From the NCBI GenBank assembly GCA_038843015.1, contig JAWBSH010000005.1, positions 1 through 64,000 of the forward strand: 64,000 nt of DNA, written 5' to 3'. Positions within the stretch are counted from its first letter, which is position 1. Every line of letters starts with the position of its first letter. This DNA comes from Zestosphaera sp. (GTDB taxonomy: Archaea > Thermoproteota > Thermoprotei_A > Sulfolobales > NBVN01). The notes under the pieces were generated by a model, which saw nothing but the letters and a program-made list of their open reading frames with translations, was not told the origin of the DNA and did no database searches. Shown here one piece after another: positions 1 to 64,000 of this stretch. The translations under genes and the position numbers were made by a program.

Positions 1-355
1 GGCTTAAGACTGCCGTCACTCCTCCAGCACCAGTCACAGTACCTAGTGAGTTCGTAGTAGTAGCCACTCCCGCAACTCTCGAGCCGTCAGTGAGTGTTAT
101 GTCAACTCCTTCTAGCCTGAGGTCTCTGGGGAGTAGGTTCTGGACAGTCAAGTACAAGACTAGGTTATTCCCTGCTACAGCACTGCTGTACCTAGCTATC
201 GCCACGTCTGTAGTAGGCATCTTAGCCATAGTACTGTCTAGCCAAGCCTTAATACCGAACGCGGCTACTACCGCAACCAGTATTAGTATTAGAGCAACAA
301 CAACCTCGCTAACGCCCCTAACCCAGAACCTGCGAGACCCGGCCGTATTAGACAC
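1..355 (-). CDS. Type IV pilin-like secreted protein, partial (3' part beyond window)
   Basis: The minus strand reads open for 118 codons from a GTG at 355 and continues past the left edge. Residues about 8-34 form an archaeal class III (prepilin) signal: basic residues, then RG followed by VSEVVVALILILVAVV, then a Gly/Ala-rich hydrophobic helix. Cleavage would fall after the Gly. The rest (TDVAIARYSSAVAG, then a Leu/Val-rich strand and LTDGSRVAGV) looks like a pilin globular domain. A TATA box lies about 26 nt upstream, so the mRNA is probably leaderless. The opposite strand also has an open frame here, which I read as a shadow because only the minus strand gives this signature. Known of the family: processed by PibD-type peptidase and assembled in pili or surface complexes. 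Confidence 0.72.
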   Translation of the reverse strand, partial: MSNTAGSRRFWVRGVSEVVVALILILVAVVAAFGIKAWLDSTMAKMPTTDVAIARYSSAVAGNNLVLYLTVQNLLPRDLRLEGVDITLTDGSRVAGVATTTNSLGTVTGAGGVTAVLS

Positions 356-376
356 CTCACTAGAAAGAAAAAACTC

Positions 377-385
377 CTTATAAAG
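377..385 (-). promoter_or_regulatory. TATA box of the pilin-like gene
   Basis: CTTTATAAG on the minus strand, centred about 26 nt before the GTG at 355. That spacing puts the transcription start at or next to the start codon, the usual crenarchaeal leaderless arrangement. Confidence 0.5.
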
Positions 386-450
386 ACTCACGAAACAGCG
401 AGAGAGGAGAGATGAGGGAGTTATTGTGGGTAATGAATTAAACCTAAAAA

Positions 451-2499
451 CTAATCTTTCTTAGGCCTCAAGCCACGTAAGACGAGAAACGCAGTCACTA
501 AGACTACAGGGATGACAACCCACACAGGCTCAGGTATCGGCACAGGACTCTGAAGCTCTGGATACTCGCTACCAATCAAGTACAACACGAGACTACCCCC
601 TTCTAAAGCAACGATAGCTATCTTTCCTGAACCACCGTCCTCACCACCAAGAATCTTAACATGGAGCGGCGTGTTATGAGTATTTCGATCCATCCCGACA
701 GGAAGTACCCAAGGCTCTAGAACACCCCCAACGCTATTATAGAAAGCCACGACAAGATTCCTCTGCCCAGTATCAAGCTCGTTAACGGCATATGGAATAA
801 TGAACTTCCCCGAGCCAAGGTCGTAAGCAACCTTTACGAAGCTAGCGTTCCTGTCAGCAAGTGTGAGAACACCAGAACTAGAACCACTTACATCGATAAC
901 GCTCAAGTTAGCCCAACCTAAAGTATTCCAAGCAACAAGCCAGTGAGTCTCATTACTCGCAATCCAAGGATAGAAAGTAGTACTAGAGCCAACACTAACT
1001 AATGAACTCCTAACGACCCCAGGAGTTTCTTGCGTAAGATCGACTACAGCATAAATCAGAGAAGTACTAGATTCATTATAGACTGTCAACACACGCCCAC
1101 CACTCAATAATCCAGCAGTATACATGGGGTAAACATTATAGTATGAATAGTATGAAGAACCGATAGCATATGTGGTCGCGCTAGGACCTTGATCGCCTTC
1201 ACGACAATCAACACAGTGAGGGCTCGGCACACTTAGGTCGTATCCGGTCGTAACATTACCGTAAATCCCGACCATATCATGTGCTGTATTATCACCACCG
1301 AGATTATACCCTCTAGCAACTATGTAGAACCTCCTAGTAACCTCATCAAATAGTAAACCACCCATCACATCAACACCTATCTTCGGCACAGGCGACCCAC
1401 TATAGATTACAGCGTATTTATACTCGCTTGTATATGAGGGCATGCTGTTAAGTAGGTTAATAGTATACCTACCTATAGTTGAGGTCTGAGAGCTATAACC
1501 CACTACCCACCACTTACTACCATCTTGGTGTATGTAGTGAGTGACTGTCGGGTGGTATTGGTTATAGCCGTGGTATATGTGTTGAGGTGTCGTAGGCTCT
1601 AGGTCTGGGTCTACTGGCACGTAACTATAAAGAACTGTCCGATCTTTACTTGTCGTGCCGACTCTCCTAGTGTAGTTTGTCCATACTAGGAGGAATCCTG
1701 TCTCATTCGCAGCTATATCTATCATCCCCCTAAACACGTTCGCGTACTTGCTCTGTGTTGGGTCTGAACTATATTTGTCTGGTCCGTACCTATACTCCCT
1801 CACTATATCACCGTCTTTACTCACAACGTATATTCTCAATGCCCAGTCGCCGCCATATTCAGAGAAAGCTACGCCTAAGTATTTGTGGTCTGGTGTGGTA
1901 GCGACTCTAACACCCCAAGATGTCCCATAGCTTATATCTCCTGTGTAGAGCGGTATTTTATTAATGGTTGGTAGTTTTTCTTTTTCTTTCTCGTATGTTA
2001 TGTAGAGACTCCACTTGCTAGGGTTGAAGTCGTTCTCAAGATCTTCTATGTTCGCGTACTCGTTCTCGACCATCCACTTATTCACGTTTAGTAGGGTAGT
2101 GTCGTCTACTCTTACGTAAGCTACTGCTATTACTCTGCCGTACTCGTCGACAGCGTTTTCACTCTTATCTATATCTAAAAGAACTACACCACTATAATTC
2201 GCGAGTAATCCTATCAGAGCCTCCCTAGCTTCAGCTCCTTCAGGTTGGTTCAGCTCGGGCGCGTCTATGTCAGCTAACCTAACCACGGTTCTGTAGCTTC
2301 CCTGAACATATACTGGAGGTGAGATGTGGATCGTGTCTCCATCTACTACGTGAGTTACTACTACTCTTGCGTGAGGGAAATCATCATGTATTCCCACACC
2401 ATCTGAGGCCTTAATTGGTTTTGGTATTATTGCTGTCGTTAATGTTAAGAAGATTATGACTAGTATTAGTAAGCCGAGTTTCTTATTCAATGATGTCAC
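451..2499 (-). CDS. Secreted, membrane-anchored staphylococcal-nuclease-like protein
   Basis: This 682 aa protein starts with a Sec signal or anchor (residues 8-30). Residues about 44-170 are an SNase/thermonuclease domain that keeps the catalytic set: D53/D55 in VVDGDTI, R74, D79 and E82 in RLADIDAPE, and R122 in DEYGRV. Known of the family: Ca-dependent phosphodiesterase acting on DNA and RNA. A roughly 480-residue extracellular region follows, rich in Tyr/Ser/Thr, Gly and N-glycosylation sequons with WxxxW-like strands that suggest a beta-propeller. It ends in PEP, one transmembrane helix (about 654-675) and a basic tail. The nuclease would face the outside of the cell. The GTG start at 2499 opens directly into the signal peptide. 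It lies between two clusters encoding exported proteins. Confidence 0.75.
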   Translation of the reverse strand: MTSLNKKLGLLILVIIFLTLTTAIIPKPIKASDGVGIHDDFPHARVVVTHVVDGDTIHISPPVYVQGSYRTVVRLADIDAPELNQPEGAEAREALIGLLANYSGVVLLDIDKSENAVDEYGRVIAVAYVRVDDTTLLNVNKWMVENEYANIEDLENDFNPSKWSLYITYEKEKEKLPTINKIPLYTGDISYGTSWGVRVATTPDHKYLGVAFSEYGGDWALRIYVVSKDGDIVREYRYGPDKYSSDPTQSKYANVFRGMIDIAANETGFLLVWTNYTRRVGTTSKDRTVLYSYVPVDPDLEPTTPQHIYHGYNQYHPTVTHYIHQDGSKWWVVGYSSQTSTIGRYTINLLNSMPSYTSEYKYAVIYSGSPVPKIGVDVMGGLLFDEVTRRFYIVARGYNLGGDNTAHDMVGIYGNVTTGYDLSVPSPHCVDCREGDQGPSATTYAIGSSYYSYYNVYPMYTAGLLSGGRVLTVYNESSTSLIYAVVDLTQETPGVVRSSLVSVGSSTTFYPWIASNETHWLVAWNTLGWANLSVIDVSGSSSGVLTLADRNASFVKVAYDLGSGKFIIPYAVNELDTGQRNLVVAFYNSVGGVLEPWVLPVGMDRNTHNTPLHVKILGGEDGGSGKIAIVALEGGSLVLYLIGSEYPELQSPVPIPEPVWVVIPVVLVTAFLVLRGLRPKKD

Positions 2500-2760
2500 A
2501 CCAATTAAATTATTCGCGTCCTAAATATAAAATTCTAACTACGTAATCATCTGAGTTAATGTTTGAGTAGTGATTGAGTTTGGGTGTTAATTAATTGCCT
2601 TAAGCGCGTTCTTTAGTGTCTAGTCTCTTTTTGTGGTCTTTGATATGGTCTGCCAAGATTGAGTGCTTTTCTAGTCTTGATTGATTTGCTAGCTCTTATT
2701 TTATGGTGTGCTGGGCTGTTGCGTGTGGTATTCTCTTACTGACTTAGAGTTCTAACTGAC

Positions 2761-3933
2761 CTAGTAATTATGTGGGGGTTGAGGACGTGTCGAGATTTCT
2801 TTAACTTCTGTAGTGCTTAGTAAGTGTTCTAGTGTTAAGTCGTGCTCGTCTTCTCTTGCTGAAGTTCTTTCTTCAGAGACTTCACAAACATCAAGACACT
2901 TGATGTTTTCTTCCCCGTACTTCACGGTGAGTGGTGTGTTTGAGTAAATCTTCAGCGTGTGTGGGTTCTTGAGAGAAGGCTCTATACTTACTATAGTCTC
3001 TCCAGAATCTATTATGCCGCACCAGAGCCCCCTACAGCACAGTACCCCGTCTATAGTAGCCCAGCAATCAACTCCTAGGTCTTTAGGTACTCGCAAGACT
3101 TCCTTAAGTCTCAAGTCAATAACTCTCAGGAAATCTCCGAGGTCATCAACTACTAAGTTCCAGGCAGACGCGCTGCCTGCTACGCTCACGTAATCTACTA
3201 GAGCTCCCGAGTCAAGAATCTTCAGCTTCTTTCCTTCTATGAAGGCGGGTAGCTCGTGAATGAAGCCTGCGAAACTACCTCCAGACCTGACTAAGGGCTT
3301 CAGTTCTTCTTCGTCGACGTAGAGGAGCCACTCGCCAGACCTGAGTAGAGGCCCTCTAGGAGTGCTCGCCACGGCCTCGGCAGGAAACCCTACCTCGTAA
3401 GTCTTGCTCTCCTGAATAATTATAGACCTGCCATCACTGAATACGCAAGAACCTATCTTGAAGCCTAGCGAGCACTTAATAGGCTTCTCCTCGTAGGCGT
3501 CGCGGTAGACTACGTAGTCATCATAGCTAGCTAAAATCACGTGAGCGCTACTCCCGTCATGAACTGCCACGACTAAAGCTCCCGGCCTTGCCTCACTAGC
3601 TAGGGTCTCACCAACAAACACGTAGTCTCTAGTGATTACTTTATAGTTTTTAGCGTCTCTCACTATAGCTACCCCGTGTTCTGGGTGTGAGAAGCCTGCC
3701 AATGCAGAACACTCGACGAGGTCTCTAGAAACGTGTACGGGATTCTCACACGAGTAGCTGGCTTCTGCGAACCCCCTGAAGCCGGCTCGGGAATTTAAAG
3801 TTATTTTAGGCTGTATCTTTAAGCCCTCAACAACTAATGTCTCTAAGTCGTAGGGGGAGAGAACTACTCTACTACCTCCTAATTCGGTGAGGTCTATGAA
3901 GTGCTTTACTGTGTAGGGTATCACGACCTTCAT
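2761..3933 (-). CDS. Conserved-looking soluble protein of unknown function (390 aa)
   Basis: I do not recognise the family. The open frame extends upstream to 4098, but I place the start at ATG 3933: there ATGA overlaps the stop of the 86-aa membrane-protein gene, and the upstream 55 codons are the out-of-frame shadow of that gene. The 390 residues have no signal peptide or membrane helix. They show repeated short beta-strand blocks (GSRVVLS, GALVVAVHDGSSAHVILASYDD, GRSIIIQES), 12 or so cysteines, and an acidic Glu/Asp-rich tail; a propeller-like fold is a guess. Translational coupling to the membrane protein implies it works with it, perhaps as a cytoplasmic partner of the pilin/VirB4 cluster. 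Confidence 0.6.
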   Translation of the reverse strand: MKVVIPYTVKHFIDLTELGGSRVVLSPYDLETLVVEGLKIQPKITLNSRAGFRGFAEASYSCENPVHVSRDLVECSALAGFSHPEHGVAIVRDAKNYKVITRDYVFVGETLASEARPGALVVAVHDGSSAHVILASYDDYVVYRDAYEEKPIKCSLGFKIGSCVFSDGRSIIIQESKTYEVGFPAEAVASTPRGPLLRSGEWLLYVDEEELKPLVRSGGSFAGFIHELPAFIEGKKLKILDSGALVDYVSVAGSASAWNLVVDDLGDFLRVIDLRLKEVLRVPKDLGVDCWATIDGVLCCRGLWCGIIDSGETIVSIEPSLKNPHTLKIYSNTPLTVKYGEENIKCLDVCEVSEERTSAREDEHDLTLEHLLSTTEVKEISTRPQPPHNY

Positions 3934-4190
3934 TTCTTGAGTGACCTCTTCCTGAACGTGATTAACTCCACTAGAGACAGTAGCGTAGCTAGTATGAGAG
4001 ACTCTAAAGAAAGTGATTTCTTCGGGTACGCGGCCGAAGCTAGCGCTAGAGAAGTCGCGAGTACTGAGAGCCCGAGTAGCTGGGGTGTTCCAGACCACAG
4101 AGCTCTCCAGAGTATGAGGAGCGAGAAGAATAAGTAAGTCATGTGCTTTAGTCTGAGAGGCCCGAAGACTCTCTCGTTAATTAACGACAC
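3930..4190 (-). CDS. Small two-helix membrane protein (86 aa), VirB3-like in size and layout
   Basis: The protein has a short basic cytoplasmic N-terminus followed by two hydrophobic stretches (about residues 17-55 and 60-76) and ends in a strongly basic RKRSLKK. Small two-helix proteins of this shape accompany VirB4 ATPases in conjugation-type systems (VirB3 class) and in the archaeal Ced DNA-import system. Sequence identity to those is not visible to me, so this is an inference from size, topology and the nearby VirB4-type gene. Its stop overlaps the start of the next gene by ATGA. The start GTG at 4190 sits only one base after a GGTGA motif, so initiation may be leaderless. Confidence 0.55.
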   Translation of the reverse strand: MSLINERVFGPLRLKHMTYLFFSLLILWRALWSGTPQLLGLSVLATSLALASAAYPKKSLSLESLILATLLSLVELITFRKRSLKK

Positions 4191-4235
4191 ATCACCTATA
4201 GTGACGAACTCGTGATATCTTGCTTCATAACTCAG

Positions 4236-5249
4236 TTAACTCACCTCAACTAACTCTATATCGAGTAGTATAGTAGGGTTTTGAGGGTACTGCCCTGGAG
4301 GCAGGCTCAGAGCGAGCGCGAGCACTACTAGAGTGCCTGCACGAGTTATTGACTCACTAATAGTGAAGCTCACTAAGTCAACCACTACCGACTTCCTGAG
4401 ATACTCTCTAATGATGACTTTCTTGAGAGGTTGTGTAGCGTGTGTCGCGTAACTCACGTGATGTCTGTAAGTTATTACGTCTACTACTCGTGAGTTAGGT
4501 GGTAGTAGTAAGTAGTAGAGTGTTATGTTTGCCGGGACGTTAAAGTTGTTTTCAGCGAATATTATGCTCAAGGTTATGTTAACTGGCTCCTCAACCCACA
4601 CGTAAGCCCCTATTAAGTCGGCGTATAGTGCTGGCGCGTTCACGACTATCCTACGATCGTTGACGAACGTTACGTCTAGCGTGCCTACACATTCTGTGTT
4701 GAGGTCGACGTCACACACGAGTTCGCTGGGTGTAGTGTTTGTTGCTAGGCTCACGTACTTGGGATGACCGTTTACGAAGCTCTGATACCTCACTGCAGGT
4801 AGTAGAGTCGCGCGCAACTCAATACTTGTTTCTTTTTGCGGAGACCAAGTAGCTAGGTTGCCGTTTTCTGTAATTACTCCCAAGATGTAGTTGTCTTCAG
4901 TGACGAGCCTGGCTAGAGCTCCCTCAACTATCTTGACCCAAGAAGACGGGGCTAACTCAACTTCTACTAAGCTACTGTATACGACGCTCGCCGCGTTATA
5001 GATCACTATGGTCTTGATTGAGGTAGCGATTGTTGAGGTAGCGTATATCGCTTCTTCTCTGGGGACGTACTTGAAGAATATGTTTTCTGCTTTCTTGAGA
5101 GACTCTATCTGCTGACTCTCCGTGAGGTAGTTTTGTTGTTGACTCATGCTGTTTAGTGAGTTTATGTAGAGTGAGGCGTAAGCTACTAAAATTAAAGCCA
5201 TGACTATGGAAGTATACAAACCGGCTTCACCGACTCTGGACTTAAGCAT
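4236..5249 (-). CDS. Exported protein with N-terminal membrane helix, pilin-like (337 aa)
   Basis: I choose ATG 5249 because a GGTG motif precedes it by 6 nt; an in-frame GTG at 5261 would add four residues. The N-terminus is basic (LKSRVGEAG) followed by one long hydrophobic helix (TSIVMALILVAYASLYI), then a long Gln/Glu-rich segment and an extracellular region with many sequons and beta strands. A second hydrophobic segment (LVVLALALSL) is near residue 310. A glycine-terminated basic leader before the helix resembles prepilin leaders but less cleanly than its neighbours. It lies 28 nt after the 125-aa pilin-like gene and 45 nt before the 86-aa membrane protein, so it is probably in one transcription unit with them. 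Confidence 0.6.
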   Translation of the reverse strand: MLKSRVGEAGLYTSIVMALILVAYASLYINSLNSMSQQQNYLTESQQIESLKKAENIFFKYVPREEAIYATSTIATSIKTIVIYNAASVVYSSLVEVELAPSSWVKIVEGALARLVTEDNYILGVITENGNLATWSPQKETSIELRATLLPAVRYQSFVNGHPKYVSLATNTTPSELVCDVDLNTECVGTLDVTFVNDRRIVVNAPALYADLIGAYVWVEEPVNITLSIIFAENNFNVPANITLYYLLLPPNSRVVDVITYRHHVSYATHATQPLKKVIIREYLRKSVVVDLVSFTISESITRAGTLVVLALALSLPPGQYPQNPTILLDIELVEVS

Positions 5250-5289
5250 TGAAACACCCACTAACTAGGGGGAAGTCTTTATAAGAGTC

Positions 5290-5667
5290 TCACGAGACCC
5301 TCAAGACGTTAACTACTTGATTCCCGACGATCAGGGAGTGCCAGTTCCTCGCTGGTAGGATGGTTAGGTAGCACGTCTTAGGCGCTAGAGAATTAACTAA
5401 TTTCGCGCGGCTACCTAAGTCATCTAAGACTTGAATGTCTTCGATTATTCTGAGTCCGTAGTTACACACTATGAGGAGGTCTTTGTCGTTATTCTTGAGT
5501 AGGTAGGCTGCGAGAGTTGCTGGCTGAGTCGGGGTGACCTGACTCCTTACCGCGTTAGTGTATTCCCTAACTCTACTTACTAGGATTGCTGAAGCAGGTA
5601 CTACAACGGAGAGTAGTAGGAGAGCAACTACTAGACTGCTTAAGCCCTTCACTAAAGACCCCACCAA
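5290..5667 (-). CDS. Small type IV pilin-like protein (125 aa)
   Basis: The N-terminus, SLVKG followed by LSSLVVALLLLSVVVPAS, fits an archaeal class III signal peptide: a basic residue, Gly at the cleavage site, small/hydroxyl residues, then an uninterrupted helix. The roughly 95-residue mature domain includes a two-cysteine pair (C68 in IVCNYG and C97 in KTCYLTI). It is the first gene of the minus-strand run that diverges from the VirB4-type gene, with only 42 bp between the two starts, so they share a control region. Start TTG 5667 or GTG 5664 is possible. It may be a minor pilin or pilus tip component. Confidence 0.6.
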   Translation of the reverse strand: MVGSLVKGLSSLVVALLLLSVVVPASAILVSRVREYTNAVRSQVTPTQPATLAAYLLKNNDKDLLIVCNYGLRIIEDIQVLDDLGSRAKLVNSLAPKTCYLTILPARNWHSLIVGNQVVNVLRVS

Positions 5668-5709
5668 CTATTGAGTCTTGCTTATAAGGACTTCCACTCT
5701 TATTAGGGG

Positions 5710-7512
5710 TTGCGATTGAAGTGGTTTAAGCTAGAGGGAGTTAGCTTCACTATATTATCAGACATCGAGAGAGACTCAGTGCTTAAAGAGTGGGAAGCTC
5801 TCATATCGTCAGTTAAGTCGGGCGTGATTCTTGCTAGGAGGAGAGTCGAGAAATTCAGGTACGGGAAACACGACTTCATAGTCGATTATACAGACTTCTA
5901 CTTAGGCTTGAGTGACTCGCTAAAGACTTCCATACCCTACTTTAGGTCCGTTGAGGTAGGGCCTCCCCCAAGACCTGAGGTCGCGGGTCTCGCGGGTGTC
6001 AAGACTCTGTACCTGAGTGACGGGTCTTACGCTAGAGTCTTGATCGCTTACCGCTACCCCTCAACTCTCCCCGAGTCTTTCCTCTACACACTCTTTAGTG
6101 ATGTGTGGGAGGTCGCGCTGATTTTCAGGTCCGTGTCTAGGCCTAAGGCTCTGAGCCTAGTAGAGTCTGCCGTTAAGAGGAAGTCTGCTTTCGCGAGTCT
6201 TGTTGAGGCTGCTCACGAGGTTGAGGCTCTCAGAGAGCTTGGTGAGAGAGTCATGCGCGGGTCTGACTTGATAGAGTTTTACTTGCTGGTAGTCATCAGA
6301 GCTCCTGAGTTGAGAGTCTTGAACGAGGTTGAGGAGAGAGTCAAGACCTTGCTTAAGGGGTTTGGCGTGGAGGTTGAAGCCCCGCCTATTCAGAGAGAAC
6401 TGTATGAGTTCAAGTTATGCGGTCTTCTAGCATGTGTTGAGAAAACCTACACAGACACAGCTAGTCTAAAACCGCTATTCTTTTTAGTAGATGAGGAGAT
6501 GCATGACGACGGCGGAGTCTTTCTAGGTTTTTCCGGGTCGGGGAGTCCCGTGATGCTGGATTTGTGGAGTAAGCCTAACTTGAATTTCGTGGTTTTAGGT
6601 GTGTCAGGTTCTGGCAAGTCTATGAGTGTTAAGCTGTATCTTAAGAGGTTAAGAGAACGTGTTGAGAAAGTCACTTACGTGGGCATAGACCCTGAGTCAG
6701 AGTATACTAGAGTTGCGAGAAGCTTTAAGGCATCACCTATAGAGATTGACGAGAGCCAAGAACTAGGTCTCGACCCAATAAGACTACTTCAAGCTAACTA
6801 CCTAGACATAAGTCAAGTGTCTGACTTACTCTCAGAGGTCTACGCTATACCTAAGAAGCTGCAGGGGGTCTTAAGAAAAGAACTCTTCGTCAAGAGTGAC
6901 TCAGTCTCAAACATTGAAGAATTCGTAGCTAATCTCAGAGACCCTGTCTTGAGTAAGTTGCTTGAGGGAGCCGTAGCTCCCCCAGACATACGCGTGTTTA
7001 GGGGTGCGCCGCCAAAGCTCTCCAGCAACGTAGTCTTCGGCTTGAAGAGCTTGAGGAGCAAGAGGTTGAAGATTCTTGTCTCAGCCCTCATATCTACTTA
7101 CGCGTACAACACACTCTTGACTAAGACTCCCGGGAAGAGCGTGTTTTTCGTTGATGAAGCCTGGTTATTCGTGGAGACTCCGAGCATATTAGGACTATTC
7201 GAGAACCTGGCTAGGAGGGGCAGGAAGCAGGGGGTAGTCTTCATATACGTGACTCAAAGAGCTGAAGACCTTGTTAGGAGTCCTCAAGAAAAGACTATAC
7301 TTGAGCAGTCAGCTACTGCCTTACTCATGAGGCAGGAGCCTGAGGGGAGAGACGCGTGTAAGAAGATATATAAGCTCTCAGACGCTGAAGCAGACTACTT
7401 AACTCAAGCGCCAGTAGGTTCAGGGATTCTTAAAGCTGGGAGAAAAAGAATAACTATTCAGGTGATTCCCACGCCTGAAGAGCTAGAGACCTTCTCTACG
7501 TCCGCGTGCTAA
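5710..7512 (+). CDS. VirB4/CagE-TraC-type AAA ATPase
   Basis: The 600 aa protein has an N-terminal domain (about 1-270) of the kind that docks VirB4 ATPases to their membrane partners. A RecA-like motor follows: Walker A GVSGSGKS at 297-304, Walker B VFFVDEAWLF with D482/E483, and a downstream ARRGRKQGVVFIYVTQ segment that is the usual arginine/Gln motif of VirB4/HerA motors. Known of the family: powers pilus biogenesis and substrate transport in type IV secretion, and (as CedB) DNA import in Sulfolobales. Here it diverges from genes for two pilin-like proteins and a small two-helix membrane protein. No relaxase or coupling protein is visible in the window, so conjugation as such is not supported. 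Start TTG 5710. Confidence 0.82.
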   Translation: MRLKWFKLEGVSFTILSDIERDSVLKEWEALISSVKSGVILARRRVEKFRYGKHDFIVDYTDFYLGLSDSLKTSIPYFRSVEVGPPPRPEVAGLAGVKTLYLSDGSYARVLIAYRYPSTLPESFLYTLFSDVWEVALIFRSVSRPKALSLVESAVKRKSAFASLVEAAHEVEALRELGERVMRGSDLIEFYLLVVIRAPELRVLNEVEERVKTLLKGFGVEVEAPPIQRELYEFKLCGLLACVEKTYTDTASLKPLFFLVDEEMHDDGGVFLGFSGSGSPVMLDLWSKPNLNFVVLGVSGSGKSMSVKLYLKRLRERVEKVTYVGIDPESEYTRVARSFKASPIEIDESQELGLDPIRLLQANYLDISQVSDLLSEVYAIPKKLQGVLRKELFVKSDSVSNIEEFVANLRDPVLSKLLEGAVAPPDIRVFRGAPPKLSSNVVFGLKSLRSKRLKILVSALISTYAYNTLLTKTPGKSVFFVDEAWLFVETPSILGLFENLARRGRKQGVVFIYVTQRAEDLVRSPQEKTILEQSATALLMRQEPEGRDACKKIYKLSDAEADYLTQAPVGSGILKAGRKRITIQVIPTPEELETFSTSAC

Positions 7513-7816
7513 GCCTTCTCAACACTCGGTCGAGCACTCGAGCTCGTTCCTCCTTAACCCACTTCAAGCCCTTACTAGTGATTAAGTACTTAGCTGGCCT
7601 CCCACTATTGTGTCTCCTCAGATAACCCAGTTCTTCAAGTCTTGCAAGGACCCTACCCACCTCTGTTCTCACTGCGTGATTATCTAGCTCTAAAACCTCA
7701 ATGACTTTCTTGACGGTAATAGTTATTGAGTTTCCCGAGCTACTCCTTAACTTATTGTAGATTGTTTCTCTCACTGCTCTAATTATCTCATGTTTTGAAG
7801 TCTTTACATACTTCAT
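7496..7816 (-). CDS. Winged-helix DNA-binding protein (106 aa)
   Basis: Residues about 25-95 form a winged helix: VKKVIEVLELDNHAVRTEVGRVLARLEELGYL is a helix-turn-helix with recognition helix, and RRHNSGRPAKYLITSKGLKWV is the wing followed by a basic helix. The C-terminus is strongly basic. Its 3' end overlaps the 3' end of the VirB4-type gene by 17 bp, in convergent orientation. Upstream, a small HTH-like ORF overlaps its start by 29 bp. A regulator of the adjacent cluster is likely, but the target is not shown by the sequence. Confidence 0.7.
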   Translation of the reverse strand: MKYVKTSKHEIIRAVRETIYNKLRSSSGNSITITVKKVIEVLELDNHAVRTEVGRVLARLEELGYLRRHNSGRPAKYLITSKGLKWVKEERARVLDRVLRRLSTRT

Positions 7817-7976
7817 GAGGTGCTAACCCCGCTTTACAAAATTCTTTAATGTATTTCCTCACTGTTGCTGGACTAACTATGAATCCTGCTTTAGCTAGAG
7901 CTCTGCAGAATCCGTTAACAGAGCTTAAGTCTATTTTTTCTTTGTTCCTTGTCTTATATCGTTTTACGTTATTCGT
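7788..7976 (-). CDS. Small basic HTH-like ORF with apparent ACG start (62 aa)
   Basis: A 62-codon frame with protein-like composition (VKRYKTRNKEKIDLSSVN, then FCRALAKAGFIVSP and TVRKYIKEFCKAG) lies directly upstream of, and overlaps, the winged-helix gene. The pattern resembles a DNA-binding helix-turn-helix. It has no ATG/GTG/TTG before residue 38, but an in-frame ACG at 7976 follows GGTGA (7988-7984) by 7 nt, the same spacing seen for normal starts here, and a TATA-like element (TATTTATTAA) lies further upstream. It could instead be a decayed gene. Confidence 0.4.
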   Translation of the reverse strand, partial: TNNVKRYKTRNKEKIDLSSVNGFCRALAKAGFIVSPATVRKYIKEFCKAGLAPHEVCKDFKT

Positions 7977-7996
7977 TTTTCGATCACCGATTATTT

Positions 7997-8010
7997 ACTT
8001 CTTAAGAAGT
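7997..8010. promoter_or_regulatory. Perfect 14-bp palindrome between divergent regulator genes
   Basis: ACTTCTTAAGAAGT lies between the small HTH-like ORF (minus) and the 78-aa winged-helix gene (plus), next to AT-rich promoter sequence and a tandem ACGTATT repeat (8036-8050). It is a plausible operator for a dimeric winged-helix regulator. A 12-mer of the same palindrome occurs inside a coding region at 27139-27150, so chance is possible. Confidence 0.3.
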
Positions 8011-8054
8011 TAATAAATATGTTGTTTTTCGTTGTACGTATTACGTATTAGTTC

Positions 8055-8066
8055 GATTTATATTGG
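8055..8066 (+). promoter_or_regulatory. TATA box of the 78-aa winged-helix gene
   Basis: GATTTATATTGG lies about 35 nt before the GTG at 8095, with GGTGA 4 nt ahead of that start. The identical 12-mer precedes the secreted protein gene at 12758. Confidence 0.55.
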
Positions 8067-8094
8067 TGTTCAGCAATACTGTATTGGTGATTAA

Positions 8095-8331
8095 GTGCCT
8101 GAGCTTGAGAAAGAACTCTTAACTACTACTGGGAGGCTCTTACTCTTTCTGGGTAGGAGTGGTGGGTTAGCTACGTTCACTGACGTTAGGAGGGTTATTG
8201 GTTCTCAGATATATTACGCGTTGAAGCAAGCTATTACTTTAGGTCTTGTCGTGGAAGAGGAAGAAGGGAGAAGAATAAGACTGACTGAGAGAGGCAGGAT
8301 TCTAGCTGAGTGTCTTGCTAGGTGCTTCTAG
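8095..8331 (+). CDS. Small winged-helix protein (78 aa)
   Basis: The protein is essentially one winged-helix domain: LTTTGRLLLFLGRSGGLATFTDVRRVIGS gives helices 1-2, YYALKQAITLGLVVEEEEGRRIRLTERGRILAECL gives the recognition helix and wing. It has the layout of small archaeal MarR/ArsR-like regulators. It has its own TATA box and a GGTGATT ribosome binding site. Its last codons overlap the convergent 58-aa gene by 4 bp. The target is unknown. Confidence 0.65.
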   Translation: MPELEKELLTTTGRLLLFLGRSGGLATFTDVRRVIGSQIYYALKQAITLGLVVEEEEGRRIRLTERGRILAECLARCF

Positions 8332-8504
8332 TAGAAGTAGCTCCTCAGGAACTCTGATATTGTTTTGTCTTCAACTCTCCTCATGTAAGCTCTTATCACT
8401 GAAGCGACTCTCTTACACACTTCACTCTCTTCAAACTCTAGACATACTGCCTCAACATCTCTCTCAAGCGCTTTAAGCAACATGTAGAGGTCTGAGTGCG
8501 GCAT
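8328..8504 (-). CDS. Small hypothetical protein (58 aa)
   Basis: ATG at 8504 opens a 58-codon frame with an amphipathic, charged, coding-like composition (SDLYMLLKALERDVEAVC, then RVASVIRAYMRRVEDK and ISEFLRSYFY), probably all-helical. It converges with the winged-helix gene and overlaps its stop by 4 bp. I do not recognise it. A small helical partner or antitoxin-like protein is possible but unsupported. Confidence 0.45.
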   Translation of the reverse strand: MPHSDLYMLLKALERDVEAVCLEFEESEVCKRVASVIRAYMRRVEDKTISEFLRSYFY

Positions 8505-8576
8505 TATTAACCCCTTAAAGAAATCTCAAGTAATACTACATAAGGACTTTAGGTGATTAAGTTACTCACACAGAGA

Positions 8577-8634
8577 GTTCACCGATACTAACGCTAGACA
8601 CCCCCGCGCGTGAACCCCTAATCTCGTGAGACTC
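8577..8634. other. GC-rich non-coding stretch with inverted repeat
   Basis: Upstream of the acetamidase promoter, GTTCAC (8578) and GTGAAC (about 8610) form 6-bp arms around a GC-rich centre containing ACACCCCCGCGCG. It could be a terminator-like or small structured RNA element. No gene is visible. Confidence 0.2.
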
Positions 8635-8691
8635 TACTTATATTCTCTGGCATACTTGCTAATACGAGGTTTTAGTTTCGGGTGAATTCGG

Positions 8692-9630
8692 TTGAGTAGT
8701 AATGCAGGAATAGTTAAGATTGATGACTCGAGAGTATTCTATGCTTTCTCACCTGACTTAGAGCCTGTAGCTAGGGTTAAGCCAGGAACGATACTAGAGA
8801 TCGAGACTAGAGACTGTTTCTCTAATCAGTTAATTAGTGAAGAGCAGTTAGTCACTCAGATTGACTGGAGTGCTGTCAACCCCGCTACAGGTCCTGTATA
8901 CGTTGAGGGTGTTGAGCCAGGTGATGCTCTAGTAGTTAAGATATTGAAGATAGACGTGAGCAGTGAGGGATTCTTAGTCACTCTCCCCGGTGCTGGAGCG
9001 CTTCCAGACTTAGTCAAGGAAGTCAAGGTCAGGAAGTGCTACGTCGTGGGTGATAAAGTGGTTTTCAGAGGGTCTGTAATTAACGCTAGGAAGATGGTTG
9101 GTGTAGTAGGTGTTGCGACACGCGAGAAAACCTCGACTGGAGTTCCCGGCAGGCACGGAGGCAATCTTGACACGAAGTACGTCACGGAAGGCTCAACGAT
9201 ATACCTCCCAGTAGAAGCTGAGGGGGCGCTATTCGGGCTTGGAGACCTGCATGCCGCGATGGGAGACGGTGAAGTCTGCGTTACTGGCTGTGAGGTCAGC
9301 GGGAGGGTCTTGGTAGTTTTAGACGTAATCAAGAAATCAGCTCCTAAATGGCCTGTCTTAGAGTACGGGGAGTGGGTTTTCGTGCTGGTCTCTAACGAAA
9401 ACCTAGAGAAGGCTGTCAGAGAAGCTGTTCAAGTAAGTGTTGAGGCTATATCTCACGCTACTGGAGTGAGTTGGCACGAGGCCTACATGCTTGCGAGCGT
9501 GGCTACAGACCTAGAGATAAGTCAGGTAGTAGACCCGAGAAAGACTGTCAGAGTCAAGATACCTAAGACTATAGTTGACGTCACGAAACTACTAGAGAGT
9601 CTAAGGAGTGACGCGGAAGCGAAAACTTGA
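8692..9630 (+). CDS. Acetamidase/formamidase family protein
   Basis: The 312 aa protein matches the FmdA/AmdA fold throughout: NPATGPVYVEGVEPGDALVVKIL near residue 65, the central GRHGGNLDTKYVTEGSTIYLPV segment with its conserved Gly/His/Asp, GALFGLGDLHAAMGDGEVC near 180, and a C-terminal YMLASVATDLEISQVVDP motif. Known of the family: zinc-dependent hydrolysis of short amides to ammonia and the acid. Start TTG 8692 has GGTGA 6 nt upstream and a TATA box near 8637. It stands alone. A nitrogen-scavenging role is the likely one, but the substrate cannot be read from sequence. Confidence 0.85.
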   Translation: MSSNAGIVKIDDSRVFYAFSPDLEPVARVKPGTILEIETRDCFSNQLISEEQLVTQIDWSAVNPATGPVYVEGVEPGDALVVKILKIDVSSEGFLVTLPGAGALPDLVKEVKVRKCYVVGDKVVFRGSVINARKMVGVVGVATREKTSTGVPGRHGGNLDTKYVTEGSTIYLPVEAEGALFGLGDLHAAMGDGEVCVTGCEVSGRVLVVLDVIKKSAPKWPVLEYGEWVFVLVSNENLEKAVREAVQVSVEAISHATGVSWHEAYMLASVATDLEISQVVDPRKTVRVKIPKTIVDVTKLLESLRSDAEAKT

Positions 9631-9661
9631 GCAAGACTCTTAAGTATTCCTCAAAAACAAC

Positions 9662-9862
9662 TTACTTTTTAATTCTTGGCTTCACTCTAATCAAGAATTC
9701 TAGTTTCTTACCTTCAGCAGTCACGCCACTGTAGTAGTTGAAGATTCCCGAGCATTTAGGGCATTGAAGCCTCTTGACTGTGTAGAATCTGAATTTCCAG
9801 GGTTCTCTAAGTAGTTTGAAGCTCTCTTCAGGCCCTTCATAACCACAGAACGGACACCTCAT
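9662..9862 (-). CDS. Small zinc-ribbon protein (66 aa)
   Basis: Two CxxC knuckles, C3/C6 (CPFCGYEG) and C34/C37 (CPKCSG), define a complete zinc ribbon of the kind found in small archaeal nucleic-acid or protein-binding adaptors. The C-terminal 25 residues are basic. ATG 9862 is preceded by GGTGT at 6 nt. The two aromatic-rich strands between knuckles (WKFRFYTVKRLQ) fit the ribbon. Function is unknown; it converges with the acetamidase gene. Confidence 0.7.
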   Translation of the reverse strand: MRCPFCGYEGPEESFKLLREPWKFRFYTVKRLQCPKCSGIFNYYSGVTAEGKKLEFLIRVKPRIKK

Positions 9863-9979
9863 GACGCAACACCCTCTTAAGCGTTACTGTTTGTTGAACC
9901 ACATATAATTACTTGAAAGAGAGATTTAAGTCTTAAGACCACATCAAGAATTATTAGAGTAGCTACTTCATACTCTTAG

Positions 9980-10747
9980 GTGGTGTGTGTGAATCCTTAC
10001 GTAATCCGGTTTATCTCAGCTAGTAGGAAGCGCGGCAAGACGTCCCTAGCTACTCGAGTAGTTTCTGATTTGATTAGTAGGGGGTATGTTGTGGGTGTTG
10101 TGAAGCACTCGAGACACTACGTTGACGTGTCTAGTAAGGATAGTAGTAGGTATCTTAGTGCTGGCGCTAAAGAAGTTTTAGTGTCTTCTAGTAGTGTTGG
10201 GGCTATCTTCTACAGTGGGTGGGTAGACGACTTAGAGTATTCTTTGAGGTACTTGAACACGCCGGTAGTCGTGGTAGAGGGTTTTAAAGAGTCTAGTGTG
10301 GGTGAAGCTATAGCAGTCGTTAAAGACTTAAAAGAGTTTCAAGCTCTGAGTGACGTGACCCGCAACATCGTTGCTGTAGTGTCTGAAGATGAGGGGTTAA
10401 GGCTTGAATTGAGTAGGTCTCTTAGGGTATTCAGAGAGAACGAGGTTAGTTTGATCACAGACTTCATTGAGTCCAGGCTTCTCGAGTTTCTCGAAGGACA
10501 AACACCTAAAATAAATTGCGGGTATTGCGGCTACGAGACTTGCAGAGCATTCGTTAAGGCTTACGTTACTGGCAAGACACTCTGGTGTCCTATGAAATCT
10601 GACGTGAACTTATTAGTGAATGACGACCCGGTACCTATGAATCCCTTCGTTAAGAACTTACTAAGGTCTGTAATAGAAGGCTTCATATCTTCACTGAAGA
10701 GGGTTGACGTAAGTAGGAAAAAAGTGGTCGTCGAGATAAACTACTGA
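9980..10747 (+). CDS. mobB: MobB-like GTPase fused to an iron-sulfur cysteine domain
   Basis: Residues 1-165 resemble MobB (molybdopterin-guanine dinucleotide biosynthesis adaptor): a P-loop near 13-22, VVGVVKHS for the second strand with its typical KH, and VVVVEGFKES for the DxxEGF/Y motif. The P-loop reads SASRKRGKTS, lacking the usual first Gly. Residues about 178-206 carry C-x2-C-x4-C and a further Cys (NCGYCGYETC to WCPM), like 4Fe-4S domains of corrinoid and Rnf-type proteins. Known role of MobB: handing GTP/guanylation to Mo/W cofactor. The fusion suggests redox coupling or delivery to a tungsten or molybdenum enzyme; no such enzyme is in the window. Confidence 0.75.
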   Translation: MVCVNPYVIRFISASRKRGKTSLATRVVSDLISRGYVVGVVKHSRHYVDVSSKDSSRYLSAGAKEVLVSSSSVGAIFYSGWVDDLEYSLRYLNTPVVVVEGFKESSVGEAIAVVKDLKEFQALSDVTRNIVAVVSEDEGLRLELSRSLRVFRENEVSLITDFIESRLLEFLEGQTPKINCGYCGYETCRAFVKAYVTGKTLWCPMKSDVNLLVNDDPVPMNPFVKNLLRSVIEGFISSLKRVDVSRKKVVVEINY

Positions 10748-10758
10748 GACTACTCTAT

Positions 10759-10777
10759 CCTCGCCCTAAAGGCTAGG
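10759..10777. repeat. IS200/IS605-end-like hairpin remnant
   Basis: CCTCGCC, a CTAAA-type loop and GGCTAGG form a near-perfect hairpin just after mobB, followed by CTTTCAGCCG. This is the form of the subterminal hairpins of archaeal IS200/IS605-type elements. No transposase remains nearby, so it would be a relic. Confidence 0.3.
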
Positions 10778-10819
10778 CTTTCAGCCGTAAAAGAAACTAA
10801 GATTTATTAATGTCGAGAG

Positions 10820-10863
10820 ACTTGCCTGAGCAACACTTTGATAGGTTTTTCATCTAGGCAAGT
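10820..10863. other. Inverted repeat ACTTGCCT/AGGCAAGT with 28-nt loop
   Basis: Perfect 8-bp arms (10820-10827 and 10856-10863) lie in the gap between mobB and the next gene, followed by a second inverted pair AACGTAA/TTACGTT (about 10884-10903). The inner 7-bp arms CTTGCCT/AGGCAAG recur at 51749-51765. It may be a regulatory or RNA structure. The rest of the gap is AT-rich and holds the next promoter. Confidence 0.3.
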
Positions 10864-11005
10864 CGCCTCCTAATGCTTAGGGAAACGTAAGTTGAGTTAC
10901 GTTGTCGAGACTTTATGAGGTAGTTTAATTAGCTGGATATTCTATGTAAGATTCTATCATTATTTATAATGTTTAGAGACAATAATGTTACTGGTGATCT
11001 ATGCA

Positions 11006-12154
11006 GTGAAGTCCTCCTCTGCTTTTCTTGCTGCTGTCTTCCTGTTCTTGCTGGTTTTAGCTCCTGTTGTGACTTCTCATAATGTCGGTTACAATTATAG
11101 TTACAAGATTTACATGAAGATGAGCTTTGAGGTTGAGGGTGTGAACCTGACTGACTCTCCAGACCCTACTAAGGTGGTCATAGTAATTAATGGCACGACA
11201 GATTCTTCAATAACTGGGTTGAGTGAGGGTAGCGTGTCTATTAGGCTGAGACCTAACCTTACTGTATCTGGTGAGGTAGAGCCTAGCAAGTTTCAGCAGA
11301 ACTTACGAGAATTCCTCAATCTGATTAATACTGAAGTAAATAAAGTACGTGAGGCTAGTGTGCCCTTAAGTTTCATAGGTTACACTCTTTATGGAGACCC
11401 AAAATACCTGCTGCAGCTAGGAATAAATATCTCGTGGTTCTCAACCCCCCTAAACGTAACTACTGCGAGATTCACTACTTGGAGAGGCATCCCAGCACTA
11501 CAGCTAGAGTTTGAGGAAGTCGTGACTAACACCCAGCAGGGGTATCCGTCTAATGTACGTGTTGAGGTAGAGTCATACCTAGACTCAACAACTTTCTTAA
11601 TACTGTATTTCGAGGGTAGAGCAACCTGGAACCTTAGCTCTCCGGGCGGTGCAACCGCGAATTTCTTAGTAGAAGTTAAGAGCGAGTTAATCAACGTTGA
11701 CGCGGTTAAGGACTTAATCACCCGAACTTATAGAGCTAGGTTTGAGGAGGGAGAGTCAAGAGTCTATGTAGCTAGTGAGAAACTAAGTGTATTGAGTCTA
11801 AACATAAGTGGAAACGACCTTCTCATGAAGGTCGGAGGCGCGGGATTCGGGGGCGTAACCATATTCACACCACAAAACATTAAAGTACATAAAATACTTG
11901 TGGACGGCAAGCCTGCAAACTACCAGATACTGAAGTGCGGTAACGAAGACGTGATTAGGGTACCGCTAACACTCAGCGAGCACGAAATAAGAATAACCTA
12001 CGAGAAGACAATAAAATCGGTTGAGGAGGTACCTGTAGCGCAGGCAGGAACTAACACGTTGTTCTCGACTCTGGCAATCGTGGTCGTGTTAGCATCTATA
12101 ATAGCTTTAGTTGCTTTGTTAGTATTCCTTTTTAAAGGAAAGAAATCTTACTAA
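11006..12154 (+). CDS. Secreted, C-terminally anchored protein of unknown function (382 aa)
   Basis: I choose GTG 11006, which has GGTGA 8 nt upstream; an ATG at 10985 would put the ribosome binding site inside the gene. The protein has a Sec signal (FLAAVFLFLLVLAPVV), a roughly 320-residue extracellular domain with about a dozen N-x-S/T sequons and many beta strands, and a C-terminal helix (TLAIVVVLASIIALVALLVFLF) ending in a basic stop-transfer. This is the layout of crenarchaeal surface glycoproteins. I do not recognise the domain. It has its own TATA box (TATTTATAATG, near 10965). Confidence 0.6.
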   Translation: MKSSSAFLAAVFLFLLVLAPVVTSHNVGYNYSYKIYMKMSFEVEGVNLTDSPDPTKVVIVINGTTDSSITGLSEGSVSIRLRPNLTVSGEVEPSKFQQNLREFLNLINTEVNKVREASVPLSFIGYTLYGDPKYLLQLGINISWFSTPLNVTTARFTTWRGIPALQLEFEEVVTNTQQGYPSNVRVEVESYLDSTTFLILYFEGRATWNLSSPGGATANFLVEVKSELINVDAVKDLITRTYRARFEEGESRVYVASEKLSVLSLNISGNDLLMKVGGAGFGGVTIFTPQNIKVHKILVDGKPANYQILKCGNEDVIRVPLTLSEHEIRITYEKTIKSVEEVPVAQAGTNTLFSTLAIVVVLASIIALVALLVFLFKGKKSY

Positions 12155-12168
12155 GCTTGAAGTTCTTC

Positions 12169-12543
12169 TCATGAAGTTTTAGACACTTCTTCTTTTATTT
12201 TGAGTATCTTGTTTTTGCGTATTGTCAGCACGGGTCTTTCCGGTATTATTCCTTGCGGTTTGAATAACACCATAACTACTATCACTAAACCAACCAGAAT
12301 GTATTCTAGCCATTCAGGACTTATCGGTATTATCAGTGTCACTACGTCTTTATAAGTGTATATCAGTGTTCTTATCGTGATGAATACTGTGACCCCTACT
12401 AGTATTCCTAGATTGCGGGCTAGCTCCCCCAACATCATGTATGCCCACGGCCAGAAAGTCCACGTTAATCTCGCGTACGTGTATGTCTTCATGCTCCCAG
12501 TGAATATAGCACAGAGAGCCCCATAGCCGCTATAGGTAGTTTC
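12169..12543 (-). pseudogene. Decayed LivM-type ABC permease (C-terminal remnant)
   Basis: The minus-strand frame matches the last quarter of a branched-chain amino acid permease: GLCAIFTGSMKTYTYAR for the loop after the core helices, FWPWAYMMLGELARNLGILVG for the conserved glycine-rich loop, then LEYILVGLVIVVMVLFKPQGIIPERP, the hallmark LivM end. Only about 125 residues remain; the frame continues a little upstream without recognisable sequence, and no ribosome binding site precedes the ATG at 12492. A full LivM needs about 300 residues. The intact livM at 58203 is a different paralogue. I infer that an older Liv operon was lost here. Confidence 0.7.
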
Positions 12544-12721
12544 CCGCCCCAGGCTTCTGTAGGTTTCACTAGGGCAGGAAACAGTAAGTATAAATTAAAA
12601 TTTTGAACTATCTTAATTTATTCATTGATAAAACTCCATAGAGTCTGTTAATGATTTATAGGAGGTCTATAATCTTTTGCTAATATTTTCAGTCCTTATA
12701 ATGTTATAGTACATAAGTAGT

Positions 12722-12733
12722 GATTTATATTGG
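12722..12733 (+). promoter_or_regulatory. TATA box of the secreted protein gene at 12758
   Basis: GATTTATATTGG, identical to the 12-mer at 8055-8066, lies about 30 nt before the GTG at 12758. Transcription would begin just ahead of the start codon. Confidence 0.55.
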
Positions 12734-12757
12734 CTCGTAGGGAATTATGCATGTGGT

Positions 12758-13627
12758 GTGTTAAGTTTGAGAGTTGTTCTCTTGCTCGCGGTCTTATTAG
12801 TTGTTCTAGGAGTTGTGGGCGGGTCTATCGCATACTTCATGTTTATTGAAACCCCCATATCTAGTTCGGCGACAACTACACCTACTACAACTCCTATTAG
12901 TTCTGGACAGCTTAAAATAACTGATATTACTTCTGAGGGTTTCGTTGTTGTCGGTGAGGAGATTTACTGGAGGATTAAGATTTATGGTGATATAGACCTA
13001 CGGAATTACACGGTAATTAATGGTGTCTACGGTTATTGGGTTGGCAAAATTAACGTGACACATCCTAAGGGGATGGAGATATTGCTTCATGAACCGCCGA
13101 ACTACGTGGATGTAGTTACTCAGTTTAGTTATCTTTCTGGTGTTAGGGTGCTTGACGCCTGCGTGTATAGCTGGTCTTGGACTGAGAGTCCCTGGCCCGA
13201 AGGCACTTACGAGGTTATTGTGTGGTTGAAAGGGCCTTATGAGAACCGTACTGTGTTGTTTAAGAAAAGCTTTAATTTTAGTATGAGTCTTGAAGCAAGC
13301 GTGACCCCAACTACGTGGGAGTCCTGGAACGAAACACTAAGATTCACTATTAGGAACGAGGGCGACGTACCCATAATTGTAGAGGGAGCAGACATAATCT
13401 TAGTAGGAGATTCAGGAATTCCTTACGTGATAGGATGGTGGGAGCAGACACCACCGACAGAAACAATAATGCCCGGAGAAACAAGAGTGCTAGTAGGTCC
13501 TGCCTTAATCCGAGATAACTACAAGGAAGAACTGAAAGGAGAGACAGCAACTGTGAAAATCGTGTTAGGTGTAGCGTCAGCACCGCGAGAATACTCAGTA
13601 ATAGTAGATGTAAAATTTCCTTCATGA
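12758..13627 (+). CDS. Membrane-anchored extracellular protein with Ig-like region (289 aa)
   Basis: One N-terminal helix (residues 4-28) anchors the protein. A Thr/Pro/Ser linker (SSATTTPTTTPISS) follows, then two beta-rich extracellular segments: ITDITSEGFVVVGEEIYWRIKIYGD and later TLRFTIRNEGDVPIIVEGADI, the latter a typical CARDB/Ig-like strand pattern. Several sequons are present. It may be a surface adhesion or substrate-binding accessory protein. There is no enzymatic motif. An internal TTG at 12767 is an alternative start. Confidence 0.6.
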   Translation: MLSLRVVLLLAVLLVVLGVVGGSIAYFMFIETPISSSATTTPTTTPISSGQLKITDITSEGFVVVGEEIYWRIKIYGDIDLRNYTVINGVYGYWVGKINVTHPKGMEILLHEPPNYVDVVTQFSYLSGVRVLDACVYSWSWTESPWPEGTYEVIVWLKGPYENRTVLFKKSFNFSMSLEASVTPTTWESWNETLRFTIRNEGDVPIIVEGADIILVGDSGIPYVIGWWEQTPPTETIMPGETRVLVGPALIRDNYKEELKGETATVKIVLGVASAPREYSVIVDVKFPS

Positions 13628-13771
13628 ACCAAACACACTAACCATACATCAAAGTTTTTACTTAAGCAACACTAACAAATCACTTCATAGTTGCCTCCTA
13701 TTAACCTAACAGGACCCAGCAAGGAAACACATCCAGAATCGAGGTTAGCATTATTTCTTTATTTAATTTAT

Positions 13772-14764
13772 TTAATTAATTAAGGAACTCAGGCTTTCAT
13801 GCCGTATGCACCTCACGTAATGAGTTTTTGTCACTTTAGTTAATTCTGGTTCCTCAGCCACACACTCCCTTATTGCGTAGGGACATCTATTACTTAACCT
13901 ACACCCACTAGGAGGATTCATAGGGCTTGGAGGCTCTCCAGACAGCATTATCTTCTTCTTTAGTTTTTTGATGCGAGGGTCTGGTTCCGGTATTGAAGAG
14001 AGTAACGCTAGCGTGTATGGGTGTCCGGGCTCGCTGAATATCTCGTCTGACGTCCCCACCTCCATTATCTTACCTAAGTACATGACGGCCACGTAGTCGC
14101 TCATATACCTAACTACAGAGAGGTCGTGTGTCACCAGTAAGTATGTTAGCTTGAGTTTTTCTTTGAGTTCTACCAAGAGGTTTAATATCTGAGCCTGTAC
14201 TGAAACGTCAAGTGCTGAGGTAGGTTCATCTAACAAGAGTAGTTTAGGCTCTATACTTAAAGCTCTAGCTATAGCTACTCTCTGAGCTTGACCACCACTT
14301 AAACTAGGCGGGTGCTGATTAGCTACTGCCTCCGGAAGTCCTACTAGAGCTAAGACCTCAGCTACTCTCCTATATATTTCTTCCTTACTCATTTCAGTAT
14401 GTGTTTTCAGTGGCTCAGCTATCAAATCCTTAACCCTCATCCTCGGGTTGAGAGAGAGGTAGGGGTTCTGAAACACTGCTTGAACGTCCCTCCTAAACCA
14501 CTTAAGTTCTTTACCTTTAAGTCGCGTCACGTCTCTACCATCAACACGTATCTCACCAGATGTGGGCTCAGTAAGTTTCAATATACACCTAAGCGTGGTA
14601 GTCTTGCCAGAACCCGACTCACCGACAAGCGCGAAGACAGTGCCTTCAGCGACCTCAAAAGATACTCCGTCCACCGCCCTCACGTACCCTACAACCCTCC
14701 CGAAAAGGCCTGTCTTTACTGGGAAGTACTTAGTAAGCCCGTTGACTTCAAGTAACGAACTCAT
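13772..14764 (-). CDS. Peptide/nickel-type ABC transporter ATPase (OppF/DppF class)
   Basis: The 330 aa subunit carries Walker A GESGSGKT, Q-loop VFQNPYLSLNPR, signature LSGGQAQR, Walker B LLLLDEPTSALD and switch His in VTHDLS. Its C-terminal region has the oligopeptide-binding ATPase extension with a Cys cluster (GCRLSNRCPYAIREC), which holds an Fe-S or zinc site in this family. ATG overlaps the stop of the upstream ATPase by ATGA. It is the last gene of the five-gene importer operon. OppF-type subunits pair with an OppD-type subunit on the inner face of the membrane. Confidence 0.9.
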   Translation of the reverse strand: MSSLLEVNGLTKYFPVKTGLFGRVVGYVRAVDGVSFEVAEGTVFALVGESGSGKTTTLRCILKLTEPTSGEIRVDGRDVTRLKGKELKWFRRDVQAVFQNPYLSLNPRMRVKDLIAEPLKTHTEMSKEEIYRRVAEVLALVGLPEAVANQHPPSLSGGQAQRVAIARALSIEPKLLLLDEPTSALDVSVQAQILNLLVELKEKLKLTYLLVTHDLSVVRYMSDYVAVMYLGKIMEVGTSDEIFSEPGHPYTLALLSSIPEPDPRIKKLKKKIMLSGEPPSPMNPPSGCRLSNRCPYAIRECVAEEPELTKVTKTHYVRCIRHESLSSLIN

Positions 14765-15741
14765 TTTCGCTCACCACCGTAAAGGACGCAAGCTACTCGC
14801 CTCACACCACCCACATAAGAATACTTAGGTAGTGAAACACTACACTCAGGTGTGGCAAACTCGCACCTGTCAACAAAAGGACATCCAGCAGGAGGATTTC
14901 TTAAGTCAGGTAGCGTTCCAGGTATGTAGCTCAGCCTGCCCTGAGTCTTAGTTATTGTTGGAATAGCCTTAACTAGCTTTGTTGTGTAGGGGTGTAAGGG
15001 ACTCAGGATTACGTCTTCTGTAGGGCCTTCCTCAAGTAGGACGCCCGCGTACATTACTGCAGTCCTGCTACAGACTTCCCCAGCTATCCCTAAATTATGT
15101 GTTATGAGGATTAAAGTGAGGTTTAGCTCTCGTTTCAGAGAGTTAATTAAGTCAAGTATTTGAGCCTGTGTAGTCACGTCGAGCATGGTGGTGGGCTCAT
15201 CTGCTATCAATATCTTCGGGTTTGTTGAGAGAGCAGCCGCTATAGCCGCCCTCTGTAGCATTCCGCCAGACAGTTCGTGAGGGTATGAATTAAGGATTCT
15301 AGCTTGGTCTGGTAACCGAACCATCCTTAGTAATTCTGCAGCTCTCTTGACAGCTTCTTCTCGATTCATGTTGAAGTGATGTCTTAAGATGTCTGTGAGA
15401 TGCTCACCTACTGTGAAGAGGGGATTGAAGGTAGTAGCAGGGTCTTGAAATATCATTGAGATTTCCTTACCTCTATATTTGGTTATTTCTGGTGTTTTTA
15501 GTTTGAGTATATCTACCCCCTTGTAAAGTATAGAGCCGCTGGCTACTACGGCATTCTTAGGTAGTGATAGGGATATGGCTAGGCCAAGTGTTGACTTGCC
15601 AGACCCTGACTCACCAACGACGCAGAGTGAGTCACCAGCACTAACTTCTAGACTAACATTCTTCACTGCTTTGATGATGCCCTCAACAGTGTGGTAATGT
15701 ATTGTCAAGTCACTTACTCTGAGTAGCTTTTCCTCGCTCAT
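14761..15741 (-). CDS. Peptide/nickel-type ABC transporter ATPase (OppD/DppD class)
   Basis: The 326 aa subunit has Walker A GESGSGKS, Q-loop IFQDPATTFNP, signature LSGGMLQR, Walker B ILIADEPTTMLD and ITHN for the switch His. The C-terminal oligopeptide extension is present (NPPAGCPFVDRCEFATPECS). It is 3 bp downstream of the permease gene and overlaps the OppF-type gene, so the two ATPases are translationally coupled and form the heterodimeric motor. Confidence 0.9.
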   Translation of the reverse strand: MSEEKLLRVSDLTIHYHTVEGIIKAVKNVSLEVSAGDSLCVVGESGSGKSTLGLAISLSLPKNAVVASGSILYKGVDILKLKTPEITKYRGKEISMIFQDPATTFNPLFTVGEHLTDILRHHFNMNREEAVKRAAELLRMVRLPDQARILNSYPHELSGGMLQRAAIAAALSTNPKILIADEPTTMLDVTTQAQILDLINSLKRELNLTLILITHNLGIAGEVCSRTAVMYAGVLLEEGPTEDVILSPLHPYTTKLVKAIPTITKTQGRLSYIPGTLPDLRNPPAGCPFVDRCEFATPECSVSLPKYSYVGGVRRVACVLYGGERK

Positions 15742-15744
15742 CTT

Positions 15745-16617
15745 CTACACTCTCCTCATACTCAGTATGTTTCTTAGCCGCGGGTCCATCAACTCCTTCA
15801 CAGCATCTCCTAACAGGTTGAAGCCTAGAACAGTCACTACTATGGCTAGTCCTGGAAAGAAAGATATCCACCAAGCCTTACTAATTAGTTGCCAACCACT
15901 ACTCACGAGAAGACCCCATTCAGGCGTTGGTGGGGGTACTCCAACACCTAAGAAGCTCAAAGCAGACGCCTCAAGTATTGCTGAACCGATATCTAAGGTT
16001 GCTTGAGTTATGACTGGCGTGAGTGAATTAGGTAGTACGTGTCTGAACATAATCCTCACCTCACTTATGCCAATTACTCGAGCCGCGTCAACGTATGGTA
16101 AGTTTCTAACACTACTTACTTGCAGGTAGACTAGTCTCGAGTACCAAGGCCACCAAGATAGTGATAGAGCCAAGATAGTATTAGAAAGTCCTCTGCCGAA
16201 CGTAGCGGCCAGCGCTATAGCTAGAAGGAGTGGCGGGAAAGCTAAGAACATGTCTGTCACACGCATTAAAGCCGTGCCCGCCCTACCCCCCACGTAACCT
16301 GCGACAAGACCTACGGGGATCCCTATAGCTAATGACAAGGCTACTACACCAACACCTATCACTAGAGAGAACCTAGTTCCTAGCAGTACTCGATTGAATA
16401 AGTCTCTGCCGTACTCGTCAGTCCCGAAAGGGTGTTCTAGTGAGGGTGGCATAAACCTCCTGCTAACGTTGTATGTGAGTCCCCAAGCGTCTCCAGGCCT
16501 AGTGAGTATGTAGGGAGCAATCAGACCTACGACAACAAATAAAGAGACTATTACTAAGCCCGCTAGATAGACAGGATTCTTCCTCACTAAGTTTAGGTAG
16601 AGTCTGAACTCAGACAT
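15745..16617 (-). CDS. Peptide/nickel-type ABC transporter permease (OppC/DppC class)
   Basis: The 290 aa permease has six predicted helices and the binding-protein-dependent permease loop near residues 170-200 (ARVIGISEVRIMFRHVLPN). The periplasmic segment FGTDEYGRDLFNRVLLGTR is diagnostic of the DppC/OppC class. I start it at ATG 16617, where TGATG overlaps the stop of the partner permease; an in-frame upstream codon at 16644 would lie inside that gene. It pairs with the DppB-type subunit. Confidence 0.9.
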   Translation of the reverse strand: MSEFRLYLNLVRKNPVYLAGLVIVSLFVVVGLIAPYILTRPGDAWGLTYNVSRRFMPPSLEHPFGTDEYGRDLFNRVLLGTRFSLVIGVGVVALSLAIGIPVGLVAGYVGGRAGTALMRVTDMFLAFPPLLLAIALAATFGRGLSNTILALSLSWWPWYSRLVYLQVSSVRNLPYVDAARVIGISEVRIMFRHVLPNSLTPVITQATLDIGSAILEASALSFLGVGVPPPTPEWGLLVSSGWQLISKAWWISFFPGLAIVVTVLGFNLLGDAVKELMDPRLRNILSMRRV

Positions 16618-17639
16618 CAGAGTCTCACCCTGGGGTCCAGCCACGCGTGTATTAGGTCAACGACTAAGTTTATGAGTGAGTAGAATAGAGCGACTAAGAT
16701 AACTACACCGATTATTGCTGGGTAGTCATAACTAAGGAGCGACATCCCCGCGTAATATCCGAGCCCCGGCCACACGAATATGAGCTCAACCATGAAAGCC
16801 CCCACCAAAGTGTAGCCAAATGATAGACCTAGAGAAGCAATCACCGGAACTATCACGTTTCTTAAAGCATACTTAAAGAGTACTATTCTCCGAGGAATCC
16901 CCCATACTTCCAGGCTTCTCACATAATTCTCATTAAGTACCTCAATCATTAAAGACCTACTCATCCTGGAGCTAAGGCTTAGAGGATATATTGACAAAAC
17001 GAAAGCAGGCATTATAATATGTCTCAACACATCTATAAAAACCGGCAGGTTCCCCTGAATTATCGAGTCAAGTATATAGAAGCCTGTAATGGGTTTAAAG
17101 CCCGTTACGTACACTAAGTAGTCATCAACTCTCTTACCTGCCGGCATGAGCCCAGCCCAAACACCTATCACGGTCTGAAATATTAGAGCAACCCAGAACA
17201 CAGGTATTGACGCGCCTAAGACAGTTAACACTCTAATTACTTGGTCTGCCAGCCTCCCATATCCTAGGGCAGAGTAGATACCTAGAGGAATACCTATCAA
17301 GGACGCTAACAAGAAAGCAGTTATAACTAACTCTAGCGTAGCGGGTAGTGCCGTAAGTAAATCATTTAGTATAGGCGTGCGTGTCCTCCAAGAAACACCC
17401 CAATTACCTCTAAAAAAATCAAGTAAGTAGTAGTATAGCTGGACATAAATAGGCTCATCTAAATGGAGTTCCTGCCTAGCTCTCTTAAGCTGTTCTTCAG
17501 TTGCGTGAGGACCTGCCCAAAGAAACTCGGGTCTTGCAGGAATTATTCTAGTTATGACGAACGTAATCACTAGAACACCTACTACTACGAGGACTAATAA
17601 TAAAAGCCTCTTAATCACGTACTCTCTAGACACCGGCAA
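16617..17639 (-). CDS. Peptide/nickel-type ABC transporter permease (OppB/DppB class)
   Basis: The 340 aa protein starts with the DppB-type N-terminal helix and the class motif RARQELHLDEPIYVQLYYYLLDFFRGNWG. It has six helices and the cytoplasmic EAA-like loop (ARSLEVWGIPRRIVLFKYALRN region, approximated near residue 240-260). TTG start at 17639 follows GGTGC by about 8 nt. It is the first permease after the binding-protein gene, in the order SBP-B-C-D-F typical of this family. Confidence 0.88.
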   Translation of the reverse strand: MPVSREYVIKRLLLLVLVVVGVLVITFVITRIIPARPEFLWAGPHATEEQLKRARQELHLDEPIYVQLYYYLLDFFRGNWGVSWRTRTPILNDLLTALPATLELVITAFLLASLIGIPLGIYSALGYGRLADQVIRVLTVLGASIPVFWVALIFQTVIGVWAGLMPAGKRVDDYLVYVTGFKPITGFYILDSIIQGNLPVFIDVLRHIIMPAFVLSIYPLSLSSRMSRSLMIEVLNENYVRSLEVWGIPRRIVLFKYALRNVIVPVIASLGLSFGYTLVGAFMVELIFVWPGLGYYAGMSLLSYDYPAIIGVVILVALFYSLINLVVDLIHAWLDPRVRL

Positions 17640-17694
17640 AACTTAACGCACCTCTGGGTAAGGATTACTTACAAACTAAAAAAATAATTTATGT

Positions 17695-19374
17695 TTAGCT
17701 CCCCACATCAAGTACTTGAGCAAACACTACCGTCGGGTATGCGGGATTAATAGCTTTATCTAGGTTTCTTATACCTGCTCTAGCTATCCTTAAGTCTATC
17801 ATATCCCATAACGGGACTGCAGGCACGTCATCGTAGAGTATCTTTTGTGCCTTGTAATACAGTTGCAGAGCTCTAGCTTCATCAACTCCCTCTAACGTGA
17901 CGGCTTCTTCTATTAGCGCGTTAAATTCTGGGTTCTCATAGTAGCACAAATTGAATATTTTGCTGGCGTTATGGAACATGTTGTATAAGTACGTGAACGG
18001 CGATACTACGTCAGGCCACCAGTAGAATACTAAGAAGTCTTGAGCTACGTTAGGGTCTTCCCAACCTCTCTGAGCTAGAGCCCACTGCTCTTCCCAGCTA
18101 AGAGGTCTTATCTCGACTTCTATCCCTATCTGAGCTAAGGAAGCCTTAATCAACTCAGCTGTTCTAGCCTCATATATGTCTCCCGCCGTGTAGGTGAGTA
18201 TGAGTTTCCTGTCGATTCCGCTGGGGTAGCCCGCCTGAGTCAGTAATTCTCTGGCTAGGCTTAAGTTATACTTGAAAGTCAAGTTATCGAAGTGACCCCA
18301 CATACCGTAGGGGACTGGCCCGCTAGCAACTCTAGCTAATCCGCTCCTAGCCACAGTAACTATGTCTTCATAAGGTACTGCGTGAGCTATAGCTCTCCTG
18401 ACAAGAACGTTATCGAGCGGGGGTTTCTTCACGTTTATTAACATTATGAGATTCTGGAAGCTCGGCTTAAAGACTACTTGCAGGTTAGGATTCTTCTGAT
18501 GTTGTTCTATGTTTTCTAGAGGTACGTACATTGCTATGTCTATGCCTCCCGAGAGGAGTAAGGTCTCCTGAGTTACTGCGTCTTTAATAATTCTTATCTT
18601 GAAGACGTCTGGCGCGTTATCAGACTTCATGGGGTAGTCAGGTAGTTTCCAGCCCCACCAATCTGTAAATTTCTCAAACACTACCTCATTTTCTGGGTCC
18701 CACTTAATCATTTTGTAGGGTCCTGAACCAGCTTCGTTACCGCTGTTAAACCAGTCAGCTACTTTAGGGTCTGTTAGGTTTGAAGCCCCAGCATACTCAA
18801 CAACTTTGGGGCTGAAGATGTAAGCCGCGTAGGCGGTAGCAGCTATTTTGTCTAGTGCTGCAGGGTACTTAAGGCGGAAGACGACAGTGTAGTTGTCAGG
18901 AGTCTCAATACTCTCAACAGGGTCCCAAATAAACGCCGCCCCCTGACCTAACGCTATAGTCCTCTCTATAGATGACTTAACCGCGTGAGACGTGACAGGA
19001 GTTCCGTCATGAAATACTGCACCACGCCTTATAGTGAAGGTCCAGACGAGACCGTCCTCACTACTACTATAGTTCGTGGCTAGCGCTGGGATGAACTCGT
19101 CTGTAATAGGGTTATACCAAAGAAGCGGCTCATACACTAGGGGCAACCACATTACAGAGTTAGAGAATTCCGTGCTCGGGTCAGCCGTAGTCATTTCTGA
19201 AAGTGACGCATAAATGATCATCTTTGGTGGAGGAGGGGTGGTAGGGGAAGTAGTAGGTGTTGTAGTGGGTACTCCGGGAGGGCTCACTACGTAGTATGCT
19301 ATAACACCCGCTATAACTATAATAGCTAAAGCAATCACAACAATATAAATTCTGCTGATTGCCACGTGAGTCAC
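17695..19374 (-). CDS. Extracellular solute-binding protein, family 5 (DppA/OppA class)
   Basis: The 559 aa protein has an N-terminal anchor helix (IYIVVIALAIIVIAGVIAYYVV), a Thr/Pro linker (TTPTTSPTTPP) and the family 5 fold: LAYNPITDEF-type opening, LATNYSSSEDGLVWTFTIRRGAVFHDGTPV, and the C-terminal VPLWDMIDLRIARAGIRNLD. Known role: captures peptides, nickel or other small organic ligands outside the cell and hands them to the permease. GTG 19365 has GGTGA 5 nt upstream and may be the real start. The ligand cannot be told; the adjacent hydantoin/methyl-transfer genes suggest a small nitrogenous compound. Confidence 0.88.
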   Translation of the reverse strand: MTHVAISRIYIVVIALAIIVIAGVIAYYVVSPPGVPTTTPTTSPTTPPPPKMIIYASLSEMTTADPSTEFSNSVMWLPLVYEPLLWYNPITDEFIPALATNYSSSEDGLVWTFTIRRGAVFHDGTPVTSHAVKSSIERTIALGQGAAFIWDPVESIETPDNYTVVFRLKYPAALDKIAATAYAAYIFSPKVVEYAGASNLTDPKVADWFNSGNEAGSGPYKMIKWDPENEVVFEKFTDWWGWKLPDYPMKSDNAPDVFKIRIIKDAVTQETLLLSGGIDIAMYVPLENIEQHQKNPNLQVVFKPSFQNLIMLINVKKPPLDNVLVRRAIAHAVPYEDIVTVARSGLARVASGPVPYGMWGHFDNLTFKYNLSLARELLTQAGYPSGIDRKLILTYTAGDIYEARTAELIKASLAQIGIEVEIRPLSWEEQWALAQRGWEDPNVAQDFLVFYWWPDVVSPFTYLYNMFHNASKIFNLCYYENPEFNALIEEAVTLEGVDEARALQLYYKAQKILYDDVPAVPLWDMIDLRIARAGIRNLDKAINPAYPTVVFAQVLDVGS

Positions 19375-19456
19375 CGAAAATAACTCGTAATAGAGTTAAA
19401 AACCTTAACATATTGAAATATTTAAAACACTATTACAGAATATATCGGTATGATAT

Positions 19457-20563
19457 ATGTGGTTAATTAAAGATTTAGAAGAAGCTAAGAAGTTAGTTCT
19501 CGGTTCAACAATTCTGGGTACTGGAGGTGGTGGAGACCCTAGGGAGGGCTTGATGCACCTTAAGAGAGCTCTAGAAGAAGTTGGTAGTGTCAAGATTGTA
19601 GGTCTAGAAGAACTCCCTGAAGACTCGCTGATTATAGTACCTTATTATGTTGGCTCAATAGCTCCTGGGCTTAAGAGTAGGAAGCCCGTGAAGATATCTG
19701 ACCCTATGTTAAAAGCTCTTGAAACGCTTGAGGGTGTGTTGGGGATTAAAGCGAATGCTGTAGTAGCTTCTGAGATGGGAGGGGATAACACGCCTATCGC
19801 GCTGAGTATAGGAGCTAGACTTAACCTGCCAGCAGTCGACGGCGACTTGCTGGGTAGGGCTGCTCCCGAGTTACACCAGTGTTCTGTCCACATATTTGGA
19901 GTGCCCATGTATCCTTCAGCTATAGTTTCTGAGACAGGTGACGTGGTAGTTGTTAAAGAGTACGCTGACATAGACGATTACGAGTCTATAGCTCGGTACA
20001 TGTCTGTGTTAAGCGGTAAGTTCGTGGCAGTCGTTGACACGCCGCTAACTAAGAAAGTTGCTGAGAAAGTAGTTATTAGGAATACGCTGACTCTAGCTTA
20101 TAAGCTGGGTGAGGCGGTGCTGGACGCTAGGGCTAGGGGAGTAAACCCTGTAGAGAGAGTTGCTGAAGTTCTTGATGGTTGGGTAGTCTTTAGAGGAGTT
20201 GTTGAGAAGTATGAGTGGCGGGATGAGAGAGGCTTCTTAAGAGGTGAAGCAGTGATTAAGGGCACTGACAGATTCGCTGGATTGACTCTGAGGTCTTGGA
20301 TAATGAATGAACACATAATGGTCTGGGTGAATAACAAGCCGTTAGTAATGCCGCCAGACCTATTTACTTTATTGAGCGATGATGGAGAACCGATAACTAA
20401 CACTGACTTAAGAGAGGGGATGTTAGTTAATGGAGTAGCGGCTAAAGCACCCGAGGTTTGGAGAACGCCTGAGGGTCTTAAGTATTTCGGTCCTAGACAT
20501 TTTGGTTTCGATTATGATTACGTGCCTGTCGAGGAGCTTGTTAAGGAGATGTTCAGTAAATGA
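19457..20563 (+). CDS. DUF917 / S-methyl thiohydantoin desulfurase-like protein
   Basis: The 368 aa protein matches DUF917 end to end: N-terminal GSTILGTGGGGDPREG, the EMGGDNTPIALSIGARL and VDGDLLGRAAPELHQ motifs, and a C-terminal domain with DLRYGMLVNGVAAKAP-like sequence. A catalogue name of the family is S-methyl thiohydantoin desulfurase domain; few members are characterised. It diverges from the importer with 82 bp between starts and is followed by overlapping hydantoin-racemase-like genes, which supports work on a hydantoin-like ring compound. The exact substrate is inference. Confidence 0.8.
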   Translation: MWLIKDLEEAKKLVLGSTILGTGGGGDPREGLMHLKRALEEVGSVKIVGLEELPEDSLIIVPYYVGSIAPGLKSRKPVKISDPMLKALETLEGVLGIKANAVVASEMGGDNTPIALSIGARLNLPAVDGDLLGRAAPELHQCSVHIFGVPMYPSAIVSETGDVVVVKEYADIDDYESIARYMSVLSGKFVAVVDTPLTKKVAEKVVIRNTLTLAYKLGEAVLDARARGVNPVERVAEVLDGWVVFRGVVEKYEWRDERGFLRGEAVIKGTDRFAGLTLRSWIMNEHIMVWVNNKPLVMPPDLFTLLSDDGEPITNTDLREGMLVNGVAAKAPEVWRTPEGLKYFGPRHFGFDYDYVPVEELVKEMFSK

Positions 20564-21222
20564 GGATATTAGTTGTTAATCCGGTAGGGCATGATAAGTG
20601 GGATTCTTCAGATAAGAAGATTTACGAGAGTTACGCTTCAGAAGAGACAAAGATAGACGTAGTATCGCTTCCTAGGGGGCCTGCTTCTGTCGAGTCTGCC
20701 GAGGCTTATGCTCAGGTAGAGCCCTTAGTAATTGAGTTAGTTAGAGAAATTCATGGAGGTTATGATGCGGTGATAGTGAATTGTTTTTTAGATCCTGGAG
20801 TAGCAAAGTTAAGAGAGCTTCTAGGGAAGGTCGTAGTAGGTCCTTGTGAGGCTTCTTTATCACTAGCTAGGAATCTTAGCAAGAAAGTTTCTATAATCAC
20901 TGTCGGTGGCGATGCCGAGACACTAAACATTATTAGAGAAAGAGTTAAGTCTCTAGGATTTGAAGCGTTTATTATTAGCTTGAGGGGGATTCCATTGAGG
21001 GTTCTCGACCTAGACAGGGATAGGGAGGCAACTATGCGCTTCCTAGTCGATGAGGCTAGGAAAGCAGTCTCTGAGGGAGCTGAAGTCTTGGTGTTGGGAT
21101 GTACGGGCCTAGCAGGCATGGCTAGAGAAGTTAGTGATGAGGTAGGGGTGCCGGTCATAGACCCGGTTTGGGCGGCTCTGAAAGTAGCTGAATTACTCAC
21201 ATCGCTCGTGGGTGATGCGTGA
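20560..21222 (+). CDS. Asp/Glu/hydantoin racemase family protein (first copy)
   Basis: The 220 aa protein has the two-lobed racemase layout with both cysteine motifs: IVNCFLDPG near residue 72 and VLGCTGLAGMA near 180. Cys-Cys two-base racemisation or C-N lyase/isomerase chemistry is known for this superfamily, including hydantoin racemase. It overlaps the upstream DUF917 gene by 4 bp and the downstream M29-like gene by 4 bp, so they are co-translated. Confidence 0.82.
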   Translation: MRILVVNPVGHDKWDSSDKKIYESYASEETKIDVVSLPRGPASVESAEAYAQVEPLVIELVREIHGGYDAVIVNCFLDPGVAKLRELLGKVVVGPCEASLSLARNLSKKVSIITVGGDAETLNIIRERVKSLGFEAFIISLRGIPLRVLDLDRDREATMRFLVDEARKAVSEGAEVLVLGCTGLAGMAREVSDEVGVPVIDPVWAALKVAELLTSLVGDA

Positions 21223-22265
21223 TGACTGACTTCATGGATTTCGAGCTCGCTGTGGCTGCTCAAAAGCTAGTTAGGGACGTGTTAAGGGTGTCTAGTGGTG
21301 AGGAGGTAGTCATAACAGCCGACACTAGCAGTGATTGGAGCGTTGTTGAAGCCACGGCTAGAGCAGTGGCTGTAGTCGGTGGGAAACCAGTTATCTTCCT
21401 TCATCAGACTCCCGTAGGTGTGGGTAAGGCTGCTGACCCCTACTTGCCAGTAAAGTCTCTTACAGCAGTATTGAGTGTTGCTGACGTCTGGATAGAGTTT
21501 AATAGGAATTGGCTACTTTACTCAACACCTTACTGGGAAGCAATGAGTGTTGGTAAAGTAAGGTATATTTGTTTAGTAGGTATGAACGTAGACATGATGG
21601 TTAGAACTATAGGGAGAGTCAAAGTAGAACTCTTGTACGAATTTCAGAGGAAGTTAGCTGAAGTAACTCACAAGTCTAAGCATATGAGAGTTAAGACGCC
21701 TGCCGGCACCGACTTGGAGTTCGAGAACGACCCTTCAAGACCTGTGCTGGTCGAGGGTGAGGTCTCAGGACCTGGAGAATACATGCTCTTCGGCCAAGTT
21801 GACTGGGCCCCAATAGAAGAGAGTATTAATGGTGTGTTAGTGTTTGACGGCTCTGTTTGGCCTCCTGAAGAACTAGGTCTTCTTAGGAACCCGATAAAGC
21901 TCTACGTGAAGGACGGGAGAGTGAGCAGGATTGAGGGAGGCTCAGAAGCTAAGATCTTTGAGAAGTGGCTTAAGTCGTTTAATGACGAGAAAATGTTTAA
22001 CATAGCTCATCTCTCGTACGGGTGTAATCCAGGCGCTAAACTTACTGGGAACATACTTGAGGATGAGAGAGTCTGGGGAGTTGTTGAGTGGGGTCTGGGG
22101 TCGCAGTCATCAACTTTCAGGGGTAAGCTAGGTTCCGCGTCCTCACATACAGACGGTATATGCCTCAACCCAACTGTCTGGGGAGACGAGGATAAAATCT
22201 TAGATAATGGCGAGTACGTGCACCCAGAACTCAAAGAACTAGCAGCGAGACTAAAAACAATCTAG
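21219..22265 (+). CDS. M29-like aminopeptidase / dihydroxypyridine-dioxygenase superfamily protein
   Basis: The 348 aa protein has the fold shared by thermophilic aminopeptidases (M29) and NicX-type ring-opening dioxygenases. Visible landmarks are EEVVITADTSSDWSVVEATARAV at the N-terminus, TPAGTDLEFEN, and a C-terminal FNIAHLSYGCNPGAKLTGNILEDERVWGVVEWGLG with HTDG later, supplying metal-ligand Glu/His/Asp candidates. It lies inside the hydantoin-racemase operon, so a role in opening or hydrolysing the imported compound is more likely than general peptide turnover. The activity remains uncertain. Confidence 0.65.
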   Translation: MMTDFMDFELAVAAQKLVRDVLRVSSGEEVVITADTSSDWSVVEATARAVAVVGGKPVIFLHQTPVGVGKAADPYLPVKSLTAVLSVADVWIEFNRNWLLYSTPYWEAMSVGKVRYICLVGMNVDMMVRTIGRVKVELLYEFQRKLAEVTHKSKHMRVKTPAGTDLEFENDPSRPVLVEGEVSGPGEYMLFGQVDWAPIEESINGVLVFDGSVWPPEELGLLRNPIKLYVKDGRVSRIEGGSEAKIFEKWLKSFNDEKMFNIAHLSYGCNPGAKLTGNILEDERVWGVVEWGLGSQSSTFRGKLGSASSHTDGICLNPTVWGDEDKILDNGEYVHPELKELAARLKTI

Positions 22266-22279
22266 GTGAATTCCTAGAA

Positions 22280-22969
22280 ATGACTCAACCTAAAATACTA
22301 GTATTAAACCCCGTCAACACTGACGTATGGAATGAAATCACTCTAAATTACGTTAAGAAAGTAGTCTCGCCTGAAGTTGAGGTGTCAGTAAGGTCCTTAA
22401 GTAGAGGGCCTCCAGCCATAGAGAGTGAGTATGACAGAGACTTAGCAGCTCCATACGTGATAGAAGAGGTGGTTAAGGCGGCTGAAGAAGGTTTCCACGC
22501 AGTAGTTATTAACTGCTTCGACGACCCAGGTCTCAGAGCATCTAGAGAAACCTCAAAAATTCTCGTGTTAGGTATTGGTGAAACCTCACTCACTGTAGCT
22601 ACTCTACTAGGTTACAGGATTGCAGTCATATCTACGGGGAGCAGATACTCTAAAACTGCTTACTACAGAAAAGCCATTGAGTTAGGAATTGATAAGAGAG
22701 TGGTTTATGCTTCAGGCATAGACGTGAGAGTACTAGATTTAAGGAAAGACTTAAGTACTGTGAAGAAAGCCCTCCTAGATGAAGCTAGGAAAGCGATCAA
22801 CGACTTCAACGTAGAGGTGATAGTGTTGGGTTGTAGTGGACTTATAGGATTAAGCGAGGAACTATCAGAACTTCTTGGAATTCCAGTTATAGACCCAACA
22901 CTAGTAACTGTGAAGATTGCTGAAGCGATGATTAGGCTGAAGTTAAGACACTATACACACAAATATTGA
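22280..22969 (+). CDS. Asp/Glu/hydantoin racemase family protein (second copy)
   Basis: The 229 aa paralogue of the gene at 20560 keeps both cysteines (VINCFDDPG and VLGCSGLIGLSEE) and the same N-terminal ILVLNPVNTDVW strand. The two copies differ along most of their length, so this is an old duplication rather than a recent repeat. Two racemase-like subunits in one cluster may act on different enantiomers or form a heteromer. It ends the plus-strand operon. Confidence 0.82.
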   Translation: MTQPKILVLNPVNTDVWNEITLNYVKKVVSPEVEVSVRSLSRGPPAIESEYDRDLAAPYVIEEVVKAAEEGFHAVVINCFDDPGLRASRETSKILVLGIGETSLTVATLLGYRIAVISTGSRYSKTAYYRKAIELGIDKRVVYASGIDVRVLDLRKDLSTVKKALLDEARKAINDFNVEVIVLGCSGLIGLSEELSELLGIPVIDPTLVTVKIAEAMIRLKLRHYTHKY

Positions 22970-23008
22970 ATCTCTGTCTTCAAGTGTAGTGTGTTAAAGT
23001 TCTCGTTT

Positions 23009-24805
23009 TTAAGGTGGTAAGAATAAGTTCTTGACGTAAATTTTAGTAAATTCTTTATCTGCTGAGATTTCCACGTATTTCGTTTTTCGAGCTATTTCTC
23101 CTGCTTTCTCCCTAGCTTCACTTGATTTCAGAATTAGTTTTGCTCCACTTATTGCTGTATTCCCTACGAAGGTTGTCTTGCTTATCCAGACTCTAGGGAT
23201 TAACCCTATTATTGCTGCATTCTCTACATTCAAGCTCGTGCCGAAAGACCCTGCTATAAAGACTCTCCCTACTTCTTCAGGTGTTAAGCCTGCTTTCTTC
23301 AATATTAGCTGAGTTGCTGAAGCTATAGCAGCTTTAGCGAGTAAGATAGACTCTATGTCTTCACTATAGATAGCTATGTCTTCGCCAGTACCCGACTCAC
23401 TACTCCACACTATCACGAACTTATGTTCTACCCCCTTCTTGAGCCTCTTAGAAGCTACGTCTTTAAACCTCCCTCTCTCGTCAATGATCTTGTGTTTGTA
23501 GAGGTGTGCTAACGCGTCGATATAAGCCGAACCACAAATACCTAGTGGCTTCACACGGCCTATCACCTCATAACGAACATCGTAATCACCTGAAAACTCA
23601 TTAAAGTACATGAATATCTTCGATACAGCCCCATCAACGGCTCTCACACCATGTCTAGTCCCGAAACCCTCGAATGCTGGTCCCGCAGGTGCTGAAGTAG
23701 CGTATATTTCCACACCATTACTAACTAAAACTTCAGTGTTTGTTCCTATGTCTAGCAAGACGCAGGGTTCCACACACTCATCAAGTCCTACGGCTAGAGC
23801 GTCTGCTACAGCATCTCCGCCGACAAACCCTGCAATACTTGGAGCTACGTAGACGTAGCTGTTAGGGTTGGCTCTAATACCTACTTCATTAGACCTGAAC
23901 TCAAGTCCTTGAGTAAATACGGGGGTGTAGGGAGCAATCCCTAGAGTGCGGGGGTCTACCCCTAAGAGTAAGTGTGTCATCACTGTATTGCCTACGACCA
24001 CGATCTCGTATATGTTCTCAGGTCTTACTCCAGCGCTAGAAGACGCCTTACGTAGTAACTCGTTGATTGAGGTGATGATGTCTTGACGTAGTTTCTCAAG
24101 ATACTCTACGTTGCCTATAGCGTGAGCTATCCTCGACATGACGTCTGACCCGAAGACTTGCTGAGGATTTGGTGAAGAAGCTACGGCTAGCGTATCCCCA
24201 CTACTTAAGTCGAGTAAGTGTGCAACGACTCTAGAAGTACCTACGTCAATCGCTAAACCATATAAGTTGTTTTCCTTGTTCCCGCACTCAATATCTAGTA
24301 GTTCCTTACCTCTCAATGTTACTGTGACTTCCCACCCACACTCTCTAAGGACTTTAGGGAGCAGTCTAAGTAGCCTTAAAGAGACTCTAGACACCTCCTG
24401 GTGGCTTGAGAGCCTACTTAAGTCAGACTTCTGGTCTTCTAAGCTAGGAGGCGATATCTTAAGAAAATACTTACGTACTAGTGGAGAGAGCTTAAAAGGT
24501 TTCTCAAAACCTACGTCAGCAGATTTAAATGATGTTGCAAGGCTTAACTCAGGAATCTCTATTAAGGCTCTGCTGCTGGCTAGGCGTGTCTGGCAAGCTA
24601 GCCTGAAACCTTCTCTAAGCATCTGATCTCCGAGGAGCCTGAGTTCGCTCAAACTACTTTCTGAGAATGCTCCTGTTAAAACCTTAATAACGCACTTACC
24701 GCATACTCCCGACCCACCGCAGTCAGACCTGATGTTAATACCTTTATCTCTGAGTAGTTCGAGGAGTGTCCTGCTGTTGTCGGGTTTAACTAGCTCTACC
24801 TTCAG
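23009..24805 (-). CDS. Corrinoid-protein reductive activator (RACE/RamA-like), apparent CTG start
   Basis: The protein (598 aa) has an N-terminal [2Fe-2S] domain with C29-x5-C35-x2-C38 and C71, then a linker, then a large ASKHA-type ATPase (DUF4445): YGLAIDVGTSRVVAHLLDL, VVVGNTVMTHLLLGVDP, SIAGFVGGDAVADALA, PCVLLDIGTNTEVLVSN and AGSFGTSLNVENA. Known role: ATP-driven reduction of cob(II)amide corrinoid protein to the active Co(I) state. Any conventional start (TTG 24652) would remove the Fe-S domain. The frame runs upstream to a stop just before GTT, with a CTG at 24805 placed 7 nt after GGTGG. It diverges from the corrinoid-protein gene. Confidence 0.88.
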   Translation of the reverse strand: MKVELVKPDNSRTLLELLRDKGINIRSDCGGSGVCGKCVIKVLTGAFSESSLSELRLLGDQMLREGFRLACQTRLASSRALIEIPELSLATSFKSADVGFEKPFKLSPLVRKYFLKISPPSLEDQKSDLSRLSSHQEVSRVSLRLLRLLPKVLRECGWEVTVTLRGKELLDIECGNKENNLYGLAIDVGTSRVVAHLLDLSSGDTLAVASSPNPQQVFGSDVMSRIAHAIGNVEYLEKLRQDIITSINELLRKASSSAGVRPENIYEIVVVGNTVMTHLLLGVDPRTLGIAPYTPVFTQGLEFRSNEVGIRANPNSYVYVAPSIAGFVGGDAVADALAVGLDECVEPCVLLDIGTNTEVLVSNGVEIYATSAPAGPAFEGFGTRHGVRAVDGAVSKIFMYFNEFSGDYDVRYEVIGRVKPLGICGSAYIDALAHLYKHKIIDERGRFKDVASKRLKKGVEHKFVIVWSSESGTGEDIAIYSEDIESILLAKAAIASATQLILKKAGLTPEEVGRVFIAGSFGTSLNVENAAIIGLIPRVWISKTTFVGNTAISGAKLILKSSEAREKAGEIARKTKYVEISADKEFTKIYVKNLFLPP

Positions 24806-24881
24806 AGTCTTACCACCAACTCATTATAATTCTCTGAGTGAAAACTTATTATTAATATACGTGTTTTTCGCTATATGATTT

Positions 24882-25544
24882 ATGGGATGTTATGTGTCTA
24901 TCGAGGGTCTTAAGGGGAAGCTATATGGGGCAGTGATTGAGGGAGACCCTGAGAGAGCCTTAAGTTATGCTCAAGAACTTCTTACTTCAGGTCTTGACGT
25001 GCGGCAGATAGTTTCTGAGGTTCTAGCTCCTGCGATGAGGGCTGCTGGCGAGATGTATGAGAAGGGTGAGTACTTCATAGCTGACTTAATAGCTTCAGCA
25101 GAAGCATTTAAGCAAGTTTTTGACAACATACTCAAGCCTACGCTAGCCTCGAGTGCTGTGAGTAAGGGTGTCGTGGCAGTCTTCGGGACTGTAAGAGGAG
25201 ACATACATGAGTTAGGTAAGAACATAGCTAAGGCTTTATTCGAAGCCGAAGGATTTGAAGTAATTGATTTAGGAGTTGACGTGCCTCCCGAGAAATTTGC
25301 TGAGGTGATTGAGTCTCGAGAAGTTAAGGTAGTCGGTCTCTCAGCCTTAATGACTACAACGATGATTGAGCAAGAAAAAGTTATTGAAGAACTTAAGCGT
25401 AGGGGCCTCAGAGAGAAAGTAATAATTATTGCTGGAGGAGCTCCAGTAACTGAAGAGTGGGTAAAGAAGATAGGCGCTGACGTATGCGGTGACGACGCGT
25501 TTAGAGCTCTCAAGAAAGTTAAGGAGTTGCTAGGTGTTACGTGA
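24882..25544 (+). CDS. Corrinoid (B12-binding) methyltransferase protein, MttC/MtbC type
   Basis: The 220 aa protein has a four-helix cap domain (1-90) with the SYAQELLTSGLDVRQIVSEVLAPAMRAAGEMYEKGEYFIADLI pattern, split here as residues 28-70. A Rossmann-like B12 domain follows with D107-x-H109-x2-G112 (RGDIHELG), the axial histidine motif, and VVGLSALMTTTM and IIAGGAPVT loops. Known role: carries the methyl group on cobalt between a substrate-specific methyltransferase and an acceptor enzyme. It overlaps the MttB-family gene by TGATG and diverges from its activator. Confidence 0.92.
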   Translation: MGCYVSIEGLKGKLYGAVIEGDPERALSYAQELLTSGLDVRQIVSEVLAPAMRAAGEMYEKGEYFIADLIASAEAFKQVFDNILKPTLASSAVSKGVVAVFGTVRGDIHELGKNIAKALFEAEGFEVIDLGVDVPPEKFAEVIESREVKVVGLSALMTTTMIEQEKVIEELKRRGLREKVIIIAGGAPVTEEWVKKIGADVCGDDAFRALKKVKELLGVT

Positions 25545-26977
25545 TGCCTAGACCAACCCTAATTATATTAAGCAAGGAAGAAGCACTAGAAATACATGAT
25601 AGAGCTCTAGACTTGCTGAGCAGAGTCGGTGTTAAGTTTGAAGATCCTGAAGTAGCTAAGACGTTGTTGGAGGCTGGAGCAACAAAAAGTGATGGCAGGA
25701 TCCTGATACCTGAGGAGGTAGTTAATGAAGCACTCAAGAACACACCTAAGAAAATCGACCTCTACGATAGAGATGGGAAGAAAGTCGCTACGTTAGGCGA
25801 TGGAGCCCTAATCTTTAACCCCGGCTCGGCAGCAATAAGAATACTTGATTACGGTACTACAGAACCAAGGACCCCCACGCTAGAAGACCTCAGAAACCTA
25901 GTCGTAGTTGTTGAGAACCTAGACTTCATAGACGCTCAAAGCACTGCTTTAGTTCCTGGTGACGCTCCAATAGAGATTAGAGATGCTGTCAGGCTCTACC
26001 CGATACTGAAGTACTCGAGAAAACCTGTAATTACGGGAGCTTTCACCGTAGAGAACATGCCTGTAATGCTTGAGATGCTTAAGGTAGTTAGAGAAGACGC
26101 TTGGAGGAGACCTTTCACAGTCTTTGACGCTTGCCCCTCACCACCCCTCTCCTGGAGTAGAGTGACCTCAAGGAACATAGTTGATTTAGCTAGAGCTGGA
26201 GTCCCTGCAGAAATCGTCTCAATGCCTGGGTTGGGAGCTACCGCGCCAGTTACTGTGGCAGGAGCTACTGCACTACACCATGCTGAAGTCTTGAGCGGCA
26301 TTGTTTTAGCACAGTCAGTTTCTAGGGGCGCGCCAGTCATTTATGGTGGGTCGCCTACACTCATACATCCGAGGTTCGGCACTACGCTAATAGTAGCTCC
26401 AGAGTCTATTCTGGTGTCTCTAGCTTATAGAGACCTCGCGAAGCTCTTAGGACTCCCTACACATACTTACATGGGATTAAGCGATTCTAAGTTAGTTGAT
26501 TATCAGTCAGGAGCTGAAGAAGCTTACTCAGCACTCATAGCTGCTCTCGCAGGCTTCGACGTGATTTCAGGTCCTGGCATGCTAGAATTCGAGAGTGTTC
26601 AGTCTTTAGAGAAGTTAGTACTAGATAATGAGGTGTGTGGTTTGGTGAAGAGAATTTGGAGAGGGTTCGAGATTAGTATAGACGAGATAGCTACTGAAGT
26701 TATTGAAGAGACTGTTTTGAGGAAGGGAGGTAACTTCCTCCTACATCCTCATACGAGGAGGTATCTTAGGAGAGACGTTCACATACCTTCTTTATGGGAC
26801 TCGAAACCTAGGTCTAGGTGGGGCGGGAGAAGCATTTATGACGAAGCACATGCTACAGTCATGAAGCTACTTAAGGAAGGGACTTACAATGAGCTGAGCT
26901 CTGATGTAATGAACGAACTAAATAAGGTTTATGCTGAATTATGGGTGAGAGCCGGTTCTAAACCTAAGTATGTTTAA
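25544..26977 (+). CDS. MttB-family corrinoid methyltransferase without pyrrolysine codon
   Basis: The protein (477 aa) is full length for the MttB superfamily: LSKEEALEIHDRALDLLSRVGVKF at the N-terminus, NPGSAAIRILDYGT, ACPSPPLSW, then barrel segments with GGSPTLIHPRFG and SGPGMLEFE, and a C-terminal ARHTHTRRYLRRD-like stretch. It reads through without internal stop, so it belongs to the non-pyrrolysine branch, whose known members demethylate quaternary amines such as glycine betaine or proline betaine. Start ATG 25544 overlaps the corrinoid-protein stop. The substrate here is unknown. Confidence 0.88.
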   Translation: MPRPTLIILSKEEALEIHDRALDLLSRVGVKFEDPEVAKTLLEAGATKSDGRILIPEEVVNEALKNTPKKIDLYDRDGKKVATLGDGALIFNPGSAAIRILDYGTTEPRTPTLEDLRNLVVVVENLDFIDAQSTALVPGDAPIEIRDAVRLYPILKYSRKPVITGAFTVENMPVMLEMLKVVREDAWRRPFTVFDACPSPPLSWSRVTSRNIVDLARAGVPAEIVSMPGLGATAPVTVAGATALHHAEVLSGIVLAQSVSRGAPVIYGGSPTLIHPRFGTTLIVAPESILVSLAYRDLAKLLGLPTHTYMGLSDSKLVDYQSGAEEAYSALIAALAGFDVISGPGMLEFESVQSLEKLVLDNEVCGLVKRIWRGFEISIDEIATEVIEETVLRKGGNFLLHPHTRRYLRRDVHIPSLWDSKPRSRWGGRSIYDEAHATVMKLLKEGTYNELSSDVMNELNKVYAELWVRAGSKPKYV

Positions 26978-27954
26978 GTGTTTTGCTTCTCAAACATCTT
27001 AACAACTCTCACGATCTTCTCGATTTTAGATAAGGATAACTTATATTCTTTTTCCTGATCTCCTAGAGACCCTTTCAGACCAGCAAACCCGCAGTCAGCT
27101 GATACTAAATCAATCCTCCCCCCACACTTCTCATACACCTTCTTAAGAAGCTCTAAAACCTCATCGTAATCTTCAACTACGGGAATCCTCGAACTCACGA
27201 CGCCTGGTGAGACAATCTTATCGTACTCTTCAAGTATTTTCTTGTCGAGAACCTCAAGGTTTCTAGGGTTGTCGTGAAACTCGAAGCTTAAGTACCTTAC
27301 TTTATCCGTCCTAGCTAAAAGTTCTAAGAGTCGTCTGTGGATTCGGCCACATACATGAATCCCTATCTCAGCCTCCCCAGCGACTGCCACTACGCTTTCT
27401 AAGATCTCTATAATCTCGTCGTCACTGTAGTTAAAGAGGTTTTTCCTTGAGCCAATCATGAGTCCTAAGAGAGGCTCATCTAAGAATACTATCCCGAAAC
27501 CTAGTGACACCAAGTACCTCACAAACCTACTCACGTAATCAGAGAGGAAACCCTCAACTAACTCCTTACTAGCTAAGATAGTTGAAGAGAGGTCCGTAGA
27601 ATCAGTGCTTAAGTAGAGTCTAGAAGCCAGCGTGAAAACTCCTGTTACTGGAGCTCTTAACTCACTAAACACTAGCCCAGCTTCTCTCACCAAGCGAATC
27701 GAGAACTCTGCTTCAGGCACTTGAAAATTCTTAATAACCTGTGTACTGAGCACACTAGGATCTACTTTCATGAAGTTTCCTGCACGACTCACCACACCTG
27801 CCTCAACTAAAGGACTCACGTAAATGTCTACGAACCCCCTTAATTGAGGATATGACGGCACGTCAACTCCTAGGAAAGCCAAGTCTTCTAATACTCTCTT
27901 CACGTTTTGAAGACTATACTCTAGCGGAAAACTACCGACGTGACTACTCCTCAT
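26974..27954 (-). CDS. Stand-alone MetE-like core methionine synthase / methylcobamide acceptor enzyme
   Basis: The 326 aa protein corresponds to the catalytic C-terminal barrel of MetE only. It opens with SSHVGSFPL and keeps the zinc ligands in order: H200 and C202 (IHVCGR), a Glu near 225 and C288 (SADCGF). Known of stand-alone core-MetE enzymes: they take the methyl group from a methylcorrinoid rather than methyl-folate. It faces the MttB gene tail to tail with a 4-bp overlap. I infer that it accepts the methyl group from the adjacent corrinoid protein, making methionine from homocysteine or another methylated thiol. Confidence 0.8.
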   Translation of the reverse strand: MRSSHVGSFPLEYSLQNVKRVLEDLAFLGVDVPSYPQLRGFVDIYVSPLVEAGVVSRAGNFMKVDPSVLSTQVIKNFQVPEAEFSIRLVREAGLVFSELRAPVTGVFTLASRLYLSTDSTDLSSTILASKELVEGFLSDYVSRFVRYLVSLGFGIVFLDEPLLGLMIGSRKNLFNYSDDEIIEILESVVAVAGEAEIGIHVCGRIHRRLLELLARTDKVRYLSFEFHDNPRNLEVLDKKILEEYDKIVSPGVVSSRIPVVEDYDEVLELLKKVYEKCGGRIDLVSADCGFAGLKGSLGDQEKEYKLSLSKIEKIVRVVKMFEKQNT

Positions 27955-28424
27955 AACGACTCACTCTCTCCAACCTTATGAGAAACCTCACACAGACAAT
28001 TTAAGATAATCACGGGGATCCCTCTCAACGCCTAAAGCCGCTTCTTTAGAGGAGAGAGGAAATCAGGGGGACTTCAAGACCTGTAAGGTCAACGCATGAG
28101 GCACGGATTTAACGGGGTTCGGGTTTCATGTTGTTTGATATCGACCCTTGGCTTCATTGACCTCAGACCTCCTTTCATTGGAAGCCTTATCATTAGTCTC
28201 CACTCTCTCAGGGTAACCCCACCCACAGCCCCCCTTCATCTAGCTCTGGTTCATTACTGTAGGGAAACCCCACATTCTGGCTTTGAACGCCCCACCCACT
28301 CGAGTCTTCACCACACACCCACATCGTGAGCGAGCTCAACCCACAATAAAATAACCTACATCAACCCCCTTACAAACCTTTATAAAACACAAAACAGTTG
28401 CACTAGGTGTGATATCTAGTTGAA
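27955..28424. other. 470-bp gap: GC-rich unexplained sequence, possible degraded IS605-type remnant
   Basis: No supported gene lies between the MetE-like gene and ribC. At about 28026-28063 an imperfect hairpin pairs CTCTCAACGCC-like and GGAGAGAG-like arms. From 28084 to 28330 the DNA is markedly GC-rich, with short open frames on both strands that do not resemble a protein I know. The minus-strand text with TGAGCTCGCTCACGATGTGGG resembles the 3' region of archaeal TnpB genes, but this is from memory and weak. The last 90 bp is AT-rich and lies beyond the 3' end of ribC. Confidence 0.3.
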
Positions 28425-28895
28425 TTACTCTATCGGACCCACGTCTTCTCTGCCTTGCCTCAAACCTTTCCCAGCATATCTCCTTAGTCCTTCCCCGCCC
28501 GAAGTTATTAGTGTGAGTAGATTCTTGCAGTGCTTAACTGTCCTGTCAACAGCTATCTTAGCTAGCTCTTCTTGCGACGTTGCCTCATCTTCATGTACTG
28601 TCACGTCTATTACGTGTTTATTAGTCGTTAACTGGACTAACTGAAGAGCTAAGCTAGATACTACGTAAGAGAGTTTATCGGTTAGTGTTGGACCTACCCA
28701 CCCTAAAGTTATGACTCCCTCACATTCTCTCTCCTCGATTAGTTTCTTAGCGGCTACTGGCATGTCTTTAATCCCGGGTACTGTATACCTGACTACTACT
28801 ACGTTAGGTAGTAAGTCTTTCAAGGTCTTCTCAGCTATAGACCCCATATCGACTCTCGCGAAAGTAGTATCTACTACTCCTACTTTCACAGTCAT
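28425..28895 (-). CDS. ribC: Riboflavin synthase, archaeal type
   Basis: The 156 aa protein opens with VGVVDTTFARVDM and has RYTVPGIKDMPVAAKKLIEE followed by VHEDEA, the hallmarks of archaeal riboflavin synthase, which is related to lumazine synthase rather than to the bacterial enzyme. It converts two 6,7-dimethyl-8-ribityllumazine molecules into riboflavin. The ATG overlaps the stop of the upstream M29 aminopeptidase gene (ATGA), so the two are cotranslated although functionally unrelated as far as known. Confidence 0.92.
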   Translation of the reverse strand: MTVKVGVVDTTFARVDMGSIAEKTLKDLLPNVVVVRYTVPGIKDMPVAAKKLIEERECEGVITLGWVGPTLTDKLSYVVSSLALQLVQLTTNKHVIDVTVHEDEATSQEELAKIAVDRTVKHCKNLLTLITSGGEGLRRYAGKGLRQGREDVGPIE

Positions 28896-29992
28896 TTAAG
28901 TACCTCCATCAAGAATCTACCGTTCTCGTAAATGAGTTCACCGTCTGCGAAGACTTTCCCCTTCCTCATGTCTTTTATTAAGTCCCAGTGAATTGAAGAC
29001 TTGTTAGTTCCGCCAGTCTTAATATATGAGGCTCCTAGAGCTAGGTGTATAGTCCCTCCTATCTTCTCGTCAAACAAGATTTCCTTAGTGTATTTCGTTA
29101 TGTCATAATTGAGTCCGAAAGCTACTTCACCAACTCTCTTAGCTCCCTCGTCAGTCTCAAGCATCTTCTTAAGAAACTCACTACCTAACTCAGCGTCAGC
29201 CTCTACTACCGCGCCCCTGCTGAAAACTAGCTTAACGTTCTTTACTTCAACACCTCTCCACACTGCCGGGAAGTCAAATTTTATGACTCCCTCTACCGAG
29301 TCTTCATGAGGTCCTGTGAAGACCTCCCCGCCAGGCATGTTGTTCTTCCCGTCATCGTTGATCCAGACCCTACCATCAACTCTGAGTAGTAAGTCTGTGT
29401 CCTGGCTTACTATCCTTAGCTCAGAGACTTTGCTGAGAACCTCCACTATCTTCTGCTGAGTACTCGCCTGATTAACCCAAGCACTGACGGGGTCATCCTC
29501 ATGTAGCTTCAGTGACTTGAAAACGAATTCCTCGTACTCTAGAGGAGACATGCCGGCTTCCTGAGCCATAGCTCTAGTAGGATACGCCGTGACAACCCAC
29601 CTCAACGTACCTTCAGAGTCTCGCTTCATGAATATTTCGCTCAACTTACGCATAGCTTGAGTTCTCAACTTAAGTCTCTCTGGATCTACACTGACTAAAT
29701 ACTTAGAATGCGTTGACGAGAGTATTGATATCCTAACGTCCACGTTCTCAGCAATATACTCATCAATCCTAGAATAATACTTCAGTAATTCCTCGGTAGA
29801 GTATCTATAGAATATCTCGTTTAACACTTCATCGTTAATACTCCATCTAGGGTATCCACCTCTCCTAACTACTTCTTTCCACAACTCACGTACGAGCGCG
29901 TACGCCTCGTGAGTCGAGTTTATCAATACCTCATCTCCTGACTTAACGCTAGTGCAGTATTCTGTGATTAGTCTGGCGAGCTTACTAAGCAC
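28892..29992 (-). CDS. Aminopeptidase, M29 family
   Basis: The 366 aa protein shows the classical M29 landmarks: NNMPGGEVFTGPHEDSVEG with two acidic metal ligands, VGEVAFGLNYDI, a DEKIGGTIHLALG segment with the ligand His, and SSIHWDLIKDMR near the end. These are the residues that bind two divalent cations in aminopeptidase T/S. It removes N-terminal residues from peptides in the cytoplasm. GTG 29992 follows GGTGA by 7 nt. Unlike the divergent M29-like protein at 21219, this one keeps the full ligand set. Confidence 0.9.
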   Translation of the reverse strand: MLSKLARLITEYCTSVKSGDEVLINSTHEAYALVRELWKEVVRRGGYPRWSINDEVLNEIFYRYSTEELLKYYSRIDEYIAENVDVRISILSSTHSKYLVSVDPERLKLRTQAMRKLSEIFMKRDSEGTLRWVVTAYPTRAMAQEAGMSPLEYEEFVFKSLKLHEDDPVSAWVNQASTQQKIVEVLSKVSELRIVSQDTDLLLRVDGRVWINDDGKNNMPGGEVFTGPHEDSVEGVIKFDFPAVWRGVEVKNVKLVFSRGAVVEADAELGSEFLKKMLETDEGAKRVGEVAFGLNYDITKYTKEILFDEKIGGTIHLALGASYIKTGGTNKSSIHWDLIKDMRKGKVFADGELIYENGRFLMEVLK

Positions 29993-30098
29993 GCAGATAT
30001 CACCAAAAATAAGTGGAGGGTCTCAGTAAATAAGTTTGGTTAAGCAAGTCCTTAACTCGAGAAAAAGGTGTTTTGAAGGAAAAACTAAGTCTTATGGT

Positions 30099-31364
30099 TT
30101 ATAGCCAGCCACGCAACTTCATTGCTTTATAGACTCTCTCAACAGCTAAGACGAACGCGGCGTCACGCATCGTTACTATCCTGTCTTTCCTCTCGTCTTT
30201 TAATTTCTCCCACCTGTCGGCAGCTCTCTTAAAGTTCTTCTCCATTATCGCTGCTAGTCTAGTCCTAGTCTCTTCCTCGTCCCAGAAATACCACTGAAGG
30301 TTCTCAACCCACTCTAGGTAAGACATTATAACTCCGCCAGCATTAGCTAAGATATCAGGTACTGCAGCTATGAAGTCTTTCCTGCTGTAGAGTATCTTCT
30401 CTGCTTCAGGAGTCGTAGGCCCGTTAGCGCCCTCAACAATCAACTTAGCTTTCACTTTGTTGGCGTTTGCTTCAGTTATTACGTTCTCGATTGCTGAAGG
30501 CATTAGTATGTCAGCGTCTACGTAGAGAGACGCGTCAGGGTCGCTAATTTTCTCTCCTCTAGGATAGTTAATTACTTTACCTGTCTCGTTCTTGACCTTC
30601 ATAGCTAGCTCAACGTCTAAGCCGTTAGGGTCGTATACAGTTCCTGAAGTGTCGCTCACGGCAACTACTTTAGCGCCATATTTGACTGCCCAATAAGCCG
30701 CGTACTGAGCTACGTTACCGAATCCGTGGATCGATACTATCTTGCCCTCAAAGCCTCCTAACCACTTATCCGCGGCTGCTTTAGCAGCTATCACGGTGCC
30801 GAAGCCTGTCGAGTATATTCTTACTGGATTACCCCACAGCTCTGGCGGCTTAGCAGTGAAAACTCCCGGCACGTTATAGCCTTTCAGTTTACTGTACTCG
30901 TCAACCATCCAAGCCATTATCTGTGGGTTGGTGTTGACGTCTGGTGCTGGTATGTCAATCTCAGGACCTATTATAGGGGCTATAGCTCTGGCATAGCCCC
31001 TGCTCAACTGTTCTAGCTCTCTCATACTCATCTTCTTGGGGTCACACTTGACAGCGCCTTTTCCTCCACCATACGGTATTCCTGCTAAGGAGTTCTTCAG
31101 AGTCATGCCTAAAGCCAGCGCTATGTCAGTGTCTAGAGTGACTTCTGGGTGGTACCTGATACCGCCCTTATAAGGACCTAAAGCGTTGTTATGCTGGACT
31201 CTATAGCCCTCAAAGACTACTAGTCTTCCGTCATCCATTCTAACAGGTATTTTGACCATTAATACCCTATCAGGCTTGCTTAAATAGTCATAGACTTCCT
31301 GAGGCAACCCAGCTAATTCAACAGAATTCTTTAAAACTCTTAACATCCACTCTAGATACGACAT
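30099..31364 (-). CDS. gdhA: Glutamate dehydrogenase
   Basis: The 421 aa protein is the usual length for hexameric archaeal GDH. It has the catalytic glycine-rich loop [13 protein letters not shown] with the active Lys, [10 protein letters not shown], the Rossmann entry [17 protein letters not shown], and [14 protein letters not shown]. It interconverts glutamate and 2-oxoglutarate plus ammonia with NAD(P)H, linking peptide fermentation to nitrogen balance. ATG 31364 lies 4 nt after GGTGAT. It is transcribed alone, with an AT-rich promoter upstream. Confidence 0.96.
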
Positions 31365-31533
31365 TACATCACCACAAATTAGTATTTATTGGAAACCTTT
31401 TATATATTTAATCTCAAGTTTTAAACAGGGCAGACATCAACCTAAAAAGTATAAACTCGAACAAACTCCTCTAGAGAGTCAGATCTAATGCCTTCAACTC
31501 TTAAGCACCTTAACTAGTGTGAGCTGACCTCCT

Positions 31534-31553
31534 CCCCGCTCTTCAGGGCGGGG
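31534..31553. repeat. IS200/IS605-end-like GC hairpin
   Basis: CCCCGC, a TCTTCAGG loop and GCGGGG make a perfect 6-bp GC hairpin, followed by GGGGTTCTGGGG and the string AGCTACATTCCCGGCTGTAA. This resembles the subterminal hairpin and flank of archaeal IS200/IS605 elements. No transposase lies beside it, so it could be a solo end. It sits in the 250-bp gap between gdhA and the protease gene. Confidence 0.4.
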
Positions 31554-31616
31554 GTTCTGGGGGGTTTAGAGCTACATTCCCGGCTGTAATACTAGGTCAA
31601 GAAGGTTTCGTTAAGG

Positions 31617-32786
31617 CTATATGTAGTTAATGAGCCCTATTACTAATAATATCGCTAGAGTGGCTGATGTCACTCCCTGAATAACATAATTGAGTCTCTT
31701 ACTGTGCTTGCTTAAGATTTCTGTTACTATTCTCCCTCCGTCACTTATGAAAATCGGTGCTGCGTTGATTATTGCTAGGGAGAGGTTAACTATTAAGACC
31801 CAGTTAATGTAGAAGAGGGCTTCAATAAGGTATGCTGGCGTGTCGGGCGCTACTAACTCACTCAAGTATACACCTAGTTTAGATCCAGCAGGCTTGCGTA
31901 TGACGTAAGTCTCCGCAACACCAACCTCCACGATCCTGTAGCCTTCTCTAACACATCTCTGTGTTTTTAGGACAAGAACTACGCTCTCATTAATCAGCTT
32001 CTTCAAGAGAGAAGTAAACTCTTCTAAGTTCTTTATCTTAGAGCCGTTTACCTCAAGTATTATAGATGGTGTGGAGATGTTGGCTTGAAGTGCTGGCAGT
32101 TCAGGATTACTCCTATCTAATTCTATTATTACTGGAACCAAGCTTACTTGAGCCGAAAACAAACTTACGAGTCCTAGAGCAAGCAACGCAATGAGTGAGT
32201 TACCTAATATGCCCGCACTAAGTATTGATGCTTTAGACTTCCTAGGCGCCTCATTAAACGAGCTCTCAGACAGCTTAACGTATGCTACGGGAAAAATAAC
32301 AAATAATCCAATACCCCACGACTCAATCTCTACTTTCTCTAATAGAGCTACTAGAGCGTGCATGAGCTCGTGAACAACCATAGCTATACCTATCGACAAG
32401 ATTAGGGGGATGAGTGCCTCTAGACTTATAGTGATGCCAGGAATTACTGGGATAAACGGCGATACAGGGGCTTCACCAGCTGAGACAGCCCTGAACAACC
32501 CTTCAACGGCGTTAATCAGTGTTAAGTACAGGTAAACTATCATTAAAGCCATGTTTAAGACTCCCGCAACGAAAATGGCGTTTCTCAAGGGTCTACTACT
32601 GGGGGGTATTACCCTACGCAGTTTTGACGCAGTACCTATATCTACTAAGATTGTTAAGAAGCCGACATCAACTCTGCGTTTCTCTAGCTTGTCACGCAAG
32701 CTCTTCCGAGTCTTAACTAGCGTGAATAAGAGCGCCTCAACTAAGATCAGTCCCAGCAAGTAAGCATATGAGTTACTCATACGCAC
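31617..32786 (-). CDS. Site-2-type intramembrane metalloprotease (M50 family)
   Basis: The 389 aa protein has about six hydrophobic segments. H139-E140-x2-H143 (VVHELMHAL) lies within a helix and the third zinc ligand is in the PIFISDGGRIVTE segment, the NxxPxxDG-equivalent of S2P proteases. Between them is a PDZ-like insert with SKIKNLEEFTSLLKKL. Known role: cutting membrane-bound regulators within the bilayer. The substrate is not indicated. An ATG at 32780 is an alternative start with GGTCGT upstream. Confidence 0.85.
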   Translation of the reverse strand: MRMSNSYAYLLGLILVEALLFTLVKTRKSLRDKLEKRRVDVGFLTILVDIGTASKLRRVIPPSSRPLRNAIFVAGVLNMALMIVYLYLTLINAVEGLFRAVSAGEAPVSPFIPVIPGITISLEALIPLILSIGIAMVVHELMHALVALLEKVEIESWGIGLFVIFPVAYVKLSESSFNEAPRKSKASILSAGILGNSLIALLALGLVSLFSAQVSLVPVIIELDRSNPELPALQANISTPSIILEVNGSKIKNLEEFTSLLKKLINESVVLVLKTQRCVREGYRIVEVGVAETYVIRKPAGSKLGVYLSELVAPDTPAYLIEALFYINWVLIVNLSLAIINAAPIFISDGGRIVTEILSKHSKRLNYVIQGVTSATLAILLVIGLINYI

Positions 32787-32859
32787 GACCTAATAACAAT
32801 ACCTGAAAACAAAATATAGTTTTTAAGAGTTCCCCTAACTAATGAGTTAGGTGATGAGA

Positions 32860-33129
32860 GTGAGGATAAGAAATGCTCGTAATGCTAAGCAGAACGTGAT
32901 AGGGGGGCTACTAATTTTCACAATATTAATAGCTGTCTCGCTAGCTTTAGGCTTCTACGGCTACTACGTGGAGAGAGCCCCTAAAACCACTAATACTACT
33001 CCCACAACAAGTCCTGTGACAACCCCTACAACAACCCCGACTACAACACCAGCTAATACCACAAATACTACCACTATAGTTACGACCCCAACCAACACTA
33101 CGAGTGAGGTCCCGTACGTACCTGAGTAG
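32860..33129 (+). CDS. Short membrane-anchored Thr/Pro-rich surface protein (89 aa)
   Basis: GTG 32860 follows GGTGA by 5 nt (in-frame GTG/ATG codons at 32851 and 32854 are alternatives). A basic N-terminus and one helix (VIGGLLIFTILIAVSLALGF) lead into a roughly 45-residue mucin-like tail of Thr and Pro repeats (TTPTTTPTTTP) with NTT sequons, likely heavily glycosylated. It has no folded domain beyond that. It may be a stalk or a truncated secreted protein. The same Thr/Pro linkers occur in the binding proteins of this window. Confidence 0.55.
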   Translation: MRIRNARNAKQNVIGGLLIFTILIAVSLALGFYGYYVERAPKTTNTTPTTSPVTTPTTTPTTTPANTTNTTTIVTTPTNTTSEVPYVPE

Positions 33130-33140
33130 TTTGATAATAC

Positions 33141-33836
33141 TCACACAGTGTAACATTCGTTAACTATCTTTAGCGAGTATTCTCTCGTCTTCATCAAGTC
33201 CGTGTAGAATTCTAGGTTAACTAGGAAGTCTCTGAAAGTCCTTATAGGGACTACTAAAACCCCTTCTAAGTTACCTCTTAAGACTTCCGTGAGTGTAACT
33301 ATGACTGGAACAAACCACTTAGCTTTACTAATTAACCTGAACTCGTTTTTTATTTGCTGGCACTGCTTAACTAGGTACAAACATTTTTGCTTGTGTTCAC
33401 CAGCTACGTACTTGAGTTTTCCTTTCTTGCTGTATCCGGGAGACCAGTGCTTGCAGTCAATAATTAACCCAGCTCGCGACACCGGGTCTACCGCCACGAC
33501 ATCATACTCGTACTTCCTTAGCTTAGTCCTTAAGTTTCGTATACTTTCGTAGCCTGAGAGTCTCAGGTATTCTGAAACAAGTTCTTCAAAGTCTTTCCAG
33601 TTCAGGAGGCTTGAGACTTCGTATAAGTCAGCTCCCCCCTCAAGAGCCTTAAGAGCTAAGGGCAGTAAAGACTTAAAGCACAACTCCCCGGCTACACCCG
33701 CGTAAGTCCCTTCAAGACTAATTAAGTCTAGCACCTCAACGTGCTTAGTAATTAACTCACGGTTAATACATTTACTCTCACTACTAAGTATTTGACGCAT
33801 GAGCGCGATCCAAGCAAGCGGTTGCTGGCCACCCAT
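33141..33836 (-). CDS. Restriction-endonuclease-like (Mrr-type, PD-(D/E)XK) protein
   Basis: The 231 aa protein has a helical N-terminus, then a core with E85 (WKDFEELVSEYL), YEYDVVAVDP with D112, and GLIIDCKHW with D127-x-K129. This is the active-site string of the archaeal Mrr/RE-like nuclease group. A GGHKQKC-type basic helix follows. No methyltransferase or specificity subunit is adjacent, so it may be an orphan DNA-repair or defence nuclease. ATG 33836 follows GGGAG. Confidence 0.75.
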   Translation of the reverse strand: MGGQQPLAWIALMRQILSSESKCINRELITKHVEVLDLISLEGTYAGVAGELCFKSLLPLALKALEGGADLYEVSSLLNWKDFEELVSEYLRLSGYESIRNLRTKLRKYEYDVVAVDPVSRAGLIIDCKHWSPGYSKKGKLKYVAGEHKQKCLYLVKQCQQIKNEFRLISKAKWFVPVIVTLTEVLRGNLEGVLVVPIRTFRDFLVNLEFYTDLMKTREYSLKIVNECYTV

Positions 33837-33935
33837 GATCTACTCCCTAGTCGCGGACTAGACCCTAATAATAGCTTCTTAAGACACATATAATGCTTGA
33901 CTAAATAGGTTGCTGGATTCTTGTGTTAGGTGATT

Positions 33936-33992
33936 TTAATCAGTTTTTAGCCGCTCGTCACCTACTCTGAGTTCACCTCCCTCATCATCGTG
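33936..33992 (-). ncRNA. Candidate C/D box sRNA
   Basis: On the minus strand, ATGATGA (C box, 33988-33982) is followed by about 12 nt, a degenerate D' (CAGA), C' (GTGACGA), an 11-nt spacer (GCGGCTAAAAA) and a perfect D box CTGA (33943-33940). Size (about 57 nt) and spacing fit archaeal rRNA/tRNA 2'-O-methylation guides. The D-box guide would target a TTTTTAGCCGC-like site, with methylation on the base pairing to the fifth position upstream of D. The target is not confirmed. Confidence 0.5.
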
Positions 33993-34057
33993 ATAAAACC
34001 TGCTTAGTCGAATATAACCTTTTATACTTTGACAACAAAGTATTTGTAAGGGAGTAG

Positions 34058-34657
34058 GTGCAGGTATTTAGAGAGGCTTTCGTGAGTATTTCGAAGTTCC
34101 TGAATTACTCGCTTAACGAACTTTCTTTCGAAGAAATTGAGAAGTTTATTAAGAAGCTGGTAAGCGTGTACTATGATTCAAAGAAGATTCTGGTGTTAGG
34201 TGCTGGTAGGTCAGGTCTCGTCGGCAGAGCTTTTGCTATGAGGTTATCACATCTGGGCTACAACGTCTACGTGTTTGGCGAAACCATAAATCCTCCGCTA
34301 AATCCAGGAGATATGATCATAGCTATCTCAGGTTCTGGAAGAACGAAGCTAGTTGTTACGGCGGCTGAAGTAGCTAAGAACTTAGGAGCTGTCGTAGTGA
34401 GTATAACTTCTTACCCAGACTCGCCTCTTGGGAGGATCTCAGACATAGTCGTTAGAGTTCCTGGCAGGACGAAGATTAGTGGTGAGGACGACTATAACGT
34501 CAGGCAATTAATGGGTATTTACGAGCCTCTAGCGCCTCTAGGAACTCTGTTCGAGGTCGCAGCTCTAGTGATGTTGGATGCCGTCATCGCTGAGCTGATG
34601 GCTAGGCTAGGTAAGACAGAAGAAGACTTGAGGTCTAGGCACGCGAATATTGAGTGA
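34058..34657 (+). CDS. hxlB: 6-phospho-3-hexuloisomerase (SIS domain)
   Basis: The 199 aa protein is a single SIS domain with [29 protein letters not shown] for the phosphate-binding Ser/Thr loop, the [20 protein letters not shown] helix, and a terminal SRHANIE that is diagnostic of PHI. It interconverts 3-hexulose-6-phosphate and fructose-6-phosphate in the ribulose monophosphate route, which archaea use to make pentoses. No hexulose-phosphate synthase is adjacent. It is cotranscribed with two unknown genes. Confidence 0.9.
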
Positions 34658-34664
34658 GGTTCCC

Positions 34665-35030
34665 GTGTCCTGCTATTCTGAAGCCTTACGTTTAGTTAAG
34701 GATGCGGTAGATTCTTACGTTAAGTACAGGAAAGACGGGAGACTTAGTGACTTAAAGCATGCTCTAGCTTCCCTTCTCAGGAGCTATGTTTTACTTCTTG
34801 AGGGGCGTTACCTACCTGAGCTAGACCTCACGAACCTAGCATCAATAGCTCTAGATAAGGGCATAATAAGTAGGGAGCTATACTCAGACGTGGTTACGGC
34901 TAACTTAATCCTCAACGGGTATCTCTCAAGCGACTTAAGTTTCGTGGAGGAAGTGTTTAATAAGTTGCTTGATAAGCTCTCAAAACACGACCCCTACGTC
35001 AGCCAGCAAATGTATTTATTTAGGTACTGA
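34665..35030 (+). CDS. Small helical protein of unknown function (121 aa)
   Basis: I start it at GTG 34665, which follows GAGGT by about 4 nt; a TTG at 34650 overlapping hxlB would add five residues. The protein is all-helical: YSEALRLVKDAVDSYVKY and LKHALASLLRSYVLLLEG. It ends with an Arg-Tyr terminus. The helical repeats resemble HEPN/PaREP-like small proteins in layout but I see no RxxxxH motif, so the family is not assigned. It precedes the JAMM-like gene. Confidence 0.5.
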   Translation: MSCYSEALRLVKDAVDSYVKYRKDGRLSDLKHALASLLRSYVLLLEGRYLPELDLTNLASIALDKGIISRELYSDVVTANLILNGYLSSDLSFVEEVFNKLLDKLSKHDPYVSQQMYLFRY

Positions 35031-35040
35031 GGCGAGTGAC

Positions 35041-35793
35041 TTGAGCAAGCAATTCACAGAAATTAACGAGAAATGGATTTCATCAATAGCTGTGTTTTAT
35101 TACGTGGAGGGAGCTCTCTACGAATTAGTTGAGGATTACGAATGTGTAGGTCCGAAGGTGAGAATCGAACACAACGTAAAAACCCCCACCGTCGAGTACT
35201 GCTGTCAGAAGATGACTAAGGTGCCTGGCGAGCTAGTCAGTCTGGAAGAAGGTAAAGAGAATAACGTGATAGCGGGTTACAGATATCGTAGTGAGGCATG
35301 TTGGGAAGGTGAGGAACTATACTCTCTACTCAACAAGATGGTTAGTCAAGTCTTGATTAATTCTATAAAACTAATGACGCCATACACTCACGTTACTAGT
35401 CAGTCAGGAATAGAGTATTTGCTTGCTGTCTTGAGTGACGGTAAGGGGTACTTGATTGAGGGAGAAGAAAACAAGATTGTCGTGCCCATAAGTAAGGCTC
35501 TCTTCAGCTTGCATACACACCCAAACAACTGCTTGTTATCACCACATGATGTTAGGTCTTTGAGTAATACCCTGATGTATAGGGGGATTGGCGGTGGCGT
35601 GATATCTAGAGATTGCTATTTGATTTTAGTGAGGTCAGGTCCCTTCACTGAGGACGATTTAATGGATTTGATGAAGTTTAGGAACGCCTTGAGGAAGATG
35701 AAGGTTGATGACTTAAATCATTACCTTAAGAGAGGTTTCATAGGTACTAGCCTACGCATTCACACGAACTACTTCCACATAAGTCAATTATAG
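35041..35793 (+). CDS. JAB1/MPN (JAMM)-like protein (250 aa)
   Basis: I begin at TTG 35041, after the stop of the preceding gene, since the frame upstream lies inside that gene. The C-terminal half holds a JAMM-type string: Glu at about 125 (GIEYLLAVL), H158-T-H160-P (SLHTHP), S167 and D170 (LLSPHDV). The spacer between the second His and Ser is six residues, one shorter than the usual seven. Known of the family: zinc-dependent removal of ubiquitin-like tags. The N-terminal 90 residues with CxxxxxC pairs are unknown. Its end overlaps the divergent-facing kinase gene by 47 bp. Confidence 0.6.
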   Translation: MSKQFTEINEKWISSIAVFYYVEGALYELVEDYECVGPKVRIEHNVKTPTVEYCCQKMTKVPGELVSLEEGKENNVIAGYRYRSEACWEGEELYSLLNKMVSQVLINSIKLMTPYTHVTSQSGIEYLLAVLSDGKGYLIEGEENKIVVPISKALFSLHTHPNNCLLSPHDVRSLSNTLMYRGIGGGVISRDCYLILVRSGPFTEDDLMDLMKFRNALRKMKVDDLNHYLKRGFIGTSLRIHTNYFHISQL

Positions 35794-36496
35794 TCTTGAC
35801 TAGTCTCGTAAAGAGTATGTCAGAATTTGTTTTCTTATAGGAACTCAGTAATTCTAGGAGTAGACCCTTCTGGTCTTGTTTTAAACTACAACACTCTATG
35901 ATTCGGCGGTCTCTCATAAACAGAGACGAGAAAACCCTGCAGACGTTGCAAGCGAATCCAGTGAATCCAGACTCAAAATCTATTATTCTGATCTTACCTT
36001 CATCATCGATTATTACGTGCTCCCTCAGTATATTTAGTTCTTTATGTGTTATGTTTTTTGAGTCTAGGTAGCGCGCGGCCGCCAAGACTTTGAGGTATAG
36101 CATAATAAGGTCTCTACACGAGGTTATGTTAGGGGCTACATCACCTAATTTAACTCCCTTAATTAATTCCATGATGATAAACTCCTCATCACAGTAGTAA
36201 ATCTCGGGAGCTATGGGAGTAGCTCTCTTCATTAAGTCACACTCAAGTGTTAGTGAATCTCTTTTAGAATCTGTTCTCAAAACCTTCACTGCGACGTACC
36301 CTAGGTTCGCGAACTCAGCCGCTAAAACAACTGACGAATGACCTTTCCCCAAAACTTTAAGACCCCACAATTCGTGGTCTCCTAAATCAACACAGCTCCT
36401 AAACCCTAAAGACAGCAACTTACTAAGTCTTTTACGAATCAAGTCCTCACTTAACTCAGGATAACTCAGTAAGCGAATACACTCCAAGCTACACAC
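35747..36496 (-). CDS. Predicted Ser/Thr protein kinase (COG2112-like)
   Basis: The 249 aa protein has a compact kinase core: LWGLKVLGKGHSSVVLAAEF for the glycine-rich loop, YVAVKVLR for the ATP-binding Lys, FIIMELIKGVKLGD for the hinge, HKELNILREHVIIDD as the catalytic loop and IRIIDFESG as the metal-binding motif. The catalytic loop has Glu where Asp is usual (HxD changes to HKE) and DFE replaces DFG, so activity is atypical. It converges with, and overlaps, the JAMM-like gene by 47 bp. Its 5' side is the SRP RNA. Confidence 0.75.
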   Translation of the reverse strand: MCSLECIRLLSYPELSEDLIRKRLSKLLSLGFRSCVDLGDHELWGLKVLGKGHSSVVLAAEFANLGYVAVKVLRTDSKRDSLTLECDLMKRATPIAPEIYYCDEEFIIMELIKGVKLGDVAPNITSCRDLIMLYLKVLAAARYLDSKNITHKELNILREHVIIDDEGKIRIIDFESGFTGFACNVCRVFSSLFMRDRRIIECCSLKQDQKGLLLELLSSYKKTNSDILFTRLVKTIIDLCGSSSCECVG

Positions 36497-36554
36497 CTAA
36501 TCAAACAATCAGGTTTTGCAATATTAACGTAGGCCTCGCACCACAGCCTTGGTA

Positions 36555-36864
36555 TTGGCGTGGCCCCCTCTGCGGTGCGGGGACTCTCAACAACCGGCTC
36601 CTGAGGCCGTCCTCCACCCGGTGACCCGTGAACGTCGGCGTCAGGGGTTAGGTTGCTCCCTTCCGGGCCTGGCCGGTTCCCCCTGTAAAGGCGGTTGGCG
36701 TTCCCCCTCCGAGGAACGCTCCGCCACCGCCGACCCCACGGGGCGGGCTTCATCGCAAACCTCAGGGCAGCTGTTGAGGTCTCCTGCACCACAGAGAGTT
36801 ACTGGCCCCGCTTTACGCCTTCGGCTAGAGGAGGCGGCGACCCTCCTGGCCCTACCCACGCCAG
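36555..36864 (-). ncRNA. ffs: Signal recognition particle RNA (archaeal 7S RNA)
   Basis: On the minus strand the S-domain helix 8 motif is plain: GGCCAGGCCCGGAAGGGAGC (36674-36655), continuing AACCTAACC, with the asymmetric and symmetric loop sequences bound by SRP54. The terminal helix pairs GGCGTGG (5', 36862-36856) with CCACGCC (3', 36563-36557). A helix 6 hairpin (GGTGACCCG opposite) and high GC content fit a hyperthermophile. About 310 nt is the usual archaeal length. The ends are approximate. Confidence 0.92.
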
Positions 36865-36883
36865 GCTAAATAATTTATCGGAG

Positions 36884-36892
36884 TTTATATTT
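36884..36892 (-). promoter_or_regulatory. TATA box of the SRP RNA
   Basis: AATATAAAC on the minus strand is centred about 25 nt before the inferred RNA 5' end (36862), which independently supports that end. Confidence 0.5.
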
Positions 36893-36986
36893 GTTCTTTC
36901 TTGTGTGGCGCGTGTAGTTAGGTATGCGATATTTGATATTCTTGACGTATGTGGAAGCGTTCTTTCTCTGGTCGAGAAAAAGTTAA

Positions 36987-37493
36987 TCATGTTTTAGGTC
37001 GTAATGCTTCTGAAAGTATTTGTCTTAGGTCTTCACTCAACCATACATAATGTCCTGCCTTACACCACAGCGAGCCGTCTGATAATATAGTTACTTCTGA
37101 GTCCGGGTGTTGTGGGCACTTAAGAATTACTGCACTTTCTCTAAGTGCTTTATCTAGTTCTATAAAGATCTTTCCCAGCCTTTCCTGCGTTGTTTCTCTC
37201 AATTCTCTCTCTTCCCAAGTTTTCAGTCTTTCTTGAATTCCTGTTAAGTTGTCTAGTATTTTCTTTAAGGTTGCGTCTTCAACACTCCTATGCTTATAGA
37301 TCCTCATCATAGCTACTAGCAAGGTAATTATGCCGACCCACACTAAGACTAAGAGGCTGGCCAGTATAGAGTCTCTGAAAGTATAGTAGGGGTTGTACGT
37401 CCCGAAGACTGCTCGTATCACGAAAGGCATTATAGAGAGAGACACAACAATAACTAAAAACGCTACAGCTATAATGCGTAGTTCTTTATTCAT
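36987..37493 (-). CDS. Two-helix membrane protein of unknown function (168 aa)
   Basis: Two transmembrane helices (about 8-27, IAVAFLVIVVSLSIMPFVI, and 43-65, ASLLVLVWVGIITLLVAM) are followed by a basic segment, a predicted coiled coil (VEDATLKKILDNLTGIQERLKTWEERE and onward to ALRES) and a C-terminal domain with C-x2-H and C residues (LKCPQHPDSEVTILSDGSLWCKAGHYV) that looks like a small zinc-binding module. It resembles a membrane-tethered sensor or scaffold. The family is not recognised. Confidence 0.6.
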   Translation of the reverse strand: MNKELRIIAVAFLVIVVSLSIMPFVIRAVFGTYNPYYTFRDSILASLLVLVWVGIITLLVAMMRIYKHRSVEDATLKKILDNLTGIQERLKTWEERELRETTQERLGKIFIELDKALRESAVILKCPQHPDSEVTILSDGSLWCKAGHYVWLSEDLRQILSEALRPKT

Positions 37494-37572
37494 TGTGGCT
37501 ATCTCCTAAGATAAAATATTAGTTCGGTGACTTAATAAACCTTAATACGTTCTCTAATGGTACTTCTTAAGG

Positions 37573-37580
37573 TTTATATT
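37573..37580 (+). promoter_or_regulatory. TATA box of the dehydrogenase gene
   Basis: TTTATATT lies 31 nt before ATG 37611. Because it sits inside the longest open frame, it decides against the upstream in-frame start at 37557. Confidence 0.5.
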
Positions 37581-37610
37581 AAGATTCACACGTATTTACT
37601 GGTGTATTTA

Positions 37611-38648
37611 ATGTCTAGAAGTCTGAAAGTAGTTGTTTATGGTGTGGGACCTATAGGGTCCCTCATAGTCAAGCTCCTCGATTCTAAGAAGGGTGTTGAG
37701 TTAGTTGGCGGGATTGACGTAGACCCTTCTAAAGTTGGTGAAGACTTAGGTGTTGTAGCGGGACTAGGTAAGAGTTTAGGTGTTAAGGTAGTTCATGACT
37801 CAACAGCCTGGAATTTCTTGAAGTCTGTTAAGCCTGACGTAGTAATCATATCTACTGGCACGTACTTAGACCGCATATATCCTCAAATAGTTAGGGCGGT
37901 ATCCGTGGGAGCTAATGTTGTGTCTACCTCGGAAACTTTAGCGTATCCTTGGTACAGATATCCTGAACTCTCCCTACTAATTGACGAGTTAGCTAAGAAG
38001 AACGGTGTTAGAGTTATTGGCACTGGCGTTAATCCAGGGTTCGTGTTCGACGCGTTGCCAGCTTTCCTGACGTCTGTTTCTGCTGAAGTACACAGAATAC
38101 ACGTAGTTAGGTCTTTAGACGCTTCTAAGAGGAGATACTCTTTCCAGAAAAAATACGGTATTTCTTTGACGCCAGAGGAGTTCAGGCTTAAGATGTCTGC
38201 GGGGGAAATAACTGCGCATGTAGGGTATGCGGAGTCTATAATGCTCTTAGGATGTGTTCTAGGAGTGAGCATAGATAAGGTTGAGGAAGGGCAGGAACCA
38301 ATAATAGCTGAAGAACCTATGGAGACTCAGTACTTCAAGATTAGTCCAGGTAGAGTCTCAGGGATTCACGGGTGGGGTGTTGGCTACGTCAACGGTAGAG
38401 AATTCGTTAGGCTAGATCTGCTAGCATCTGTGGGTAGGGAAGACTATGACGAGGTGCTTATAGAGGGGAACCCGACAACACGCTGGAGGTGTGAGACAGG
38501 AATTCCCGGTGATATTGCTACTGCCTCAATGGTCGTTAACGTTATACCGAGAGTTCTTCAGGCACCTCCAGGACTCCTAACTATGAAAGACGTTATGATC
38601 CCGTCGGCTTGCCTAGGCGATTATAGATGGTACGCTGGGAAGACTTAA
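37611..38648 (+). CDS. DapB-like dehydrogenase, 2,4-diaminopentanoate dehydrogenase type
   Basis: The protein (345 aa) has a Rossmann start (KVVVYGVGPIGSLIVKLL), GGIDVDPSKVGEDLG for the adenosine-ribose contact, VIISTGTYLDRI, VIGTGVNPGFVFDALPAFL for the substrate pocket and a C-terminal WRCETGIPGDIATASMVVNVIP. This is the pattern of the DapB-related 2,4-diaminopentanoate dehydrogenase family (NAD(P)-dependent oxidative deamination). ATG 37611 is 31 nt past a TATA box. It overlaps the aminotransferase gene by 22 bp. No ornithine aminomutase is nearby, so the in vivo substrate may be a different amine. Confidence 0.75.
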   Translation: MSRSLKVVVYGVGPIGSLIVKLLDSKKGVELVGGIDVDPSKVGEDLGVVAGLGKSLGVKVVHDSTAWNFLKSVKPDVVIISTGTYLDRIYPQIVRAVSVGANVVSTSETLAYPWYRYPELSLLIDELAKKNGVRVIGTGVNPGFVFDALPAFLTSVSAEVHRIHVVRSLDASKRRYSFQKKYGISLTPEEFRLKMSAGEITAHVGYAESIMLLGCVLGVSIDKVEEGQEPIIAEEPMETQYFKISPGRVSGIHGWGVGYVNGREFVRLDLLASVGREDYDEVLIEGNPTTRWRCETGIPGDIATASMVVNVIPRVLQAPPGLLTMKDVMIPSACLGDYRWYAGKT

Positions 38649-39946
38649 GAAAATCTAAGGAATTCTACGAGGAAGCACGGAAGTATCTGCCGGGAGGAGT
38701 CTCCTACGCTCTAAGGTACTTCACACCACACCCGATATACGTAGCTAAAGCAAAAGGGTCTAGAGTATGGGATGTTGACGGGAACGAATACGTTGATTAC
38801 TGGATGGCTCACGGAGCAGTAGTTACTGGCTTCGGGTACGAGCCGATACTCGAGGCAGTAAGAGAGCAACTAGCTCTAGGGACTCACTTCGGGTGGTGTA
38901 ATGAGTGGGAGGTTAAGTGGGCTAAAGCAGTGACTCAATGGTTTAGTCTAGACATGGTGAGACCGGCTAACTCAGGCACTGAAGCCAACATGTATGCTAT
39001 CAGACTAGCTAGGGCATACACTAAGAAAACAAAGATAGGTAAATTCGTTGGTGGTTGGCACGGCGGCTACCCAGAACTACATGTAGCAGTGAATTACCCG
39101 TACGAGCGTCCGTCCTCACTTGATATGCAGTACTTTAACACAGGTCATACAGTCTTGCTTCCTTACAACGACTTAGATGGTGTGAGGAGTATAGTAAAGA
39201 AAGAAGACCTAGCAGCGATTTTAGTAGAGCCTGTGATCGGTATAGCCGGATGTATTCCAGCTGAGAAAGAGTTTCTTAAGGGGCTTAGAGAACTAGCTGA
39301 TGAAGAAGGTTTCCTCTTAATATTTGATGAAGTCATAACGGGGTTTAGGTTCTATAAAGGTGCTCAACACTACTATAACGTGAGGCCAGACATAATAACT
39401 GCAGGGAAAGCTGTTGGAGGGCAGTATTTCGCGGGTGCAGGAGCCATAGTGGGTTCTTCAGAGTATCTAGAACTCTTAGACCAGATAGCTAGGCCTAAAC
39501 CCGAGGAGAGAGTGTTTCACGGGGGAACGTTTGTCGGCAACCCCCTAACGATGAGGGCGGGTTACGTACTAGTTTCTGAGCTCCTTAGTAAGGGAGAGTT
39601 ATTTTACGAGAAGCTTCACAGCTTAGGGAGAAGACTAATTAAGGGCTTAGAAGATTCTGTTGAGAGAACCTGCACGCAGTGTCACATCACGGGTCTTGGG
39701 TCGATGGTAGGAATACACTTCACTAAGGAAGTTCCTAAGAACCCCCTAACGAGCGAGAGAACCAAAAATTTGAGAGCGTGTGAACAACTGTTTATACACA
39801 TGATAGAGAGAAACACTCTCTTCTTAACACCTACTAAACCACACTTATTCCTCTCAGTAGCTCATACACTAGAAGAGATAGATAAATTCGTCACTGATTT
39901 TGAAGAGTTTCTAATTAGAAATACCGAATTAGTTACGAGGAAATGA
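38627..39946 (+). CDS. Class III PLP aminotransferase, glutamate-1-semialdehyde aminomutase-like
   Basis: The 439 aa enzyme shows the class III markers: LPGGVSYALRYFTPHP at the N-terminus, RPANSGTEANMYAIRLARA, LLIFDEVITGFRF with the PLP-contacting Asp, and DIITAGKAVGGQYFAGA with the Schiff-base Lys. The family covers GSA aminomutase, aminotransferases and amino-acid racemases. Here no tetrapyrrole gene is nearby and it overlaps the dehydrogenase gene by 22 bp, so it probably works with that enzyme on a diamine or amino acid. It is therefore unlikely to be hemL. Confidence 0.75.
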   Translation: MVRWEDLRKSKEFYEEARKYLPGGVSYALRYFTPHPIYVAKAKGSRVWDVDGNEYVDYWMAHGAVVTGFGYEPILEAVREQLALGTHFGWCNEWEVKWAKAVTQWFSLDMVRPANSGTEANMYAIRLARAYTKKTKIGKFVGGWHGGYPELHVAVNYPYERPSSLDMQYFNTGHTVLLPYNDLDGVRSIVKKEDLAAILVEPVIGIAGCIPAEKEFLKGLRELADEEGFLLIFDEVITGFRFYKGAQHYYNVRPDIITAGKAVGGQYFAGAGAIVGSSEYLELLDQIARPKPEERVFHGGTFVGNPLTMRAGYVLVSELLSKGELFYEKLHSLGRRLIKGLEDSVERTCTQCHITGLGSMVGIHFTKEVPKNPLTSERTKNLRACEQLFIHMIERNTLFLTPTKPHLFLSVAHTLEEIDKFVTDFEEFLIRNTELVTRK

Positions 39947-39971
39947 TGTTTAGCGAGACGTGAGGGCAGAA

Positions 39972-40003
39972 AACAAGTTGATTGCTGTCTTCACGCAACG
40001 TTA
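39972..40003. other. Imperfect hairpin upstream of the deoxyhypusine synthase gene
   Basis: Arms near CGTGAGGGCAG and CTGTCTTCACG flank about 14 nt in the 225-bp gap after the aminotransferase gene. It could be a terminator-like or regulatory RNA hairpin. The rest of the gap is AT-rich with no gene. Confidence 0.25.
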
Positions 40004-40171
40004 GCTAAATATTTGTTTTCTGGGGTTTTAATATTTTTGCGCTCACTTAAGAATTTTTGTGACTTCATGAATAAATACAGTCAAGAAGTTAGCTAAAGAC
40101 TTTGTTGTCTTATATAGGCTTACTAAAGCTTAATAGGTCTTCTGATTCCGTTATCCTCGGTCAGGAATAAG

Positions 40172-41206
40172 ATGGAGGAATACCCGTTTACGATGGGGGA
40201 AGTAAGAAGTCTTGAAGTAGGCCGTAGAGGGCTTCATGAACTCTTACTAAAGATGAGTGACACGGCATTTCAAGGCAGGGCTTTAGGAGAAGCTTATCAA
40301 GCACTTATTGAGATGTTTAGCGATAGTGATGTAACGATATTTCTCGGCTTAGCGGGCTCGATGAGTACTGCGGGAATGTGGAAAATAATTAAGTGGTTAG
40401 TAGAAAACAGGTATGTTGACGTAGTAGTGTCTACGGGCGCTATAATAAGTGAAGACATTTTTGAAGCGATGGGCTTCAAGTACTTGAAGACGCACCCGTG
40501 CGTAGACGATAACGAACTGCTTAAGCATAAGCTCGACAGATTTTATGATACTGTAGCTAGCGAGCTTGATTACAGGAAGATGGAAGGACTTATTAGAGAA
40601 TTTGTCGAGAGTCTTCCTAGCGGGTCTATCTACTCCACGGCAGAGTTCCTACACTTATTTGGTGAGTTCCTCAACAAGAGAGGAATAGACTCGATAGTAG
40701 CAGCAGCTTATAGGTCTGGCGTGCCAGTATTTTCTCCTGCGTTAGTTGACAGCGGTTACGGCATGGCGACCTTATTACCGTACCGCAGAGGACACAAGAT
40801 AGTCTTAGATATGGTGAAAGATTTCTACCAGATAGTAGAGGTTGGTAGACGTTCGAGCAAGCTCGCCGCAATATATGTTGGCGGCGGCGTACCTAAAGAT
40901 TATGTGAACTTAGTGACAGTAGCTCAAACTCTGATAGCTGAGGAAGAGGGACTACACGACTACTATAAGCCGCTAGAGTATGTGGTGCAGTTCACTACAG
41001 ACGCGCCTCAGTGGGGTGGCTTAAGCGGCGCTACACTAGAAGAAGCCGTTAGTTGGGGTAAGGTTTCTCCCAGGGCTAAGAAGAAGGTAGTATATGTAGA
41101 CGCTACTATAGCGTTACCTGTAATAGCTCACGCTCTAGTTGATGGGGGTGTTAAGAGGTCGCACAAGACCGACCTCACATGGTTGTTTAGAGAGGTGGGG
41201 AGGTGA
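40172..41206 (+). CDS. dys: Deoxyhypusine synthase
   Basis: The 344 aa protein has the fold's Rossmann stretch VTIFLGLAGSMSTAGMWKII, VSTGAIISEDI, HPCVDDNELLKHK and the active site region GGLSGATLEEAVSWGK with the catalytic Lys at about residue 297. It transfers the aminobutyl group of spermidine to a lysine of translation factor aIF5A, the first step to hypusine. It is followed with a 4-bp overlap by a pyruvoyl-type decarboxylase needed for polyamine synthesis, a sensible pairing. The 225-bp upstream gap holds a hairpin. Confidence 0.9.
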   Translation: MEEYPFTMGEVRSLEVGRRGLHELLLKMSDTAFQGRALGEAYQALIEMFSDSDVTIFLGLAGSMSTAGMWKIIKWLVENRYVDVVVSTGAIISEDIFEAMGFKYLKTHPCVDDNELLKHKLDRFYDTVASELDYRKMEGLIREFVESLPSGSIYSTAEFLHLFGEFLNKRGIDSIVAAAYRSGVPVFSPALVDSGYGMATLLPYRRGHKIVLDMVKDFYQIVEVGRRSSKLAAIYVGGGVPKDYVNLVTVAQTLIAEEEGLHDYYKPLEYVVQFTTDAPQWGGLSGATLEEAVSWGKVSPRAKKKVVYVDATIALPVIAHALVDGGVKRSHKTDLTWLFREVGR

Positions 41207-41610
41207 TTCAAGTGAGTATGGATAATGACTTCATAGTTGGGAAACACTATTACGCTAACCTCTACGATATAGATGTTGAGGCTGCTACGAACGAAGAAGA
41301 ACTCAAGAATGTGGTTGTGAGGGCTGCTAAAGAATCTAATATGAAGTTAGTAGAAGTTAAGTCTTGGAGTTTTGGTGGGAGAAAAGGAGGGGTTTCAGTC
41401 ATAGCTTTAGTTGAGGAGTCGCACATAGCAGTCCATACATGGGTTGAGTACAGGTACGCCACCGTTGATGTCTATACGTGTGGTGAGCAGAGCGACCCTC
41501 TGAAAGGTATAGAGCTAATAATAGCATACTTAAAGCCGAGGAAATACAGGTTAGCGTACGCCGACAGGTCTCAGAAGACTGAGGAGACTCTAGTAGTGCC
41601 AGTGTCTTAA
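41203..41610 (+). CDS. speD: Pyruvoyl-dependent decarboxylase, AdoMet or arginine decarboxylase (SpeD family)
   Basis: The 135 aa precursor has the self-cleavage motif EESHIAVHTW, in which S73 would form the pyruvoyl group, followed by ATVDVYTCGEQSDP with the catalytic Cys. It would be split into beta and alpha chains. In Crenarchaeota, paralogues of this family are either S-adenosylmethionine decarboxylase or arginine decarboxylase, and sequence alone does not tell me which. Coupling to deoxyhypusine synthase supports a polyamine role. GTG overlaps the preceding stop. Confidence 0.82.
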   Translation: MIQVSMDNDFIVGKHYYANLYDIDVEAATNEEELKNVVVRAAKESNMKLVEVKSWSFGGRKGGVSVIALVEESHIAVHTWVEYRYATVDVYTCGEQSDPLKGIELIIAYLKPRKYRLAYADRSQKTEETLVVPVS

Positions 41611-42312
41611 AGTCATTACCTTAAGTCCCATACTTCTAGCTAAATCCACAACGTTATCAGGAGACTCGATCACCGCAACCCCATATACGTGAATTCTACT
41701 CTTACTCAACACTTCCACTACACTTTTTAACTTACTCGGCTCTTCAAGCAATACATCAACGAGTAAAGCAGTCGTCTTCTCTTTTAAGCAACTCTTCGGG
41801 AGAGCTATGAAGCGTGCTTCATTATTACTATTATAGTGGGTGATGATATATCCTTTCTTATCGTGCGGGGGGCTCTCAGTGAATGGGCAGAGGAGTCCAG
41901 GTAAGTCGGTAGCTAAGTAACTAGCTAAAACGATGGCAGCTGTTGACATAGGTATTACTAAGTCTATCTTAGCACCGCCTACGAAGTCTTCAGTTATGTA
42001 AGAGAATAGCTTGAGAAAACCAGGCTTACTCAATACAGTTACTTGATTCTCTCTAAACTCTTTCACAGAATTTTCTATTAGCTTATCAATTAATCTTAAC
42101 TCACCCACCTTACTAATTATCTTGGCTACCGTCTTCTCTTCAGGTACTGCGACTAGGTTCACGTACTTCCATATAGTCTGCGCGGGTAAGTCAAGCATTT
42201 TCTCTATGTCTCTTAAGCTGTAGTAGTGCTTCATTATATTCAATATCTTGAAAACATACGCCTTACCCACATCTCTATGAACTCTCCTACCCTTGCCTAG
42301 AGACTCGTTCAC
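41590..42312 (-). CDS. HTH transcription regulator with phosphoribosyltransferase-like domain
   Basis: The 240 aa protein has an N-terminal helix-turn-helix (YSLRDIEKMLDLPAQTIWKYVNL, about residues 31-53) and a PRTase-like C-terminal part (IDLVIPMSTAAIVLASYLA, TTALLVDVLLEEPSKL). This is the architecture of GfcR/PurR-type archaeal regulators, which bind a phosphorylated metabolite. The PRPP loop is degenerate, so enzymatic activity is unlikely. It converges with speD, overlapping it by 21 bp. The target genes are unknown. Confidence 0.75.
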   Translation of the reverse strand: MNESLGKGRRVHRDVGKAYVFKILNIMKHYYSLRDIEKMLDLPAQTIWKYVNLVAVPEEKTVAKIISKVGELRLIDKLIENSVKEFRENQVTVLSKPGFLKLFSYITEDFVGGAKIDLVIPMSTAAIVLASYLATDLPGLLCPFTESPPHDKKGYIITHYNSNNEARFIALPKSCLKEKTTALLVDVLLEEPSKLKSVVEVLSKSRIHVYGVAVIESPDNVVDLARSMGLKVMTLRHWHY

Positions 42313-42467
42313 TTCTCATCTAAATATAATTACTAATCATGGAATTAATAAGCTAAACGTGATAAACCGACTTCATGAGCTTGTTGAAGTGATTACTCAT
42401 CTTAGAGCTTGATGATGGGTAGAAAGTATAAATACTCTATAGAGGTAAATATAACTGGTGATTTAAT

Positions 42468-43694
42468 ACGGCATCTAGGGGGGGTGCCGGCTACAGGTTA
42501 TTACTCTTCATAGCGCTAGGGTTTGTCCTAGGCATAATAGTTGGTTGGGTCGTGAGCACGACAGCCCCTCCCGAAGTTAAAGGACCGTTAAGTGATTGGT
42601 TTAAGGCTTTCGGCGATATCTTTGTTCGGTTGATTAGGATAGTTATACCGCCGCTAATATTCTTCACTATAGCTGCAGCTACTGCGTCTATAGCTAATGC
42701 TAGAAGGCTTGGCAAGATACTTGCTTTAATGCTTGTCTTATACATAGTTACAACAATAATAGCCTCGGTATTGGGCGTAATTGCGGCAACCACTATAGCG
42801 CCTGGTGTTGGCTTAAACCTCACTTCACAGCAACCGCCGCCAACTCCTCCCTCAGGAGTTGATATTCTGCTCTCGTTCTTCCAGCCAGACTTCAGCAACT
42901 TGCTAGTAGTTGGTGGCGCAATGACTATGATAATCTTCGCTATAATCTTAGGACTCGCTGTTACGTTCTTAGGAGATGAGGGGAGGAAAGTAGCTAATAT
43001 ACTCTCTCTAGGCTCTAAGACTATGATAAGCTTCGTTAGAATCATAATGTACTACGCGCCGGTAGCTGTGTTCATGTATGCTTCCTGGCTGATGATTAAG
43101 TACGGCCCTCAAATGCTGGGCGCTTACGCTAAATTCTTGGGAGGACAGTACGTATTTACTTTACTGCACTTCTTCTTAATATACTCTATCGTCGTGTGGT
43201 TAGGTGGGTTAAGCCCGATTAAGTACTTTAAGGCTCAGATGTATCCGTTCTTGATAGCTTTCACGACTAGATCTTCAGCTGCTACGCTACCTGCTAATAT
43301 GGAGGCTGCTAGGAGGATGGGAGTTCCAGAAGAAGTCTTCGGAGTTACGCTACCTATAGGTGCTACCGTCAATATGGACGGGACAGCATTATATCAAGTA
43401 ATGAGCGCTATATTCGTTGCTCAATTATTCAATATAGGCTTAACACCATACCATTACGGACTAGTAATTCTCGCAGCTTTAATAGGCTCTATAGCTACGG
43501 CAGCAATACCTGGTGGCGGCACAATAATGCTTGCTTACGTGCTAGCTGTGATGGGACTGCCTCTTGAAGGGGTTGGTATAATGCTGGTTATAGACCCCTT
43601 AGCAGACGCTATAAGGACAGCTATCAATGTCTCAGGAGATAATGCTTGCACAGTCTTAATAACTAAGTTCTTAGGCTATAGATTAAGGTCTTAA
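42468..43694 (+). CDS. Glutamate/aspartate:cation symporter (DAACS, GltPh family), apparent ACG start
   Basis: The frame matches GltPh along its length: YRLLLFIALGFVLGIIVGWVV at the N-terminus, SSAATLPANMEAARRMGVPEEVFGVTLPIGATVNMDGTAL, and DAIRTAINVSGDNACTV with the acidic-substrate-binding R-T-x2-N. It should import glutamate or aspartate. The first conventional start (GTG 42552) would remove the first helix. The frame continues to an in-frame stop at 42459, and the only near-cognate is ACG 42468, 6 nt after GGTGA. A run of seven G at 42478-42484 could alternatively hide a frameshift. It has a TATA box near 42427. Confidence 0.88.
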   Translation, partial: TASRGGAGYRLLLFIALGFVLGIIVGWVVSTTAPPEVKGPLSDWFKAFGDIFVRLIRIVIPPLIFFTIAAATASIANARRLGKILALMLVLYIVTTIIASVLGVIAATTIAPGVGLNLTSQQPPPTPPSGVDILLSFFQPDFSNLLVVGGAMTMIIFAIILGLAVTFLGDEGRKVANILSLGSKTMISFVRIIMYYAPVAVFMYASWLMIKYGPQMLGAYAKFLGGQYVFTLLHFFLIYSIVVWLGGLSPIKYFKAQMYPFLIAFTTRSSAATLPANMEAARRMGVPEEVFGVTLPIGATVNMDGTALYQVMSAIFVAQLFNIGLTPYHYGLVILAALIGSIATAAIPGGGTIMLAYVLAVMGLPLEGVGIMLVIDPLADAIRTAINVSGDNACTVLITKFLGYRLRS

Positions 43695-43757
43695 GTTTTT
43701 TAACTCTAAATACTTGCTTATTACGTCTTTAGACCATTCGTTAATTGGGGGGTTGAG

Positions 43758-44111
43758 TTGAGCCTATTAGAGCTTGAAGAACCTAAAGAACTCAAACAAA
43801 TGATTAAAGAACTCAACACAGTCTTGGGAGGTAAGACTAGAGGGAAGAGTAAGGGGTTGCTAGTATATAATAAGTTACCTCAATACATATGGAGTTTCTG
43901 GAATAAAGAGTTGAGGAAGCTAGGTATTGACTGGAGAGAATTCCTAAGTATCGTTAGCAAAAACTCAGACTTAATATTCGAGTGGGCGGTAGAAGAGAAG
44001 ATTAGCTGGAGGGAATTCCTAAGTAAATTAAGAGATGCGCTCACTACTTACAGTAGGACTAAGACAGAAAAGAGAGTGAGTCTTGACTCCTACATTAAGA
44101 AAAGTATTTAA
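43758..44111 (+). CDS. Hypothetical protein (117 aa)
   Basis: The protein is basic and helical, with the two near-repeated motifs WREFLSIV and WREFLSKL (GIDWREF and ISWREF) about 34 residues apart, suggesting an internal duplication of a helical unit. It has no signal peptide. TTG 43758 follows GGGGGTTGAG, and the gene stands alone after the symporter with its own AT-rich upstream region. I do not recognise it; an RNA- or DNA-binding accessory protein is possible. Confidence 0.5.
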   Translation: MSLLELEEPKELKQMIKELNTVLGGKTRGKSKGLLVYNKLPQYIWSFWNKELRKLGIDWREFLSIVSKNSDLIFEWAVEEKISWREFLSKLRDALTTYSRTKTEKRVSLDSYIKKSI

Positions 44112-44130
44112 TACACGTGACGAACTTAGA

Positions 44131-44186
44131 TTTAGTGATGAGAACTCAAGCCTGACCGATGAAGTTGTGGCGGCTGCCTGATTAAC
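44131..44186 (+). ncRNA. Candidate C/D box sRNA
   Basis: GTGATGA (C box, 44135-44141), a 10-nt guide (GAACTCAAGC), CTGA (D', 44152-44155), CGATGA (C', 44157-44162), a 15-nt guide (AGTTGTGGCGGCTGC) and CTGA (D, 44178-44181) occur in the right order and sizes. The D'/C' gap is unusually short (1 nt). The D guide has 8 nt complementary to CAGCCGCC of the universally conserved 16S 530 loop, so that is one possible target, not shown. It lies alone in a 417-bp intergenic gap. Confidence 0.45.
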
Positions 44187-44194
44187 ACCTCCGC

Positions 44195-44217
44195 TAACGC
44201 CAGCACAATCCGCGTTA
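44195..44217 (+). other. GC-rich hairpin next to the candidate sRNA
   Basis: TAACGC (44195-44200) and GCGTTA (44212-44217) with flanking CGC/GCG pairs form a stable hairpin with an 11-nt loop directly after the C/D candidate. It may be part of the same transcript or a terminator. Confidence 0.35.
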
Positions 44218-44264
44218 CGCGTCAGAACAACTCACCTGTTTGTTTTCTGGGCTTCGAGGTTCTC

Positions 44265-44319
44265 GACACGATTAGGTGTATGTCAGCAGATGACTCAAAA
44301 CTCTGCTAAAGCTCGTGTC
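44265..44319 (+). other. Nested hairpin, candidate structured RNA
   Basis: GACACG (44265-44270) pairs with CGTGTC (44314-44319) around an inner stem AGCAGA (44285-44290)/TCTGCT (44302-44307). The asymmetric internal loop between them resembles guide-RNA pockets, but there is no ACA box. The remaining parts of the 417-bp gap are AT-rich and include the moxR promoter region. Confidence 0.3.
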
Positions 44320-44528
44320 TTGATTAATTAGTAGCTCCAGGTTTTCGAGACCCGCGACATTCTATTATGGTAGACCTTGGAGAAACTGTAGTGAATCACT
44401 CTAGAACAAGGATAGGAGTAATAATATAAGCATTATAAGCCGCAACTCAAAACACGCTACTCATATGTTGTCCAAATGTCAGGAAGATTAATTAATATAA
44501 TCCGCTTTAATTAATTTAGGTAATCTGG

Positions 44529-45455
44529 ATGAACATGAGTGCTGTAATAGAGAAGTCTGCTGAGGTTCTAGTAGAGAAAGAAAATGAAGTGAGGCTAATT
44601 ATTGCGTCAATTCTTGCTGAAGGGCATGTCTTGATAGAGGGTGTGCCGGGTATAGCAAAGACGTTGACTGTAAAGACTATAGCTAGGCTCATGAACCTAG
44701 ATTTTAAGAGAATTCAGATGACTCCAGACTTGTTGCCGGCTGACGTGTTGGGTGGTTACGTATACGATACTAAACAAGGAACTTTCGTACTTAAGAAAGG
44801 CCCCATATTCACGAACGTTTTACTAGTTGATGAGATTAATAGAGGTTCCCCGAGAACCCAGTCAGCCTTGCTTGAAGCTATGCAGGAGAAGCAAGTAAGT
44901 ATTGAGGGTCAGTCTTTCTCGCTAGATAAGCCCTTTATAGTACTAGCTACTCAAAACCCCATAGAATTCGAGGGCGTGTTCCCACTCCCTGAAGCACAGC
45001 TAGACAGGTTCTTAGCTAAGATAGACTCCACGTACACTTCAACAGAGGGTTTGAAGAAGATCTTGAAAGAAATAGACTTAATTGAAGAAAACTTCAACTC
45101 ATTAAAGCCACTCTTAAGTAAGGAGGACGTCCTCAACGCGATTAAAGAAGTTCGCAGAATTAGGGTAGATGACGCTATATATGACTATGTTGTAAGACTT
45201 GTTGAGGAGTCACGTAAGCACCCGGCTGTCAGGCTCGGTGCTTCTCCTAGAGCAGGGATAGCACTAGTAAGATTAGCTAAGGCTCTAGCATACATAGACT
45301 CGAGAAGATACGTAATTCCAGACGACGTTAAGAAGGTTGCTAAGCCAGTCCTCTCACACAGGATAATAATCAAGCCAGAACACGAGATTAGCGGAGTTAC
45401 GTCAGATAAAGTTATAGAAGATATTCTAGCTAGAGTAGAGGTTCCGAAGCCTTGA
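44529..45455 (+). CDS. moxR: MoxR-family AAA+ ATPase
   Basis: The 308 aa ATPase has Walker A GVPGIAKT, Walker B LLVDEINRGSPRTQSALLEAM and the family marker TQNPIEFEGVFPLPEAQLDRF, with the C-terminal lid ending in a SHRIIIKPEHE segment. MoxR proteins are chaperone-like ATPases that usually act with DUF58/vWA partners to mature or assemble other complexes. It starts a five- or six-gene operon with those partners. The next gene overlaps its stop by 4 bp. Confidence 0.93.
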   Translation: MNMSAVIEKSAEVLVEKENEVRLIIASILAEGHVLIEGVPGIAKTLTVKTIARLMNLDFKRIQMTPDLLPADVLGGYVYDTKQGTFVLKKGPIFTNVLLVDEINRGSPRTQSALLEAMQEKQVSIEGQSFSLDKPFIVLATQNPIEFEGVFPLPEAQLDRFLAKIDSTYTSTEGLKKILKEIDLIEENFNSLKPLLSKEDVLNAIKEVRRIRVDDAIYDYVVRLVEESRKHPAVRLGASPRAGIALVRLAKALAYIDSRRYVIPDDVKKVAKPVLSHRIIIKPEHEISGVTSDKVIEDILARVEVPKP

Positions 45456-46681
45456 GCACAGCCTTCAAGAACGTGATTCCAGCCTTACTCTTACTCACTT
45501 TCTTAGGACTCTCTTTAAGATGCTTGCTTGCTACTGCTGAGGACGTGGTAAGGATACACACCCCTGATTTTCCAGAATACTTAAGCAACGTCACTAACGA
45601 AACCACTAGTGCGACTGATTACTCAGAATATTTTCAGATCATCAAGGAACTTTTTGACTTAGCTAACAGTAACGTGAGTTTCGGCGAGCTACTTACGAAC
45701 CCCGCTACTAGAGAAGACCTTAACGAATTAGCTACTCTCCTGAATAAGAGCGGAGACCTGGAAAACGCTCGCAGGATTGAAGCTTTAAGAGATTATAGCT
45801 CTCTAAGCCCTCAAGAACTCCTTCAAAGCATAGATAGTGATGAGCTCAAAGACCTCCTTCAGAGATATCTAGAGAGCGGTCTCTTAAACGAAGAGATACT
45901 CAAGGAACTAAACAACATGTTTCTCTCTGGGAATATCAGCTTCGAGGACTACGTTAAGGCTCTCTACTTCCTCAGAGAGACAGGCGGTGGCGAGCTAGCG
46001 ATGAAAGCAGATGCCCTATTAATGAGTGCTTTACTAAATAGCTTGGCAGACTCAACACTAAAGATTTTAAGTAGTGCGAACACGGACTTACGAGTTTCCG
46101 AAAATAGTGACATTAGTGAAGCCCTGAAATCTATGATAGATTTCTTTAGTAGGGAGTCTTCAGCTAGTGAAGGACTCACCAACACTCTTGAGAGCTTCCT
46201 GAGAAGCATGAGTAGACCGACGCCTTCAGTTCCTGCGATGAAGTTCCCGCGATTCAGTATTGACCTGCCTGCACTAACGCCTTCTTTCAGTTTAGAACCT
46301 CTAACCGTGTTTCTCCCACTAACACTAGTTCTGGCTGGAGTCTTGGTATACCTAATCACTAAGCAGAGGAAATTTGCGGCGGTCTTAACTCGATTACCCG
46401 TAATAAGAAGTCATTTACTAGAAGACCTAAACGTGAAGTCTGAAGTTATTAGAATTTACTGGAGTTCTGTCGAGCTACTCAAAAAGAGAGTTCCTATGTT
46501 CCCGAACGAGACTCACAGAGAGTACCTTGATAAGGTACTTAAGAATATCTCGAGTATGGGTGAGTCATTTAAGCGTATAACTGAGGCTTACGAGAAAGTC
46601 AGGTGGGGAGCACAGGAAGAGAAACTCTTCATAGATAATGTACGGAGAGCTTACGAAGACCTAATGAGGGGGATTAGGTAA
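45452..46681 (+). CDS. DUF4129-type membrane protein of the MoxR operon (409 aa)
   Basis: It has an N-terminal signal/anchor, a long helical extracellular region with SLSPQELLQSIDSDELKDL-type repeats, one transmembrane helix (FLPLTLVLAGVLVYLI, about 290-310) and a cytoplasmic DUF4129 module (VIRIYWSSVELLKKRVPMFPNETHREYL followed by FIDNVRRAYEDLMRG). DUF4129 domains accompany transglutaminase or MoxR/DUF58 sets. TTG overlaps the moxR stop. Confidence 0.7.
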   Translation: MSTAFKNVIPALLLLTFLGLSLRCLLATAEDVVRIHTPDFPEYLSNVTNETTSATDYSEYFQIIKELFDLANSNVSFGELLTNPATREDLNELATLLNKSGDLENARRIEALRDYSSLSPQELLQSIDSDELKDLLQRYLESGLLNEEILKELNNMFLSGNISFEDYVKALYFLRETGGGELAMKADALLMSALLNSLADSTLKILSSANTDLRVSENSDISEALKSMIDFFSRESSASEGLTNTLESFLRSMSRPTPSVPAMKFPRFSIDLPALTPSFSLEPLTVFLPLTLVLAGVLVYLITKQRKFAAVLTRLPVIRSHLLEDLNVKSEVIRIYWSSVELLKKRVPMFPNETHREYLDKVLKNISSMGESFKRITEAYEKVRWGAQEEKLFIDNVRRAYEDLMRGIR

Positions 46682-46684
46682 AGC

Positions 46685-47785
46685 ATGAAGAATCTCATAA
46701 TCTTACTGAAGATAGTTAAGCGTTTGATAATACTCGTAGTTTTCTCGACTCTCATTATTGAAGTGTTTGCTTCCGCCCTCACGGGAAGACTGCTTAACAG
46801 CTTAATGAGAGTGTTTTCTTTACATCTTGGCGGAGATACTTTAGGTAACTTGCTAATGATTGTGGCGTCAATATTAGCGCTAGTGACGCTAATAACCCCG
46901 AGTTACTGGCTCTACGTCATTACTTCAGTCGCGACGTTTCTTGCGCGGACGCCAGACACTATTTGGTTGTCTCTAGTTATTCTCGGGTTAGTGAGCTTAT
47001 TAGTAATTGATACGTACTCTACTTGTGTAAGTCGTAAGAAGAATGTTAAGGCTTCTGTAAAGGGTTCTAGAGTTTATTACTTGGTTATTTTCACGGTGTT
47101 CGCGGTTACTGTTGTTTTAATCACGCATCTAATAACGCTTTATTTAAATCTTTTCACGAGTTTCATGACCTCTGTGCCGGCTACGTCCCCTGTAAGAGCG
47201 TTTAGCTTGTTCTTAAGTGACAACCCGATAGGGAGAGTTCTCTTAATTTTAGTAGCAGTATCTGTTTTTGTAAAACTCTCACTGAATCTCATTGATGCGG
47301 TAACTTATTTCGTAATTCCTAGCTCAACCCTAGCTAAGTCAGAGTTGAGTACTTCAGTCAAGTACGACGTCGAGATCAAGTATCCCTTCTACACTTTAAT
47401 GAGCCTCATCTTCACGCTTTACATGGCCCCACCACTCTACTATCTCCTTAATTACTTAACAGTGAGGGTACTTCCATGGTCATCTTCATTCTTAGGTGAC
47501 TTTATGAGGAGCTCGCCTTACACTACTTACCTACCTACTTTAGCAGAGATACTGTTCTTCTTAGTCTTGTGGGGCCTCCTGAGCTACGTAACCAGATTCT
47601 TCAGAGGTCATATCAATAATAAGTTAGTTGCAGTCTTTGTTTTCTTAGTAGTCCTCTTCTTAATAGTAACTCAATTTAGCTCACTAGATATGAATGAATT
47701 TTTAAGTGTGGTTTACTTTAAGTACTACAAGGATTTTTTAGTGGTTGGTGAGTTGTTGCTCCAAATTACTGGTTTTGTTCCTTGA
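46685..47785 (+). CDS. Multi-spanning membrane protein of the MoxR operon (366 aa)
   Basis: About nine hydrophobic helices are evident, including LIILLKIVKRLIILVVFSTLII at the N-terminus and NKLVAVFVFLVVLFLIVT near the end. No recognisable domain or charged catalytic residue stands out. It begins 3 bp after the DUF4129 gene. A structural or transport partner for the complex is the likely role. Confidence 0.65.
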   Translation: MKNLIILLKIVKRLIILVVFSTLIIEVFASALTGRLLNSLMRVFSLHLGGDTLGNLLMIVASILALVTLITPSYWLYVITSVATFLARTPDTIWLSLVILGLVSLLVIDTYSTCVSRKKNVKASVKGSRVYYLVIFTVFAVTVVLITHLITLYLNLFTSFMTSVPATSPVRAFSLFLSDNPIGRVLLILVAVSVFVKLSLNLIDAVTYFVIPSSTLAKSELSTSVKYDVEIKYPFYTLMSLIFTLYMAPPLYYLLNYLTVRVLPWSSSFLGDFMRSSPYTTYLPTLAEILFFLVLWGLLSYVTRFFRGHINNKLVAVFVFLVVLFLIVTQFSSLDMNEFLSVVYFKYYKDFLVVGELLLQITGFVP

Positions 47786-47795
47786 GGTGGTGGGT

Positions 47796-48038
47796 GTGAA
47801 GATGGGAATTAAGAAGTGGTATGTGTATATGTTGTTCGCGGTAGCATCATTTATACTCTCAGTAATTTTCATGTTGTGGTCCGTGTATTACATGAGTAAC
47901 GCGATGGTCGGGACGTCGTTCCTGACCGCCTTAGCCGGGTTCGCGTTCCTGGCCTCGTCTATACAGGCCCTGAAGATAACTGCTTACGTATATAGTGTGG
48001 AGTCAGGTGCTACTACTGATGAAAGAAAAGAAAGTTGA
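47796..48038 (+). CDS. Small two-helix membrane protein of the MoxR operon (80 aa)
   Basis: GTG 47796 follows GAGGTGG; an upstream frame opens inside the previous gene and is not used. Two helices (VYMLFAVASFILSVIFMLWSVYY and SFLTALAGFAFLASSIQAL) are joined by a short loop, with basic N-terminus. It overlaps the next gene by 20 bp. Such small membrane proteins often accompany DUF4350/DUF58 operons. Confidence 0.65.
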   Translation: MKMGIKKWYVYMLFAVASFILSVIFMLWSVYYMSNAMVGTSFLTALAGFAFLASSIQALKITAYVYSVESGATTDERKES

Positions 48039-49545
48039 TGTCTTAGTACCTACGCTTATTATTGTGGCTCTAGCTTTGGCTTCGCTAATAACTATAGCTG
48101 AGAGAGGACCTCCTAAGCTGGGGCTCCCCATAGGCGCCTCACCACTCAACGCAGGTAAGTTAGGTACTACCAAGATGCTTTCAATAATTAAGGAGAGGTT
48201 TAACGACGTGAGGCTTGTTCGAGACTGGAGCACGATCAACGAGACCGTGAGGTCCTGTGATAAGGCCTTAATAATTACGGTATCGCCTGAGAAGCCCTTC
48301 ACTGATAGAGAGCTTGACTCGATAGATTCTCTCATAAGGAAATGCAACACAGTCTTATTTCTGTTAGCTGACGAGACCGGAAACTCTAACGCACTCTTAG
48401 AGAAAGCCGGGCTAAACTTGAGGATTGATGGCAGAATAGTACTGCAGGCGCCGGACAACGTCGTAAACTTAACGATGTGGTCGCTAAGTAACGTGAGCAC
48501 TAGTACAAACTCCTTTTTTGTTGAAGCATTGTTTAGTTATCCTAACGGCTACATAGATAGATTATACTTAGATAAGGCCTCGTTTATACAGATACGGCCT
48601 GAAGAGACTAACGTGAGTATTTTGGGAGTCACTACCAGCTACGTAGCAGTAGCGCCATTAGTGTCTGAAGAAGTTAAGGAGACACGTATTGACTACTACT
48701 TAGGGAGAGTCGTCATTGCAGCTTCTGAAGAGAGAAGTAAGTACAGAGCTTTGATAATTTCTGACGGGTCAATCTTTACTAATCAGGTTTTAAGTCATGG
48801 TGTGTGGGGCCTGAAGTATGAGAGGCTTTTAAGAGAGAGTCTGAACTTCTTAACTAACGACACTTCAGGAGTAGTAGTTCTTGTAGATTCTAGTAAATAC
48901 GAGAACGTTGATTTAACGACGAATCCAGCACTACTAGAGTACGCAGATCCTTTAACTCTGTCTCTCTACGCAGTATTCAGGTTAATCCATCCGGCCACGT
49001 GGTTTGCGCCACTAATTAACTTCCTAAACGACTTAACAAACAGGTGGCTAGACTCGCTAGGTTTTCCTATGTTAGCTTGCCTAACCCTCATCTTAGGCAC
49101 TCTACTAGCAATTCAGTTAGTCAGGAGTGTTCCGGAAGTCGTGAAGGATCAAGCCGTAGTGGAAGTCAAGAGTAAGGAATTCGTCGTCTTTAGTAACTTA
49201 GCAGATGAGGTGATTAGCGGAAAAATCACTTTAGGGAAGCAAGACTTTATAGAGCTCTACGAAATAGTAGACGAGATCTTCAGGAACTCTGTAGGAGTGC
49301 CACTCAATAGCGGGGAAGTCGTGAGTATTCTGGTGAGCCGTGGTGTAGATCCCGAGAAAGCCAGAGATTTCTGGTCTTCGATTAACAGAACATACTTGAA
49401 GGCTAAAAAGAAACTTGCTTTCCCGCCAGTCTTGATGTGGGGTAGGAAAGTAAGGAAGAGCATAATAGAATGTGAGGAGATCTTGAATGTATTAGGCACG
49501 TCACTCCTAAAAGACGTAGGTTTTGAGTACTTACTAGCGAGGTGA
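48019..49545 (+). CDS. DUF4350-like membrane protein of the MoxR operon (508 aa)
   Basis: The protein has an N-terminal helix (VDVLVPTLIIVALALASLIT), a Rossmann-like external part with RLVRDWSTI, DKALIITVSPEKPFTDRELDSIDSLIRKC and LFLLADETGN (DUF4350 hallmark strings), a second helix near residue 345, and a C-terminal cytoplasmic domain with AEEVISG-like helices. ATG 48019 has GGTG about 9 nt upstream. It lies between the small membrane protein and DUF58. Confidence 0.75.
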   Translation: MKEKKVDVLVPTLIIVALALASLITIAERGPPKLGLPIGASPLNAGKLGTTKMLSIIKERFNDVRLVRDWSTINETVRSCDKALIITVSPEKPFTDRELDSIDSLIRKCNTVLFLLADETGNSNALLEKAGLNLRIDGRIVLQAPDNVVNLTMWSLSNVSTSTNSFFVEALFSYPNGYIDRLYLDKASFIQIRPEETNVSILGVTTSYVAVAPLVSEEVKETRIDYYLGRVVIAASEERSKYRALIISDGSIFTNQVLSHGVWGLKYERLLRESLNFLTNDTSGVVVLVDSSKYENVDLTTNPALLEYADPLTLSLYAVFRLIHPATWFAPLINFLNDLTNRWLDSLGFPMLACLTLILGTLLAIQLVRSVPEVVKDQAVVEVKSKEFVVFSNLADEVISGKITLGKQDFIELYEIVDEIFRNSVGVPLNSGEVVSILVSRGVDPEKARDFWSSINRTYLKAKKKLAFPPVLMWGRKVRKSIIECEEILNVLGTSLLKDVGFEYLLAR

Positions 49546-49555
49546 CTAGCTGAGG

Positions 49556-50893
49556 ATGAGTCTACCCTCAATAAGCGTTAAAGGTACCGAACGCCTTACA
49601 GGGCTTCTCTTCCTAGCGGCTATTTTAATTAGCTTATGGGTTTTCTTCAAGTACGAGACTTTATTTGCCGGCTTAGGACTAATATCACTTTCTCTTACGT
49701 TAAGGCTCTATGCAGTCATGTCTACTAACGCTATTCAGAAGTCTCTAGTAAGTGTTGAGAAGACCACGTACGTTAGCGGGGAACCCGCTATAATTGAGTA
49801 CGTCATAAAGAACACGACTAACGTACCAATAACGTTTCTAGAATTTACGTTACTGCATAGTCCATACCTAAAGTCATTGTCTGGAGTTAGTGGAGTAACA
49901 TATGTCCCACCTAAAGGCACGGTAAAAATCCCTTTCGTTTTTGAGTGGAGAGTTGGTAAGCACGTTGTTGGGCCTCTTAAAGGGGTCGTTAGAGATCCTC
50001 TAGGTCTCTTCAGGTCTTCTGAATTATTTTTAAGTCAGCCTACCTACGTTGAAGTAATCCCGAAACCTTCTGAACTAGCTTTGCGAAGAATGTTCGTAGC
50101 TTCTAAGGTGGCCGCACTATCTAGAACTAAGAGGATTGGATTGGGAGTAGAGTTTTACGGTGTTAGGGAGTACATACCGGGAGATGAGTTAAGGAGAGTG
50201 TCTTGGAGGCACGTTTCTTTATGGGGTAAGCCATTCGTGAAAATAACTGAAGAGGAGTCTTCCCTGAATATAGTATTCGTGGTCTCCTTGGGTAGTGACG
50301 CGTTCGTCGGGATCTACGGTCGCACACCCTTCGAGCACATCTCAAATATCGTAGCGTCTGTAGCTAGGTACCTAGCTAGGAGGAATGACCTAATGAGTGT
50401 TCATGTATTCCTCGGAAAGAACTACATACATACTTACCCGGCAAGAGGTAGTAAGGCGTACCAGTTAATACTCAAGACATTCTCTGAAATACTCTTTAGT
50501 CCTGAAGATTCCGGCTCTCCATTAAATACTCAATCTCCTAAAGAAATAATTAGTTACGTGTATCCTCACCTACCTAGAGACAGGTCTATTATATTGTTGT
50601 TAGCTACCTCAAAGTTCTTAGCTAATTACGTGGATCAACTACTTGAAGTCATGAGTTTTATCTCTAGTAGGGGGCACATAACTTATATTCTGACACCTTT
50701 AACACTGTCTTATGAAGTTAAAGGTTTACCTGAATGGGGTAAAGCACTGTATAGGTTGAGGGTTTTTGAATCTCTTAGAAGTGAGTTGGGAAGTGTTAAG
50801 AGGATTAGAGATGCTGGGATTCCAGTTATAGCTATGGGTCCTGAAAATCTTGCGACCGAGGTTGTAATGCGTTTAGAGGCTTTAAGGAGCTAG
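49556..50893 (+). CDS. DUF58 / vWA-like protein of the MoxR operon (445 aa)
   Basis: The N-terminal two helices and an Ig-like region (ISLWVFFKYETLFAGLG; YVIKNTTNVPITFLEF) precede the DUF58 core: GVEFYGVREYIPGDELRRVSWRHVSLWGK, then LNIVFVVSLGSD. The core motif GDELRRVSW is diagnostic. DUF58 proteins carry a vWA-like fold and act with MoxR ATPases. It is the last gene of the set and converges with the C2H2 gene. Confidence 0.9.
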   Translation: MSLPSISVKGTERLTGLLFLAAILISLWVFFKYETLFAGLGLISLSLTLRLYAVMSTNAIQKSLVSVEKTTYVSGEPAIIEYVIKNTTNVPITFLEFTLLHSPYLKSLSGVSGVTYVPPKGTVKIPFVFEWRVGKHVVGPLKGVVRDPLGLFRSSELFLSQPTYVEVIPKPSELALRRMFVASKVAALSRTKRIGLGVEFYGVREYIPGDELRRVSWRHVSLWGKPFVKITEEESSLNIVFVVSLGSDAFVGIYGRTPFEHISNIVASVARYLARRNDLMSVHVFLGKNYIHTYPARGSKAYQLILKTFSEILFSPEDSGSPLNTQSPKEIISYVYPHLPRDRSIILLLATSKFLANYVDQLLEVMSFISSRGHITYILTPLTLSYEVKGLPEWGKALYRLRVFESLRSELGSVKRIRDAGIPVIAMGPENLATEVVMRLEALRS

Positions 50894-50902
50894 TAGCGAT
50901 TT

Positions 50903-51229
50903 TCAGTAGCTACTCTTAAGTATTTTCTCTCTAAGCTCGTGAATCAGCATGTTCTTGAGTTCGTATTTATGAAGTCTTGTCAAGTGTAGGTACATTCCTT
51001 TCTTAGTGAACGGTCCTTTCCCGCAAATATTGCAGTAGAGTGACGCGCCTTCAAGTCTGGAAACCTCTTTAGCTATAGTTTCTATAGCTTCAAGAGATAT
51101 CTTAGCTATTGACGAGCCCGTCACCACTCTTAATCGGTCAATATCTATACTCTTATTTGAGGCTCTCCTAGCTAAGAAATCTATGAGACGTTCTGATAAG
51201 GGATCTAGCTTAGAAGTATTAAGACCCAC
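50903..51229 (-). CDS. Small C2H2 zinc-finger protein (108 aa)
   Basis: The N-terminal half is helical (LIDFLARRASNKSIDID). The C-terminal half has one classical C2H2 finger: C66-x2-C69, 12 residues, H82-x4-H87 (CNICG to HLTRLH), with a basic, helix-breaking GPFTKKG in the middle. Single-finger proteins of this kind occur in crenarchaea and their viruses as regulators. It overlaps the upstream 172-aa gene by 11 bp, so the two form a unit. Confidence 0.7.
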   Translation of the reverse strand: MGLNTSKLDPLSERLIDFLARRASNKSIDIDRLRVVTGSSIAKISLEAIETIAKEVSRLEGASLYCNICGKGPFTKKGMYLHLTRLHKYELKNMLIHELREKILKSSY

Positions 51230-51740
51230 TTAAACCACCTACACAAACAACCAAAGCTGTAGCTATCAACTGAAGAACTAGTGAGGGCTCTGAATCCTCA
51301 AGTATGTTCTTAACCACCTTCGTTTCCTGAGGATTCAGTTTTATCAAGTTTAGAAATCTGATAAGTAGATCGCGAGCTTCTTCTTTACTCGCAATCCCTA
51401 AGTCTACCTTCTTCCTTAGACTCATAGCTTCCTCAAGTATGTCAGCTAACTCAGAATCACTATACTCTACCTCCCACAGCTTCTTCGCGTGTGTTCCTAA
51501 CTCACTAGCTAAGCCGTTAACGTATCTGTTAGTACATATCTTAGTCACCAGCTCACCGACTCCTAACTTAATTAGGGGGATTATATCTTGAGCTAAGTCT
51601 TCATAACCTAAACGCTTCACGACTAAGAAAGTCGACAGCGTTAATGTGAAATTCTCTACTATATAGTAATCTAGGCTACTCTCAAAGTCTTCAGATGACT
51701 CAAGATCTTTGAGCATAGATTCCGACAAGTAGAGCCCCAT
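51219..51740 (-). CDS. Helical protein of unknown function (173 aa)
   Basis: I choose ATG 51740, just after a perfect inverted repeat and with an AT-rich TATA-like stretch upstream; a TTG at 51764 lies inside the repeat. The protein is acidic and helical (SEDFESSLDYYIV, then AKKLWEVEYSDSELADILEEAMSLRKK), with one hydrophobic C-terminal stretch (LVLQLIATALVVCVGGLSG) that could be a membrane anchor. Its partner is the C2H2 protein. The function is unknown. Confidence 0.5.
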   Translation of the reverse strand: MGLYLSESMLKDLESSEDFESSLDYYIVENFTLTLSTFLVVKRLGYEDLAQDIIPLIKLGVGELVTKICTNRYVNGLASELGTHAKKLWEVEYSDSELADILEEAMSLRKKVDLGIASKEEARDLLIRFLNLIKLNPQETKVVKNILEDSEPSLVLQLIATALVVCVGGLSGS

Positions 51741-51748
51741 ATAATAAT

Positions 51749-51765
51749 CTTGCCTTACAGGCAAG
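51749..51765. promoter_or_regulatory. Perfect inverted repeat CTTGCCT-TAC-AGGCAAG
   Basis: The 7-bp arms with a 3-nt spacer end 9 nt before the ATG of the 173-aa gene, where transcription should start. That position suits an operator. The same arms recur at 10821-10862 with a wider spacing. Confidence 0.35.
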
Positions 51766-52144
51766 CGATTTAATTACAGACGTAAGTAAAACATAAGAGA
51801 ATTTTAGTTGTCTTAATAAAATGTATTATTAGGAAATGACGTAATACTTAATACATAGTTTCTCGACTAGATGGTGTTCGCTGGCTCTCAGGTTGTTTTA
51901 AGAAGAGCGGGTGAGTTGAGAGTGTGAGGTTATTTTTCTTTATGTTTTGTGATTGTTTATTGGTTTTGTAGTCTCCTTGTCCCGTAAGGTAATGAATCGC
52001 GGGCGACTACGCGGGAGCCTCTGTGGTTAGGGGCTCTGAGGAGGCCGTTAAGAAGCTAAACACAAAGAACAACGAAAACTAGTGAACAGCCATCTGCAAA
52101 GAAACGATGTGTCTTGCTCTAAATAAGGATGTGCGAGTAATTTG
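51765..52144. other. 380-bp gap with a GC-rich candidate ncRNA or mobile-element remnant
   Basis: No supported gene is present. Most of the gap is AT-rich, but about 51970-52062 is GC-rich: CCCG (about 51979) can pair with CGGG (about 52000), and AGCCTC (about 52016) pairs with GGGGCT (about 52031) around an 8-nt loop. Such islands in hyperthermophiles are often structured RNAs. The text also resembles the 3' end of archaeal IS605-type genes, from memory only. Confidence 0.35.
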
Positions 52145-52858
52145 CTACTCTTCATATATCTCGTAGTTTTCATACTCGAGATATTTAGTATAGTTTCTCT
52201 CGTATTGGTAGACAGGTATCATAAGGTCTGCGCAGAATTCTTCTACTGTAGCAACTTTCTTTAGTTCGTTAATATCTATTTTCAAGTTTTTAGGAGGTGT
52301 TATGATTTCTTTCTCTGCACTTAAGTAGCCTCTCGAGTCTTCTTTGAGTCCTACGAGTACTACGGGTTTCTCTAAGACCCAGGCGAACACCTCGGCTTGC
52401 TTCCTAGCATAATCGTTTATTGGATAGAGCTTGAACTCATAGTAGGTTTCGGTAAATTCGTCGTAGAGGTCTGGCTGAGCAGCTACGAATAAGTCTCTGG
52501 TCAGTCTCTTAAAACTAGTCTTAGGTTTCTCGCCAATCACGCCGGCGTTGAGGAGTGCTGAGTAAGCCCTGTAAGCCTTGAGAATTAAGTCTCGCTTATA
52601 AATTCCCTCAGCTCTTAATCTGGCCGCGACTTTCCTAACAAACCATTTAGGTACTTGCGCGTACCAAGCTCGCGAATACACGTGGTTAGCCAGCGCGTAC
52701 TCCTCCTCGAAAATCTTACCAAATTTTAGCGAAACCTCGTCGCCTTCAGGCGGCTTACTCAGCAACTTAGCTACGTCTGAGGCCTTAACCACCAAGACGT
52801 TGATAGTCTCGCTACACTCACTCAGCTTTTCCTCATCACGCAAGTTGCTTAACCTCAA
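52145..52858 (-). CDS. PD-(D/E)XK nuclease-like protein (237 aa)
   Basis: The C-terminal half carries a nuclease core of RecB/Cas4 type: QPD at 128-130, then a strand with EFK (E141-F-K143), followed by a Gln/Glu-containing helix (NDYARKQAEVFAWVLEK). The N-terminal part is helical and basic (KVAARLRAEGIYKRD). No restriction or CRISPR partner is adjacent, so it is an orphan nuclease. TTG 52858 appears leaderless. Confidence 0.6.
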   Translation of the reverse strand: MRLSNLRDEEKLSECSETINVLVVKASDVAKLLSKPPEGDEVSLKFGKIFEEEYALANHVYSRAWYAQVPKWFVRKVAARLRAEGIYKRDLILKAYRAYSALLNAGVIGEKPKTSFKRLTRDLFVAAQPDLYDEFTETYYEFKLYPINDYARKQAEVFAWVLEKPVVLVGLKEDSRGYLSAEKEIITPPKNLKIDINELKKVATVEEFCADLMIPVYQYERNYTKYLEYENYEIYEE

Positions 52859-52955
52859 ATAAAGTCTTGTCTTCTAGAAAATTAACCTAACTCTACATAG
52901 TCGGTTTCAGCCTACTTATTAGGTGTTTGAATAAGTAAGTTTATGGGGTGAGGGG

Positions 52956-53249
52956 ATGCTTAAGACAATTAAGAAGATTTTAAGAGAGCTGGTAAGTTTT
53001 ATTAAGGGACTTAATCAGGCAATAGTTGAAGACAGTGTTAGTGCTCTTGAGTTAGAGCATAACGAGCTTGAAGCTGCTTTCTTGACTATCGTTTTAGGTT
53101 CGCTAGTAGGGGTAGCTACACTCTCTCCTATCCTCAGCCTAGAACTACTTGAGGTCCTCAAGGATGAGATTAAGATTCTTGAGAGCAGAGCTGTGAGAGG
53201 TGAAGACGTGCTAGGAGACTTGATGGCTTCCTTAGGTGGTGAGTGGTGA
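52956..53249 (+). CDS. Small helical protein in the Get3/ArsA operon (97 aa)
   Basis: The protein is basic at the N-terminus (MLKTIKKILRELVSFIKG), acidic and helical in the middle, with a hydrophobic GSLVGVATLSPILSLEL stretch. ATG 52956 follows GGTGAGG. Its stop overlaps the ATPase start by GTGA, so it is likely a partner of that ATPase. The family is not recognised. Confidence 0.55.
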   Translation: MLKTIKKILRELVSFIKGLNQAIVEDSVSALELEHNELEAAFLTIVLGSLVGVATLSPILSLELLEVLKDEIKILESRAVRGEDVLGDLMASLGGEW

Positions 53250-54205
53250 TTGACATAATCAACTTACTAAAGCCTATTGAAGGAGACCCTCACGTAGTCA
53301 TGGTTTTGGGTAAGGGGGGTGTGGGAAAGACCTCCACATCAATATTAATATCTAGCGAGTTGAGAAAGCTGGGGAAAACCCTCCTAGTAAGCTTTGATCC
53401 TGCTAAGCACATACTTAAGTATTTAAACGTGAGCAAGTCTGCAGAATTATTTGAAGTAAGTGATAATTTCTTCGTTAGTCAGTTAGATATTGAGGCATCA
53501 GCTAAAGAATTAACGTCTAGATACTCGAGCCTCATCAGTGATTTATTCCCGTCACTCTCAGTTCTTAACTTAGAAGACATTACTAAAGCACTTAAGTATG
53601 CTCCAGGAGTTGAAGAGGAAGTGTTCCTTAACTGGCTGAGTGAAGCATATAATAAGAAAGACTTTAGATTCATAGTGATAGATACTCCTCCTACGGGCAT
53701 CTCTCTCAGAACGCTAACACTACCTAAACTTTATCTCTTGTGGCTCGAGAAACTAATCAATATAAGAGAAAGGATCGTGTCACTCAGGTATGTCATAGCC
53801 AAGACTCTCGGCAGAGAGATTAAGGTTAGTGACCCAGCACTCGTTAAATTATACGAGATGCGCGAGAAGTATAATAAAGTTAGAGAAGCATTAACAAACC
53901 GTTCAAGAACTTCATTCGTGGTCGTAACAAATCCTGAGCCCCTGCCCATGTATGAGTTAAGAGAAGTTCTCAAGTTTTTAAGTGAAGAACTCGCCACGAC
54001 ACCTAAGCTACTCGTAATGAATAAAGTTCTTCCAGAAGACGTTGCCGTGAAGTTAGGGGCTTACGAAGAGCAAAAAACTATTATTGAGGAATTCATGAGC
54101 TTGCCAGGCAAGTCTATCATGATTCCGTACGTTAGTAACCCACCCTCAAAATTAGAAGACATTCTTAAATTGAGGGAGGTAGTGGTCGTAACTAAGGGTG
54201 TCTAG
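53246..54205 (+). CDS. Get3/ArsA-family ATPase (319 aa)
   Basis: The P-loop GKGGVGKTSTS with its deviant Lys is at about residue 21, switch I is VSFDPAKHILKYLN (the family usually has DPAHS) and switch II is VIDTPPTGISLRTLTLP (usually DTAPTGHTLRL). Known of the family: dimeric ATPases that target tail-anchored proteins or drive arsenite export. The motif changes and the neighbouring membrane protein favour a Get3-like role over an arsenite pump. Start GTG 53246 overlaps the preceding stop. Confidence 0.82.
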   Translation: MIDIINLLKPIEGDPHVVMVLGKGGVGKTSTSILISSELRKLGKTLLVSFDPAKHILKYLNVSKSAELFEVSDNFFVSQLDIEASAKELTSRYSSLISDLFPSLSVLNLEDITKALKYAPGVEEEVFLNWLSEAYNKKDFRFIVIDTPPTGISLRTLTLPKLYLLWLEKLINIRERIVSLRYVIAKTLGREIKVSDPALVKLYEMREKYNKVREALTNRSRTSFVVVTNPEPLPMYELREVLKFLSEELATTPKLLVMNKVLPEDVAVKLGAYEEQKTIIEEFMSLPGKSIMIPYVSNPPSKLEDILKLREVVVVTKGV

Positions 54206-54207
54206 TC

Positions 54208-54870
54208 TTGATAATTGAAGTAATAGCTTTCTCGGCGTTAATAATCGCGTCAGCTATCTCCGTGATCTGGTACTTCAGAGGTAGGAGGAAGATGCTCAAG
54301 TTCATTAAAGAATTTACTGACGAACTTGAGAGAGAGTTAAGACCTGCTGACAAGGAGTACGTGCTCCTAGGGTACTTAGTAGGTTATAGGGCTAAGTATA
54401 AGCTTGAAGACGGGAGAAACGCTTACATCTTGTTGACTACAGCGCCTAGACATTCCTTCTTCTACTACCTGATAGCTAGGGCGTTGAACCGCGAAGATAG
54501 AGTAACTATAATGCTAGAACTTACTGGACGAAATGTCTTGAGAGACCTCCACGCTGTCAAGAAAGGCGAGTCTAGAATACTTAACGTCTTGCTGCGGGAC
54601 CTGGGCTCTCGGGCAGAAAGACTGAGCAGGACTATCATAAAGACTAGTAAGGGAGATTACGAGGTCTTTTACGAAGAACCGAGAGACTTAGAATTAATTA
54701 ATAAGATAATAGACTCGAGACCTAAACCAATAATTAAATTATCAGCTTACAAGAGCCTAAACGCCGTTGAGGTAGTCTCTAGAGCTGAGCTAGGCTCTGT
54801 GAACGAGTTACTTGGGTCTCTGAAAATTCTTGCTAGAAATATCAGTAAAAGCTTGCCATCACATAACTAA
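54208..54870 (+). CDS. Membrane-anchored protein in the Get3/ArsA operon (220 aa)
   Basis: One N-terminal helix (IIEVIAFSALIIASAISVIWYF) anchors a basic cytoplasmic domain of mixed alpha/beta content (YVLLGYLVGYRAKYKLEDG, RVTIMLELTGRNVLRDLH). TTG 54208 is 3 bp after the ATPase gene. It could be the membrane receptor for the adjacent Get3-like ATPase. I do not recognise the family. Confidence 0.6.
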   Translation: MIIEVIAFSALIIASAISVIWYFRGRRKMLKFIKEFTDELERELRPADKEYVLLGYLVGYRAKYKLEDGRNAYILLTTAPRHSFFYYLIARALNREDRVTIMLELTGRNVLRDLHAVKKGESRILNVLLRDLGSRAERLSRTIIKTSKGDYEVFYEEPRDLELINKIIDSRPKPIIKLSAYKSLNAVEVVSRAELGSVNELLGSLKILARNISKSLPSHN

Positions 54871-54897
54871 CCTCGCAAATCAAGGAGTGAGGCAGCA

Positions 54898-55728
54898 CTA
54901 CCAGCTTATCTTAGACTTTATAGAGCTGTCTATCTCTATACCTATCTCTCTAGACCTCCTGAAAGAAGTTTCTATCACTTCTATCAAGCCTGCCTTTATA
55001 CCCTTAGCTTCTAAAACTTTAAGCCCCTGAATAGTAGTGCCTGAAGGAGTCGTTACCTCGTCTCTAACTTCTATAGGATGTGAATCTAGCTCTCTTAGTA
55101 ATTTCACGGTTCCTTCAATCATGTCTAGAATTGCTCTATAAGCTACGTCTCTAGTCATCCCTGAAGAAACAGCTCCTAGAACTAACCCGTCTATTATCTC
55201 GGCTATGAAGGCCGGTCCACTACCTACTAGACTAGTCCATATATCTAGGTATTCTTCGGGAACCCAATACACGCTACCAAAACACCTGAGAACGTTCTCG
55301 ACAGTAGAGCGGTCGTCTGAGTTGTTGTCGTTGGTTGCTATGGCTGTAGCTGACTTACTTACTAATGTGTTGATGTTTGGCATAGCCCTGAAGACTTTAG
55401 CCCCGCGCAAAACCCTGCTTAAAGTCTCTAGTTTAACACCAGCCATCACAGAAACTACTAACTTACCTGACCAGAAATCTACTGGAACCTGATTATAAAG
55501 GTCTAGAAAGTTATGAGGCTTAACACTCACTATAACTAAGTCAGATTTACGCACTACGTAAGCATTATCTCTACTCACCTCAGCACCAAGCCTTAAAGCT
55601 TTCGCTAAAGTCTCTTCACTCCTACCACTCGCGTAAACTTCTAAGTCAGACCTGCAAGACTTGAGAGCTCTAATCATCGCTGAACCTATCCTACCAGCGC
55701 CTAAGACACCCACACTACACTTACTCGT
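54898..55728 (-). CDS. proC: Pyrroline-5-carboxylate reductase, apparent ACG start
   Basis: The protein (276 aa) has the Rossmann entry VGVLGAGRIGSAMIRAL, VIVSVKPHNF, SVMAGVKLETLSRVL, the substrate-binding FRAMPNINTLVS and the C-terminal GSGPAFIAEIIDGLV and VTTPSGTTIQGLKVLE markers. It reduces pyrroline-5-carboxylate to proline. The GTG at 55713 would leave the first strand bare and lies 18 nt from any ribosome binding site. An ACG at 55728 is 6 nt after GGTGG and gives the expected SKCSVGVLGAG opening. Confidence 0.9.
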   Translation of the reverse strand, partial: TSKCSVGVLGAGRIGSAMIRALKSCRSDLEVYASGRSEETLAKALRLGAEVSRDNAYVVRKSDLVIVSVKPHNFLDLYNQVPVDFWSGKLVVSVMAGVKLETLSRVLRGAKVFRAMPNINTLVSKSATAIATNDNNSDDRSTVENVLRCFGSVYWVPEEYLDIWTSLVGSGPAFIAEIIDGLVLGAVSSGMTRDVAYRAILDMIEGTVKLLRELDSHPIEVRDEVTTPSGTTIQGLKVLEAKGIKAGLIEVIETSFRRSREIGIEIDSSIKSKISW

Positions 55729-55913
55729 ACTCCTCCACCACTATTAAGAACTCGTAAATTACCTGCTTATAACTCTTTATAGACATAATAACAGAAACGT
55801 AGGTAGCAAGAGACAAAAAGACGAGAACCAAGATATCATTATAGTGTAAGATTCGAGTTGTTAGAATATAACAATACGATAAAGAAGCATAATAAGTTGC
55901 TTCAGAATGTCAT

Positions 55914-55926
55914 AAAACTTAAAAAC
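55914..55926 (+). promoter_or_regulatory. AAAACTTAAAAAC promoter element of livJ
   Basis: The 13-mer AAAACTTAAAAAC lies 22 nt before the livJ GTG and recurs 36 nt before the gene starting at 63951. It has the form of a BRE-TATA pair. Confidence 0.45.
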
Positions 55927-55947
55927 TCTTAAGTAAAATTAGTTAGT

Positions 55948-57279
55948 GTGGTGTACTCTATGTATGTTAGAAAATCTCTAAAAAGAGCTATTTCTAAAAC
56001 TATGGGAATTATAATAGGTCTCGTGATAGTGATAGCTGTCGTAGCCGGAGTTCTAATTTACATGACTACACAAGTACCACCAACAACGACGCCAACGACT
56101 ACTAAGCCTAAGATAGAGAAGGTTAAAATAGGTATTATAGAGCCCTTAACAGGGCGTTACGCTGTCTTTGGTCAAGAAGCTGTTGATGCTGCCAGACTCT
56201 TAGTTGATATTATAAATAACGAGTTAGGAGGTGTTAGTTCTTTAGGAGGTGCTAAGCTCGAATTATATGTTGAGGACGCCGGCACCAGTCCTGACACAGC
56301 CGCCTTAGCTGCTGAGAGACTTATCTCTAACTACAGGCCTCACGTAATATTAGGTGCTTACATAAGTAGGCTTACAGCTGCGGTAGCTGAAGTAACTGAG
56401 AGAGAAAAAATACCTTTAGTGATGGACGCTTTAGTTGATTGGTTGACTGAGAGGGGATGGAATTACGTCTTTAGACTAGCTCCTAGAGCTAGTACTCACG
56501 GCAAAGCAGCTGTAGATTTCGTCTTAGAAATGGCAAAGAAAACCAACACTACGATACGTACTGTGGTAGTACTTCATGAAGACTCCATATTCGGGACCAC
56601 AGTGGCTAACGGCGTTAGGTCGCAACTGATAGCTAAGGGAGTAATACCTAATGAGACTATAACTTACGCATACACGATAACCGACTTCGGACCCATAATC
56701 TCCAGAATTAGAGAATTAAACCCGGACGTTATATTTAGCGTACCTTACTTCAGCGACGGAATACTATTTGCTAAAGCTTTGCAGGCCTCAGGTATTAAAG
56801 TAAAGTTTATAGCTGGTGCTGGCGGGTGCGGTTATACGGACCCAGACTCTATAAGAGAGGCTGGCGAAGCAGTAGAGTACTTCACAAACACGTACAGCTA
56901 CAACCCGGCTCGTCAGACTCAATGGAACAAGCGTATTGTCCAGGCATTCCAGCAGAAATACGGTAAGTTACCTACTGAGGCTGCCGGCATAATATTCTAT
57001 TCCTTGATGTTTGTTTATGAAGGTCTTGAGAAAGCAGGTCAGATGTTCCCTGACGACCCGTTAAACCCAGATAACTTAAGAGCTGTTTTCTTATCGATGG
57101 ATCTAGACGACTCTAACAGCATAGCTGCCCAACTTTACCCAACTGGCAGAGTAAAGTTAGCAGCTAATGGTGAGAATCTCTACGGTGGTACGGCAATCCT
57201 GCAAGTCATTGGGGGTCAACCTAGAGTCATATGGCCTGAGGCTGAGGAAGGCGTAACCCCGATCTTCCCAAGACCTTAA
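55948..57279 (+). CDS. livJ: Branched-chain amino acid-type ABC transporter binding protein
   Basis: The 443 aa protein has an N-terminal anchor helix, a Thr/Pro linker (TTTPTTTKP) and the periplasmic-binding fold type I: KVKIGIIEPLTGRYAVFGQEAVDAARLLVDIIN, a SPDTAALAAERLIS block, and VIFSVPYFSDGILFAKAL. It captures branched-chain amino acids or related amides. An ATG at 55960 is an alternative start. It heads the livJHMGF operon, in the canonical order. Confidence 0.9.
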   Translation: MVYSMYVRKSLKRAISKTMGIIIGLVIVIAVVAGVLIYMTTQVPPTTTPTTTKPKIEKVKIGIIEPLTGRYAVFGQEAVDAARLLVDIINNELGGVSSLGGAKLELYVEDAGTSPDTAALAAERLISNYRPHVILGAYISRLTAAVAEVTEREKIPLVMDALVDWLTERGWNYVFRLAPRASTHGKAAVDFVLEMAKKTNTTIRTVVVLHEDSIFGTTVANGVRSQLIAKGVIPNETITYAYTITDFGPIISRIRELNPDVIFSVPYFSDGILFAKALQASGIKVKFIAGAGGCGYTDPDSIREAGEAVEYFTNTYSYNPARQTQWNKRIVQAFQQKYGKLPTEAAGIIFYSLMFVYEGLEKAGQMFPDDPLNPDNLRAVFLSMDLDDSNSIAAQLYPTGRVKLAANGENLYGGTAILQVIGGQPRVIWPEAEEGVTPIFPRP

Positions 57280-57333
57280 AACAAGGTTTTTATAACCTTG
57301 ATAGATTTTTTCATGTAAGTCGGGGGAAGTCAG

Positions 57334-58206
57334 ATGCTACCTAGTCCTGGTTTACTATTTCAGAGTGTTTTAGACGGTATTTTCTTAGGATTTCTATACT
57401 CTCTCATAGCTTTAGGACTTTCTCTAGTTTTCGGGGTCATGGGAATAATAAATTTTGCTCATGGAGACTTCATCATGTTAGGTTCCTACCTAGTGTGGAT
57501 ACTAGCTAACAGCTTGAGGTCAGACCCCTCACTAATGTCTATAGCTACGGTCCCACTATTTTTCGTGATGGGCGCAGCTATCTATACAGCAATTATAAGG
57601 CCTGTCTTAGGTAAAGAGCCATTAATACAGATAGCAGTGACTGTAGGGGTAGGCTACGTCCTGCAGAACCTCGCCTTAATGATGTTTCGAGCAGAACCTA
57701 GAGCAGTCCAGACTACTTACCTAAACTTCTACTTAAACTTAGGTTTGGTAAGCGTTCACGTAGCTAAATTAATCTCCGCTCTTCTCAGCCTATTCATCGT
57801 TCTCGGGGTTCACTACCTCCTCACTAAGACTTGGGTCGGTCTAGCTATTAGGGCTACCGCGTATGATAGGGAAGTAGCTTCTTTAATGGGTATTAACGTA
57901 GGTAAGGTATTCTTGTTAGTCTTTAGTCTTGGTATAGCTCTCACAGGCCTCGCGGCATCTCTCTGGATGACTTTCGGTCAGGCTGACCCCTACATAGGCT
58001 CCTCATTCGGTCTCTTAACTTGGGTCATAATAGCGTTAGGTGGTTTAGGCGGAGTTTCAGGTCTTCTAGCGTCTAGCGTGATCGTAGGCGTGATACAGTC
58101 TTTGACAATGACTTTAGTCTCACCAACTGTGAGTTTAGCAATACCTTACGTAGTCTTCATAATAGTGTTGTGGTTTAGACCTCAAGGACTCTTTGGTAAG
58201 GGGTGA
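57334..58206 (+). CDS. livH: Branched-chain amino acid ABC permease LivH
   Basis: The 290 aa permease has eight or so helices with the LivH markers SLIALGLSLVFGVMGIINFAHGDFIMLGSYL and LLTWVIIALGGLGGVSGLLAS, and ends in WFRPQGLFGKG. It pairs with LivM in the membrane. ATG follows GGGGGAAG at 7 nt, 54 bp after livJ. The next gene overlaps its stop by 4 bp. Confidence 0.93.
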   Translation: MLPSPGLLFQSVLDGIFLGFLYSLIALGLSLVFGVMGIINFAHGDFIMLGSYLVWILANSLRSDPSLMSIATVPLFFVMGAAIYTAIIRPVLGKEPLIQIAVTVGVGYVLQNLALMMFRAEPRAVQTTYLNFYLNLGLVSVHVAKLISALLSLFIVLGVHYLLTKTWVGLAIRATAYDREVASLMGINVGKVFLLVFSLGIALTGLAASLWMTFGQADPYIGSSFGLLTWVIIALGGLGGVSGLLASSVIVGVIQSLTMTLVSPTVSLAIPYVVFIIVLWFRPQGLFGKG

Positions 58207-59195
58207 CTCAAGTGAACTCAAGAAACATATTCTCTATAGTATTGCCTTCACTCATTGTCGTGCTTGCTGGCGCAACCATACCGTTCTTAGTAGGCTTTAA
58301 TCAGTACTACGTGTTGCTGGCTCTCCAGTCAGTCATAATGGCCTCGATTGCTCTAGCGTGGAATATAATAGGAGGGTATGCTGGTCAGCTAGACCTCGCT
58401 TCATTCGCTTACATAGGTCTTGGAGGAATACTAGCAACTATGCTCATGATAGAGCATAACATAACACCGTGGCTCGGCATGTTTTTGGGTGCTGGGGTTT
58501 CAGCTGCTTTAGCGTTCATTATAGGATTCCCTCTATTTCGTTTTGGTATAAAGGGTGTTTGGTATGCTCTATCAACCGCCGCACTGGTAGTGATACTGCA
58601 TGAAGCCTCTATAATGGTCTTAGGGCCTTTCGACTACTATATACCGTTTGTTGAGGGCTGGTACTACATTAGATTCAGGACGTGGGAGAATCTCTACTAC
58701 TTCAGTTTAGCAGTGCTAGCTTTCATTATCTCGCTGAATCTCTACATAAGCAGAAGCAAATTAGGCTATTACTTAAAGGCTATAAGAGAAGATGAGGTAG
58801 CTGCTGAAGCTGTAGGCATAAACGTGAGAAAATATAAGTTGCTAGCCTTAGTAATTTACGCGTCTATCTTAGGGTTCATCGGCTACCTATACATAGTATC
58901 TCAGAGAACCTTCTCGTATAACACGTTCAGCGGTCCTCAATCAGTTTACGTAGCTATAATAGGAATTGTGGGGGGGCTGGGCTCTGTTAGCGGAGTATTT
59001 TCAGCAGCTCTAATACTCAAGATTGTTGAGGAGTACCTTAGGGGGTACTTAGGCGGTGTATTGCCGGGTCTCCACCTGCTATTATTTGGCACTTTGCTCA
59101 TAGTCGTGGGTATTCTAAGACCTGAAGGACTTTCATCACTTACAGACACGCTCACAAGAAAAATTAAGGTGAAAGTATTGAGGTGGTACACGTGA
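58203..59195 (+). CDS. livM: Branched-chain amino acid ABC permease LivM
   Basis: The 330 aa permease has SIALAWNIIGGYAGQLDLASFAYIGLGG, the DEVAAEAVGINVRKYKLLALVI cytoplasmic loop, AIIGIVGGLGSVSGVF and a terminal ILRPEGL. These are LivM hallmarks, all intact, unlike the remnant at 12169. GTG overlaps the livH stop, and its own stop overlaps the livG start. Confidence 0.93.
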   Translation: MTQVNSRNIFSIVLPSLIVVLAGATIPFLVGFNQYYVLLALQSVIMASIALAWNIIGGYAGQLDLASFAYIGLGGILATMLMIEHNITPWLGMFLGAGVSAALAFIIGFPLFRFGIKGVWYALSTAALVVILHEASIMVLGPFDYYIPFVEGWYYIRFRTWENLYYFSLAVLAFIISLNLYISRSKLGYYLKAIREDEVAAEAVGINVRKYKLLALVIYASILGFIGYLYIVSQRTFSYNTFSGPQSVYVAIIGIVGGLGSVSGVFSAALILKIVEEYLRGYLGGVLPGLHLLLFGTLLIVVGILRPEGLSSLTDTLTRKIKVKVLRWYT

Positions 59196-59926
59196 GTAAC
59201 GCAGTACTCCTCGAAGTAGATAGCTTGAGTAAGCGTTTCGGCGGCATCGTAGCTCTCAACAACGTTAGTTTAAGAATTAACGAGGGAGAGATAGTCGGTA
59301 TAATAGGTCCTAACGGGGCGGGCAAAACAACGCTAGTAAATTGTGTGACGGGCATCTACAAGCCAGATAGCGGGAAAGTTATCTTCTTAGGAGAAGATAT
59401 AACTGGTAAACCCCCACATGTCATAGCGGTTAAGGGCATCGCGAGAACTTGGCAAAAGATAAGACCCTTCTACAACATGTCAGTCATCGAAGCAGTTACT
59501 GCCGGGGCTTTGTTAAGAACTAAAGATGTTCTGAGAGCTAGAGAGGAGGCTACGGAAGTACTAGAGTTCATAGGCTTCCCTAGAAGCAAGTTTGAGATGC
59601 TTGGTAAGAACATTACCTTAATAGAACACAAGCTAGTGGATTTGGCTAGGGCTATAGCTACTAAACCTAAGCTCTTATTCTTGGATGAAGTAGTTGCTGG
59701 GTTAAGGCCTCACGAAGTTGACGTTATAGCTGACGTAGTCAAAAAGATAAACAGAGAGATGAAGATAACTTTAGGCGTGATAGAACACGTCATGAGGTTT
59801 GTAATGAATATTAGTGATAGGATAGTAGTACTGCATGAGGGTAGACTGCTAACACACGGGACTCCCGCTGAGGTCGCGAGAGACCCCTTAGTGGTAGAAG
59901 CTTACTTAGGTACTAAGCCTGTTTAG
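59192..59926 (+). CDS. livG: Branched-chain amino acid ABC ATPase LivG
   Basis: The protein (244 aa) has Walker A GPNGAGKTT, a long LivG-type Q-loop region (RTWQKIRPFYNMSV), KHVD-like signature changes (LIEHKLVDLARAI in place of the canonical LSGGQQ) and Walker B LLFLDEVVAGLRPHEV. The altered signature is notable. Start GTG 59192 overlaps the livM stop with GAGGTGG upstream. Confidence 0.9.
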   Translation: MSNAVLLEVDSLSKRFGGIVALNNVSLRINEGEIVGIIGPNGAGKTTLVNCVTGIYKPDSGKVIFLGEDITGKPPHVIAVKGIARTWQKIRPFYNMSVIEAVTAGALLRTKDVLRAREEATEVLEFIGFPRSKFEMLGKNITLIEHKLVDLARAIATKPKLLFLDEVVAGLRPHEVDVIADVVKKINREMKITLGVIEHVMRFVMNISDRIVVLHEGRLLTHGTPAEVARDPLVVEAYLGTKPV

Positions 59927-59936
59927 GTGGTTCCTC

Positions 59937-60656
59937 ATGAGCAACACGTTACTCGAGTTAAAAGATGTAGAAGCGGGCTACGGAGTCTTCAGAGTTCTCC
60001 ACGGCGTGAGTCTCAAAGTAGATAAGGGAGAAATCGTAGCGTTAGTAGGTCCTAACGGAGCGGGCAAGACAACGACGCTTAAGACCATAGTAGGTCTTAC
60101 GAATCTATTCAAGGGCGAGATAGTATTCGATGGGTCGAGGATTAACGAGGTCCCGCCACATAATAGAATCAAGAGAGGATTAGCGTTAGTTCCTGAAGGT
60201 AGAGGGATTTTCGCGCCGTTGACTGTGCTCGAGAATCTCTATCTAGGTGCTTATCATGAGGAAGCTAGGCAGAAACTTAACGACTCTCTTGAGATGGTGT
60301 TCACTATATTCCCTAAGCTTAAAGAAAGGAGAAGTCAAGTAGCAGACACACTCTCTGGGGGTGAGTCACAAATGCTTGCCATAGGAAGAGCATTAATGTC
60401 GAGACCTAAAATACTACTCTTAGATGAACCAAGTCTTGGCTTAGCGCCTAAGATAGTTTCAGAGCTTTTCGAAACGTTTAAGAAGTTGAATGAGGAATGG
60501 AAAGTCACTCTACTCTTGGTGGAACAGCATGTCAAGAATTCTCTGGAGATTTCACACAGAGCTTACGTGATGGAATCAGGTAAGATAGTGTTAGAGGGAG
60601 AGAGTTCTACCTTAATAAGTGATGAGAGGTTGCGGAAGGCATACTTAATCATATAA
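59937..60656 (+). CDS. livF: Branched-chain amino acid ABC ATPase LivF
   Basis: The 239 aa ATPase has Walker A GPNGAGKTT, LVPEGRGIFAPLTV (the LivF marker), signature LSGGESQM and Walker B ILLLDEPSLGLAPKIV. ATG follows GGTGG by about 7 nt, 11 bp after livG. It completes the transporter. Confidence 0.94.
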   Translation: MSNTLLELKDVEAGYGVFRVLHGVSLKVDKGEIVALVGPNGAGKTTTLKTIVGLTNLFKGEIVFDGSRINEVPPHNRIKRGLALVPEGRGIFAPLTVLENLYLGAYHEEARQKLNDSLEMVFTIFPKLKERRSQVADTLSGGESQMLAIGRALMSRPKILLLDEPSLGLAPKIVSELFETFKKLNEEWKVTLLLVEQHVKNSLEISHRAYVMESGKIVLEGESSTLISDERLRKAYLII

Positions 60657-60742
60657 CGCAACAGCACACCACTGCTTATTCCATGAGAACAAGCCGTGTT
60701 TTAAACTTTATAATTTGATGTCTTGTTTATACTGTAGGTGAT

Positions 60743-60946
60743 GTGTTGGAAGAGCCCCCTATAGGACCTAAGAAGTATCAAGTGATTGCTGGCTTGATTA
60801 TCTTCGTTTTGTGGACTGCTATGTTACCCCTAATTAACAGGTCTGATGTCAAGATTCTCGGTATTCCTCTGCTTTGGTTTTACTACATATTATTGTCTAT
60901 AGCTACTACTCTAGCGTTAACAGTAATGTACTTGACTGAGAGGTGA
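60743..60946 (+). CDS. DUF3311 small membrane protein (symporter partner)
   Basis: The 67 aa protein is two helices (VIAGLIIFVLWTAMLPLI and LWFYYILLSIATTLALTVMYL) with the DUF3311 core string containing PLINRSDVKILGIPLLWFYY. DUF3311 proteins precede SSS symporters as accessory subunits. TTG 60743 follows GGTGATG, and its stop overlaps the symporter start by 4 bp. Confidence 0.8.
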   Translation: MLEEPPIGPKKYQVIAGLIIFVLWTAMLPLINRSDVKILGIPLLWFYYILLSIATTLALTVMYLTER

Positions 60947-62391
60947 AGTTTTTGGAGGCTGAGGCATTAATAGCTTCTTCTATAGTATTCTCCGTGATAG
61001 CTATATCTGTGTTCATAGGGCTTCTAGTGTCTAAGCTGAGAGTCAAGGTTCTGAGAGCAGACACGTACATAGTTGCTGGAAGGACTTTAGGAACTCTCGT
61101 CTTCTTCCTTAACTCGGCTGCCGTGATCTATAGCGGCTATACCTTCTTAGGTACTGCCGGTTACTCTTACAAGTACGGTGCGGCGACTATGTTTGTTTGG
61201 GGCACATCACTTCTAGGTTATATCGTAGGATACTTAGTAGCTCCTCGAGTGTGGAGCCTAGCTAAGAAAAACAACCTACTAACTCTATCTGACTTCATCA
61301 TGTGGAGATATAACAGCAAGGCTTTAATGGTGTTAGCCGCGATAATCTCAGTAGTTTTCCAGATACCTTACGTGCAACTACAGATACAGGCAGTCTCGAT
61401 AATAATTGACACAACATCTTACGGCTCACTACCCTCACTACACCTATCTGTAGTAGTTTTCGGTTTAGTGATTCTCTACGTGTTTCTCGGCGGGATGATG
61501 TCTATAGCGCTAACTAATGTGTTTCTCGGCGCTTTAATGCTCGCCACGATGTTCGGTGGTAGCTGGGCTATAATTCTCAAGTACTTTGGTGGGTTGCCAG
61601 GTCTTTACGAGGCAGTTTCGTCAGTCTCGCCTACCCACCTAACACTCCCAGGTCCTGGTGGCTTAAGACCTGAGACTTGGTTCATATCTTCAGTCATAGG
61701 TACCGGAATAGGTTTTTGGTGCTGGTCTCAAAGAGTTCAGACACTATTTACCGCCAAAGATGTTAGAGTAATCAAGAAAGGTATGGTTCTTAACTCTTGG
61801 TACCTAGTCTTGGGGTCACTCTGGGTAACTCACATGGGGTTAGTTGCTTTAGCTCTAGGCACTCGGTTAAGGAGTAGTGACTACGCCTTCATCACGCTAG
61901 TCAGTGAGGCTTTCGGACCTGTAGTGCTGGGCTTAGTAGCTGCTGGTGGGGCAGCAGCATCTCTCTCTACGGCGGCAGGTCTCCTACTAGATCAAGCAAG
62001 CACTATATCAAGAAATCTGATACAGCAAGTCTTTAAGAATAAACTAGGAGATAAGGAACTAGTGACTCTGACTAGGATTGCCGTAGTGGGATTAGGGATA
62101 GTATCGACGATCTTGGCTTACCTATCTCCAGCACTTCTAGTTGATTTACTCTTGATGGGTTACGCTGGCGTGACTCAGTTACTCCCAGGTCTCTTCATAG
62201 GTATTTTCTGGAAAGACCTCCAAAAATACGAGGTTTTAAGCGGATTACTAGCAGGGGAGCTGACAGTACTACTAATGTCTGCTTTCTGGGGTCAAGAACC
62301 GTTCAGCATACACCTAATAATATGGGGTCTAACAGCGAACCTAGCAACTCTCTCAACTACCTACGTAATAAGAAAAACAATAAGAAGATAA
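60943..62391 (+). CDS. Sodium:solute symporter (SSS family)
   Basis: The 482 aa protein has about 13 helices with SSS features: YIVAGRTLGTLVFFLNSAAVIYSGYTFLGTAG, WGTSLLGYIVGYLVAPRVW, WCWSQRVQTLFTAKD and GGAAASLSTAAGLLLDQAS. It imports an organic solute with sodium; family members of this subgroup carry carboxylates, panthothenate-like or amino acid substrates. It overlaps the DUF3311 gene, which fits an obligate pair. Confidence 0.88.
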   Translation: MKFLEAEALIASSIVFSVIAISVFIGLLVSKLRVKVLRADTYIVAGRTLGTLVFFLNSAAVIYSGYTFLGTAGYSYKYGAATMFVWGTSLLGYIVGYLVAPRVWSLAKKNNLLTLSDFIMWRYNSKALMVLAAIISVVFQIPYVQLQIQAVSIIIDTTSYGSLPSLHLSVVVFGLVILYVFLGGMMSIALTNVFLGALMLATMFGGSWAIILKYFGGLPGLYEAVSSVSPTHLTLPGPGGLRPETWFISSVIGTGIGFWCWSQRVQTLFTAKDVRVIKKGMVLNSWYLVLGSLWVTHMGLVALALGTRLRSSDYAFITLVSEAFGPVVLGLVAAGGAAASLSTAAGLLLDQASTISRNLIQQVFKNKLGDKELVTLTRIAVVGLGIVSTILAYLSPALLVDLLLMGYAGVTQLLPGLFIGIFWKDLQKYEVLSGLLAGELTVLLMSAFWGQEPFSIHLIIWGLTANLATLSTTYVIRKTIRR

Positions 62392-62443
62392 GAACTTGTG
62401 AATTTATTAGCTAAAACTAGTTGATATTATGTGGTGTTGACAC

Positions 62444-62869
62444 GTGCCTATAATTAGGCGTAGTAGAAAGTTCCCCATAAGAGTAGCTGACATCATGAGC
62501 ACACCACCGATAACAGCCAGAGACAATACTCCCGTAGAAGAGATTGCTAAGATCATGAACGAGAACAACATTGGTAGCGTGATGATAGTTGATTCAGGAG
62601 GGTATTTGACAGGGATAATAACCGAGAGAGACCTCATATTCGCTGTAGCTAATGGGAAGATAGGCAAGAATCTCCCCGCTTACATGATAATGACTGAGAA
62701 CCCCGTAACAATAGAGCCGGACGCTCCAATAGATGAGGCTCTACAGAAAATGCGTGAGAATAACATAAGGCACCTGCCAGTGACTGACCTGGAGAAAAAG
62801 CCTGTAGGTATGGTATCATTAAGAGACGTTATTGACGCAATACTAACTTTTATTAAGGTTTTTGCTTAA
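62444..62869 (+). CDS. Two-CBS-domain protein (141 aa)
   Basis: Two tandem CBS repeats make up the protein: VADIMSTPPITARDNTPVEEIAKIM with NNIGSVMIVDSGGYLTGIITERDLI, and MTENPVTIEPDAPIDEALQKMRENNIRHLPVTDLEKKPVGMVSLRDVI. Such proteins sense adenine nucleotides. No catalytic domain is attached. Start GTG 62444 has GGTGTTG upstream. Confidence 0.88.
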   Translation: MPIIRRSRKFPIRVADIMSTPPITARDNTPVEEIAKIMNENNIGSVMIVDSGGYLTGIITERDLIFAVANGKIGKNLPAYMIMTENPVTIEPDAPIDEALQKMRENNIRHLPVTDLEKKPVGMVSLRDVIDAILTFIKVFA

Positions 62870-62920
62870 TTGCAGAATAATACTTTTTAGCTTAAAGCGT
62901 GTGTAGAGAATCATATTTTA

Positions 62921-63718
62921 GTGAGGGTTCGAAGCTTGATAGATGATTTCAGCGACTTGACAAAATACTTAAGTGGAAAGAGTAGGTTAAGGTATGTAAT
63001 CTTTCATGTAAGTAGTTGCTCCTCTACTCAAGACCTAGCCATGTCGCTTTTCGAGCAAGGCTATGGCGAGGGCTTAGTAGTTCTCTCGGAAGAGATGAGT
63101 TCAGGGAGAGGCAGATTAGGAAGGAGTTGGACGGCTACTCCAGGAGGTCTTTGGTTCACTTTAGTCCTCACACCTCCTAAACCAACTAATCTTCAGATAC
63201 TTAGCTTAGGAGTAGGTTCTTCAGTAGCTAAAGCACTTAAAGAACTCTATGGGCTTAACGCAGTAGTTAAGTGGCCTAACGACGTTTTAGTGAATGAAAA
63301 GAAGATTTCCGGAGTCCTGATAGAGGGAAAGAAGAAGCTTAGCATAGCCCTCTTCGTAGGTGTGGGAGTTAATGTAAATAATGAGATACCAGAAGAACTG
63401 AAGGAGAAAGCAGTAAGTATTAAGGAAGTCCTCACTCGACAAGTCTCTAGGGCTCCCTTACTAGCAAGGATACTTCAAGAAATTGAGGAAACTTACTCTA
63501 AGTTACTTGAGGAAAAGACAGACGAGATTCTGAGAGAGTGGCGTAGTCTTGCAGGAACTCTGGGAAAGAAAGTTAAGGTAGTTACTGGAGAAGAAGTTAT
63601 TGAGGGAGTAGCAGTTGACGTAACATCTGATGGCTCACTAATAGTAGTGGATAGAGCTGGGATTAGACGCGTCATCTACAGTGGTGACGTGACACACTTA
63701 ACACAGTTCCCTAATTAG
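62921..63718 (+). CDS. birA: Biotin-[acetyl-CoA-carboxylase] ligase
   Basis: The 265 aa enzyme has the biotinyl-AMP loop GRGRLGRSW, the WPNDVLVNEKKISGVLIEG core and VGVGVNVNNEIPEEL, followed by a small C-terminal SH3-like barrel. There is no N-terminal winged helix, so it is a ligase without repressor function. It attaches biotin to carboxylase carrier proteins. Start GTG 62921 is chosen; a TTG nine codons in is possible. Confidence 0.9.
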   Translation: MRVRSLIDDFSDLTKYLSGKSRLRYVIFHVSSCSSTQDLAMSLFEQGYGEGLVVLSEEMSSGRGRLGRSWTATPGGLWFTLVLTPPKPTNLQILSLGVGSSVAKALKELYGLNAVVKWPNDVLVNEKKISGVLIEGKKKLSIALFVGVGVNVNNEIPEELKEKAVSIKEVLTRQVSRAPLLARILQEIEETYSKLLEEKTDEILREWRSLAGTLGKKVKVVTGEEVIEGVAVDVTSDGSLIVVDRAGIRRVIYSGDVTHLTQFPN

Positions 63719-63902
63719 AAGGAATATCAAGTCAAAATGACGTCCATACGCAGGAAGACTCCTACTTCACAAATGTTTATGTGATTAATACTCTATACAT
63801 ATCGAAACATAGTATCACTAAAATCAAATTCACAGAAATATTTTGTTATGTTATTAAGAGGTCTGTAATTTAATTTGTTATTACTTATTACTTACAACTA
63901 GA

Positions 63903-63915
63903 AAAACTTAAAAAC
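63903..63915 (+). promoter_or_regulatory. AAAACTTAAAAAC promoter element
   Basis: This is the same 13-mer as upstream of livJ, here 36 nt before ATG 63951. Together the two suggest a shared strong promoter type for exported binding proteins. Confidence 0.4.
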
Positions 63916-63950
63916 CCATTACAACAAAATAATATGAGGTGTCTTAACAC

Positions 63951-64000
63951 ATGGCATTTGACATGAAAACTCTTGCTTTAGTAATAGTGGTCTTGATAAT
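63951..64000 (+). CDS. Start of an exported or membrane protein (partial)
   Basis: ATG 63951 opens MAFDMKTLALVIVVLI and runs off the window after 16 codons. The short polar N-terminus followed by an unbroken hydrophobic stretch is a signal peptide or membrane anchor. GGTGT lies 9 nt upstream. The promoter copy shared with livJ suggests another transporter binding protein, which is a guess. Confidence 0.5.
   Translation, partial: MAFDMKTLALVIVVLI

Follow-up and report, generated by a model that had tools for sequence, protein, structure and literature searches.

A VirB4 gene cluster in Zestosphaera sp. is probably half of a resident locus joining a conjugation-type secretion system to a type IV pilus

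The first 7,512 bp of a 64,000-nt stretch of Zestosphaera sp. DNA (contig JAWBSH010000005.1, positions 1 to 64,000; hereinafter designated the window) is, as judged from sequence, one half of a cluster in which genes of a type IV secretion system (T4SS) accompany those of a type IV pilus (T4P). With a probability of about 0.7, we regard the complete locus as a reduced conjugation-type T4SS with a dedicated T4P, derived from integrative conjugative elements (ICEs) and now acting as a resident DNA-transfer apparatus, kin to the Ced and Ted systems and to thaumarchaeal elements. The gene content, homology and linkage of the locus, as well as ICE-like footprints in a relative, are read directly from the genomes compared here.

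Results

The motor of the locus is a 600-aa ATPase (5710..7512, plus strand) with Walker A (GVSGSGKSM) and Walker B (VFFVDEAW) motifs, assigned to the VirB4 family by profile matches, orthologues and a phylogenetic tree. Domain matches are AAA_10 (6e-12) and P-loop_TraG (5e-9); NCBIfam matches are VirB4-like CD1110 (3e-30), TraC (1e-21) and VirB4_CagE (3e-16), with CedB and HerA reaching just 2e-4 each, and the best PDB match is the VirB4-like protein 4ag5 (2e-19). The protein possesses both the N-terminal domain and the RecA-like motor and is closer to VirB4 than to HerA or CedB models. In the tree it groups with archaeal conjugation VirB4 proteins, apart from CedB and HerA-like proteins, and the window-type VirB4s form a clade separate from those of thaumarchaeal ICEs. 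Orthologues with 50–84% identity occur in 10 genomes of three families, and outside chromosomes the closest VirB4s (37–39% identity) are encoded by conjugative plasmids of Sulfolobus, for example pING1 and pNOB8. Profiles, the 4ag5 match and the tree thus agree with the original prediction of a VirB4-like motor at 5710, and the phylogeny does not place the ATPase in a HerA-only clade. We therefore give next to no weight to the reading of this protein as a HerA/NurA-type repair helicase neighbouring pilin genes by chance: DUF87 and HerA models match it too, but VirB4 models score far higher, the full-length VirB4 N-terminal region is conserved, the ATPase lies outside the HerA-like and CedB rows of the tree, and T4SS genes adjoin, so that the HerA assignment was rejected on model scores and tree. 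Orthology to CedB was rejected as well, with no CedB above the NCBIfam cut-off in the window genome (best 5.3e-6) or in the tested g1, f8 and f9 genomes; only G068, taken as Sulfolobus acidocaldarius, passes that cut-off.

Besides a VirB3/PrgI-like protein, a minus-strand run in the window encodes three prepilin-like proteins and a beta-propeller protein that is truncated. The VirB3/PrgI-like product, a two-helix membrane protein (3930..4235; annotated ORF 3930–4190), is recognized by weak PrgI matches and family profiles. Upstream of the annotated start the same frame continues to 4235 and encodes the conserved N-terminus (EARYHEF..), which makes the GTG at 4190 an unlikely start codon; the protein is probably 101–102 aa rather than 86 aa long. 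The original comparison with VirB3, made on size, stands, with the length revised. The PrgI Pfam model matches three of the nine family members weakly (best 0.021), while the family profile matches the gene beside virB4 in pNOB8/pING1 (2e-8) and in pRT2 (1e-11). HHalign connects the family to a wider archaeal family at 97.5%, and in a Brevibacillus plasmid the profile of the latter matches the gene flanked by VirB2 and VirB4 (9e-6).

The small class III prepilin (5290..5667, minus strand; 125 aa) carries a leader motif, ..VKG/LSSLVVALLLLSVV.., that is read directly from the sequence, and in relatives a homologue occupies the equivalent position and likewise diverges from virB4, in agreement with the original description. 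The gene at 4236..5261 (minus strand) had been described as encoding a 337-aa anchored exported protein; the ORF exists, and more can be said of its product. In the AlphaFold model of this 337–341-aa protein, residues ~10–140 (pLDDT ~67–89) form a single 55-residue helix and a beta sheet, and a single Foldseek match falls below 1e-3, a type IV pilin of Pyrobaculum calidifontis (8fk7, 4.7e-4). The N-terminal 140 residues thus model as a type IV pilin fold, the model of the 341-aa form being unreliable past residue ~140 and giving no confident structure for the C-terminal region; relatives have G/QAEV.. leaders. The further pilin-like gene that had been noticed (2..391, minus strand; leader ..VRG/VSEVVVALILILVAVV..) matches the archaellin/T4P N-terminal domain TIGR02537 above cut-off (1.6e-4), and represents the 5′ part of a class III pilin gene whose 3′ end lies on contig C8.

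Base 1 of the window is a contig edge, and this pilin gene and the remainder of the locus continue on C8. The C8 end and the window start share an exact 127-bp overlap inside the one pilin gene, giving a composite locus of ~17 kb (window 1–7512 plus C8:~66.1–75.3 kb) in which the C8–C5 join rests on assembly overlap in a draft MAG. All of the ORFs originally described are present where they were placed, but the locus is larger than was visible from the window. Profile searches of the C8 end identify VirB6-like (5e-159), VirD4-like (6e-290) and VirB2-like (2e-32) proteins as well as a T4P platform, PilC (8e-135), a T4P ATPase, PilB (7e-181), and a pilin (6e-20). The VirD4-like protein matches T4SS coupling domains, and its copy in a relative matches VirD4-like CD1115 and CedD. 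Across C8 and the window the T4SS set is complete, comprising VirB4, the coupling protein and VirB6-like, VirB2-type and VirB3-type proteins; the VirB2 and VirB6 assignments draw on purpose-built profiles together with protein size, hydropathy and gene position, not on curated families, and are hence weaker. The pilus set comprises a T2SSE-family ATPase, a TadC-like platform (that of a relative matches UpsF, 1.3e-6), class III prepilins and a prepilin peptidase encoded outside the locus (a PibD homologue at C1:106390). VirB4 had been pictured in place of the usual PilB/GspE ATPase; a PilB/ArlI-type ATPase is in fact also present, on the adjoining contig. As originally observed, no relaxase is visible among the scanned ORFs of the locus and its flanks. 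A relaxase is not a defining component of archaeal T4SSs, because described archaeal conjugative elements, the Sulfolobus plasmids and thaumarchaeal ICEs, also do without one (PMC6563490).

Ten other genomes, from three families, also carry VirB4 with its neighbours, and the full gene set recurs in G001–G004 and in families f8 and f9. This recurrence and the VirB3-like partner support the core of the original prediction, a VirB4-powered surface or DNA-transport machine with prepilin-type pilins. The locus is patchy, being carried within family f1 by genus g1 only. At 15 of the 17 loci outside Sulfolobaceae, which come from seven families, a T4P-type ATPase is encoded no more than 15 kb from virB4 (~1 expected by chance); none of the four Sulfolobaceae loci has one within that distance. 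The chance probability of this linkage is ~3e-17 over loci, which are not fully independent, and ~4e-9 with one draw per family. G038 has its T4P half ~117 kb away from virB4, and G034 has a second virB4 locus (on C33) without T4P genes. An acetamidase gene is near virB4 also in G057, and a p66 gene in G047; conserved synteny of these flanking genes was considered and rejected as no more than chance for so many genes tested.

The predicted soluble partner (2761..3933, minus strand; 390 aa) exists as an ORF and is a C-terminally truncated copy of a beta-propeller family (hereinafter 'sol'), its alignment stopping at residue 386 of 685. Full-length relatives of ~600–690 aa have extra Ig-like domains and a C-terminal helix, and one was modelled with a mean pLDDT of 79.8; Foldseek returns the fold class only (beta-propeller/Ig; TM 0.1–0.2) and identifies no relative. 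Pfam and NCBIfam hold no family for 'sol' or the VirB6-like protein besides weak PKD or PamR matches. Because the 'sol' copy of the window genome has lost ~295 residues, the machine may be partly degenerate there. The secreted, C-terminally anchored nuclease (451..2499, minus strand) does have an SNase domain (2.7e-6) as predicted, but its gene takes the place of the 'sol' C-terminal part in the window genome only: in the close relative G004 the pilin gene comes directly after 'sol' with no SNase gene between, and no homologue was found in any of the loci compared. A role as an extracellular DNA-processing subunit was accordingly rejected, and we judge the protein to be a local replacement that is not part of the machine. 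A winged-helix protein (7496..7816, minus strand; Penicillinase_R, 1.3e-5), convergent with virB4 and overlapping its end, is a possible regulator of the locus; its gene is seen only in the G000/G001/G004 sub-clade, with homologues in L033 and L034.

Traces of ICE-type mobility were seen in a single relative, G002. There the intact locus adjoins tRNA-Ala, VirB4 3′-end relics lie at two other tRNA genes, an SSV1-type integrase N-terminal remnant is present, and a TFIIB-like gene and an N6-methylase are near virB6; no exact att repeat of at least 14 bp was found outside the tRNA, which leaves the element borders undefined. G000 and G001 share one insertion, beside the spermidine synthase gene. 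It is absent from that place in G002 and G003, genomes in which the two sides of the window locus do not adjoin each other, so the empty-site evidence is one-sided only. The window genome and G001 share their site, with the G004 contig pieces agreeing, even though their VirB4s are only ~84% identical, indicating that the locus has stayed put through their divergence. No tRNA gene lies in the window or within ~4 kb on the C8 side, and no integrase, attachment site or replication gene was seen in the window-genome locus, which has housekeeping genes on both flanks. With its position kept in at least one sister species, the locus thus looks to be a descendant of ICEs that is now resident in the window genome.

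Discussion

In the mechanism that we propose, the T4SS half would comprise the VirB4 motor, a VirD4/CedD-like coupling ATPase, a VirB6-like pore, a VirB2/CedA1-size pilin and a VirB3-like adaptor, and the T4P half a PilB/ArlI-type assembly ATPase, a TadC/UpsF-type platform and three class III prepilins, which the PibD/FlaK peptidase of the genome would process. The T4P would make cell-cell contact, as Ups pili do for Ced in Sulfolobus, the VirD4-like ATPase would load DNA, and VirB4 would power its passage across the VirB6 pore and along the VirB2-type conduit. We infer the joint function of the two halves and the direction of transfer, and homology to Ced/Ted and conjugative plasmids suggests DNA as the substrate; the apparatus most likely serves to exchange chromosomal DNA.

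The locus could instead be an active or recently active self-spreading ICE with the T4P as its mating-contact pilus, which we consider unlikely yet deserving of serious attention. The tRNA-adjacent copy, VirB4 relics, integrase remnant, TFIIB-like gene and N6-methylase of G002 all fit such an element, thaumarchaeal ICEs have the same parts list plus TFIIB (PMC6563490), and the insertion position varies within the genus. The window-genome locus, however, lies among housekeeping genes, with neither an integrase nor a replication gene seen in it and no tRNA gene beside it, and the site shared with G001 (and consistent with the G004 pieces) at ~84% VirB4 identity argues for residence.

That an adhesion T4P and a T4SS merely adjoin as two independent machines is improbable: T4P genes can build a pilus unaided, the T4SSs of Sulfolobus plasmids lack them and the halves are far apart in G038, but the linkage holds in seven of seven families, the gene order is intermingled, prepilin genes sit beside virB4, and coupling of T4P to transfer is known for Ups/Ced and PAPI-1. 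Protein-translocating T4SSs exist, and effector delivery or contact-dependent antagonism would accommodate the missing relaxase and some conserved secreted locus proteins that are otherwise unexplained. We find this still harder to credit, as the closest kin of the system are conjugative plasmids and Ced/Ted-type machines, the VirD4/CedD-like coupling protein is of conjugal type and no toxin-like cargo is seen in the locus. A coupled, resident DNA-transfer apparatus remains our preferred reading.

The combination had been thought undescribed and odd; T4SS plus T4P is already published. Thaumarchaeal ICEs carry VirB4, VirD4, VirB6 and VirB3 with TadC, a FlaI-type ATPase, prepilin peptidase and pilins (Krupovic et al. 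2019, PMC6563490), and T4P-assisted conjugation is known in bacteria for PAPI-1 and IncI (PMC12857230). The present locus resembles those ICEs in its VirB/VirD4 and T4P parts, lack of relaxase and TFIIB (here near the G002 locus), whereas it is chromosomally resident and compact (~17 kb), shows no integrase, partition or replication genes, has its peptidase encoded elsewhere and an extra beta-propeller/Ig protein, and belongs to a separate VirB4 clade. With Ced (and Ups) of Sulfolobales it shares a VirB4-family motor, a VirB6-like pore, a VirB2-size pilin, a CedD-like second ATPase and a contact T4P, but it has a true VirB4 instead of CedB, T4P genes in the same locus and a VirB3-like protein. 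Ted of Thermoproteales likewise has a chromosomal VirB4, VirB6 and VirB2 set and, by its published description, HerA/ParA neighbours rather than T4P genes (PMC9905601). pNOB8 and pING1 share the VirB4 and the VirD4-, VirB6-, VirB2- and VirB3-like genes, but neither a T4P ATPase nor a platform gene was found on them, and PAPI-1 and IncI share T4SS-type transfer aided by a co-encoded T4P, of another subtype and host and with bacterial conjugation machinery.

The pilus is not an Ups system by profile, the best UpsF match (5.6e-9, 34 bits, in G000) being far below the 400-bit cut-off. In the ATPase tree, UpsE falls in one clade (support 97/98) in which 12 of the 13 other ATPases are virB4-linked; a tree test rejects a clade of UpsE and AapE, the ATPase of adhesive pili (p 0.0007), whereas monophyly of window-type T4P ATPases with the UpsE clade is neither supported nor rejected (p 0.46). 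We tentatively raise the possibility, without favouring it, that a T4SS-T4P composite was ancestral in the phylum and that Sulfolobus Ced and Ups are its split descendants, Ups having come from a virB4-linked T4P. A 2025 paper noted that Ups is absent outside Sulfolobales, so that either aggregation may be unneeded for DNA exchange or other appendages replace Ups, and stated that VirB3 is absent in archaea (PMC11868833). The loci described here, which come from many archaeal families, integrate a T4P of their own and a VirB3-like protein with the T4SS. They tie host DNA-exchange machines to conjugative elements and offer a testable explanation of why Sulfolobus needs both Ced and Ups for a single task.

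A T4SS-T4P locus split across two contigs

The window covers bases 1-64000 of contig C5 of its genome (G000), an archaeal MAG of 1.55 Mb in 20 contigs whose named relatives are MAGs of Desulfurococcaceae/Sulfolobales. Every open reading frame named in the original prediction is found in the window, and its assignment of the ATPase at 5710-7512 to VirB4 is confirmed by Pfam, NCBIfam and PDB sequence searches. The minus strand encodes a 125-aa prepilin, a 341-aa pilin-like protein, a small two-helix protein, a soluble protein (2761-3933), an SNase protein (451-2499) and a second pilin, whose gene extends past the window edge. Base 1 of the window is a contig end; we read the ends of all contigs of this genome and then searched them with profiles from relatives' loci. 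With these profiles, the remaining genes were located on the right-hand end of contig C8 (locus L091), which carries a VirB6-like protein with nine hydrophobic segments, a VirD4-like protein matching T4SS coupling-protein domains, a small secreted protein, the 3' part of the second pilin gene (the 5' part being in the window), a VirB2-like protein, a type IV pilus (T4P) platform and a T4P ATPase. The final bases of C8 are identical to the initial bases of the window over 127 bases, a pattern that would be expected from a k=127 assembler. The VirD4-like copy in another genome, G038, matches VirD4 CD1115 (1.5e-14) and CedD (4e-14) of the Sulfolobales DNA import system Ced. A conserved 324-aa protein without a match in a Pfam search, also present in the same-genus genomes G001 and G004, is encoded between virB2 and pilC (L091:10351-11325), on the opposite strand to virB2 and slightly overlapping it, and is a possible further component of the locus.

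Proteins accompanying VirB4

We call the small two-helix protein VirB3-like on the basis of sequence comparisons. Its relatives share a conserved extra N-terminus, also present in frame upstream of the called start in the window, and PrgI (VirB3) is its sole recurrent Pfam match, albeit a weak one (0.021). Its profile matches the gene adjoining virB4 in pNOB8, pING1 and pRT2; it also aligns to a wider archaeal family (HHalign probability 97.5%), whose own profile matches a Brevibacillus plasmid gene flanked by those for VirB2 and VirB4. VirB3 homologues have been said to be absent from archaea (PMC11868833).

The model of the 341-aa protein has a 55-residue helix followed by a beta sheet, and its best Foldseek match is a Pyrobaculum type IV pilin. 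The window copy of the soluble protein aligns only to residues 1-386 of 685; the full-length model is all-beta and is read as a predicted beta-propeller followed by Ig-like domains. The SNase gene occupies the position of the lost part, replacing the end of a conserved gene. Its product is secreted and has a membrane anchor as well as a large C-terminal region. The gene is absent from the corresponding position in G004, and no homologue occurs in any fetched locus.

Conservation and linkage to a T4P ATPase

Each of the five members of the genus has a VirB4 orthologue, and others occur in families f8 and f9 (50-84% identity); the loci of G067 and G037 contain the same gene set in shuffled order. 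A T4P ATPase adjoins virB4 in most loci of the more distant families f2, f3, f5 and f7 and of the same-phylum families f16-f18; a VirB3-like gene and genes for prepilin-like proteins and a platform-sized polytopic protein are often nearby too. Counting every T2SSE ATPase per genome and setting a proximity limit of 15 kb, we find one near virB4 in 15 of 17 non-Sulfolobaceae loci (~1 expected), with at least one such locus in every one of the seven families (p ~4e-9, one draw per family), and in none of the four Sulfolobaceae loci. No T4P genes were found on Sulfolobus plasmids, although T4SS genes are present there. The cluster is naturally split in G038, in which the T4P half (L213:9259-12404) lies ~117 kb from virB4. 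Close to one end of a contig, G146 retains a C-terminal relic of VirB4 some 80 residues long (L217:8959-9240), and no intact virB4 was found in that genome.

Descent and mobility of the locus

In the VirB4 tree, which has flagged long branches, window-type proteins group with that of G161 (95), Sulfolobus plasmid proteins are nested within those encoded on archaeal chromosomes, and CedB, HerA-like and bacterial proteins fall outside. In the same-genus genome G002, the intact locus adjoins tRNA-Ala(tgc), and two virB4 3'-end relics (L026, C2 ~307.4 kb; L027, C1 ~499.1 kb), with DNA identities of 98.5% and ~79-88%, are likewise next to tRNA genes, those for tRNA-Val and tRNA-Ala(ggc). The relic beside tRNA-Ala(ggc) is accompanied by a remnant that matches the N-terminal part of the SSV1 integrase (PF07935, 0.0013, below the cut-off). 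We infer that these are the expected traces of a tRNA-targeting element that repeatedly integrated and then decayed. Downstream of virB6, G002 also carries a TFIIB-like gene (L061:10703-11362) and an N6-adenine methylase gene (L061:13669-15000), which resemble ICE cargo; TFIIB genes are reported from all thaumarchaeal ICEs (PMC6563490). The locus adjoins spermidine synthase in G000 and G001, whereas other genes follow spermidine synthase in G002 and G003, indicating that the locus shifted position within the genus and then remained in place during species divergence. G004 has the locus genes on short contigs.

Possible kinship with the Ups pilus and proposed mechanism

In the T4P ATPase tree, in which some rows have unusual composition, UpsE, the ATPase of the Sulfolobus contact pilus Ups, from two Sulfolobaceae falls inside a 15-row clade (97/98), 12 of whose 13 other rows are virB4-linked. 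Grouping UpsE with adhesive-pilus ATPases is rejected (p 0.0007, for a group chosen after tree inspection). Window-type ATPases form a long separate branch, and the test of their joining the UpsE clade gives p 0.46. The platform adjoining virB4 in G046 (L049:13344-17516) scores 220 bits against the model of the Ups platform UpsF, versus 116 for its same-genome paralogue, and, Sulfolobaceae aside, is the set's best relative of UpsF, possibly direct kin of the Ups pilus. These similarities are a lead, not proof, for kinship of the Ups ATPase and platform with virB4-linked T4P. Ups genes have been said to be absent from other Crenarchaea (PMC11868833), and no description of a link between UpsE and virB4-linked ATPases was found in a literature search that most subscription journals lay outside.

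The same search, equally limited, found no description of this T4SS-T4P cluster in Desulfurococcales. The VirB4 of Desulfurococcus and Fervidicoccales has been noted (PMC11868833), and the locus has its parts list in common with thaumarchaeal ICEs, for which an equal list is already published (PMC6563490). T4P-assisted conjugation is known in bacteria (PMC12857230).

Gene content, homologies and the linkage of T4SS and T4P genes are direct observations, and G000 encodes a prepilin peptidase. In the proposed mechanism, the T4P would draw cells together and the VirD4-like ATPase would load DNA, the putative substrate; by analogy with Ced, its Thermoproteales counterpart Ted and conjugation, VirB4 and the VirB6-like pore may then push the DNA through a VirB2-type conduit.
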